Source of the DNA: an uncultured Eubacteriales bacterium
Lineage (GTDB): Bacteria; Bacillota; Clostridia; Christensenellales; CAG-138
Length of the DNA stretch: 32,410 bases
NCBI GenBank assembly: GCA_902802805.1
Contig: CADCNE010000002.1
Span: forward strand, 1 to 32,410
Direction: 5' to 3'
Numbering within the stretch: position 1 is the first letter of the stretch; each line of letters opens with the position of its first letter. Shown piece by piece: positions 1-32,410 of the stretch. The notes beneath the pieces are model-generated. The model saw nothing but the letters and a program-made list of their open reading frames with translations, made no database searches and was not told the origin of the DNA. The translations under genes were made by a program, and so were the position numbers.

Positions 1-70
1 CCACCACCGCCAGCCCGATGGCGAGCAGCAGCAGCCCCAGCAGCAGATACAGATACGTGGAACGGGTCAC
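1..70 (-). CDS. N-terminal fragment of a membrane or secreted protein
   Basis: This is the first 23 codons of a gene that runs off the left edge on the minus strand. It starts with GTG at 70 and is preceded by GGAGG about nine bases upstream (positions 80-84). The visible protein begins VTRSTYLYLLLGLLLLAIGL, a short basic head followed by a leucine-rich hydrophobic stretch, so it is a membrane anchor or signal peptide. The family cannot be told from this fragment. It is divergent from the ribosomal protein operon. Confidence 0.6.
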   Translation of the reverse strand, partial: MTRSTYLYLLLGLLLLAIGLAVV

Positions 71-167
71 GGGCCTTCGCCTCCTTTTCGTTTTCTCGTT
101 ACGAAAAGCATGAGCCCCTTTGCCCGGAAATATACAGAAAAAATCGGCCAAAACCCGTAAAAATTCC

Positions 168-196
168 TTGACAAGCCGGGTGCGCTTTGTTAATAT
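168..196 (+). promoter_or_regulatory. Promoter of the rplM-rpsI operon
   Basis: TTGACA at 168-173 and TAATAT at 191-196 are separated by 17 bases, a near-consensus housekeeping sigma-factor promoter. Transcription would start near 203, leaving a leader of about 87 bases before rplM. That leader ends in TTGGAGGAATCGCC before the ATG. L13 leaders that bind the ribosomal protein are known in Bacillota, but I could not confirm the fold here. Confidence 0.85.
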
Positions 197-289
197 ATGC
201 AAGTGCCTATTGGGTGAAGTGCGGCACAAGCCCCGCCAGCGCTTGATCTTACGGCAGCAAGTATCAATATTTTCATTGGAGGAATCGCC

Positions 290-721
290 ATGAAGACCTA
301 TATGGCAAAGGGCGAAACCGTTGAGCGTAAGTGGTACGTGGTGGACGCGACGGATATGGTGCTCGGCCGTCTCTCTTCTCAGGTTGCCGCCATTCTCAGA
401 GGTAAGAACAAGCCCATCTTCACCCCCCACGTGGACACCGGCGACTGCGTCATCATCGTCAACGCCGCCAAGGTCCGCCTGACCGGGAACAAGCTGGCTG
501 ACAAGACCCACGTGCATCACACCGGTTACCCCGGCGGCCTCAAGGAGATCACCTACGGTGAGCTCCTCGCCAAGAAGCCCGAGTTCGCGGTGTACGAGTC
601 CATCCGCCGCATGATGCCCAAGGGCCCCCTGGGCCGCAAGATGCTCAAGAAGCTGCGCGTCTACGCCGGTCCCACCCACAACCACGAGGCCCAGCAGCCC
701 GAAGCGCTTGTGCTCAAATAA
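290..721 (+). CDS. rplM: 50S ribosomal protein L13
   Basis: Ribosomal protein L13 of the large subunit is an early assembly protein that binds 23S rRNA. The 143-residue product has the usual family length and the hallmark segments [62 protein letters not shown] and HNHEAQQP. The ATG at 290 sits behind TTGGAGGA. It is the first gene of the two-gene operon with rpsI, the classic arrangement in bacteria, with 15 bases between them. Nothing is odd about it. Confidence 0.98.
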
Positions 722-736
722 GGAGGAGAAACGACT

Positions 737-1129
737 ATGGCAAAAACCGCTTTCATCGCCACCGGGCGTCGTAAGAAGTCCGTTGCCCGCGTCCGTTTGG
801 TCCCCGGCACCGGCGCCATCACCATCAACCGTCGCGACGTGGAGGACTACTTCGGTCTCGAGACCCTGAAGATGATCGTCCGCGCCCCCATGACCCTCAC
901 GAACACCCTCGAGAAGTACGACGTGCTCGTGAACGTCTACGGCGGCGGCACCACCGGCCAGGCCGGCGCCATCCGTCACGGCATCGCCCGCGCCCTGTGC
1001 GTGGCCCAGCCGGACCTTCGGCCCGAGCTCAAGAAGGCCGGATTCCTGACCCGCGACCCCAGAATGAAGGAGCGCAAAAAGTACGGTCTGCATGCAGCCC
1101 GCCGCGCCCCCCAGTTCAGCAAGCGTTAA
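737..1129 (+). CDS. rpsI: 30S ribosomal protein S9
   Basis: Ribosomal protein S9 is part of the small-subunit head; its basic C-terminal tail reaches the P-site tRNA. The product has 130 residues, with the family signature [19 protein letters not shown] at the N terminus, [19 protein letters not shown] in the middle and the invariant tail ending QFSKR. A strong AAGGAGGAG lies before the ATG at 737. It is followed immediately by a terminator. A decayed second copy of its last codons lies at about 1971-2006, on the far side of the yczE-like gene. Confidence 0.98.
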
Positions 1130-1142
1130 CCAGGACCACATG

Positions 1143-1175
1143 CAAGCACCTGCGAAAGCGGGTGCTTGTTTTTTT
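1143..1175 (+). terminator. Rho-independent terminator of rplM-rpsI
   Basis: CAAGCACCTGC at 1143-1153 pairs with GCGGGTGCTTG at 1158-1168 around a GAAA tetraloop, with one G-U pair, and is followed by seven T residues (1169-1175). A related hairpin occurs again at 2020-2053. Confidence 0.93.
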
Positions 1176-1236
1176 ATCTATACATGTTGTACTGAAAGAA
1201 AGGTGAAAAAGAGAACTGTAACGATCCGGCCAGAAT

Positions 1237-1896
1237 TCAGCCGCGAAGGGCTTTTTCCACCAGCCGGTCGATGATCTTTCCGTTGATGGGCAGGAAGAGG
1301 CCGGCGATGGGGCCGATGAGGAACATGCAGACCAGCGTGCCGATCCCCGCGGTGCCGCCCAGGAGCCACCCAAGAAGCGTGAAGGCCCCATCCACCGCGA
1401 TACGCGTCAGGCTGAAGCGGAAATGCCCCTTCTCGCTGATCGCCAGGGCGACCAGGTCGTTGGGCCCGGTCCCCGCGTCGGAGCGGATCACGATGGTCAT
1501 GCCGTAGGCCAGGATGAAGCAGCCCAGGACCAGCATGCACGCCCGTCCGGGGATCCCCGCGCCGCCCAGCAGGGGCTGCAGCAGGCGGGTGAACACGTCG
1601 ATGATCGGACCGCCGAAGATCATGCAGAGGGCCGTCCCGATCTTGACGTAGCCCCTATCCACGAAGAGCAGGATCAGGATGATCAGAAGGCTGATCCCCA
1701 CGTGGGTCCGCCCATGGGTCAGAAACGGCCAGGCGAGCCATTGCGAAAGGGAGCGGAAGACGCCCTGCACGAACACGTTGAAGGGATCGGACCCCAGATC
1801 GGACAGCAGGAAGAGCGTGACGCCCAGGTGCGCGATCACAAGTCCCGTCATCAGGATCACGATCCGCAGGGCCCATTCCTTTGCGCTTCGCTTCAT
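1237..1896 (-). CDS. YczE/YitT-like integral membrane protein
   Basis: The 219-residue, multi-spanning membrane protein resembles the YczE/YyaS group. Supporting features are an N-terminal helix with HLGVTLFLLSDLGSDPFNVF, a central GTALCMIFGGPIIDVF, a repeat-like SDAGTGPNDLVALAISEK and a C-terminal IGTLVCMFLIGPIAGLFLP. The internal similarity between the LGSDPFNV and AGTGPNDL segments suggests two homologous halves. The molecular role of the family is not settled; B. subtilis YczE lies next to the surfactin locus. The gene is antisense to its neighbours, has its own promoter and lies between the real rpsI 3' end and a degenerate copy of it, which suggests insertion or duplication at this site. 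No terminator is evident downstream of it. Confidence 0.85.
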   Translation of the reverse strand: MKRSAKEWALRIVILMTGLVIAHLGVTLFLLSDLGSDPFNVFVQGVFRSLSQWLAWPFLTHGRTHVGISLLIILILLFVDRGYVKIGTALCMIFGGPIIDVFTRLLQPLLGGAGIPGRACMLVLGCFILAYGMTIVIRSDAGTGPNDLVALAISEKGHFRFSLTRIAVDGAFTLLGWLLGGTAGIGTLVCMFLIGPIAGLFLPINGKIIDRLVEKALRG

Positions 1897-1932
1897 GGCA
1901 GTTTTCCCCGTTTCGGCTTAGTTTTATTGTGT

Positions 1933-1961
1933 ATCGTATCAGATTCTCCCGCGTTTCGCAA
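1933..1961 (-). promoter_or_regulatory. Promoter of the yczE-like gene
   Basis: Read on the minus strand, TTGCGA (1956-1961) and TACGAT (1933-1938) are 17 bases apart, about 37 bases upstream of the ATG at 1896. The -35 end lies at the edge of the rpsI-like duplicated segment. Confidence 0.65.
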
Positions 1962-1970
1962 GAGGCTCCG

Positions 1971-2053
1971 TATACAGCCTGCTGCCCCCAGTTCAGCAAG
2001 CGTTAACCGGAACCACTTGCAAGCATCCACTTTTTGTGGGTGCTTGTTTTTTT
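1971..2053 (+). repeat. Degenerate duplicate of the rpsI 3' end and terminator
   Basis: Positions 1985-2008 repeat the last codons of rpsI: the run from CCCCAGTTCAGCAAG to the stop and following CC is identical to 1108-1131. Upstream, 1971-1985 matches 1091-1105 with four differences, all transitions, and one codon is missing in the C-run. The stop is followed, as in rpsI, by a terminator hairpin: CAAGCATCCAC (2020-2030) pairs with GTGGGTGCTTG (2036-2046), followed by T7. In the S9 frame the copy reads YTACCPQFSKR-stop, compared with [12 protein letters not shown] in the true gene. Confidence 0.9.
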
Positions 2054-2057
2054 ACCC

Positions 2058-2086
2058 TTGACATATTCCACAAGTGGAAGTATAGT
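2058..2086 (+). promoter_or_regulatory. Promoter of the padR-flavoprotein operon
   Basis: TTGACA (2058-2063) and TATAGT (2081-2086) are separated by 17 bases. The spacer itself contains an inverted repeat, so a bound repressor would block polymerase directly. Confidence 0.88.
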
Positions 2087-2106
2087 ATATGCCATAAGTG
2101 GAATAT
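2067..2106. promoter_or_regulatory. Tandem palindromic operators, probably for PadR
   Basis: TTCCAC-AA-GTGGAA (2067-2080) is a perfect inverted repeat lying between the -35 and -10 boxes. A second, imperfect copy, ATATGCCA-TAAG-TGGAATAT (about 2087-2106), covers the start of transcription. Both share the TCCA/TGGA arms. A site pair placed like this just upstream of padR is the usual arrangement for an autorepressing PadR protein; binding by this particular PadR is inferred. Confidence 0.75.
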
Positions 2107-2120
2107 GAAAGGAGGCAGCC

Positions 2121-2696
2121 ATGCTAAAACACGGCATCCTGGGCTTGCTCAACTATGGGGATAAGACGGGCTATGAGATCATGACGGTGTTCCGGGATTC
2201 CCTGAATCATTTCTGGACGGCTCAGACCAGCCAGATCTACCGGGAGCTGCAGACCATGGAGAAGGCTGGCTGGATCAGCGAGCGCCATGTGGAGCAGACC
2301 GGCAAGCCCGACAAGAACGTGTTCTCCATCACGGCGGAGGGTCGGGCGGAGCTGCTCCGGTGGCTGCGGGCGGACAACCTGCCCCGAAGCGTCCGCGACC
2401 CGTTTCTGATGAAGACCTTCTTTCGGGGGGAGCTGCCGGTGGAGGAAAACATCGCCTATTTCAAGACGATCCGGGACGCCGCCGTTTTCCCGGACGACGG
2501 GAAGCAGGCCACCGCCGCGGCGGAGATGTACCAGGCGGCCATTCAAAATCCAGAGAAGGCCGTCTACTGGAAGCTCACCATCGAATTCGGGCGCATGTTC
2601 GAGCGGATGTATCGGCAGTGGTGCCAGGTCTGCATCCGGGAGCTGGAAGAACTGCGGCAAAAACAGACTGACGAAGTTAAGGAGAGAAGCATATGA
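2121..2696 (+). CDS. PadR-family transcriptional regulator
   Basis: The 191-residue protein has a PadR winged helix at about residues 1-80: MLKHGILGLLNYGDKTGYEI, the QIYRELQTMEKAGWI recognition-helix region and the PDKNVFSITAEGRAEL wing. A helical C-terminal domain (about 95-180) is typical of the longer PadR proteins and mediates dimerisation. PadR proteins usually repress their own operon and are released by small aromatic or toxic compounds. The ATG at 2121 follows AAAGGAGG. Its stop overlaps the next start by four bases (ATGA), so it is translationally coupled to three flavodoxin-fold genes. The operon is therefore a candidate inducible redox or detoxification unit; the inducer is unknown. 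Confidence 0.92.
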   Translation: MLKHGILGLLNYGDKTGYEIMTVFRDSLNHFWTAQTSQIYRELQTMEKAGWISERHVEQTGKPDKNVFSITAEGRAELLRWLRADNLPRSVRDPFLMKTFFRGELPVEENIAYFKTIRDAAVFPDDGKQATAAAEMYQAAIQNPEKAVYWKLTIEFGRMFERMYRQWCQVCIRELEELRQKQTDEVKERSI

Positions 2697-3181
2697 AGGT
2701 GATCCTGCACGATCTGGGCCCGGAATACGAGGTGCTGATCGACTCAAAGTGTGACCGTTCGCTGGCGGCGGACGGGAAATACGCCCCCTGCCAGGGGTGC
2801 TTCGGCTGCTGGACCAAGCATCCGGCGGAGTGTTTCATGAAGGACAAGCTCCACGAGGCCTGCCGCATCCTGGGCCTGGCGGACGAGCGGGTGATCGTCA
2901 CGAAGAACCTGTACGGCGGATACAGCGCCGCGGTGAAGAACGTGCTGGATCGGTCCATCGGCACGTCCACGCCCTTTTCCACCTACCGGGGCTGGCAGAT
3001 GCACCACACCCTGCGCTACGGCCGGCACGACCTGTTGAAGGTGATCGTCTACGGCGATATCACCGAGGCGGAGAAGGAGACCTTCCGCCTGCTGGTCCGG
3101 CGCAACGCCATAAACGAGGGCAACGACCGGTCGGAAGTCGTGTTTCTCTCGGACCTTTCTGAATTGGAGGCAGCCCTATGA
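2693..3181 (+). CDS. Flavodoxin-like protein with a CxxCxxC cluster, lacking the N-terminal phosphate loop
   Basis: The 162-residue protein belongs to the flavodoxin/NADPH-dependent FMN reductase group. It contains C33-QGC36-FGC39-W followed by C47, the pattern seen in iron-sulfur flavoprotein-like reductases, and the later segment LYGGYSAAVKNVLDRSIG, which matches the FMN-contacting P-L-Y-x-G region of relatives. The usual N-terminal NGSPxK phosphate-binding loop is absent: the first strand MKVILHDLGP runs directly into EYEVLIDSKCDRS. It overlaps padR and the following gene by four bases each, so the products are probably made in step. The next protein has the loop this one lacks, which suggests a heterodimer. 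The electron donor and substrate are unknown. Confidence 0.8.
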   Translation: MKVILHDLGPEYEVLIDSKCDRSLAADGKYAPCQGCFGCWTKHPAECFMKDKLHEACRILGLADERVIVTKNLYGGYSAAVKNVLDRSIGTSTPFSTYRGWQMHHTLRYGRHDLLKVIVYGDITEAEKETFRLLVRRNAINEGNDRSEVVFLSDLSELEAAL

Positions 3182-3924
3182 AGACCGTATTCATCAACGC
3201 CAGCCCCAAGAAGCGCTTCTGCGCCTCGGCCTATTTCCTGTTCTTGCAGCGGCTGTTCGTGCCGGGGAAGAAGGTCACGCTGAAGCTCCGCACCCCGGCG
3301 GACCACGACCAGATCCTAAACGAGCTACGGGACGCCGACACCGTGGTGTTCGGCCTGCCCCTCTACGTGGACGGCATCCCCTCCCATGTGCTTCGGTTCC
3401 TCGAAAAGATGGAATCGTTCTGCCGGGAAAACGGTCTGCACCTTCGGGTATGCTGCATCGCCAACAACGGCTTTATCGAAGGCAAACAGAACGAGCCGCT
3501 GATGCAGCTCTTTGAGAACTTCTGCGCCCGGGCGGGCCTCGTTTGGGGCGGCGGCGTGGGCATCGGCGGCGGCGTGATGCTGAACGTGTACCGGATCGTG
3601 TATCTCGTGCAGATCGGGCTCCTGCTGGTCAACATCCTGCTCAACCTCATCCACACCGGCTCCTTCTACGCCCAGGGCGCCCTCAGCAACTTCGGGCAGA
3701 ACACCGCCATCATCCTGTTTTTGAACCTGGGCGTGCTACTCTACATCGGCCGCCTGGGCTGGTTCATTCGCAAGGGAGCCTGCGCCGGGAAGAGGTATAC
3801 CCGCATCATGGTCCCCTCGTTCCTCTTCATCCTGTTCGCGGACATCTTCTTCGTCATCGTCTCCATACTGGAGGGCGGCATCTTCCGGGGCTGGCTGGCG
3901 AAGAAGCGGCCCACGGACGCGTAA
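3178..3924 (+). CDS. Flavodoxin-fold protein fused to a membrane domain
   Basis: This is a 248-residue protein with two parts. Residues 1-125 form a flavodoxin-like domain with the phosphate-loop motif NASPKK (7-12) and VVFGLPLYVDGIPSHVLRFLE (about 56-76). From about residue 136 onwards come three hydrophobic segments (near 137-158, 172-193 and 210-231) that should span the membrane. It has no CxGCxxCW cluster, unlike its two neighbours. It overlaps the upstream gene by four bases and is followed 16 bases later by the third reductase. The likely role is a membrane-tethered flavin oxidoreductase subunit working with the preceding protein; this is inference from operon structure and motif complementarity. 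Confidence 0.8.
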   Translation: MKTVFINASPKKRFCASAYFLFLQRLFVPGKKVTLKLRTPADHDQILNELRDADTVVFGLPLYVDGIPSHVLRFLEKMESFCRENGLHLRVCCIANNGFIEGKQNEPLMQLFENFCARAGLVWGGGVGIGGGVMLNVYRIVYLVQIGLLLVNILLNLIHTGSFYAQGALSNFGQNTAIILFLNLGVLLYIGRLGWFIRKGACAGKRYTRIMVPSFLFILFADIFFVIVSILEGGIFRGWLAKKRPTDA

Positions 3925-3940
3925 ACAGAAAGGATCCATC

Positions 3941-4621
3941 ATGAAAGTATTGGTTTTGAACGGCAGCCCCAAAAAGAAGAGCGACACCTTCCGCATGACG
4001 GAGCGCTTTTTAAAAGGCATGAATGCTGCCGGCGAGCATGAGGTCACCGTGGTCAACGTGATCGAGAAGGCCATCGCCCCCTGCAAGGGGTGCTTTGGCT
4101 GCTGGCAGCAGGGAGAGGGCCACTGCCTGATCGGCGACGATCAGAACGGGATCCTGGACCTGTATCGGGCCGCCGACCTGATCATCTGGAGCTTCCCGCT
4201 CTATTGCTACGGCATGCCCTCCCACCTGAAGGCGGTGTTGGACCGGACCATCCCCCTGATGAAGATGGATATGGTCCAGCTCAGCGACGGCAGGGTCCAG
4301 CATGTGCCCCTGGCGGATTTCTCCAAGATACACACCCTGGTCCTCTGCGGCTGCGGGTTCCCGGACTGGGAGGGAAACTTCGACGCCTTGAAGATGCAAT
4401 GCAAACAGTGCTTCGGGAACCTCACCATGGTCTGTGTCCCGGAGACGCCCATGCTGAACGTGCCCCAGGCGGCGGTGGTGGCGGACCCGCTGCTGGACCG
4501 CTTTGAGGCGGCCGGGGCGGAATATGCCCAAAGCCTCTGCCTTTCCCCGGAGACCGTCGCCCGCCTTGAGACCCCCATGATTCCCAAGGAGGTCTACGTC
4601 AGCATCGTAAACGGCGGTTGA
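3941..4621 (+). CDS. Flavodoxin family NAD(P)H-dependent oxidoreductase
   Basis: This is a complete 226-residue flavodoxin-fold reductase. It has the FMN phosphate loop NGSPKKKSDT (7-16), the cysteine cluster C48-KGC51-FGC54-W with C62, and the SFPLYCYGMPSHLKAVLDRT segment that contacts the flavin ring. The C-terminal part carries several further cysteines (VLCGCGFPDW; MQCKQCFG). Unlike the pair before it, all family motifs are in one polypeptide. It is the third flavodoxin-fold gene under the PadR promoter and has its own GAAAGGA ribosome site before the ATG. The probable reaction is NAD(P)H-dependent reduction of a small acceptor such as a quinone, nitro or azo compound; the substrate is not determinable. 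Confidence 0.88.
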   Translation: MKVLVLNGSPKKKSDTFRMTERFLKGMNAAGEHEVTVVNVIEKAIAPCKGCFGCWQQGEGHCLIGDDQNGILDLYRAADLIIWSFPLYCYGMPSHLKAVLDRTIPLMKMDMVQLSDGRVQHVPLADFSKIHTLVLCGCGFPDWEGNFDALKMQCKQCFGNLTMVCVPETPMLNVPQAAVVADPLLDRFEAAGAEYAQSLCLSPETVARLETPMIPKEVYVSIVNGG

Positions 4622-4663
4622 TGCGGCACCTGACAAGTGGGATCGGGAAAGTCGAGAAAAGCT

Positions 4664-5296
4664 ATGCTGTTTGACAACGCCTACTTCATCAACGGTACGG
4701 CCTACGCAGGGAAGTCCACCCTGGTGAAGCTCCTGGCCAAGAAGCACGAAGGCATCGCCTGCGAGGAGAATTACCACGACGGTTATCCGGTCCGGCTGGA
4801 CCCGGCGGAGTTCCCCTGCCTGTGCTATACCCGGGATCTCAGGGACTGGCGCGATTTCGTCCGTCGGTCGCCGGAGGCGTACGAGGCCTGGATCGACGGC
4901 GTTACGAAGGAGTGCGAGGTGCTGGAGCTGCGGATGCTGCCCGGGATCTGCCGTCAGGGCAAGCCCGTGTTCGTGGACACCAACATTTCCCCGGAGACCC
5001 TGAAGACCGTGGCCGCTCCCGGCCACGTGCTTCTCATGCTGGCGGACCCGGACGTTTCCGTGGACCGGTTCTTCGAGCGGCCGGACCGGGAGAAACAGTT
5101 CCTCTACAGGCTGCTGCTAACAGAGCCCGACCCCGCCGCCGCCCTGGAGAACTACCGTCAGGGGCTCCTGCGCATCAACTCCCGGGAGCGGTACGACCGC
5201 TTTCTCCGCGCCGGCTTCCCCGTGCTTTTGCGGGACGAAAACAGGACCGTGGAGGAGACCCTGGCCCTGGTGGAGAAGGCCTTCGGCCTGGCATGA
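4664..5296 (+). CDS. P-loop kinase-like protein (AAA_33/shikimate-kinase fold type)
   Basis: This is a small cytosolic P-loop protein, 210 residues from the ATG at 4664. Walker A is GTAYAGKST at residues 11-19, and FVDTNISPETL may be the Walker B region. The C-terminal half is helical, with a FFERPDREKQFLYRLL segment resembling the lid of small-molecule kinases. The start is uncertain: the frame is open from a GTG at 4637, which would add nine residues including a chance GSGKS, but neither start has a good ribosome site. It lies 42 bases after the last flavoprotein gene (15 from the GTG) and probably shares its transcript. A terminator follows. The substrate is unknown. Confidence 0.7.
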   Translation: MLFDNAYFINGTAYAGKSTLVKLLAKKHEGIACEENYHDGYPVRLDPAEFPCLCYTRDLRDWRDFVRRSPEAYEAWIDGVTKECEVLELRMLPGICRQGKPVFVDTNISPETLKTVAAPGHVLLMLADPDVSVDRFFERPDREKQFLYRLLLTEPDPAAALENYRQGLLRINSRERYDRFLRAGFPVLLRDENRTVEETLALVEKAFGLA

Positions 5297-5311
5297 TCCG
5301 TCGACCACGAT

Positions 5312-5343
5312 AAAAAACCGTCAGCGACCGCTGACGGTTTTTT
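5312..5343. terminator. Bidirectional terminator between convergent genes
   Basis: CCGTCAGCG pairs with CGCTGACGG (stem 5318-5337), flanked by six A residues on the left and six T residues on the right, so it can stop transcription from both the PadR operon and the minus-strand ATP-grasp operon. Confidence 0.95.
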
Positions 5344-5355
5344 ACTGCTCTATCG

Positions 5356-6546
5356 TTAATTTCGCTCCGCCAGGATCCGGTCGTAGAAGCTGAGGACGTC
5401 CTCCATGGTGGGGAAGCGGGCCAGGAACATGTAGTCCCCCATGTCCGGAGCCAGGGCAAGGCCCACGCGGCCCTCCTCCACGATGTTGGCGGGGTAGGCC
5501 TTGAGCACGTCCTCCCGGCTCATCACGTAAGCCCGGGCGTCCCGCCGCCCCGCGAAGGCGCAGAACATGCGCTCGCCCAGGGCCTTGCGGCTCTCGTCAT
5601 AGACGATCATGTCCGCCCAGATCTGGTATACGTCGGTGCTGTTGGCGAAGTTCATCATGGTGGGGGAGACGCCGCCGCTGGGCCGCATGTTCACCTCCAG
5701 GGCCACGAAGTCCCCCTGCTTGCCGATGCGCTGGTCCCGAGCGAGGTGGAAGAACTCGAAGTGGATGAACCGCTTCTTCACGCCGAAGGCCTTCACCGCC
5801 GCCCGGCCCATGTCCCGGAGGGTGTCGGGCAGGGGGTTGCGGATCATGAAGGGGCAGCTCTTGGCCTCGTTGACGATGTCCATGATGCTCCCCAGGGTGA
5901 TGTTGCCGGTCTCGAAGATGGGCTCGCCCTGGCTGTTGACGATGGCGTCGTAGGAGACCACGTCCCCGTCGATGTACTCCTCCATGATGTACTGGACATT
6001 GTTGGGCCGGCGGGCGAAGAAGAGATCCAGCTCCGCCTCGTTGCCGATGCGGAAGGTGTCGTTGGCGCCCACACCGTTGTCGGGCTTGGCCACCACGGGG
6101 TAGCCCACCTGCCGGATGAACGCCAGGCAGTCCGCCCGATCGTCCACCATGTGGTAGAGGGCCACGGGGATGCCGGCCAGCCGATACCTATCCTTCATGA
6201 GGGATTTGCACTTCACCGGGGGCATGTCCTGGGGCTGGAAGCCGGTAGTGATGTGGAAGTCCTGCCGAAGGGCCGCGTCCCGCTCCAGCCAGTACTCGTT
6301 GTTGGATTCGAGATAGTCGATCCGCCCGTGCTTGTGGATGAAGAAGGCCACGGCCCGGTAGACCTCGTCGTAGTTCTCGAGGGACGAGACCTTGTAATAC
6401 TCGTTCAACGATTCCTTCAGCTCCCGCCTGAGGCCGTCGTAGGGGCAGTCGCCGATGCCCAGCACCGTGACGCCGTTCTTGCGCAGCCGGTCGCAGAAAT
6501 GCCAGTGGTTCTCGGGGAAGTTGGGGGAGATGTAGACGAAATTCAT
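5356..6546 (-). CDS. ATP-grasp ligase
   Basis: The 396-residue protein has the architecture of ATP-grasp carboxylate-amine ligases. An N-terminal Rossmann-like part (1-100) contains ISPNFPENHWHFCDRLRKNG. The lysine/loop region GYPVVAKPDNGVGANDTFRI lies near 150-170. MEEYIDGDVVSYDAIV (about 195-210) follows, and the acidic metal-binding segment FVALEVNMRPSGG comes near 290. Such enzymes join a carboxylate to an amine or thiol through an acyl-phosphate. The family is clear, the substrates are not. It is the second gene of a two-gene operon behind an alpha/beta-hydrolase (19 bases apart), and pairing of a ligase with an esterase suggests synthesis and release or repair of one small molecule. Confidence 0.88.
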   Translation of the reverse strand: MNFVYISPNFPENHWHFCDRLRKNGVTVLGIGDCPYDGLRRELKESLNEYYKVSSLENYDEVYRAVAFFIHKHGRIDYLESNNEYWLERDAALRQDFHITTGFQPQDMPPVKCKSLMKDRYRLAGIPVALYHMVDDRADCLAFIRQVGYPVVAKPDNGVGANDTFRIGNEAELDLFFARRPNNVQYIMEEYIDGDVVSYDAIVNSQGEPIFETGNITLGSIMDIVNEAKSCPFMIRNPLPDTLRDMGRAAVKAFGVKKRFIHFEFFHLARDQRIGKQGDFVALEVNMRPSGGVSPTMMNFANSTDVYQIWADMIVYDESRKALGERMFCAFAGRRDARAYVMSREDVLKAYPANIVEEGRVGLALAPDMGDYMFLARFPTMEDVLSFYDRILAERN

Positions 6547-6565
6547 GGGAACTCCTTTCCGGGGG

Positions 6566-7336
6566 TCATAGGTCGTAGAGGATGGTGGAGAGGAAGAAGG
6601 GGACCTGCCGCTCCCAGCTCTCCTCGGAGTGGTTGCCGCCGGGCACCACCCGGCTGGTCAGGTGCACGCCCTTTGCGATGAGCCGGGCGGACATGTCGCC
6701 GAAGAGCTGCTTGGTCTTGATGCGGCGCATCTCCCGGGAACCGTAGTCCATGTAGAGGACGGTCTTGCCGATGCGGGCGCCGTCGATGAGGGCCTCGAGG
6801 TCGTGTCGGCAGAAGCCCAGGGAAGGGGACAGGGCCGCGCCCCGGGAAAAGTAGTGGTTGTAGGCCATGAGGGCATAGACGGTCATGAGCCCGCCCATGG
6901 AGGAGCCGCCGATGAAGGTGAACTCTCGCTCAGGCAGGGTGGGGAAGTGCTCGTCGATGTAGGGCTTGAATTCGTTCACCAGGTAGCCCATGGTGATCTC
7001 GCCCCTGCCCCGTATCTTGCCCCACTGGGAGTTGTCGAAGTCGAAGGGGGAGTACTCGGAAAGCCGTCCGCCGCATGCCTCCTGCTCGTCGTGGTGGCTG
7101 CACTCGATGGCCGCGATGATCAGGGGGATGTTGTTGCCGGTCACGTATTCGAGGAGCCCCCAGCTCTTGCCGAAAGAGGCGTCCGCGTCCCGGAACAGGT
7201 TCTGCCCGTCGAACATATAGAGCACCGGGTAGCGGCGCTCGTCATCCACCACGGCGGCGTCGGGCACGTAGACGTAGGCGTTCCGGGGCTCGTCCCCCGT
7301 CAGTTCCGGAATGGTGATCTCCCACTGCTGATACAT
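6566..7336 (-). CDS. Alpha/beta-hydrolase, esterase D/enterochelin-esterase type
   Basis: The 256-residue hydrolase of the putative esterase family (PF00756 type) has no signal peptide. Diagnostic features are YPVLYMFDGQNLF near residue 40, the oxyanion and nucleophile-elbow region FIGGSSMGGLM (Ser in GxSxGG, about residue 147), an acidic segment VLYMDYGSREM and the C-terminal histidine in VPGGNHSEESWERQ. It starts at ATG 7336 behind GGAGGAGAAAGG, is first in the operon with the ATP-grasp gene and has a strong promoter. Substrates may be acyl esters or thioesters such as S-formylglutathione-like compounds; the operon partner points to a ligase-coupled pathway. Confidence 0.88.
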   Translation of the reverse strand: MYQQWEITIPELTGDEPRNAYVYVPDAAVVDDERRYPVLYMFDGQNLFRDADASFGKSWGLLEYVTGNNIPLIIAAIECSHHDEQEACGGRLSEYSPFDFDNSQWGKIRGRGEITMGYLVNEFKPYIDEHFPTLPEREFTFIGGSSMGGLMTVYALMAYNHYFSRGAALSPSLGFCRHDLEALIDGARIGKTVLYMDYGSREMRRIKTKQLFGDMSARLIAKGVHLTSRVVPGGNHSEESWERQVPFFLSTILYDL

Positions 7337-7372
7337 GGCTGGGCCTTTCTCCTCCGCTGCAAAGATTTGTAT

Positions 7373-7400
7373 ATTATAACACAGGAAAAAAGATATTCAA
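7373..7400 (-). promoter_or_regulatory. Promoter of the esterase/ATP-grasp operon
   Basis: On the minus strand TTGAAT (7395-7400) and TATAAT (7373-7378) are 16 bases apart, 36 bases upstream of the esterase ATG. Confidence 0.85.
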
Positions 7401-7430
7401 CACTTTTCGCTGTTCCCCGTGAAAAACCTG

Positions 7431-7439
7431 TGGTATGAT
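7431..7439 (+). promoter_or_regulatory. Extended -10 promoter of the GNAT gene
   Basis: TGGTATGAT is an extended -10 element; no good -35 box is seen 17 bases upstream. The start would fall near 7446, leaving a very short leader that still contains the AGGAGGG ribosome site. It is back to back with the esterase promoter. Confidence 0.5.
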
Positions 7440-7461
7440 GATGCTGACAGGAGGGATAGCC

Positions 7462-7887
7462 ATGGAGCTGATGTATGAAAAAGCCCGGCCCAAGGACGCC
7501 CCGGTGATCTTCGGCTTTGCGAAGGAACTGATCGAGACCTACGAAACGGACCCGGACCTGGACCTCAATATGGCCCTCGCTTGGACGAAGCGGAAGATAG
7601 AGAAGCGGATCGGCGAGTACACCCGGGTGCTGGCGGACGGGGAAACGGCGGCCTTCTTCCGCTTCGTGCCCGACGGCGAGCGGATGGAGCTGGACGACCT
7701 CTACGTGCTGCCCGCCTTTCGGGATCGGGGCATCGGCACGGCCGTCCTGCGCCGGTGCGTCGCCCAGGGCAGGCCCGTATACTTCTACGTCTTCACGAAA
7801 AACACCCGGGCCATCGACCTTTACGAAAGGGAAGGGTTCCGCAAGGTGGAGGACGTGAGCCCCACGCGCATGATCATGGCGCGATAA
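7462..7887 (+). CDS. GNAT-family N-acetyltransferase
   Basis: The 141-residue cytosolic protein has the GNAT fold. The acetyl-CoA binding signature is LDDLYVLPAFRDRGIGTAVLRRC (motif A, with the R-x-x-G-I/G pyrophosphate loop), followed by YFYVFTKNTRAIDLYEREGFRKVED (motif B). The start at 7462 is chosen over the upstream in-frame ATGs at 7435-7441 because AGGAGGG lies seven bases before it and the upstream codons fall in the promoter. The acceptor could be an amino group on a small molecule or protein and cannot be named. It is followed by a separate promoter for the PAP2 gene. Confidence 0.88.
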   Translation: MELMYEKARPKDAPVIFGFAKELIETYETDPDLDLNMALAWTKRKIEKRIGEYTRVLADGETAAFFRFVPDGERMELDDLYVLPAFRDRGIGTAVLRRCVAQGRPVYFYVFTKNTRAIDLYEREGFRKVEDVSPTRMIMAR

Positions 7888-7891
7888 GGGC

Positions 7892-7919
7892 TTGCCTTTT
7901 TCTGTCGAAGGAGTATAGT
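7892..7919 (+). promoter_or_regulatory. Promoter of the PAP2/isomerase operon
   Basis: TTGCCT (7892-7897) and TATAGT (7914-7919) are 16 bases apart, just after the GNAT stop codon and 52 bases before the PAP2 start. Confidence 0.65.
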
Positions 7920-7971
7920 ATAGGGACATCGCATAGAGTAAAACAGCGCTTCGGCGCTATGGGAGGAAACA

Positions 7972-8640
7972 ATGAAGAAAAAGTTCATCACGTCGGCCGT
8001 CTGCTTCGGCCTGTTTTTGCTGCTCATCGTGCTCCTCAAGACGGTGGACGTGGCGGCCGTGGGTCCCGAGGGCACCGAGATCGGGCTTTCCAAGCTCAAC
8101 GTGGCCGCCCATGACCTGTTCGGGGAGAACCTGGGCTGGTACAAGGTCACCAACATCCTGGGGTATCTCGCCATTCTCATCGCCCTCGGTTTCGCGGCCA
8201 TCGGCGGCCTGCAGCTCATCCGCCGGCGGAGCGTCCTGAAGGTGGACAAGGAGATCCTGCTCCTGGGCTGCCTCTACGTGGTCACCGTGATCTTCTACGT
8301 GCTCTTTGAGAAGGTCATCGTCAACTACCGGCCCATCCTTATGCCCGACGGCGAGGGGATCGAGGCATCCTTCCCCAGCTCCCACACGGTCCTTTCCTGC
8401 GTGATCCTGGGCAGCGGCCTTATGCTGCTGAAGAAGTACATGAAGAAGAACAAGACCGTTCAGACGGTGCTGACGGTGGTCTTCGCCGTGATGCTGGCCC
8501 TCATCGTGGCCGGACGGCTCATCTCCGGCGTCCACTGGTTCACGGACATCGTGGGCGGGGTCCTGCTCAGCGCCGCTCTCCTCAACGCCTACGAGGGCCT
8601 GCTGAAGCTGTGGAAGAAGAGCGACAAACGGAAGCGGTGA
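7972..8640 (+). CDS. PAP2-superfamily membrane phosphatase
   Basis: The 222-residue integral membrane phosphatase has five or six hydrophobic segments. The lipid phosphatase motifs are present: EKVIVNYRP (motif 1 region, about 108-116), FPSSHT (motif 2, near 130) and GRLISGVHWFTDIVGG (motif 3 with the catalytic His and Asp, about 180-195). Members dephosphorylate undecaprenyl pyrophosphate, phosphatidylglycerophosphate or similar lipids at the membrane. The ATG at 7972 follows GGGAGGAAAC. The C terminus is strongly basic (KKSDKRKR). The next gene begins 20 bases downstream and is probably co-transcribed. Confidence 0.9.
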   Translation: MKKKFITSAVCFGLFLLLIVLLKTVDVAAVGPEGTEIGLSKLNVAAHDLFGENLGWYKVTNILGYLAILIALGFAAIGGLQLIRRRSVLKVDKEILLLGCLYVVTVIFYVLFEKVIVNYRPILMPDGEGIEASFPSSHTVLSCVILGSGLMLLKKYMKKNKTVQTVLTVVFAVMLALIVAGRLISGVHWFTDIVGGVLLSAALLNAYEGLLKLWKKSDKRKR

Positions 8641-8660
8641 ACCCTTCAAGGGAGCGGAAG

Positions 8661-9482
8661 ATGCAGTTCGGGATGCCCACGCTCATAGAGAACCGGACGC
8701 TGGCGGACAACGTGGCCCTGTGCCGCCGCCTGGGCCTCCGGTTCATCGAGCTCAACATGAATTTCCCGGAGTATCAGGTGGACCGGCTGGAACAAACGGA
8801 CGCCCTTGTCGCGGCGGCGGTCGCAGCCGGTATCTACTACACCATCCATCTCGACGAAAACCTGAACGTGGCGGACTTCAATCCCCTGGTCTCGGGGGCG
8901 TATCTCGAGACCGTGCGCCGGACCATTCTGGTTGCGGAGGCGCTGCTGCCCCTCCGGGACCGCTTTGGGGACAGTGACCAGCCCCTGACCGTCAACATGC
9001 ACATGCACCACGGCATCTTCATCACCCTGCCGGATCGAAAGGTGCAGATGTACGACCGGGACTTCGACACCTACATGAGAGCGTTTGGGTCCTTCCGTGC
9101 TTTGTGCGAGGAATGGATCGGGGACAGCGACGTGCGGATCGTCATCGAGAACACGGACGGGTTCCGGCCCTATGAGCAAAAGGCCATCGAGTATCTGCTG
9201 GAAAGCCCCTGCTTTGGCCTCACCTGGGACATCGGCCACTCCAAGGCCGTCCATGAAAAGGACGTGCCCTTCCTTCTGGCCCACGAGGACAGGCTCCTCC
9301 ATTTTCATATCCATGACGGGACGGAGACCCCGCCCCGGAACCACCTTGCTTTGGGCGATGGAGAGATCGACCTCCCCGACCGGCTCCGGCTGGCCCAGAG
9401 CCGAAACGCCCGTTGCGTCCTGGAGACCAAGACCATAGAGGCCCTCGAACGCTCCGTGGCGTGGCTGGACCGGAAGATGTGA
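8661..9482 (+). CDS. Sugar phosphate isomerase/epimerase (xylose-isomerase-like TIM barrel)
   Basis: The 273-residue protein of the AP-endonuclease-2/xylose-isomerase-like TIM-barrel family has its metal ligands spread along the barrel: YTIHLDE, VNMHMHHG, RIVIENTDG, TWDIGHSKAVH and LLHFHIHDG, with a closing LGDGEIDL. Relatives include sugar-phosphate epimerases, hydroxypyruvate isomerases and endonuclease IV; the sequence does not decide among them. The ATG at 8661 is chosen because AAGGGAGCGG precedes it; the frame is open further upstream, but only inside the PAP2 gene. It ends just before a palindromic repeat pair. Confidence 0.85.
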   Translation: MQFGMPTLIENRTLADNVALCRRLGLRFIELNMNFPEYQVDRLEQTDALVAAAVAAGIYYTIHLDENLNVADFNPLVSGAYLETVRRTILVAEALLPLRDRFGDSDQPLTVNMHMHHGIFITLPDRKVQMYDRDFDTYMRAFGSFRALCEEWIGDSDVRIVIENTDGFRPYEQKAIEYLLESPCFGLTWDIGHSKAVHEKDVPFLLAHEDRLLHFHIHDGTETPPRNHLALGDGEIDLPDRLRLAQSRNARCVLETKTIEALERSVAWLDRKM

Positions 9483-9500
9483 GAGAAACGAAAATGACGG

Positions 9501-9557
9501 TTTCTTTTGCCGCTTTTTCTCTTTGGAGAAAGAGAAAAAGCGGCGCAAAAAGAGAAA
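9501..9557. repeat. Large palindromic repeat, copy 1, also a possible terminator
   Basis: A 16-base perfect stem (9509-9524 with 9529-9544) closes on a GGAG loop, and pairing continues imperfectly outward through TTTCTTTT and AAAAAGAGAAA. It lies 26 bases after the isomerase stop. The left flank TTCTTTTGCCGC and right flank GCGGCGC match the layout of the second hairpin at 9607-9652, so this looks like a dispersed intergenic repeat family. Confidence 0.8.
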
Positions 9558-9606
9558 TCAAAAAGGGAAAATGGATATAGGGGCGAAAGCTGCTTATCCG
9601 AATTAA

Positions 9607-9652
9607 AGTTCTTTGGCTGCACCTTTCTTTCAAGAAAGGTGCGTGCTTTTAT
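9607..9652. repeat. Palindromic repeat, copy 2
   Basis: GTTCTTTGGCTG precedes CACCTTTCTT-TC-AAGAAAGGTG, a 10-base stem, followed by CGTGCTTTT. The order TTCTTTkGCyGC, hairpin, GCGkGC is the same as in copy 1. T residues after the stem could also give some termination. Confidence 0.7.
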
Positions 9653-9659
9653 TCTTTCC

Positions 9660-9688
9660 TTTATTTTTCTCCGTAAATCTGCTATACT
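9660..9688 (+). promoter_or_regulatory. Promoter of the NTPase-CYTH/ribokinase operon
   Basis: TATACT at 9683-9688 is a good -10 box; the -35 at 9660-9665 (TTTATT) is poor, with a 17-base spacer. It lies 34 bases upstream of the ATG at 9723. Confidence 0.55.
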
Positions 9689-9722
9689 ATATTTATCTAT
9701 ACGGACGGAGGGGAAAAAGCCC

Positions 9723-10832
9723 ATGAGCGCACTCACCAACGGCCATAAAAAGATCCGCACAATCGTCATCACCGGCGGCCCCTGCGGCGGCAAGACCACG
9801 GCCATGAGCTGGCTGCAGAACGCGCTGACCAGCGCGGGCTACGCGGTCATCTTCCTGACGGAGACCTTCACCGAGCTCGCCAACGCCGGCGTTTCGAGCT
9901 ACAACTGCAAGGACAACTTCGCCTTCCAGCGCATCCAGGTCCGCTACCAGCTGGAGCGGGAGCGGCTCTACCGCCGGGCGGCGGAGGCCCTTAGCAATGA
10001 CAACGTGGTCATCGTCCACGACCGGGGCTCCATGGATGACAAGCCCTACATGGAGCCGGAGGAGTTCGCCTCCATCCTGAAGGAGCTGGACCAGGACGAG
10101 GTGAGCTTCCGGGACAAGTACGACGCGGTCTTCCACCTGGTCACGGCGGCCAAGGGGGCCCTGCCCTTCTACACCACCGCCAACAACACCGCCCGCACCG
10201 AGACCCCGGAGGAGGCCATCGATCTCGACGAGAAGACCCTGGCAGCCTGGGCGGGCCATCCGCACCTCAGGATCATCGACAACTCCACCGATTTCAACGG
10301 CAAGATGCTGCGCCTCCTCAAGGAGGTCATGCTGGCTCTGGGCGAGCCGGAGCCCATGGAGCACGCCCGGCGGTATCTCATCAAGTACCCGGACCTGGAC
10401 TGGCTCAACAACAACCCCAACTGCCAGCGGGTGGAGATCATCCAGACCTACCTCACCCCCTATCGGGACGAGGAGCGACGCATCTGCATGCGGGGCACCG
10501 GCGGCAGCTACATCTATTACAAGACCACCCAGCGGGACGCCCCCGACGGCGGCCGCATGGAGGTGGAGGAGCGGCTCAGCCAGGAGGAATACTTCACCCT
10601 CCTCATGGAGGCGGACCCCGCCTGCCGGCCCATCCGCAAGACCCGCTATTGCCTGGTGAGCGACGCGCAGTCCTTTGAGGTGGACCTGTACCCCAACTGG
10701 AAGGACGTGGCCATGCTCCAGATCGAGCTCTCCGATCCCGACGCCGAAGTCCGCATCCCCGAGGGGCTCACCGTGGTCCGGGAGGTCACCGACAACCCGG
10801 CCTACGACAATCATGAGATGGCAAGGCTGTAG
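9723..10832 (+). CDS. Ttd14-like fusion: P-loop NTPase plus CYTH domain
   Basis: The 369-residue cytosolic fusion begins at ATG 9723, behind GGAGGGG. The N-terminal half is an AAA-type/kinase-like NTPase: Walker A GGPCGGKTT at about 18-26 and VVIVHDRGSMDD near 100 as Walker B. The C-terminal half (about 235-360) looks like a CYTH/triphosphate-tunnel domain: VEIIQTYLTPYRDEERRICMR with alternating charged strands, IYYKTTQR, MEVEERLSQEEYFTLL, RKTRYCLV and FEVDLYPNWKDVAMLQIEL. This domain order is that of Ttd14, an insect protein for photoreceptor channel trafficking, with bacterial relatives. Its bacterial role is unknown; hydrolysis or sensing of a nucleotide or polyphosphate is plausible. Ribokinase follows nine bases later. 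Confidence 0.82.
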   Translation: MSALTNGHKKIRTIVITGGPCGGKTTAMSWLQNALTSAGYAVIFLTETFTELANAGVSSYNCKDNFAFQRIQVRYQLERERLYRRAAEALSNDNVVIVHDRGSMDDKPYMEPEEFASILKELDQDEVSFRDKYDAVFHLVTAAKGALPFYTTANNTARTETPEEAIDLDEKTLAAWAGHPHLRIIDNSTDFNGKMLRLLKEVMLALGEPEPMEHARRYLIKYPDLDWLNNNPNCQRVEIIQTYLTPYRDEERRICMRGTGGSYIYYKTTQRDAPDGGRMEVEERLSQEEYFTLLMEADPACRPIRKTRYCLVSDAQSFEVDLYPNWKDVAMLQIELSDPDAEVRIPEGLTVVREVTDNPAYDNHEMARL

Positions 10833-10841
10833 GAGGACAGT

Positions 10842-11717
10842 ATGGCGAAGATCCTGAACATTGGTTCCCTGAACCTGGACTATGTATACGCGGTGCCCCA
10901 CTTCGTAGAGGCGGGGGAGACGTTGCTTTCGAGCCGCCGGGACGTGTTCCCGGGCGGCAAGGGCCTCAACCAGACCGTGGCCGCGGCCCGGGCCGGGGCA
11001 GAGGTCTTCCACGGCGGCGCGGTGGGCGCGGACGGGGACATGCTCCTCGATCTTCTGAAAGACGCCGGGGCGGACGTGTCCGCCGTAACCCGGGTGGACG
11101 TGCCCACGGGCCACGCCGTCATCCAGGTATCCCCCCAGGGGGAGAACGCCATCATCATCCTGGGCGGCGCCAACCGCGCCGTGAGCCCCGGGACCGTGGA
11201 AGCGGCCCTCGAAAAGGTGGAGGCGGGCGACATCCTGCTGCTGCAGAACGAGATCAACGGCCTCGCCGCCATCATCCGCCGGGCCTGGGAGAAGGGCCTC
11301 CGCATCCTCTTCAACCCCGCGCCTATGGAGGCGGGGGTGAAGGACCTGCCGCTGGAGCTCCTCGACACCCTCATCGTCAACGAGGGGGAGGGCAGGGCCC
11401 TCGCCGGGGACATGGACGCCCTCAGGGCCGCCTATCCCAACCAGAAGATCCTGCTGACCCAGGGCAGCCGGGGCGCGTCCCTCTGGACCGGGTCGGAGCT
11501 CATCTTCCAGCCCGCCTTCCCCGTGAAGGCCGTGGACACCACCGCCGCCGGGGACTGCTTCCTGGGCTACTACGCCGCCGCACTCGCCGAGGACCTTTCC
11601 TTTGCTCAGGCCCTGCGTCTCGCTTCCGCCGCCTCGGCCCTGGCCGTACAGAAGCAGGGCGCGGCCCCGTCCATCCCCCTGCGGGCGGAGGTGGAGGCCT
11701 TTTTGCGGGAAAAATAA
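10842..11717 (+). CDS. rbsK: Ribokinase-type PfkB sugar kinase
   Basis: The 291-residue PfkB-family kinase would phosphorylate D-ribose to ribose 5-phosphate. Both signatures are present: VFPGGKGLNQTVAAARAGA (about 36-54) and the ATP-binding/catalytic VDTTAAGDCFLGYYAAALA near 228-245, in which the aspartate of AAGD is the base. The N-terminal NIGSLNLDYVYAVP is typical of the substrate site. No ribose transporter or rbsD lies nearby, so the substrate could be another furanose or nucleoside. It is translated behind AGGAGG immediately after the Ttd14-like gene, and probably forms one transcript with it. Confidence 0.85.
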   Translation: MAKILNIGSLNLDYVYAVPHFVEAGETLLSSRRDVFPGGKGLNQTVAAARAGAEVFHGGAVGADGDMLLDLLKDAGADVSAVTRVDVPTGHAVIQVSPQGENAIIILGGANRAVSPGTVEAALEKVEAGDILLLQNEINGLAAIIRRAWEKGLRILFNPAPMEAGVKDLPLELLDTLIVNEGEGRALAGDMDALRAAYPNQKILLTQGSRGASLWTGSELIFQPAFPVKAVDTTAAGDCFLGYYAAALAEDLSFAQALRLASAASALAVQKQGAAPSIPLRAEVEAFLREK

Positions 11718-11727
11718 TATATAGTTA

Positions 11728-11756
11728 TTGACGAAAGCCGGATAGCGTGGTAAAGT
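11728..11756 (+). promoter_or_regulatory. Promoter of the lysine-riboswitch-lysA unit
   Basis: TTGACG (11728-11733) and TAAAGT (11751-11756) have a 17-base spacer; the start near 11763 lies just before the riboswitch aptamer. Confidence 0.8.
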
Positions 11757-11773
11757 AAGTCAAAATTTCACAG

Positions 11774-11945
11774 CAATGAAAGGATAGAGGCGCAGTTATC
11801 AAAAGTAGTGCGGGTGGAAAAGGCCGGGCAGGGCCGTTGTCCGCACGAAAGGGATCGCTGCCGAAGGTCAGGGGGCTGCATACCTGGCCTGGGCATCCGG
11901 ACAATATCCGGATGACTGTCGCGTTTCGCGGAGAGCTATGCATTG
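11774..11945 (+). ncRNA. Lysine riboswitch aptamer (L box)
   Basis: The conserved L-box pieces occur in order: P1 strand CAATG (11774-11778), GGATAGAGGCGC (from 11783), GCTGCCGAAGGT near 11850, GACTGTCGC near 11914 and GGAGAGCTATG, with the closing CATTG at 11941-11945. It lies directly before lysA, the last enzyme of lysine synthesis. When lysine binds, the aptamer should favour the downstream terminator. Confidence 0.93.
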
Positions 11946-11992
11946 ATTGCCCGTTTTGCCCGGTGATCCGCCGGGTTGGATAGGAAGGTATG

Positions 11993-12019
11993 GCCGATGC
12001 GCGGACGCATGGGCTTTTT
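11993..12019 (+). terminator. Attenuator terminator of the lysine riboswitch
   Basis: GCC-G-ATGCG and CGCAT-G-GGC form a hairpin with one G-G mismatch around a CGGA loop (11993-12014), followed by TTTTTATTT. It lies between the aptamer and the lysA ribosome site, as expected of an expression platform. Confidence 0.85.
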
Positions 12020-12044
12020 ATTTGTGAAGAACAGGAGAAACAGC

Positions 12045-13373
12045 ATGACACAGACCCCCGCGGCGTTCCCGGAGACCGCCCTTTGCGCCAATATGGACCG
12101 GCAGGAGGGCCGCCTGCGCTTCGCAGGACAGGACACCCTGGCCCTGGCCCGACAGTACGGCACCCCCCTGTACCTCATGGACGAGGACCGCATCCGGCAC
12201 AACTGCCGCCTGTACACGAAAGCCTTTGAGGAGCACCTCCCGGCGGGCTCCCAGGTCCTCTACGCCAGCAAGGCCGCCTCCTTCAAAGGGATGTGCCGCA
12301 TCGTGGAGAGCGAGGGGCTGGGCCTCGACGTGGTCTCCTCCGGGGAGATACACACCGCCCAGGCCGCAGGCTTCCCCATGGACCGGGTGTACTACCACGG
12401 CAACAGCAAGTCGGACGCTGACATCGCCTTCGCTTTGGACGCGGGCGTGGGCTGCTTCGTGGTGGACGGGGTGGAGGAGCTGCTCTCTCTCGAAGCTGAG
12501 GCGGGCCGCCGGAACAGGCGGCAGAAGGTGCTCCTTCGGATCACCCCCGGCATCGACCCCCACACCTACGCCGCCGTCAGCACCGGTCAGGTGGACTCCA
12601 AGTTCGGCGTGTCCATCGAGACCGGCCAGGCGGACGCCTTCGTGAAGCTGGCTCTTGAACAGCCCCATCTGCATGTGGCCGGGTATCACTGCCACGTGGG
12701 GTCCCAGGTGTTCTGGGAGGACGTGTTCGAGCGGAGCGTCCTCGTGATGATGGCCTTCATCCGGCACATGCAGGACGATTGCGGGTATCTGCCGGAGGAG
12801 CTGGATCTGGGCGGCGGCTACGGCGTCCGGTACGTGGAGAGCGACCCCGCCATCGACATCCCCGCCAAGATCGCCTCCGTGGCGGAGACCCTGAAGGCCA
12901 TCGCCCTTCGGCTGTCCCTGCCCGTGCCCCGGATACTCATGGAGCCGGGCCGCAGCATCGTGGCGGACGCGGGCATGACCCTGTACACCGTGGGTTCCGT
13001 CAAGGAGATCACGGGCTACAAGCGGTATGTGTCCATCGACGGCGGCATGTCCGACAACCCCCGCTACGCCCTCTACGGGTCGAAGTACACCTGCTTCAAC
13101 GTCGGACGCATGGACGACCCCGCGGATATGCGCTGCGATCTGGTGGGCAAGTGCTGCGAGAGCGGCGACATCATCCAGCCGGACATACTCATGCCGTCCA
13201 CTACGAAGCGGGGCGATACCGTGGCGGTGTGCACCACCGGCGCCTACAACTTCTCCATGGCGTCCGGCTACAACCGCCTCCCGCGGCCCCCGGTGGTCAT
13301 GCTCAAAGAGGGAACGTCCTACGTGGCCGTGAAGGGGGAGACCCTGGACGATATCATCCGTTTGGATATATGA
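12045..13373 (+). CDS. lysA: Diaminopimelate decarboxylase
   Basis: The PLP-dependent enzyme converts meso-diaminopimelate to L-lysine and CO2. The 442-residue product shows the PLP lysine in YASKAASFK (Lys76), the GLDVVSSGEIHTA segment, GYHCHVGSQ, the phosphate-binding LGGGYG, the substrate-binding EPGRSIVADAG, the catalytic cysteine in GKCCESGDI and a C-terminal TTGAYNFSMASGYNRLPRP. The ATG at 12045 is chosen because AGGAGA precedes it; the open frame upstream runs through the attenuator and is not coding. It is a single-gene unit controlled by the lysine riboswitch. Its 3' end is only seven bases from the stop of the convergent LysR gene. Confidence 0.96.
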   Translation: MTQTPAAFPETALCANMDRQEGRLRFAGQDTLALARQYGTPLYLMDEDRIRHNCRLYTKAFEEHLPAGSQVLYASKAASFKGMCRIVESEGLGLDVVSSGEIHTAQAAGFPMDRVYYHGNSKSDADIAFALDAGVGCFVVDGVEELLSLEAEAGRRNRRQKVLLRITPGIDPHTYAAVSTGQVDSKFGVSIETGQADAFVKLALEQPHLHVAGYHCHVGSQVFWEDVFERSVLVMMAFIRHMQDDCGYLPEELDLGGGYGVRYVESDPAIDIPAKIASVAETLKAIALRLSLPVPRILMEPGRSIVADAGMTLYTVGSVKEITGYKRYVSIDGGMSDNPRYALYGSKYTCFNVGRMDDPADMRCDLVGKCCESGDIIQPDILMPSTTKRGDTVAVCTTGAYNFSMASGYNRLPRPPVVMLKEGTSYVAVKGETLDDIIRLDI

Positions 13374-13380
13374 GGAAATC

Positions 13381-14268
13381 CTACAGCTCGTCCAAAGCTT
13401 TGGAACGAACGCGCTGAACAACGAAATCGGCAAACATCCGGGCAGCAGGGCTCTGCTGCCCTTGTTCTGTCACGGCTAAAGCGATGGTGCGTCGGGCCTG
13501 GGGCTTCAGCTCCAGGGCGACGATGTTGTCGGTGCGGCCCCGAAGCAGCAGCTCCGGCATGATGGCGATGCCCAGCCCCTGCTCCACCATGGCGATGATG
13601 GCGTAGTCGTCCTTGGTGATGAAGCGGATGTGGGGCCGGATACCCTCCGCGTCCAGGGCCCGCCGAAGGTCATGGTCCGAGCTCTCCAGGAGGGAAATGA
13701 AGGTCTCCTGCCGGGCGTAGCCGATGGGAAAGCTGTCAAGGGACGCCAGAGGGTGGTCCTTGGGCAGGATCACCAGCAGCCGGTCCTCCATGAGGGGCGT
13801 CACTTTCCCCGGGGCCCGGGTGGGCAGGGACACGAAGCCCAGGTCCACCGCTCCCTCCTCCAGCCACTGCTCCACGTCGTGATAGTCGCCGTTGAGGAGC
13901 TTGAAGCGGATCTGGGGGTACTGCTCCTGGAAGGCCTTGAGCATGGCGGGCAGCCAGTGAACGGCCACGGAGCTGAAGGAGGCCACCCGGATGGTGCCGG
14001 TGGACAGGCCGTGGATGGAGGACACCGTCTCCCGAAGCCGCTCCTCGGCGGAGAGGATATCCCGGATGGCGGGCAGGATGCGCTTCCCCTCGGAGGAGAG
14101 GCGGACCCCTGCCCGGCTCCGGGTCAGGAGCTTGAACCCGAAATCCTCCTCCAGGGAGGAGAGGGCGTGGCTCACGGCAGACTGGGTGAGCCCCATGTCC
14201 TCCGCCGCCCGGCTGACGCTGCCCGCCTCCATCACGTGGAGAAACACCTGGTACTTCTGAATGCTCAT
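13381..14268 (-). CDS. LysR-family transcriptional regulator
   Basis: The 295-residue regulator has an N-terminal winged helix-turn-helix, residues 1-60: FLHVMEAGSVSRAAEDMGLTQSAVSHALSSLEEDFGFKLL. The C-terminal effector domain of periplasmic-binding-protein fold (about 90-290) contains IRVASFSSVAVHWLPAML, GAVDLGFVSLP and EQGLGIAIMPELLL. It is divergent from the PutP-type symporter gene, so by the usual LysR arrangement it is likely to control that gene and itself. An ATGAAA-TAT-TTTCAT palindrome lies just before its start. GAGG is the ribosome site. The effector is unknown; a transported amino acid such as proline is an inference. Confidence 0.92.
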   Translation of the reverse strand: MSIQKYQVFLHVMEAGSVSRAAEDMGLTQSAVSHALSSLEEDFGFKLLTRSRAGVRLSSEGKRILPAIRDILSAEERLRETVSSIHGLSTGTIRVASFSSVAVHWLPAMLKAFQEQYPQIRFKLLNGDYHDVEQWLEEGAVDLGFVSLPTRAPGKVTPLMEDRLLVILPKDHPLASLDSFPIGYARQETFISLLESSDHDLRRALDAEGIRPHIRFITKDDYAIIAMVEQGLGIAIMPELLLRGRTDNIVALELKPQARRTIALAVTEQGQQSPAARMFADFVVQRVRSKALDEL

Positions 14269-14279
14269 ACGCGCCTCAC

Positions 14280-14294
14280 ATGAAATATTTTCAT
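14280..14294. promoter_or_regulatory. LysR-type T-N11-A palindrome
   Basis: ATGAAA-TAT-TTTCAT is a perfect six-base inverted repeat containing T-N11-A, the general LysR recognition pattern, 12 bases upstream of the LysR start codon. It probably serves autoregulation. Confidence 0.65.
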
Positions 14295-14310
14295 AAATAA
14301 TACGGCTGGA

Positions 14311-14338
14311 TTTCCGTTTCGTACAGTATACACGGAAA
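14311..14338. promoter_or_regulatory. Second inverted repeat in the LysR-symporter intergenic region
   Basis: TTTCCGT (14311-14317) and ACGGAAA (14332-14338) form a perfect seven-base inverted repeat with a 14-base spacer, midway between the LysR start and the symporter promoter. Its position fits an activator site for the symporter. Confidence 0.55.
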
Positions 14339-14375
14339 ATACGGTGAAATCAATAAAAAATGAGCGATTTCCGGC

Positions 14376-14404
14376 TTGATTCCCAGACGGCGCCTCTCTA
14401 TACT
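14376..14404 (+). promoter_or_regulatory. Promoter of the sodium symporter gene
   Basis: TTGATT (14376-14381) and TATACT (14399-14404) have a 17-base spacer, 52 bases upstream of the ATG at 14456. Confidence 0.85.
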
Positions 14405-14455
14405 GCAACCATAAAGAAAAACAGCATGAACAAGCTTCATGCAAGGGAGGTACAG

Positions 14456-15979
14456 ATGCAAACGAACGAATGGGTGGTGCTGCTCACCATCGTGGCATAT
14501 TTGGCGCTGATCGTCGGCGTGGGGATCTACTACAGCCGCCGGGCGGGCAGGGGCGCCGACGCCTTCTTCCTGGGCGGGCGTTCCCTGGGCCCCTTCGTCA
14601 CGGCCATGTCCGCGGAGGCCAGCGACATGTCGGGCTGGCTCCTCATGGGCATGCCGGGCCTGGCCCTTCTCTGCGGCACGGCGGAGGCCTTCTGGACGGC
14701 CCTGGGCCTCGCCATCGGCACCTACCTCAACTGGCTCATCGTGGCCCGGCGGCTCCGCCGGTATACGGTGCTCACGGGCTCCATCACCATCCCCGACTTC
14801 TTCTCCCGCCGCTTCCGGGACGATAAACACATTCTCTCCACTCTGGCGGCGATCATCATCATCATCTTCTTCGTGCCCTACACGGCTTCCGGCTTCATGA
14901 CCTGCGGCAAGCTCTTTTCCACCCTCTTCGGGCTGGAGTATGGCAAGGCCATGCTCCTCTCCGCGGCCATCATCGTGCTGTACACGGCTCTTGGGGGCTT
15001 CCTCGCTGCCAGCGTCACGGACTATCTCCAATCCATCCTCATGACCATGGCCCTCCTAGCGGTCATCGGCTTCGGCCTCTCTTACGCCGGAGGGCTGGGC
15101 AACGTCATGACCAACGCCAAAGGCATCTCCCAGTACCTGAGCCTCACCGCCGTGGCCGAGCAGGGGGAGGGCACGTTCGGGTTCCTGCCCATTTTCTCCA
15201 CCATGGCCTGGGGCCTCGGCTACTTCGGCATGCCCCACGTGCTCCTTCGGTTCATGGCCATCCGCAAGGAGGGTGAGCTGAAGCTGGCCCGCCGGATCGG
15301 TTCCGTGTGGGTGGTGATCTCCATGGGCGCGGCCATCGTCATCGGCATCGTGGGCCGGGCGCTGATGGATCAGGGCATCGTGGGTCCCTATGCGAGCACG
15401 TCTGAGAGCGAGACCATCATCGTAGCCATCGCCAACATCATCAGCAGCAACGGCCTGCTTCTCGCGATCCTGGCCGGCCTCATCCTGGCGGGCATCATGG
15501 CGGCCACCATGTCCACCGCCGATTCCCAGCTGCTGACGGCTGCCTCCGCCGTGTCGGAGGACCTCTTAAAGGGCGTGTTCCGCTGGAACATCGGCGAGAA
15601 GAAGAACCTGTGGATCGCCCGGGGCACGGTGGTGGCCGTGTCCATCCTGGCGGCGGTCATCGCCTACGATCCCGGCAGCTCCGTCTTCAAGATCGTGTCC
15701 TTCGCCTGGGCGGGCTTCGGTGCAGCCTTCGGACCGCTGATGCTCTTCTGCCTGTTCTGGAAGCGGACGACCCTTCAGGGCGCCGTGGCGGGCATGATCA
15801 CCGGCGGGGCCGTGATCTTCCTCTGGAAGTTCCTGGTGCGGCCCAACGTGGCTGCCCTGGACTTCTATGAGCTGTTGCCCGCCTTCCTGCTGTCGGCCCT
15901 GGTCATCTATGTGGTCTCCCTGCTCACGGCCCCGCCCAGCGCCGAAGTCCAGGCGACCTTCGACAAGGCAAGCGCATAA
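14456..15979 (+). CDS. putP: Sodium/proline symporter
   Basis: The 507-residue sodium:solute symporter (SSS family) has about 13 membrane helices. Features are FFLGGRSLGPFVTAMSAEASDMSGWLLMGMPG (TM2 with the sodium-site residues), IPDFFSRRFRDD, LYTALGGFLAASVTDYLQ, the GLGYFGMPHVLLRFMAI loop and IMAATMSTADSQLLTAASAVSEDL near residues 345-368. These match PutP better than the pantothenate or glucose members. The ATG at 14456 is chosen because GGGAGG precedes it; upstream in-frame codons fall in the leader. It is divergent from a LysR gene and ends in a strong terminator. Substrate specificity for proline is by family resemblance. Confidence 0.88.
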   Translation: MQTNEWVVLLTIVAYLALIVGVGIYYSRRAGRGADAFFLGGRSLGPFVTAMSAEASDMSGWLLMGMPGLALLCGTAEAFWTALGLAIGTYLNWLIVARRLRRYTVLTGSITIPDFFSRRFRDDKHILSTLAAIIIIIFFVPYTASGFMTCGKLFSTLFGLEYGKAMLLSAAIIVLYTALGGFLAASVTDYLQSILMTMALLAVIGFGLSYAGGLGNVMTNAKGISQYLSLTAVAEQGEGTFGFLPIFSTMAWGLGYFGMPHVLLRFMAIRKEGELKLARRIGSVWVVISMGAAIVIGIVGRALMDQGIVGPYASTSESETIIVAIANIISSNGLLLAILAGLILAGIMAATMSTADSQLLTAASAVSEDLLKGVFRWNIGEKKNLWIARGTVVAVSILAAVIAYDPGSSVFKIVSFAWAGFGAAFGPLMLFCLFWKRTTLQGAVAGMITGGAVIFLWKFLVRPNVAALDFYELLPAFLLSALVIYVVSLLTAPPSAEVQATFDKASA

Positions 15980-15982
15980 ACG

Positions 15983-16012
15983 AAAAAAGGGATCGGCGAC
16001 GATCCCTTTTTT
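15983..16012. terminator. Bidirectional terminator between symporter and MFS genes
   Basis: GGGATCG-GCGA-CGATCCC (15989-16006) is flanked by A6 and T6 and lies between two convergent stop codons. Confidence 0.95.
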
Positions 16013-16029
16013 GATGCGGTAAAAAACTT

Positions 16030-17280
16030 TTACGCCTCCCGGTTATAGAGGGGCTTCACGTGCCTCTTCCCGCCGCCGATGATGACGATGGCGGCGAGGA
16101 GGGCGATGCCCATGAAAACGGCCATAATGGTGCGCATGGGCAGGAACGTGGTGCAGGCTCCCGCCAGCGCTTCGCCGAGAAGGGACCCGGAGGTGGTCAG
16201 CATGATGAAGGCCCCGTTGAACCGGCCCTTCCGGTCGTGGGGCACGTAGGACTGGGTGGCGGAGGCGCGGATGGTGTAGGAGGTGACGCCCAGGATGCCC
16301 AGGAGGAAGCAGGCCACCCGCATGCCGTTCACGGGCAGGAACAGGTACGACCCGTGCAGCGTGTTCACGGCGCAATAGACCGCAAGGGTCAGGGCGTACT
16401 TGATGGCGGCGGGGTATTTGATCTTATACTGCAGCAGCCCCCCCATGGCCCGGCCCAGGACCATGAACCCCCAGGTGGTCATGTAGACCCATTCTCCGTT
16501 CTCAAAGGTGGATTTGAAGTAGGGCAGGGTGACGACGCTCTCGGCCCCGCCGGCGAAGGACAGGAACACGAAATACAGGGTGATGCACAGCAGGCCCTTC
16601 TCCGCCCACAGGTACCTGACCCCCTCCTTGGCGTCGCTCCAGTAAGCGGACAGGGAGTACGCGCCCACGGCGCCCAGGCCCTTCTCCTTCTCCACATCGG
16701 AGATCCGCGTCTCGCACAGGGCCGCCCCCAGGAAGCAGAGGCCGTTGACCAGCAGCAGGGGCGAGAGGCCGAACTGCTTGTAGAGGAACAGGGACACGGG
16801 CACCATGACCGCGCTCAGGGTCTCCAGGGTGCTGGCGATGGAATAGGCTTTGGAGAAGTTGCCCTCGGTGATGAGCATGGGGTAGAAGCTCTGATAGGCC
16901 ACCTGATAGGTGCTGTGGATGGTGCCGATGACCAGGGTCATGGCCGCCAGGAGCCAGAACCGCATGAGCCCCAGGTGCAGCACGAGAGCGATCAGCAGGT
17001 ACACCCCTGCCGACAGGAAGTCCAGGCTGTAGATGGTCTTGCGGCGGCTGAACCGGTCCATGAGGGGCCCGGCGATCAGCGGCGCGGCCAGCTGCGGCAA
17101 CGTGTAGAGGAACACGAACACCGCGTAATAGAGGGGCATGTCCGTATAGTCCAGCACAAACAGGCTGATGGCGAAGCCCGCCAGCGCGTTCCCGAACATG
17201 GAGATGACGCTGCCCACGGTGATGATGGTGAAGTCCCTGGTCCACAGGGAGGCTTGGCTTTTCTTTTCGGTATTTTCCAT
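16030..17280 (-). CDS. MFS transporter (EntS/MFS_3-like exporter)
   Basis: The 416-residue major facilitator has 12 predicted membrane helices. Helix 1 is FTIITVGSVISMFGNALAGF, and the cytoplasmic loop 2-3 signature is GPLMDRFSRRKTIYSLDFLSA. A central soluble linker, ISDVEKEKGLGAVGAYSLSAYWSDAKEGVRYLW, is typical of the MFS_3 exporter group, often drug or siderophore exporters. The substrate is unknown. There is no ribosome binding site: the -10 box TATACT ends six bases before the ATG, so the mRNA is predicted to be leaderless. No alternative start lies before helix 1. It is divergent from guanine deaminase. Confidence 0.9.
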   Translation of the reverse strand: MENTEKKSQASLWTRDFTIITVGSVISMFGNALAGFAISLFVLDYTDMPLYYAVFVFLYTLPQLAAPLIAGPLMDRFSRRKTIYSLDFLSAGVYLLIALVLHLGLMRFWLLAAMTLVIGTIHSTYQVAYQSFYPMLITEGNFSKAYSIASTLETLSAVMVPVSLFLYKQFGLSPLLLVNGLCFLGAALCETRISDVEKEKGLGAVGAYSLSAYWSDAKEGVRYLWAEKGLLCITLYFVFLSFAGGAESVVTLPYFKSTFENGEWVYMTTWGFMVLGRAMGGLLQYKIKYPAAIKYALTLAVYCAVNTLHGSYLFLPVNGMRVACFLLGILGVTSYTIRASATQSYVPHDRKGRFNGAFIMLTTSGSLLGEALAGACTTFLPMRTIMAVFMGIALLAAIVIIGGGKRHVKPLYNREA

Positions 17281-17286
17281 GGCGGC

Positions 17287-17315
17287 AGTATAGCACAGAG
17301 GCCCCCTCGGCGCAA
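17287..17315 (-). promoter_or_regulatory. Promoter placing the MFS start codon at +1
   Basis: On the minus strand TTGCGC (17310-17315) and TATACT (17287-17292) have a 17-base spacer. Counting from the -10 box, +1 falls on 17280, the A of the ATG. Confidence 0.75.
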
Positions 17316-17342
17316 GATGGGCTCCGGGGGCCGAAAACGCGC

Positions 17343-17371
17343 TTGCGGAATGGGCGTCCGTGGAGTATCAT
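17343..17371 (+). promoter_or_regulatory. Promoter of guanine deaminase
   Basis: TTGCGG (17343-17348) and TATCAT (17366-17371) are 17 bases apart, 31 bases before the ATG at 17403. Confidence 0.65.
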
Positions 17372-17402
17372 GATGCCATCAGAGAGCAGGGGAGGCGCGA
17401 AC

Positions 17403-18653
17403 ATGCAGCTATTCCACGGGAACATCGTCTACTCGAAGGACAGAACATCCCTGGCGGTCCATCAGGACAGCTGGCTGGGGGTGGAGAACGGGACCGTCGC
17501 GGGCATCTGGCCCCGGGTGCCGGAGCAGTACGCAGGCGCGCCCGTGACGGAGCTGGGGCAGGGGGTCCTGATCCCCGCCTTCTCCGACCTGCACGTCCAC
17601 GCTCCCCAGTACCTGAACCGGGGCCTCGAGATGGACCTTCTGCTACAGGACTGGCTGGAACAGTGCACCTTCCCCATGGAGGCTCGGTTCCGGGACCTGG
17701 ACTTTGCCAAACGGGTCTATGACGCCTTCGTGGATGACATGGTGGCCAACGGCACCCTCCACGCCTGCGTCTTCGGCTCCGTCCACCGCCCCGCCACCGG
17801 CTACCTGCTGGAGCGCATGGACATGCTGGGCCTGAAGGGCTTCGTGGGCAAGGTCAACATGGACCGTAACGCCTCATCGGATCTGCTGGAAACGGTGGAA
17901 GACTCCCTGAAGGAGACGGAGGCCTTTCTGGAAGCCTATGCCCAAAACCGGCACACGAAGCCCATCCTGACGCCCCGGTTCGCCCCCACCTGCACGGGGG
18001 AGCTGATCGCCGGCCTCGGCAGGCTGGGCAAAAAATACGGCGTGGGGGTCCAGACCCACCTGGTGGAATCCCACTGGGAGGCCGAGACCGCCCGGGCCCT
18101 GTTCCCGGAGCGGTCCTGCGACACGGAGATCTACGAGCGGGCGGGTCTCATGGACAACGGGCCCGTGGTGGGCGCTCACTTCATCTTTCCCACAGAGGCG
18201 GACACACAGATCCTCCTGCGCCACGGCGGGTATGCGGTCCATTGTCCCGATGCCACCGTCAGCATCATCGCCGGGATCATGGAGACCGGTGCCCTTCTCG
18301 ACCGGGGCGTGCGGATCGCCCTGGGCAGCGACATCTCCGGCGGCCACCACGTGGGCGTCTACACCCAGGCCGGTCGGGCGGTGCAGCTCAGCAAGCTCAA
18401 ACAGTTCTACGAGCCGGCGGGCAATCGCAAGCTCAGCTTCCCGGAGGCCTTCTTCATGGCCACCCGGCAGGGCGGGGCCCTGTTCGGGAAGGTGGGCGCC
18501 TTCGAGCCGGGGTACGCCTTCGACGCCCTCATCATCGACGGCCTCCATGACGAAGCGCGGGCCCTGACGCCGGAACAGGCAGTGGAGCGCTTCTGCTACA
18601 TCGGTACCCCCGCCAACATCCGGGCCCGCTATTTGGACGGCGAACGGATCTGA
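17403..18653 (+). CDS. guaD: Guanine deaminase
   Basis: The zinc amidohydrolase converts guanine to xanthine and ammonia. The 416-residue product carries the family motifs in order: DLHVHAPQYLNRG (His64 and His66 metal ligands, 62-74), GKVNMDRNASSDL, LTPRFAPTCTGEL, the metal histidine in QTHLVESHWE, VVGAHFIF, HCPDATVSI and the metal aspartate in GSDISGGHH. These distinguish guanine deaminase from chlorohydrolase and cytosine-deaminase relatives. The ATG at 17403 follows GGGGAGG. No other purine catabolic genes are adjacent. The divergent MFS exporter may or may not be related. Confidence 0.93.
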   Translation: MQLFHGNIVYSKDRTSLAVHQDSWLGVENGTVAGIWPRVPEQYAGAPVTELGQGVLIPAFSDLHVHAPQYLNRGLEMDLLLQDWLEQCTFPMEARFRDLDFAKRVYDAFVDDMVANGTLHACVFGSVHRPATGYLLERMDMLGLKGFVGKVNMDRNASSDLLETVEDSLKETEAFLEAYAQNRHTKPILTPRFAPTCTGELIAGLGRLGKKYGVGVQTHLVESHWEAETARALFPERSCDTEIYERAGLMDNGPVVGAHFIFPTEADTQILLRHGGYAVHCPDATVSIIAGIMETGALLDRGVRIALGSDISGGHHVGVYTQAGRAVQLSKLKQFYEPAGNRKLSFPEAFFMATRQGGALFGKVGAFEPGYAFDALIIDGLHDEARALTPEQAVERFCYIGTPANIRARYLDGERI

Positions 18654-18661
18654 AGGCACAC

Positions 18662-18707
18662 AAAAAAGCACCGGGTCAGGTCAGAGGACCGACTCGGCGC
18701 TTTTTTT
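18662..18707. terminator. Terminator between guaD and the zinc-ribbon genes
   Basis: GCACCGGGTC pairs with GACTCGGCGC, with one mismatch and one wobble, enclosing an inner GGTC-AGAG-GACC hairpin. It is flanked by A6 and T7, so it works in both directions. Confidence 0.88.
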
Positions 18708-18718
18708 GTTTAGATGTC

Positions 18719-19246
18719 TTACGCGAACAGGGCCTCGATCAGCCGCTCCACCGCCGGGATGAACTGCCCGAGGGCATCGCTGAGGAGGCGGCCGTTGCGC
18801 ACCATGGCCACGATGGCGAGGGCCAGCACCACGATCCAGAACAGCAGCCGCAAAATCAGCATGGCCGCGGAGAACCGCTTCAGACTCCCGTTTTTGGGAT
18901 GGCCCGCGCCGAAGATGAACAGGAAGATGAGGCCGATCACCGGGAGACTGTACAGCAGGCCCAGCGCCAGGTACTGGAAGGTGGACAGCATCTGCTTTTT
19001 GGACGGTACCTGGGTGACGACGGGCATGTCGGTGGCCGCAGGCGCTTCGGGCTGTACGGGCTCCGCCGCCGGCGCGGGGGCTGCCGCGGGCTCCACGGGC
19101 GCTTCCGCCGCAATGGGGGCTTCTGCTGTAACAGGGGCTTCCGCCGGGGTCACCACAGGCGCATCCTCCGGCAGGACCTTGCCGCACTCCCCGCAGAACT
19201 TGGCGTCGTCAGCGAGTTCACTGCCGCAATAGGGACACTGCTTCAT
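18719..19246 (-). CDS. Zinc-ribbon membrane protein with Ala/Pro-rich linker
   Basis: The 175-residue protein has three parts. An N-terminal zinc ribbon, CPYCGSELADDAKFCGECG (residues 4-22), has two CxxC knuckles. A low-complexity linker (about 28-80) is rich in Ala, Pro and Glu with repeated EAPV/EAPI units. The C-terminal half has two hydrophobic segments (about 88-113 and 126-148), separated by GAGHPKNGSLKRFSAAML. Such zinc_ribbon_2 membrane proteins are common and mostly uncharacterised in Bacillota. It is the second gene of a two-gene operon; its partner also begins with a zinc ribbon, 11 bases upstream. Confidence 0.82.
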   Translation of the reverse strand: MKQCPYCGSELADDAKFCGECGKVLPEDAPVVTPAEAPVTAEAPIAAEAPVEPAAAPAPAAEPVQPEAPAATDMPVVTQVPSKKQMLSTFQYLALGLLYSLPVIGLIFLFIFGAGHPKNGSLKRFSAAMLILRLLFWIVVLALAIVAMVRNGRLLSDALGQFIPAVERLIEALFA

Positions 19247-19257
19247 GATGGGGCTCC

Positions 19258-19674
19258 TTACTTGATGATGGTGGGCAGACCCTTCACGAAGGGCAGGTAG
19301 GCGCCGCTGCCCTTGAGGGCGCGGACGATGCCGATGATCTCACAGACCAGCAGGAACAGGCTCCCGATGGCGGCCACCAGCCAGCCCAGGATGGGGATGA
19401 TGCACACGAGACCACAGAGCAGGGACCCGATGAAGATCCACAGGGCCTGGTTGGTGTGGTGCATGGCGTAGGCGGAGTTCCGGGCGCCCAGCATGGGCAG
19501 GATGCCGCAGGTCAGGTAACCCAGCATGGCCAGCATCCGGTTGTCGGCGATGTCCTGCGCGTCAAACTGGGGGTCGGTGCTGACGGGCACCGTGATCACG
19601 GTCTCCTTGCCGCAGGTGGGGCAGAAACGGACGTCATCGGCGATCTCGGCGCCGCAGTGAGGACAATACTTCAT
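19258..19674 (-). CDS. Zinc-ribbon protein with Tic20/DUF4870-like membrane domain
   Basis: The 138-residue protein begins with CPHCGAEIADDVRFCPTCG (residues 4-22), a two-knuckle zinc ribbon nearly matching that of the gene after it. A short linker precedes a membrane domain with ADNRMLAMLGYLTCGILPML, NSAYAMHHTNQALWIFIGSLLCGLVCIIPILGWLVAAIGSLFLLVCEIIGIVRA, similar to DUF4870/Tic20-like proteins (the MHHTNQAL segment resembles the conserved H-x-x-Q-A motif). The function is unknown. AGGAGGG precedes the ATG. A -10 box TATACT is visible at 19707-19712 on the minus strand, with no clear -35 box. Confidence 0.82.
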   Translation of the reverse strand: MKYCPHCGAEIADDVRFCPTCGKETVITVPVSTDPQFDAQDIADNRMLAMLGYLTCGILPMLGARNSAYAMHHTNQALWIFIGSLLCGLVCIIPILGWLVAAIGSLFLLVCEIIGIVRALKGSGAYLPFVKGLPTIIK

Positions 19675-19751
19675 GAATAATTCCCTCCTATTTGGATTCT
19701 GTGAACAGTATACACCGGCTTTTTCGGCAAAACCAGTCGGTTTTTGTGAAC

Positions 19752-22148
19752 TTATTGTCTCAAGGGTGCGCCATTTTCAGCCAGCACCCGTATGATGGTC
19801 TCGAAGGCCTTTTTGATCTCCTCGTCCGTGAGGGTGTGATCCTCCGCTCTGAGGGTGAAGGTGATGGCGAGGCTCTTCTTCCCGAGGCCCACGGCGGGAC
19901 CCCGGTACACGTCGAACAGCCGACCCTTTTCCACGATCACGTCCACCGGCGCTTTTTCGATGATCTCGATCCAGTGGGCGCTCTCGCTCTCCTCCGGCAC
20001 CACGATGGCCAGGTCCCTACTCACCACCGGGAACCGGGGCAGGGGCTGGAAGGCGGGAGTATCCACGGACAGCCCGAGGATGGCGCTGAAGCTCAGCTCC
20101 GCCATATACACCGGCCCGGGCACGTCCCAGACGTTCAGCACGTCGGGGTGCACCTGACCGAGCTCGCCCAGCTTCTTTCCGTCTACCTTCACGTCCGCCC
20201 GGCGGCCCGGCTGGAAGCAGTCGATCCCGTTCTTCTCGAACTTGACGCCCCGGATGCCGAAGCGGCCCAGCAGGGTCTCGATGACGCCCTTGAGGGTGTA
20301 GAAGCTCTCCTGTTCGCCGAAGAAGATGAGGCCGATCTTTTTCTCCTCCCGGGGCAGCAGGTCGCCCCCCAGGTCGAAGTGGACGTTGCCCACCTCCATG
20401 AACCGGCCGTAGCCGGTCTTGCGGCGGATGTTCCGGGCGGCGGAGTCCAGCATGCCCATGTAGAGGGTGGTGCGCATAAGGCTCTGGTCCTCGCCGAAGG
20501 GATTCAGGAGCTTCACGGCGTTGTTCCGCTCGTCGCCCTCCGCAAAGGAGAGGGCCTTGAGGGCGTTGGGTCCGGTGAAGTTGTAGTTGTACATCTCGAG
20601 GCACCCGCAGGCCACCAGCACGTCCTTGGTCTTGTCCTCGGCCTGGAACTCCCGGGCCAGGGAACCCTGGAAGGTGTCGCCGTTCATGAGCACGGCGGGG
20701 ATGTTCTCGAAGCCGTAGATGCGGCCCACCTCTTCGGCGATGTCTGCGTCCGCCTCGATGCCGCTTTCGATATCCGTGCGGTAGTGAGGGATCACCACGT
20801 GGAGGTTGTTGCCGCTGGCTTTCGCCGGGACCTCGATGGTGTCGAGAAGCTTCGCCATCTCGTCGCCGCTGAGCTTCGTGTTGAGGATCCGGTTCACGTG
20901 ATCCACGTCCACGTCGATCTCCCGGTCGACGAGGTCCGCACTGCACACGTCGATGGTGCCGCCCACGATTCTGCCCGCGTGGAGCTCAGAGACCAGCTCG
21001 ATGCACCGCTCCAACGCGAGATACGCGTTCACGGGCTCTACGCCCTTGATGAACCGGGCCGCGGCGTCGGTCACGTGGCGGAGCTTGCGGGCCGTGCGGC
21101 GGATGTTGCTGGCCTTGAAGGCGGCGGACTCGAAGAACACCGCCTGGGTGTTCTCGGTGATCTCGCTGTTCAACCCGCCCATGACGCCGGCCACGCCCAC
21201 GCCGCCCTGGGGGTCGGAGATGAGGAGCATGTCCTTGTCCATGACCCGCTCCTTCTTATCGAGGGTCACCACCACCTCGCCCTCCTTGGCGTTGCGGACG
21301 ATGATGTGCCCGTCCCGGATGCAGGCCGCGTCGAAGGCGTGGGTGGGATGACCGTACTCCACCAGCACGTAGTTGGTGATGTCCACGATGTTGCTGATGG
21401 GCCGCATGCCCATCTGTTTGAGCCGCCGCTGCATCCAGGCGGGGGAGGGGCCGATCTTAAGGTCCACCGCCGCCCGGCCGGTGTACCGGGGGCACAGGTC
21501 CCCGTTCTCCACGGTGACCTTCATGATGTCGTTCACGTCCCCCTCGCCCTTGATGTGGGGGATGATGGGGGTCTTCATCTTCTGGCCGAGAGCCGCCGCC
21601 GCCTCACGGACGAGGCCGATGATACTGTTGCAGTCGGGCCGGTTGGGGAGCACGGAGAAGTCGAAGATCACGTCGTTGCGGTCGATGGCCTCCTCGATGG
21701 AGATGCCGAGGGGGGTGTCCTCCCGGAGGATCAGGATGCCGTCCACCTCCGCGCCGGGATATTCCACGTCGCTGAGGTTGAACTCCTGGCCGGAGCAGAA
21801 CATGCCCTGGCTCTCCACGCCGCGGATGTTCGCCACGGTGAACTCGTGGCTGCCGATCTTCGCGCCGGCGTAGGCTACCGGCACCACGGCCCCCACGAAC
21901 ACGTTGGTGGCGTTGGTCAGGATCTGGGCGGTCTTCCCGCCGATATCCACCTGACAGACGGTGAGCTTGTCGGCGTTGGGATGCTTCTCCATGGACAGGA
22001 TCTTGCCGGTGATGACACCGGACACGCCGGCGAGCTCCTTTTCCACGCCCTCCAGCTCGAAGCCGCGCCACATCATGCGCTCGATGAATTCCTCATCGGT
22101 CACGTTGAAATCCACATAGTCCTGCAGCCAGGTTTTCGGAAGTCTCAT
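19752..22148 (-). CDS. pheT: Phenylalanine-tRNA ligase beta subunit
   Basis: This is the beta subunit of the alpha2-beta2 enzyme that charges tRNA-Phe. The 798-residue product starts MRLPKTWLQDYVDF. It has the tRNA-binding OB domain with ILSMEKHPNADKLTVCQVDIGG (about 50-72), the GVESQGMFCSGQEF segment, the B3/B4 editing domain, the B5 domain, GVAGVMGGLNSEI, and the C-terminal anticodon-binding domain (about 705-798, PRFPVVSRDLAIVVP to HTLTDEEI). Length is normal. AAAGGAGG precedes its ATG, 18 bases after the pheS stop. It is controlled with pheS by the T-box upstream. Confidence 0.97.
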   Translation of the reverse strand: MRLPKTWLQDYVDFNVTDEEFIERMMWRGFELEGVEKELAGVSGVITGKILSMEKHPNADKLTVCQVDIGGKTAQILTNATNVFVGAVVPVAYAGAKIGSHEFTVANIRGVESQGMFCSGQEFNLSDVEYPGAEVDGILILREDTPLGISIEEAIDRNDVIFDFSVLPNRPDCNSIIGLVREAAAALGQKMKTPIIPHIKGEGDVNDIMKVTVENGDLCPRYTGRAAVDLKIGPSPAWMQRRLKQMGMRPISNIVDITNYVLVEYGHPTHAFDAACIRDGHIIVRNAKEGEVVVTLDKKERVMDKDMLLISDPQGGVGVAGVMGGLNSEITENTQAVFFESAAFKASNIRRTARKLRHVTDAAARFIKGVEPVNAYLALERCIELVSELHAGRIVGGTIDVCSADLVDREIDVDVDHVNRILNTKLSGDEMAKLLDTIEVPAKASGNNLHVVIPHYRTDIESGIEADADIAEEVGRIYGFENIPAVLMNGDTFQGSLAREFQAEDKTKDVLVACGCLEMYNYNFTGPNALKALSFAEGDERNNAVKLLNPFGEDQSLMRTTLYMGMLDSAARNIRRKTGYGRFMEVGNVHFDLGGDLLPREEKKIGLIFFGEQESFYTLKGVIETLLGRFGIRGVKFEKNGIDCFQPGRRADVKVDGKKLGELGQVHPDVLNVWDVPGPVYMAELSFSAILGLSVDTPAFQPLPRFPVVSRDLAIVVPEESESAHWIEIIEKAPVDVIVEKGRLFDVYRGPAVGLGKKSLAITFTLRAEDHTLTDEEIKKAFETIIRVLAENGAPLRQ

Positions 22149-22166
22149 GCTTTCGTCCTCCTTTTC

Positions 22167-23189
22167 TTAGAACTGGGTCAGGAAGCGGGCGTCGTTCTCG
22201 TATTCGTAGCGAATGTCCGAGATGCCGTACTTCAGGCTGGTCACCCGGTCCACGCCCACGCCGAAGGCGAAGGCGGACCACTCCTTGGGATCGAGGCCGC
22301 AGTTTTCAAGCTCGTGGGGGTTGGTCATGCCGCAGCCCAGGATCTCGATCCAGCCCGTGCCCTTGCACACCCGGCAGCCCTTGCCGCCGCAGATGGTGCA
22401 GCTCATGTCGAGCTCGGCGGAAGGCTCCGTGAAGGGGAAGTAGGAGGGACGGAGCCTGGTCTTCACGTGCTCCCCGAACACGGCGTGGATGAAGGCGTCC
22501 AGCGTGCCCTTCAGGTTGGCGAGGTTCAGATTTTTGTCCACCACGAAGCCCTCGATCTGCATGAACACGGGGCTGTGGGAGGCGTCCACCTCGTCCACCC
22601 GGAACACGCGGCCGGGCATCAGGAAGCGGAAGGGGGGCTTGAAATTCTGCAGGGCCCGGATCTCGCAGGGAGAGGTATGGGTCCTCAAAAGCACCTTGTC
22701 GTTGATGTAGAAGGTGTCCTGCATGTCCCTGGCCGGGTGGTCAAGGGGCAGGTTGAGCAGGGTGAAGTTGTTGTCGTCCAGCTCGATCTCCGGCCCGTCG
22801 AACACCTGGAAGCCCATGCCGATGAGGGCGTCCCGGATGGTCCGATAGGTCTGGGTCATGGGGTGCAGGTGCCCCATTTGCACGGGGCTCACCCCCGCCT
22901 CGGTCACGTCCAGGGCTTCCCGCTCGAAGCGCAGCTCCTGGGCCTTCTTTCTAAACTCCGCCCGGCGCTCCTCCATGGCGGCCTCCAGCTCCTGCTTGAG
23001 CTTGTTCACGTTGGCGCCCAGCTGGGCCCGCTCCTCCTTGCCGAGCTTGCCCATGGTGCGGAGGATGGCGGTGAGCTCCCCGGCCTTGCCGAAGAGCTGC
23101 TGCTGCAATGCCTGAAGGTCGCATTCCTCCTGCATGGCGGCCAGCTTCTTCTGGGCCTCCTCCCGGATTCGATTGAGATCGTTTTCCAT
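22167..23189 (-). CDS. pheS: Phenylalanine-tRNA ligase alpha subunit
   Basis: This is the catalytic subunit of PheRS, 340 residues. The N-terminal coiled coil (1-100) binds tRNA. The class II catalytic core contains HPMTQTYRTIRDALIGMGFQ, DTFYI, LLRTHTSPCEIRAL, the motif 2 region FRVDEVDASHSPVFMQIEGFVVD and the motif 3 segment GFGV-like AFAFGVGVDRVTSLKYGISDIR. Four cysteines in SCTICGGKGCRVCKGTGW form the zinc-binding insertion seen in many Clostridia. The start at 23189 (MENDLNRIREEAQ) is chosen over the upstream frame extension because AAGGAG precedes it and the extension lies in the T-box terminator. Confidence 0.97.
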   Translation of the reverse strand: MENDLNRIREEAQKKLAAMQEECDLQALQQQLFGKAGELTAILRTMGKLGKEERAQLGANVNKLKQELEAAMEERRAEFRKKAQELRFEREALDVTEAGVSPVQMGHLHPMTQTYRTIRDALIGMGFQVFDGPEIELDDNNFTLLNLPLDHPARDMQDTFYINDKVLLRTHTSPCEIRALQNFKPPFRFLMPGRVFRVDEVDASHSPVFMQIEGFVVDKNLNLANLKGTLDAFIHAVFGEHVKTRLRPSYFPFTEPSAELDMSCTICGGKGCRVCKGTGWIEILGCGMTNPHELENCGLDPKEWSAFAFGVGVDRVTSLKYGISDIRYEYENDARFLTQF

Positions 23190-23474
23190 TCTTAGTCTCC
23201 TTCTTGTTTCTTCAAAATAAACCGCGCCCCGCCCAAAGGGACGAAGCGCGTCGTGGTACCACCCCAAGTTCGCCGCCGTGTTCAGCGGCCTTTGAAGCTA
23301 TATCGGGCTTTCCCGTCGCAAACTACTAAAAGTTGCGGCGTCAGCCGCAATCTTTTTTCCCTTGCGCCGCTCCCGGGCGAACCGCATCCCTTCCTCGGCG
23401 CCCCGCTTTCACCTTGCCGGAGCTCTCTTTGGCCGCCTGGGGGACCTTTTCCCGTTCCTCGCGTTGTTTTGACT
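23190..23474 (-). ncRNA. T-box leader, phenylalanine-specific
   Basis: On the minus strand the leader carries AGAGAGC and GGTGAAAGC stem I features, a specifier codon TTC (Phe, 23379-23381) followed by GCCCGGGAGC, and the T-box AACTTGGGGTGGTACCACG (about 23252-23270) with the UGGU that pairs the uncharged tRNA 3' end. A terminator (CGCGCTTCGTCCC with GGGCGGGGCGCG, 23223-23250, then T-rich) competes with the antiterminator. Uncharged tRNA-Phe should switch pheST on. Confidence 0.94.
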
Positions 23475-23478
23475 TCGG

Positions 23479-24342
23479 CTATTCTACCACCCGGGCTTCC
23501 CTTCCGTCAAGAGTAATTTGCACGGCGGGCACCTCGTCTGTCCGCAGCACCCGGGTGCCGACAAGGCCCAGCCGCAAAAGGACCTCTGCGGTGGGATGAC
23601 CGTACTCGTTGTTCCGGCCCACGGAGATGACGGACAGGGCGGGGAAGACCGCCCGGATAAAGCGCAGGGACGAGGAGCCGTTGGACCCGTGATGGCCCAC
23701 CTTCAGCACGTCGGCGGAGAGCTCCGACCGGTGGTAGCGAAAGAGCATGTACTCCTCAGTCTGCATGGTGGCGTCCGCCATGAATAGGGCGGCGTTGTCC
23801 CCATACGTGAGGCGGAGCACGGCTGAGCTGCCGTTCTCATCGTCATAGGCCCGGTTTTTAAGGGGGCTCAGCACCGTGAGGGCGGCTTCCCCGAAGGGAA
23901 AACGGTCGCCCTCCTGCAAGGGCGTACAGGTCACGCCCCGGCGGCGGACCTTATTGAGCAGATCCCCGTAGTCCCCCTCGCTGCCGCCGAAATAGACCCG
24001 GGGCACGTCGAACCGGCGCACCAGGGTCAGCAGGTTCCCCGTGTGGTCCGCATGGCCGTGGGTGACGAAGATGGCGTCCAGCCGGTCCACGTCCAGCGCG
24101 TGGAGCTGGTCCACCAGATGGTCCCGGCTCTCGAAGGGGCCGGTGTCGATCATGATCCGCTCTCCGGTGGGAAAGGCGATGAGACAGGCGTCCCCCTGGC
24201 CTACGGCAATGAACAGCAGGTCCACCTTGTCCGGCTCCAGGGCGCCTTGGTACAGCGCCGCCGGGTCCGCGGTCACCTTCGGCTGGCGACAGCCGAAAAG
24301 CAGCAGAAGAAGTATTAGGAATAAGGAAAGGGCTCGCTTCAT
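23479..24342 (-). CDS. ComEC-like metallo-beta-lactamase-fold lipoprotein
   Basis: The 287-residue exported hydrolase has a lipoprotein signal peptide at residues 1-17 ending in the lipobox LLFG-C18. The metallo-beta-lactamase domain resembles the C-terminal domain of ComEC/Rec2: FIAVGQGDACLIAFPTGERIMIDTGP, the metal-binding THGHADHTGN (His95, His97, Asp99, His100), LKVGHHGSNGSSS and SVGRNNEYGHPTAEVL. Such stand-alone proteins may degrade nucleic acid or nucleotides outside the membrane; the substrate is unproven. The start overlaps the trmO stop by four bases (ATGA), so both are made from one transcript. The pheST promoter overlaps its 3' end. Confidence 0.9.
   Translation of the reverse strand: MKRALSLFLILLLLLFGCRQPKVTADPAALYQGALEPDKVDLLFIAVGQGDACLIAFPTGERIMIDTGPFESRDHLVDQLHALDVDRLDAIFVTHGHADHTGNLLTLVRRFDVPRVYFGGSEGDYGDLLNKVRRRGVTCTPLQEGDRFPFGEAALTVLSPLKNRAYDDENGSSAVLRLTYGDNAALFMADATMQTEEYMLFRYHRSELSADVLKVGHHGSNGSSSLRFIRAVFPALSVISVGRNNEYGHPTAEVLLRLGLVGTRVLRTDEVPAVQITLDGREARVVE
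23481..23510 (-). promoter_or_regulatory. pheST promoter inside the end of the upstream gene
   Basis: TTGACG (23505-23510) and TAGAAT (23481-23486) are 18 bases apart on the minus strand. The boxes lie within the last ten codons of the metallo-beta-lactamase gene; the -10 overlaps its stop codon (23479-23481). Confidence 0.75.
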
Positions 24343-25028
24343 GGCGCCACCACGTCGAAGACCTTCACCACCCCGTCCTCCACGTAGAACCGCACGTCCT
24401 TCCCGGCGTAGGGGAAGCCGTAGGGGTCGCTGCGGCCGGTGAGATACCCGGGCCGGGGGTCCAGGGAGAGGGAGGCGAGGAGAGCGGGCCGCTTCTCCTC
24501 CGGGATGCGGTCAAGGAGCTCCGCCGGGAACTCCACGGGCAGCCGCTCCTCCACATGGTCCTCCGCGAAGCCGTTCTGAGCGTCGGGATGGCTGTCCGTG
24601 AAGGATAGGTAAGGCTTGATGTCGTAGATGGGGGACCCGTCCATGAGATCCGCCCCGGAAACCACCAGAACCGTGCCGAGACCCGCCCGCTTTTCCAGGC
24701 GCACCAGCTTCACGGAGCTGAGCCCCAGGGGGTTGGGCCGAAAGGGGGAGCGGGTGGCGAAGACCCCCATGCGGGTGTTCCCCCCCAGCTTGGGCGGCTT
24801 CACCGTGGGGGACCAGCCCTCCTGATGCACCTTTGAAAAGCCCCAGATGAGCCACAGGTGGCTGTAGCCTTCGAGGCCGCGGAGAGCGTTCTCGTCCCGG
24901 TACTCCGGCTCGAACACGATGACGGCCTCCTGCTCAGGCACCAGATTGCTCTGCCGGGGGATGCCGAATTTGCTGGTGAAGTCGCTCCGGACGCGGGCGA
25001 TCACATGTAACGACAAAGTTTCTTCCAT
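24339..25028 (-). CDS. trmO: tRNA (N6-threonylcarbamoyladenosine-37) methyltransferase TrmO
   Basis: TrmO (TsaA/YaeB family) uses SAM to methylate t6A37 in tRNA-Thr to m6t6A. The 229-residue protein has the N-terminal beta-barrel domain typical of the family, with GYSHLWLIWGFSK (about 53-65) and the signature GNTRMGVFATRSPFRPNPLGLSSVKLV (about 83-109), followed by GSPIYDIKPYLSFTDS. A family-specific C-terminal domain holds DPRPGYL. There is no ribosome binding site before the ATG at 25028, and the promoter places +1 within one base of the A, so a leaderless mRNA is predicted. A tRNA-Thr(GGU), the usual substrate, is encoded about 3 kb away. Confidence 0.92.
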   Translation of the reverse strand: MEETLSLHVIARVRSDFTSKFGIPRQSNLVPEQEAVIVFEPEYRDENALRGLEGYSHLWLIWGFSKVHQEGWSPTVKPPKLGGNTRMGVFATRSPFRPNPLGLSSVKLVRLEKRAGLGTVLVVSGADLMDGSPIYDIKPYLSFTDSHPDAQNGFAEDHVEERLPVEFPAELLDRIPEEKRPALLASLSLDPRPGYLTGRSDPYGFPYAGKDVRFYVEDGVVKVFDVVAP

Positions 25029-25035
25029 ACGTTAC

Positions 25036-25064
25036 AGTATACGCCCCCGGGACTGTCTTGACAA
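25036..25064 (-). promoter_or_regulatory. Promoter of trmO
   Basis: TTGTCA (25059-25064) and TATACT (25036-25041) have a 17-base spacer on the minus strand; +1 falls at 25029, next to the ATG. Its -35 lies on the same bases as the -35 of the divergent SPFH promoter. Confidence 0.75.
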
Positions 25065-25086
25065 GGCTGCGGCAAAATGATATCAT
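25058..25086 (+). promoter_or_regulatory. Promoter of the SPFH gene
   Basis: TTGACA (25058-25063) and TATCAT (25081-25086) have a 17-base spacer. The -10 box is embedded in a perfect palindrome. Confidence 0.85.
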
Positions 25087-25101
25087 TTTAATATCAAAAT
25101 A
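25074..25101. promoter_or_regulatory. Overlapping palindromic operator at the SPFH promoter
   Basis: AAAATGATATCATTTT (25074-25089) is a perfect 16-base palindrome over the -10 box. It overlaps a second, near-perfect one, ATTTTAATATCAAAAT (25086-25101). Two palindromes of the same ATAT-centred type over the start region indicate a repressor site. Confidence 0.65.
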
Positions 25102-25116
25102 AAGGAGATGAATCGC

Positions 25117-26124
25117 GTGAGAGAAAACGTCCTGAATTCCCGGAAGAACGGCATGGGCATGATGCTGCTGCTCATTTTGCTGCATCTGCTGGCGGTGGCG
25201 GGCCTCGCTGTGGGCATCGTCTATGAGTCCCTGGCCCTCATCATCCTGTGCATCCTGATCCTCAGCTTCGGCTGGATCCTGTTCTGCGGCCTCAAGGTAT
25301 TGAAGCCCCAGGAAGCTTTGGTGCTGACCCTCTTCGGCAAGTACGTGGGCACCCTGAAGGAGCCCGGCTTCTACTACGTGAACCCCTTCTGCACCGCCGT
25401 CAACCCTGCCGCCCAGACCAAGCTCAAGCAGAGCGGCGACGTGGACGCCAAGTCCGCCCCCATCGTCATCGGCCAGGGGAACGCCGCCGTCACCACGGCG
25501 GAAGCGGCCACCAAGAAGATCTCCCTGAAGATCATGACCCTCAACAACAACCGCCAGAAGATCAACGACTGTCTTGGCAACCCCGTGGAGATCGGCATCG
25601 CGGTCATGTGGCGGGTGGTGGACACGGCCAAGGCCGTCTTCAACGTGGACAACTATAAGGAATACCTGTCCCTCCAGTGCGACAGCGCCCTTCGGAACAT
25701 CGTGCGCAACTACCCCTACGACGTGGCCCCCAACGTGGACACCACCGGCGACGGCGTGGCGGACGAGGGGTCCCTCCGGGGCAGCAGCGAGGTGGTGGCC
25801 GAGCGCATCCGCCAGGAGATCCAGCAGAAGGTGACCGAGGCCGGCCTGGAGGTCATCGAGGCCCGCATCACCTATCTTGCGTACGCCCCGGAGATCGCCG
25901 CGGTCATGCTCCAGCGGCAGCAGGCCTCCGCCATCATCGACGCCCGGAAGATGATCGTGGACGGGGCCGTGGGCATGGTGGAGATGGCTTTGGACCGGCT
26001 CAAGGAGAACAATGTGGTGGATTTGGACGACGAGCGCAAGGCGGCCATGGTCTCGAACCTGCTGGTGGTCCTCTGCGGGAATCGGGACGCCCAGCCTGTG
26101 GTGAACTCCGGCAGCCTCTACTGA
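25117..26124 (+). CDS. SPFH/Band 7 domain membrane protein
   Basis: The protein has 335 residues from GTG 25117. Two adjacent hydrophobic segments near the N terminus (about residues 16-55) anchor it. A Band 7/SPFH domain follows: [33 protein letters not shown] (about 59-91), [28 protein letters not shown] and [12 protein letters not shown]. The helical part is [52 protein letters not shown] proteins form large cages or microdomains and often escort membrane proteases. GTG is preferred over the ATG at 25108 because AGGAG lies nine bases before the GTG but directly abuts the ATG. A ribbon-helix-helix gene follows after one base. Confidence 0.88.
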
Positions 26125-26125
26125 T

Positions 26126-26326
26126 ATGGCGGAGCTCGGCAAAAAACAGGTGCCCCTGCGGCTGTCGCCCAGGCTCTACGAGGAGCTCTCGGCCTGGGCG
26201 GAGGAGGACTTTCGCTCCGTGAACGGGCAGATCGAGTACCTGCTGACAGCCTGCGTCCGTCAGCACAAAAAGAACGGACGCCCCGTGCCGAAGTCCTTCG
26301 ATCCCACGGAAGAACAAAACGAATAG
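26126..26326 (+). CDS. Small ribbon-helix-helix (Arc-like) protein
   Basis: The 66-residue protein reads [20 protein letters not shown], then [19 protein letters not shown], which is the beta-strand plus two-helix plan of Arc/MetJ-type DNA-binding proteins; the VPLRL strand would contact DNA and [10 protein letters not shown] is the second helix. Its ATG follows the SPFH stop by one base and has no clear ribosome site of its own, so it relies on translational coupling. It may bind the palindromes before the SPFH gene and thereby regulate its own operon; this is inference. A terminator-like hairpin follows. Confidence 0.82.
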
Positions 26327-26330
26327 GATC

Positions 26331-26353
26331 AGGCGGCTCTCGGACCGCCTTTT
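26331..26353 (+). terminator. Terminator of the SPFH-RHH operon
   Basis: AGGCGG (26331-26336) pairs with CCGCCT (26345-26350) around an eight-base loop, followed by TTTCTGTTT. The T-tract is short, so termination may be partial. It ends five bases before the -35 of the next gene. Confidence 0.65.
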
Positions 26354-26357
26354 CTGT

Positions 26358-26386
26358 TTGTGCTGCGGCGCCAGCTGTGGTATACT
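26358..26386 (+). promoter_or_regulatory. Promoter placing the M15 peptidase start codon at +1
   Basis: TTGTGC (26358-26363) and TATACT (26381-26386) have a 17-base spacer, with an extended TGG before the -10. Counting from the -10, +1 is 26393, the A of the ATG. Confidence 0.75.
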
Positions 26387-26392
26387 TTTTCT

Positions 26393-27595
26393 ATGAAACG
26401 ATTGCTTATTTGCCTGCTGACAGGAACGCTCCTGCTGGCCATGGCCGCCGGGAGCCGGGGGGCAGAGGACCCGTCCGGGCTTGACCCATCGCCGCTGACG
26501 TTCACGGCGTCGGCGGACTATCCCCTGCCGGACGAGAGCACCGCCATCCACCAGGGCCGGTGCTTCTGGGTGGATGGGGTCGTGACCGGGTCCGGGTCCC
26601 TGCGATCGGTGTCGGCCCAGATCGTGGACGAGGCGGGGGAGACCGTCCGGGAGGCGGCCAGGACCTTCGCCCCGGAGGAGGACGTACACACGTACAGGCT
26701 CCTCGATCCCACCTTCTCGGCGGACGTCGACTGCATCAGCGAGGAACTGGCATTTCAGGACCTTTCCGTGGGCGGCTATGTCCTGCGCATCCGGGGCGCG
26801 CTGGGGGACGGGGAGGAGCAGCTCCTTGCCGAAAGCCCCTTCCGGGTGACCGACGACGCGTGGATACAGCTCCATCCCAACGACCTCAGGGGCAACTATA
26901 CCACTGCCCTGGCGTTTTTCGGGTCTCCGGAACGGTTTCTGTTCCGCTACAAGCTGCGGGAGAATTCCATCCGCATCGACGTGGACCCCCATTGGCTCAG
27001 GCAGTACCGGACGAAGGTCACCTGGCTGAAGGGGGTGGAGAAGTATTGCCATGTGGATGCCAAGCCCTACTTCAAGCAGGCCCGCCGCTACCTGGAGCAA
27101 ACCTACATCCATATCTCCGGCCCGGACTTCGACACGGGTGCCCTGCGGCTGTCCGCGCTGGAGGGCACTTTGAACGGCACCATGGTCTGCCGGTTCATGA
27201 GCAGCGGCCAGTTTTTGAGCCACCACTCCTTCGGCACCGCCATAGACATCAACGCGTTCTTTGACAGCCACACGAACAAGCTGGAGAACCGGGAGATCAT
27301 CTACCGCGAGGTCACAGAAAACCTGACCTACAACGGCATCGTGACGGTGAAGGGAAAGCAGTGCTACGACTTCACCTATACGGGCAGCGCCCCCCGGGAG
27401 GTGAAGAACGTGCCGGAGCCGCTGATGAACTATCTCATGTACGAGCTGGCGTTTTACCGTGCCGGGTTCTCCTGGGGCGCCTACTACCCCCATACCTGCG
27501 ACGCCATGCACTTCACCCTCACGGAGCTTTCCCCGGAGCTGTTCACCGACGGGCCGTACGCCATGCGGAAGGTGTTTGAGTATATAGACGAGTGA
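26393..27595 (+). CDS. Secreted M15-family D-Ala-D-Ala carboxypeptidase-like protein
   Basis: The 400-residue exported protein has a signal peptide at residues 1-23 (MKRLLICLLTGTLLLAMAAG). Residues 35-150 form a beta-rich domain of unknown function. The C-terminal catalytic domain is of the VanY/M15 type: QFLSHHSFGTAIDINAFF (zinc His278 and Asp285) and WGAYYPHTCDAMHFTL (second zinc His). It should trim D-alanine from peptidoglycan stem peptides or cleave cross-links outside the membrane. The ATG at 26393 is chosen because the signal peptide starts there; upstream codons lie in the promoter. There is no ribosome site, so the mRNA is predicted to be leaderless. A non-coding repeat region follows. 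Confidence 0.87.
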   Translation: MKRLLICLLTGTLLLAMAAGSRGAEDPSGLDPSPLTFTASADYPLPDESTAIHQGRCFWVDGVVTGSGSLRSVSAQIVDEAGETVREAARTFAPEEDVHTYRLLDPTFSADVDCISEELAFQDLSVGGYVLRIRGALGDGEEQLLAESPFRVTDDAWIQLHPNDLRGNYTTALAFFGSPERFLFRYKLRENSIRIDVDPHWLRQYRTKVTWLKGVEKYCHVDAKPYFKQARRYLEQTYIHISGPDFDTGALRLSALEGTLNGTMVCRFMSSGQFLSHHSFGTAIDINAFFDSHTNKLENREIIYREVTENLTYNGIVTVKGKQCYDFTYTGSAPREVKNVPEPLMNYLMYELAFYRAGFSWGAYYPHTCDAMHFTLTELSPELFTDGPYAMRKVFEYIDE

Positions 27596-27621
27596 TAAAT
27601 CAGCCTTCTTGCCCCCCACTT

Positions 27622-27667
27622 GTCATCCTGAGCGTAAGCGAAGGATCTCTGAACGGAGAGACTTGCG
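27622..27667 (+). repeat. Intergenic repeat GTCATCCTGAGCG, copy 1
   Basis: This 46-base unit begins GTCATCCTGAGCG and ends GACTTGCG. It matches the unit at 27820-27865 with three differences. GTCATCCTGAGCG-type units are widespread intergenic repeats in many bacterial genomes. Confidence 0.88.
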
Positions 27668-27678
27668 GCGGTTGCCTA

Positions 27679-27706
27679 TTGACTTTCTTTCGAGTCTCGC
27701 TATAAT
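27679..27706 (+). promoter_or_regulatory. Orphan promoter in the non-coding stretch
   Basis: TTGACT (27679-27684) and TATAAT (27701-27706) are 16 bases apart. No open reading frame of note follows within the next 300 bases on this strand, so a small RNA is the natural product. Confidence 0.65.
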
Positions 27707-27712
27707 AACAAC

Positions 27713-27780
27713 AGTTGGATTAGTGCTCAGGGACCTTGAACTATTTCATCGATCCCGCTTTGGGCCTTTCCAACTTTTTT
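27713..27780 (+). ncRNA. Candidate small RNA
   Basis: After the orphan promoter the sequence opens with GTTGGA (27714-27719) and closes with TCCAAC (27769-27774), followed at once by TTTTTTG; an inner GGGA/TCCC pairing is also possible. A short transcript with its two ends paired and a T-run at the close fits a small regulatory RNA. It matches no RNA family I recognise, and it could be a decayed element instead. Confidence 0.4.
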
Positions 27781-27819
27781 GTTCCCGCAAATGAGGGCTT
27801 CCATGCTCCCCCCACACGG

Positions 27820-27865
27820 GTCATCCTGAGCGTCAGCGAAGGACCTCTGAACGGAAAGACTTGCG
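27820..27865 (+). repeat. Intergenic repeat GTCATCCTGAGCG, copy 2
   Basis: The second 46-base copy, in direct orientation and 152 bases after copy 1, has 43 of 46 bases identical. Confidence 0.88.
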
Positions 27866-27956
27866 TGCCCGCCGGGGTGATGGGAGTCTCCGCACAAGCT
27901 TCGGGGAACTTGCCCTATGGGCTGCGTTCCCTCTCGCTTGCGCTCCCCGGGCTGCG

Positions 27957-27981
27957 GAAAACTGTCCACCGGACAGTTTTC
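27957..27981. repeat. Perfect hairpin GAAAACTGTCC-ACC-GGACAGTTTTC
   Basis: An 11-base perfect stem with a three-base loop lies in the non-coding stretch; weaker pairing (CTGCGG with TGCCGC) extends it outward. No T-run follows, so it is not a typical terminator. An outer inverted repeat GGGAGTC (27882-27888) and GACTCCC (27994-28000) encloses it. Confidence 0.75.
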
Positions 27982-28014
27982 TGCCGCGGCTCCGACTCCC
28001 TTCCTCAGAATTCC

Positions 28015-28051
28015 AAAAAGAAAACCACCCGCGAGAGGTGGTTTTCTTTTT
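28015..28051 (-). terminator. Terminator of tRNA-Thr
   Basis: A 15-base stem (28015-28029 with 28037-28051) and a seven-base loop; on the minus strand it ends GGTGGTTTTCTTTTT. It begins at the last base of the tRNA's encoded CCA, so the tRNA is a single-gene unit. Confidence 0.9.
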
Positions 28052-28127
28052 GGAGCTGGTGATGGGAGTCGGACCCATGAACCTCGTCATTACCAATGAC
28101 GCGCTCTACCAACTGAGCTACACCAGC
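28051..28127 (-). tRNA. tRNA-Thr (anticodon GGU)
   Basis: On the minus strand GCTGGTG pairs with CACCAGC as the acceptor stem. The D arm contains GCTCAGTTGGTAGAGC. The anticodon stem CGTCA/TGACG closes the loop TTGGTAA, with anticodon GGT. The T arm is ATGGG-TCCGACT-CCCAT. The discriminator is U and the CCA end is encoded (28051-28053). It reads ACC/ACU threonine codons and is the class of tRNA modified by TrmO, encoded upstream in this window. Confidence 0.96.
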
Positions 28128-28139
28128 GCTGCAACGCGC

Positions 28140-28168
28140 ATTATAACAAAGTCGGCAGAGGAATGCAA
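28140..28168 (-). promoter_or_regulatory. Promoter of tRNA-Thr
   Basis: TTGCAT (28163-28168) and consensus TATAAT (28140-28145) have a 17-base spacer on the minus strand, 12 bases upstream of the tRNA 5' end. Confidence 0.88.
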
Positions 28169-28211
28169 GCCTTTTTTTTAAATCCGTGGAAAAAACCGTA
28201 CGGGTCGATCC

Positions 28212-28985
28212 TCATGGGTTGGTCTTGTTTTTGCTGTACAGGATTCTGAGGCCGTCGATGAGGATGTCCGGCTCCAGATGGAAGGTGTGGCGGCAGTAAG
28301 GAACCACAAGGGGACTGACCCCGCCGGTCAGCACCGGGCTCACGCTTTCGCCCAGTTCCTCCTCCAGTCGGTCGATGAGGCCGTCCAGCATGGCCGCCGT
28401 GCCGATGAGGGCGCCGGAGCGCATGCAGTCCACCGTGTTGGTGCCGAGAAGCTTAGCTGAGCCGTTGAGATCGATATAGGGCAGCTGGGCCGCGTGGGCG
28501 GAAAGGGCGTTCATACTGGTCCAAAGACCGGGAATGATCATGCCGCCGATGTAGTTTCCGTTCTTAGCCACCACGGAAAGGGTGGTGGCAGTGCCCATAT
28601 CCACTATGGCGATGGGCGCCTTATACTTGGCGCGGGCCGCCACGGCCGCCACGATGAGGTCGCTGCCCACGCTGGCCGGGTTGTCCATGCGGATGGAGAG
28701 GCCCGTCTTGATGCCGGGGCCCACCACCATCAAATCCACGCCCGTCAGGAGCTTCACGGCCTTGGGGATCACCGTCTGCAGATACGGCACCACGGAGGAG
28801 AGGATGCCCCCCTCGATGGCCGCGATATCCACCCTGTGCATGGTCAGGATCCCCTGGATGTCCAGGGCATACTGGTCCTCGGTCTTGTTTCGGTCGCTGG
28901 CGAGCCGGGCGGAGAAAACCTGCTTCCCTTCCTCGATGCCGCCCAGGACGATGTTGGTGTTGCCTACGTCGATGGCCAGGATCAT
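28212..28985 (-). CDS. coaX: Type III pantothenate kinase
   Basis: CoaX phosphorylates pantothenate, the first step of coenzyme A synthesis; the type III enzyme of the ASKHA fold needs a monovalent cation and is not feedback-inhibited by CoA. The 257-residue product has the phosphate-1 motif AIDVGNTNIVLGG (4-16), SSVVP, GPGIKTGLSIRMDNPASVGSDLIV (pantothenate and dimer interface), the phosphate-2 motif VDMGTATTLSVV and GGMIIPGL. The start overlaps the stop of the ECF gene by four bases (ATGA). With coaBC divergent nearby, this is a CoA synthesis cluster. Confidence 0.96.
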   Translation of the reverse strand: MILAIDVGNTNIVLGGIEEGKQVFSARLASDRNKTEDQYALDIQGILTMHRVDIAAIEGGILSSVVPYLQTVIPKAVKLLTGVDLMVVGPGIKTGLSIRMDNPASVGSDLIVAAVAARAKYKAPIAIVDMGTATTLSVVAKNGNYIGGMIIPGLWTSMNALSAHAAQLPYIDLNGSAKLLGTNTVDCMRSGALIGTAAMLDGLIDRLEEELGESVSPVLTGGVSPLVVPYCRHTFHLEPDILIDGLRILYSKNKTNP

Positions 28986-29710
28986 CGTTTATCCTCCTCG
29001 ATAAGTTTCAATGTGTCGTCCATCGGGACCTCCGGGGCGGGGACTTCCGGCCCCTCCGCCTTGCTCCGGTACACAGCCTGCTGGGCCTGGATGGGGTCCT
29101 TGTCCCGCTTCAGAGCGTGAGCCACGCCCTTGGCGATGGCGCCGCCGATGATAAGGCCCGTAGCGGCCTCCACCAGGCCCTGGACGCCCACCAGCAGCAC
29201 GATGAACGTGATGGGCCCCGAAGCGCCCAACTTGCTCACCAGGTTCTGGACGAATTCGCTTCTATAGAACACCAGCACGATGAAGCCCATGAAGAACAGA
29301 GTGTTGAGGACCGGGGCCAGGAGCCCGCCCGCGAAGTAGCTCCAGGTGTGCTTGCGGTCCGTCTTGCTGAACAGCCGGAACAGCCAGCCCGTTGCAGCGC
29401 CCACCAGAGCCCGGGTGCCCACGCAGAGAAGGACCGTCAAAAAGGGGCTCTCCTGAAAGAAAAAATGCGTCATCGCGGATTTTCCGGTGACGGCGTCGTA
29501 AAGGCTGGTGAGGCCGAAGAACGCGCCCAGGATCGTGCCTGCCAGGGGCCCCAACAGCATGGAGCCGATGGCGATGGGGATCATGGTAAAGGTCATGACC
29601 AGGGGCCCTACGGGGATGCTGGAAAGACCCGTGATCTTCATGACCAGAATGATGCCCACGAACAGGGCCACCTCCGCCAGATACCGGGTGCTGAACTTCT
29701 TCTTTTCCAT
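28982..29710 (-). CDS. ECF transporter S component, probably for pantothenate
   Basis: The 242-residue membrane protein has six predicted helices. The substrate-binding component of an energy-coupling-factor transporter is indicated by RYLAEVALFVGIILVMKITGLSSIPVGPLVMTFTMIPIAIGSMLLGPLAGTILGAFFGLTSLYDAV, the ECF S-component layout in which the first helix docks the EcfT subunit. The C-terminal 40 residues are a charged tail not needed for the fold. No EcfA/EcfT genes are adjacent, so it would use a shared module. Coupling to coaX by a four-base overlap, and to coaBC across a divergent promoter, makes pantothenate the likely substrate (PanT-like); a precursor such as pantetheine is possible. Confidence 0.82.
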   Translation of the reverse strand: MEKKKFSTRYLAEVALFVGIILVMKITGLSSIPVGPLVMTFTMIPIAIGSMLLGPLAGTILGAFFGLTSLYDAVTGKSAMTHFFFQESPFLTVLLCVGTRALVGAATGWLFRLFSKTDRKHTWSYFAGGLLAPVLNTLFFMGFIVLVFYRSEFVQNLVSKLGASGPITFIVLLVGVQGLVEAATGLIIGGAIAKGVAHALKRDKDPIQAQQAVYRSKAEGPEVPAPEVPMDDTLKLIEEDKR

Positions 29711-29834
29711 ATTCGATTTCCTCCTTGCTCGTGTTCGCTTCGAAGAAGCCGATACACTGCGTAGAATGCGGCGCGGAGCTTACCCCTTCGTCCTGCTGTC
29801 CCTTCGGGTATAGCAGACGGGCTTTCCCTTTGCC
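29711..29834 (-). promoter_or_regulatory. Structured leader of the ECF-coaX operon
   Basis: The 124-base leader contains two hairpins on the minus strand. The first (29789-29819) stacks CGTC/GACG, TGCT/AGCA and CCC/GGG with a one-base bulge and small internal loops around a GAA loop; an outer CCC/GGG may follow across an AA bulge. The second stacks GTGT/ACAC and GCTTC/GAAGC around TTC. AAGGAGG then precedes the ATG. There is no terminator. It may be a metabolite-sensing or protein-binding leader; I do not recognise a known riboswitch. Confidence 0.5.
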
Positions 29835-29840
29835 AAGGTG

Positions 29841-29869
29841 AGTATAGCGTATGGCGGCGGGGAATGCAA
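29841..29869 (-). promoter_or_regulatory. Promoter of the ECF-coaX operon
   Basis: TTGCAT (29864-29869) and TATACT (29841-29846) have a 17-base spacer on the minus strand; +1 is near 29834. Confidence 0.85.
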
Positions 29870-29892
29870 TCTTTTTTTCGTGAGGGGCCTCG

Positions 29893-29921
29893 TTGCATTT
29901 GCGGCGGGATTATGGTATATT
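29893..29921 (+). promoter_or_regulatory. Promoter of coaBC
   Basis: TTGCAT (29893-29898) and TATATT (29916-29921), with an extended TGG, have a 17-base spacer; the same -35 hexamer occurs on the facing promoter. Confidence 0.85.
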
Positions 29922-29959
29922 CAACCTAACATGGGTGAATAGGCAAAGGAGGACGCACA

Positions 29960-31153
29960 ATGCTTCGGGGAAAGACCATTTTGCTGGGGGTGACTGGCGG
30001 CATCGCCTGCTTCAAGGCGGCGGCGCTGGCGTCCATGCTGAAAAAGCAGCATGCCGACGTGCAGGTCATCATGACGAAGAACGCCACCGAATTCGTCACG
30101 CCTCTGACCTTTGAGCAGCTCACGGGGAACCGGGCTTTGGTGGATACCTTCGATCGGAACTTCCGATACGACGTAGGCCATATCTCCGTGGCGGAACGGG
30201 CGGACTTCGTTCTCATCGCCCCCGCCACCGCCAACGTGATCGCCAAGCTCGCCCACGGCCTCGCGGACGACATGCTGACCACCACGGTCCTGGCGTGTAC
30301 CTGCCCCAAGGCCGCAGCGCCCGCCATGAACACCAACATGTATGAAAACCCGGTGACGCAGGACAATCTGGCCATCCTCAAAAAGTACGGCTGGGAGATC
30401 GTGGACCCCGCCAGCGGGCATCTGGCCTGCGGGGCCACGGGGAAGGGCCGTCTGCCGGAGCCGGAGGACCTTTTGGAGGTGTGCCTCCACGCCCTCGGGC
30501 ACGAAAAGGACATGGCGGGGAAGCGCTTGCTGGTCACCGCCGGTCCCACCCAGGAAGCTCTGGACCCGGTCCGGTATCTTACCAACCATTCCTCCGGTCG
30601 CATGGGCTATTCTATCGCCAAAGCAGCCGCCCGCCGGGGCGCGCAGGTGACATTGGTTTCCGGACCGACCGCCCTGAAAAAGCCCGCCTATGTGGAGACG
30701 GTGGATATCGTTTCCGCGGAGGATATGTACGAGGCGGTGACGGGTCGGGCTCCCGACATGGACATCATCATCAAGGCCGCCGCCGTGGCGGACTATCGCC
30801 CCGCTTCCGTGGCCGACAACAAGATCAAGAAGAAGGAAGGGGACATGACCATCCCCCTGGAGCGCACGAAGGATATCCTGGGCACCCTGGGCGAAGGAAA
30901 GCGCCCCGGCCAGTTCCTCTGCGGCTTTTCCATGGAGACGGAGAACATGGTGGCCAACAGCCGTAAAAAGCTGGAAAAGAAGCACCTGGACATGATCGCC
31001 GCCAACAACGTGAAGGTGGCGGGGGCCGGCTTCGGCGTGGACACCAACATCCTGACCCTCATTACCCCCGACGGCATGACTGAGTTGCCCCTGCTGAGCA
31101 AGGACGCGGCTGCCGACGCTCTGCTGGACGCCATATTGGAGCGGATGAGGTAA
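29960..31153 (+). CDS. coaBC: Bifunctional phosphopantothenoylcysteine decarboxylase/phosphopantothenate-cysteine ligase
   Basis: CoaBC couples 4'-phosphopantothenate to cysteine with CTP and then decarboxylates the product to 4'-phosphopantetheine. The 397-residue fusion has the FMN-dependent CoaC half first (VTGGIACFKAA, the catalytic histidine in HISVAERAD at His74, PAMNTNMYENP, and the active-site cysteine flap HLACGATGKGRLPEP). The CoaB half starts near residue 190 (LLVTAGPTQEALDPVRYLTNHSSGRMGYSIA, AAAVADYRP, KIKKK, FCGFSMETEN). AAAGGAGG precedes the ATG. The next gene starts two bases after its stop. Confidence 0.97.
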   Translation: MLRGKTILLGVTGGIACFKAAALASMLKKQHADVQVIMTKNATEFVTPLTFEQLTGNRALVDTFDRNFRYDVGHISVAERADFVLIAPATANVIAKLAHGLADDMLTTTVLACTCPKAAAPAMNTNMYENPVTQDNLAILKKYGWEIVDPASGHLACGATGKGRLPEPEDLLEVCLHALGHEKDMAGKRLLVTAGPTQEALDPVRYLTNHSSGRMGYSIAKAAARRGAQVTLVSGPTALKKPAYVETVDIVSAEDMYEAVTGRAPDMDIIIKAAAVADYRPASVADNKIKKKEGDMTIPLERTKDILGTLGEGKRPGQFLCGFSMETENMVANSRKKLEKKHLDMIAANNVKVAGAGFGVDTNILTLITPDGMTELPLLSKDAAADALLDAILERMR

Positions 31154-31155
31154 GA

Positions 31156-32241
31156 ATGGGCCGGATCGAAGAACTCAACAAGACGAAGGCCTGTTCACAG
31201 ACCTTTGATCATCCTGCTTGGGAGGAGCTGCTGTCCCTGCTCGGCCTGTACGGCGTTAAGGGCATGGAGAGCGTGGGCCTCGTCGACACCTCCCACGACG
31301 AGGCGGACATCCGCTGGAACTATATCATCGATAAAAAGTTCGTGCTGCGGCTCACCAACGCCCCTGAGATGACGGAGGCCCGGCTCCATGACATGAACCG
31401 GCTCATCGCCCGCTACGCAGACTTCGGCCTCCGCTGCCCCGCATTCCTGCCGGGGACGGACGGGCTGTTCTTCCACGGCTGGGGCGTGTTCACGGCGTAT
31501 CTTTCCGAATACGCGGACCTGCCCCTGGCAGACGAGGCGGAGCTTACCGAAGAGGAGAAGGACGCCCTGCGGCAGGAAGTATGCCTGTCCATTGCCGGAT
31601 TCATGGAGCGGTACAGGGGCGTGGACCTGATCCCCATCATGGGCATGTACAGCCTCTTCGACCTGTGCCCCTACGACGTGGTGGAGGGCTGCGACGAGAA
31701 GCAGTGGAACATGAATAACCTGACTGCCGCCCTGCGCAAGATTGGGGAGGACGGCCTGGCTCAGGAGCTTATCGCGAAGAACGAGGCGGTCCGGGCCCGG
31801 CTCCTGGCGGTGTATAAGGACCTGCCCCGGTGCGTGACCCAGGGGGACGAGGGCTTTGGCAACGTGCTCGTCAGCGAGGACAAACACCTGGTGGGGCTCA
31901 TCGATTTCAACCTGGCCGGCACGGACGTCTGCGTGAACCTGATCGCTAACAACGCCGATTTCGACCTGGACGTCATGCACGACAAGCCCATCGAAGTCGA
32001 AGAAACCCTTGAGAAAGCCTTGGCGAGCTATCGAAAGAACGCCGGCATGCTGCTGGAGGTCTATCACGCCACGGACGCGGAGCGGGCCGCCCTCCGTGAT
32101 TACGCCTGGATCGTCCTCGCCTCCCAATGGCCCTACGCCAGCGCCTTTGAAAAGCGGCTGGATAAAGAGGAAACGCGGCCTTCCATCCTGGCCCTGCTCC
32201 ATGAGATCGCCTCGCTGGATATGAATAGACTGGCCGTATAG
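31156..32241 (+). CDS. APH-fold phosphotransferase-like protein
   Basis: The 361-residue cytosolic protein has the aminoglycoside-phosphotransferase/choline-kinase fold. The N-lobe includes IRWNYIIDKKFVLRLTNAPE, with a lysine for ATP. The catalytic loop is CVTQGDEGFGNVLVSEDKHLVGLIDFNLAGTD near residue 225-255, in which the D of QGD is the base and DF of IDFNLAG replaces the DFG metal site. The usual H of HGD is a Q here. The substrate may be a small alcohol or sugar; there is no evidence for antibiotic resistance. It starts two bases after the coaBC stop and is co-transcribed with it; whether it acts in CoA metabolism is unknown. Confidence 0.8.
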   Translation: MGRIEELNKTKACSQTFDHPAWEELLSLLGLYGVKGMESVGLVDTSHDEADIRWNYIIDKKFVLRLTNAPEMTEARLHDMNRLIARYADFGLRCPAFLPGTDGLFFHGWGVFTAYLSEYADLPLADEAELTEEEKDALRQEVCLSIAGFMERYRGVDLIPIMGMYSLFDLCPYDVVEGCDEKQWNMNNLTAALRKIGEDGLAQELIAKNEAVRARLLAVYKDLPRCVTQGDEGFGNVLVSEDKHLVGLIDFNLAGTDVCVNLIANNADFDLDVMHDKPIEVEETLEKALASYRKNAGMLLEVYHATDAERAALRDYAWIVLASQWPYASAFEKRLDKEETRPSILALLHEIASLDMNRLAV

Positions 32242-32278
32242 ACCGCATATTTATAAATCAAACGCATAAGAAGGAATA

Positions 32279-32330
32279 GGACCTCGCCCGTCGGGACAGA
32301 ATAGGCGAAAAGCACGGGGGTTGGAGGTCC
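32279..32330 (+). promoter_or_regulatory. Ribosome-site-sequestering hairpin before the last gene
   Basis: GGACCTC (32279-32285) pairs perfectly with GAGGTCC (32324-32330), which contains most of the GGAGG ribosome site of the gene starting at 32337; an inner CGCC/GGCG helix is possible. TTTTCC follows. It could be a translational switch or a weak terminator of the upstream operon. Confidence 0.45.
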
Positions 32331-32336
32331 TTTTCC

Positions 32337-32410
32337 ATGGAACTGACACGAAAGCAAATCATCCTGATCGCGGTCATCAGCGGCGTCATCCTGCTGCTGA
32401 CGGTGGCGGC
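32337..32410 (+). CDS. N-terminal fragment of a membrane-anchored or secreted protein
   Basis: The first 24 codons of a gene run off the right edge. The ATG at 32337 follows GGAGG by nine bases. The protein begins MELTRKQIILIAVISGVILL, a short charged head plus a hydrophobic segment, so it is a signal anchor or lipoprotein-like leader. The family cannot be decided. Confidence 0.65.
   Translation, partial: MELTRKQIILIAVISGVILLLTVA

Follow-up and report, generated by a model that had tools for sequence, protein, structure and literature searches.

The window analysed here, a stretch of 32,410 nucleotides on contig C2 of an uncultured Eubacteriales bacterium, holds three genes whose ATG lies only six or seven bases behind a TATACT hexamer, which raises the question of whether they are transcribed without a leader and translated without a ribosome binding site. 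An earlier note on this DNA had proposed that the three share one architecture (a -35 box, a 17-base spacer, TATACT, six or seven bases, ATG), and direct reading found this to be exact. The MFS transporter gene (16030..17280, minus strand; Pfam MFS_1 3.2e-21) has a weak -35 TTGCGC at 17310..17315, a 17 bp spacer, TATACT at 17287..17292 and 6 nt before ATG 17280, and is predicted to be leaderless. trmO (24339..25028, minus strand; TIGR00104 9.9e-41, Pfam TrmO_N 5.3e-44) has TTGTCA at 25059..25064, 17 bp, TATACT at 25036..25041 and 7 nt before ATG 25028, and is predicted to be leaderless or to carry a 1-nt leader; its product is a tRNA N6-threonylcarbamoyladenosine methyltransferase, with the TIGR00104 match above the cut-off and model position 4 at residue 5. 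The third, also predicted to be leaderless, is a gene of the peptidase M15 family (26393..27595, plus strand; Pfam Peptidase_M15_4 6.2e-9), where a weak -35 TTGTGC read directly at 26358..26363 is followed by 17 bp, TATACT at 26381..26386, 6 nt and ATG 26393, and where an N-terminus that looks signal-peptide-like by eye has its MKR start exactly at that ATG. Compared with TTGACA, the -35 boxes of the MFS and M15 genes match at 3/6 positions each and that of trmO at 5/6; the two weak boxes go with an extended -10 (TGC before TATACT in MFS, TGG in M15), and the stronger trmO promoter has no TGn.

The transcription starts predicted earlier, at 17280, 25029 and 26393, are arithmetically correct. 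None of eight SD-like words was found in the 17 bases ending 3 before each of the three ATGs, in agreement with the claim that they have no ribosome binding site. Almost all other starts in the window were said to have one. This was seen for 28 of 30 other gene pieces, of which a few probably match by accident; a stretch border splits one gene into two of these 30. The scan was a permissive 4-mer search of 33 gene pieces from a crude gene finder, 30 of which scored SD-like; dropped from these were a border-stretch piece with an empty upstream and the M15 gene, which scored at an internal ATG because the gene finder had mis-set its start. The three genes are mildly clustered, since a 32-kb window should hold 0.43 of them at a density of 28 per genome (P ~0.009). 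The surroundings hold other elements as well. A 16-bp palindrome, AAAATGATATCATTTT, lies at 25074-25089 between trmO and a divergent SPFH/Band_7 gene, nine bases upstream of the trmO -35, and ATGATATCA is found at a similar place upstream of trmO in the near relatives L091, L094 and L095; it is perhaps an operator. A short GC-rich hairpin with a T run behind it, recognised by eye at 26332-26353, is probably the terminator of the ribbon-helix-helix gene upstream; only a few bases separate its end from the M15 -35.

Sigma-A polymerase initiates about 7 bases downstream of the -10, most readily at a purine that follows a pyrimidine, and a 5′-terminal AUG can recruit ribosomes without an SD site. 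In the reading we favour, a housekeeping (sigma-A type) promoter would directly abut the start codon, so that RNA polymerase would start at the beginning of the ATG or directly before it: on the A itself in the 6-base cases (MFS, M15), and on the A or one base before it in 7-base cases such as trmO. The ribosome would then start on the 5′-terminal AUG with no SD site involved. Because transcription initiation in bacteria is not fixed relative to the -10 but shifts by a few bases, some transcripts may carry leaders of 1-3 nt, and additional promoters may give a second, leadered transcript.

The frequency of the arrangement was compared with chance in the genome of which the window is a part (2.12 Mb, 159 contigs, 93.5% complete). 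A genome-wide scan, as the earlier note had suggested, gave 38 matches to TATACT-N6/7-ATG vs 8 for the reversed pattern. Spacing was then looked at in a sample of 60 stretches of the same genome (1,059,169 bases, 985 predicted genes). TATACT stood before candidate ATG starts 15 times at a distance of 6 and 8 times at 7, vs 8 times in total over the eleven neighbouring spacings (1, 0 and 0 at distances 3-5; 3, 0, 1, 0, 1, 1, 0 and 1 at distances 8-15). This makes 23 observed against 1.45 expected at the two spacings (Poisson P ~5e-20), an expectation that leaves out spacings 0-2 (3, 0 and 2 cases) and would be ~1.9 with them. All 23 starts are ATG, with no GTG or TTG, indicating a preference for AUG; among strong-SD starts GTG or TTG is used in 82/621. 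A second, separate and broad peak of TATACT lies 20-36 bases (71 cases) ahead of ordinary SD-led starts, and ahead of strong-SD starts the peak is at 25-34 bases (41 cases). With the looser box TANNNT, 61 cases were seen at spacings 6 and 7 against ~28 expected from spacings 1-5 and 8-14; this excess of ~33 among 985 genes would put the leaderless share, weaker -10 boxes included, at perhaps ~3% of genes.

A frame of at least 100 aa is opened by 28 of the 38 genome matches, and the TATACT-type leaderless class in this genome is accordingly put at up to 28 genes. The 10 matches removed by this filter are near the control's 8 in number and are probably chance. The 28 look like sigma-A promoters: TTG is found at a spacer of exactly 17 in 15 of them and at most once at each of the remaining spacings between 10 and 25, and among 300 sampled TATACT hexamers TTG[ACT] occurs at spacer 17 in 74 and at other spacings in few. 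An extended -10 TGn precedes 14/28, vs 75/300 of all sampled TATACT. None of the eight SD-like words is present in 25/28, and the other 3 have a weak 4-base match. Base -1 is C or T in all 16 of the 6-base cases, compared with 73% of strong-SD ATG genes (P 0.006), a preference that is weakly informative because the strong-SD genes favour C or T too. Matches above the curated NCBIfam cut-off identify IspE, an NAD-dependent deacylase, MurB, MutY, a type I asparaginase, RpiB, YtvI, HflX, TrmO and a protein with NadD, YqeK and RsfS parts. Below the cut-off, with family resemblance only, are homologues of SpoIIR, PdaB, SpoVB, SleB, VanW, VanZ and RlmA, among others, and six of the 28 (L011, L012, L022, L024, L173 and the M15 gene) have no NCBIfam match at 1e-5. 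For seven products (IspE, deacylase, MutY, asparaginase, RpiB, NadD and TrmO) the family model begins at most 5 residues from the ATG; the HflX and MurB matches begin further in and carry little information on the start.

Conservation in relatives was examined for each of the three window genes, beginning with trmO in a set of 80 loci, 8 from near relatives and 72 others. The promoter is kept in all 8 near relatives (75-90% identical), with TTGTCA or TTGACA, 17 bp, TATACT, 6 or 7 nt and ATG, and the proteins align from residue 1 in all 8, bearing out the prediction that the homologues start at the same ATG. An SD-like word is also present at a candidate start in two of the 8 (L097 and L098). 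A -10-like box at that place was found in none of the 72 further homologues, where an SD-like word is present in 64 and neither signal in 8. For the MFS gene, eight genomes were searched, and TATACT-6/7-ATG is present in 6/6 close orthologues, whose proteins align from the same ATG, as had been predicted; of the two remaining genomes, one gave only a 24%-identical relative and the other none. TGn precedes TATACT in all six, and the -35 hexamers vary, with one orthologue (L182) having the identical TTGCGC and the other five different hexamers. In relatives L180, L181 and L184 the MFS promoter is directly preceded by terminator-like repeats.

For the M15 gene the arrangement is kept in one of the two syntenic orthologues, which have the same upstream gene: L190 (75% identical) has TTGCTT-17-TATATT-6-ATG, the -10 thus at the same spacing, and L191 (65% identical) shows no leaderless arrangement, having instead the SD-like AAAGGA ahead of what is probably its start codon. 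The predicted M15 start codon is backed by one syntenic orthologue that aligns from residue 1, and the leaderless reading of the gene is weaker, given the SD-like start in L191. L192 and L193 (59 and 57% identical) have a different upstream sequence, with a clear GGAGG in L193 and a GGAG ~12 bases before the likely start in L192. Three further relatives at 37-38% identity (L195, L196 and L199) have TTGCCC-17-TATGAT-10-ATG and an MKR start without an evident SD, which suggests that their leaders may be only a few bases long.

The set as a whole was compared with the relative G300, for which 50 of 51 TATACT-6/7-ATG matches were fetched; 38 passed the frame filter, and several of these look like chance frames. 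Among the fetched matches, 21 of the 28 class genes were found again with the arrangement, as pairs assigned by best blastp hit, and the other 7 do not recur. In 20/21 pairs both proteins align from residue 1, and the -10 to ATG spacing is identical in 20/21. Ungapped identity is 0.88 in the -35 (0.94 for its TTG), 0.60 in the spacer and 0.63 upstream of the -35; identity in the -10 follows from how the matches were selected and was given no weight.

Could the TATACT promoters be real while the main transcripts come from further upstream, by read-through or from a second promoter, so that the ATGs sit on leadered mRNAs? The M15 gene lies 66 bases behind the end of the same-strand ribbon-helix-helix gene (26126-26326), the MFS gene in relatives appears behind the end of a same-strand gene and a terminator-like repeat, and the -35 boxes of both are only 3/6 to consensus. 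Against this, the three ATGs have no SD, which would leave a leadered mRNA ill-suited to translation, and in the window trmO and MFS stand back to back with divergent genes (plus-strand starts 25117 and 17403), making same-strand read-through unlikely. Across the set, moreover, the -35, the -10 and the exact distance to the ATG are kept while the spacer drifts, and taken together we regard a mainly leadered origin as quite improbable. It is more improbable again that the ATGs are mis-assigned, with translation starting downstream and the -10 being that of an ordinary promoter with a short leader. The crude gene finder did set the trmO and M15 starts further downstream, and trmO has TTG or GTG codons beyond its ATG, but the residue-1 alignments in the trmO relatives and the G300 pairs argue for the upstream ATGs, as do the family models of NadD, asparaginase, MutY and RpiB, proteins with well-known starts, which begin a few residues from the ATG. 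For M15 the position of the signal-peptide-like MKR start argues the same way.

A coincidental pairing of hexamer and ATG, in a genome with many copies of TATACT, would account for the reversed control's matches and for the short frames among the 38, and the three genes had been picked by eye from one window. Set against the excess at spacings 6 and 7 in the sampled half genome and the retention of the arrangement in relatives, chance is refuted for the class and has next to no probability, while for an individual gene, M15 for example, coincidence may still be the explanation. An AT-rich translation signal other than a promoter was also considered and rejected, given the -35 at exactly 17 bp and the extended -10, and given that the same hexamer peaks 25-34 bases before SD-led starts. 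Weighing these points, we consider that the class, trmO and MFS are very probably genuinely leaderless, with a sigma-A promoter set against the start codon. Geometry and conservation support the promoter, and the transcription start and the ribosome step are what we infer; M15 alone is less certain. From the sequence comparisons, the arrangement appears to be kept by selection in this clade of uncultured gut Clostridia, in which most genes are SD-led. It could further be imagined that the leaderless genes form a functional regulon, translatable when SD-dependent initiation fails under stress, dormancy or ribosome damage. HflX, the NadD/YqeK/RsfS protein, the RlmA-like methyltransferase, TrmO and the sporulation and cell-wall homologues in the set would fit this, as would the same motif in a second species for 21/28, though we hold the idea to be unlikely.

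Counts across genomes show where the excess occurs. In the own genus there were 176 matches vs 45 for the control (4 genomes), in 19 other genomes of the family 586 vs 549, and in all 293 non-genus genomes of the order (of 297) 7633 vs 7766. The Bonferroni limit was passed by 11/297 genomes, including all 4 of the own genus; the others belong to f32 (G095, G112 and G241), f18 (G087), f6 (G143), f30 (G030) and f19 (G279). In a separate scan of the genomes of 46 of the 80 trmO loci, the 8 near relatives by trmO had 32-51 matches vs 6-15 in the control, and the highest ratio among the 38 others was 22 vs 10. For G304, the genome of L098, the count of 45 vs 13 is inflated by TATACTAGTTTTATG, which is listed ten times, suggesting a word carried by a repeated element. 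G297, G300 and G301 agree in size and counts with G081, G061 and G214, and were therefore treated as identical to them and given no additional weight. G087, from another family of the order, has the lowest P of the 297 (58 vs 9); of the 30 matches fetched out of its 58, 20 lead into a long frame. TTG stands at spacer 17 in 13 of those 20, and the N-termini of some resemble GlmM, NrdR and phosphofructokinase. A single weak blastp hit, 25% identical over 170 residues, connects these 30 of 58 matches with the genes of our genome, which suggests that the two sets may have arisen separately. In a scan across the class, none of 150 genomes from other orders exceeded 1.9 times its control (highest 17 vs 9 and 46 vs 25), which is no proof of absence, because ~30 true cases could hide where the control matches many.

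These results mean that sequence alone is enough to recognise a leaderless class in a clade of uncultured Clostridia and to predict its exact start bases. Start-codon callers can misplace such genes; of the three here, two (trmO and M15) were set wrongly by the crude gene finder. The predicted leaderless trmO of this clade and its mostly SD-like counterparts elsewhere offer natural pairs for asking why genes gain or lose leaders.

The open-access matches listed included no paper dealing with leaderless mRNAs of this clade, which does not imply that none is in print. In the survey of Zheng et al. 2011 (PMC3160421), according to the available part of its text, leaderless (TA-led) genes were found in 207/953 bacterial genomes, in Actinobacteria, Deinococcus-Thermus and some Firmicutes, the Firmicutes cases being 56/209 genomes, mostly Lactobacillales and Mycoplasma; no word beginning with "clostridi" occurs in that part. 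Like the TA-led genes described there, those discussed here have a -10-like hexamer whose first T is ~12 bp ahead of the start codon, lack an SD and are expected to have no 5′-UTR; unlike in that partial text, the signal comes here mostly from the single hexamer TATACT, and the clade is one of uncultured Clostridia. In the mouse gut, the accessible portion of a Cappable-seq study reports 10-15% leaderless starts in Akkermansia and Bifidobacterium, which of the four species analysed are the two named as rich in them, the Lachnospiraceae species not being one of these two (PMC4782308). As described in that portion, those cases resemble ours in being gut community members with transcription starting, in ours by prediction, at the start codon. 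The earlier note had called leaderless mRNAs rare in Clostridia, which is fair but needs softening: as given in the available extracts of the reports, mapped starts in Clostridium autoethanogenum (PMC6873888) include ~70 leaderless ones (~2%, 5′-UTR <10 nt), those in Clostridioides difficile (PMC7438776) point to 15 "potentially leaderless" genes, and those in Sporomusa (PMC12456013) include 7 leaderless cases. Leaderless mRNAs are thus already familiar, and Clostridia are among the groups with a few reported cases. Going by those extracts, C. autoethanogenum and C. difficile share with our genome both the class Clostridia and the small leaderless minority of genes; they differ in that their starts were mapped in isolates, while ours are predicted from sequence and conservation for a set common to several species. 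What is new here is this defined, predicted leaderless gene set, conserved between species of one uncultured gut Clostridia lineage.
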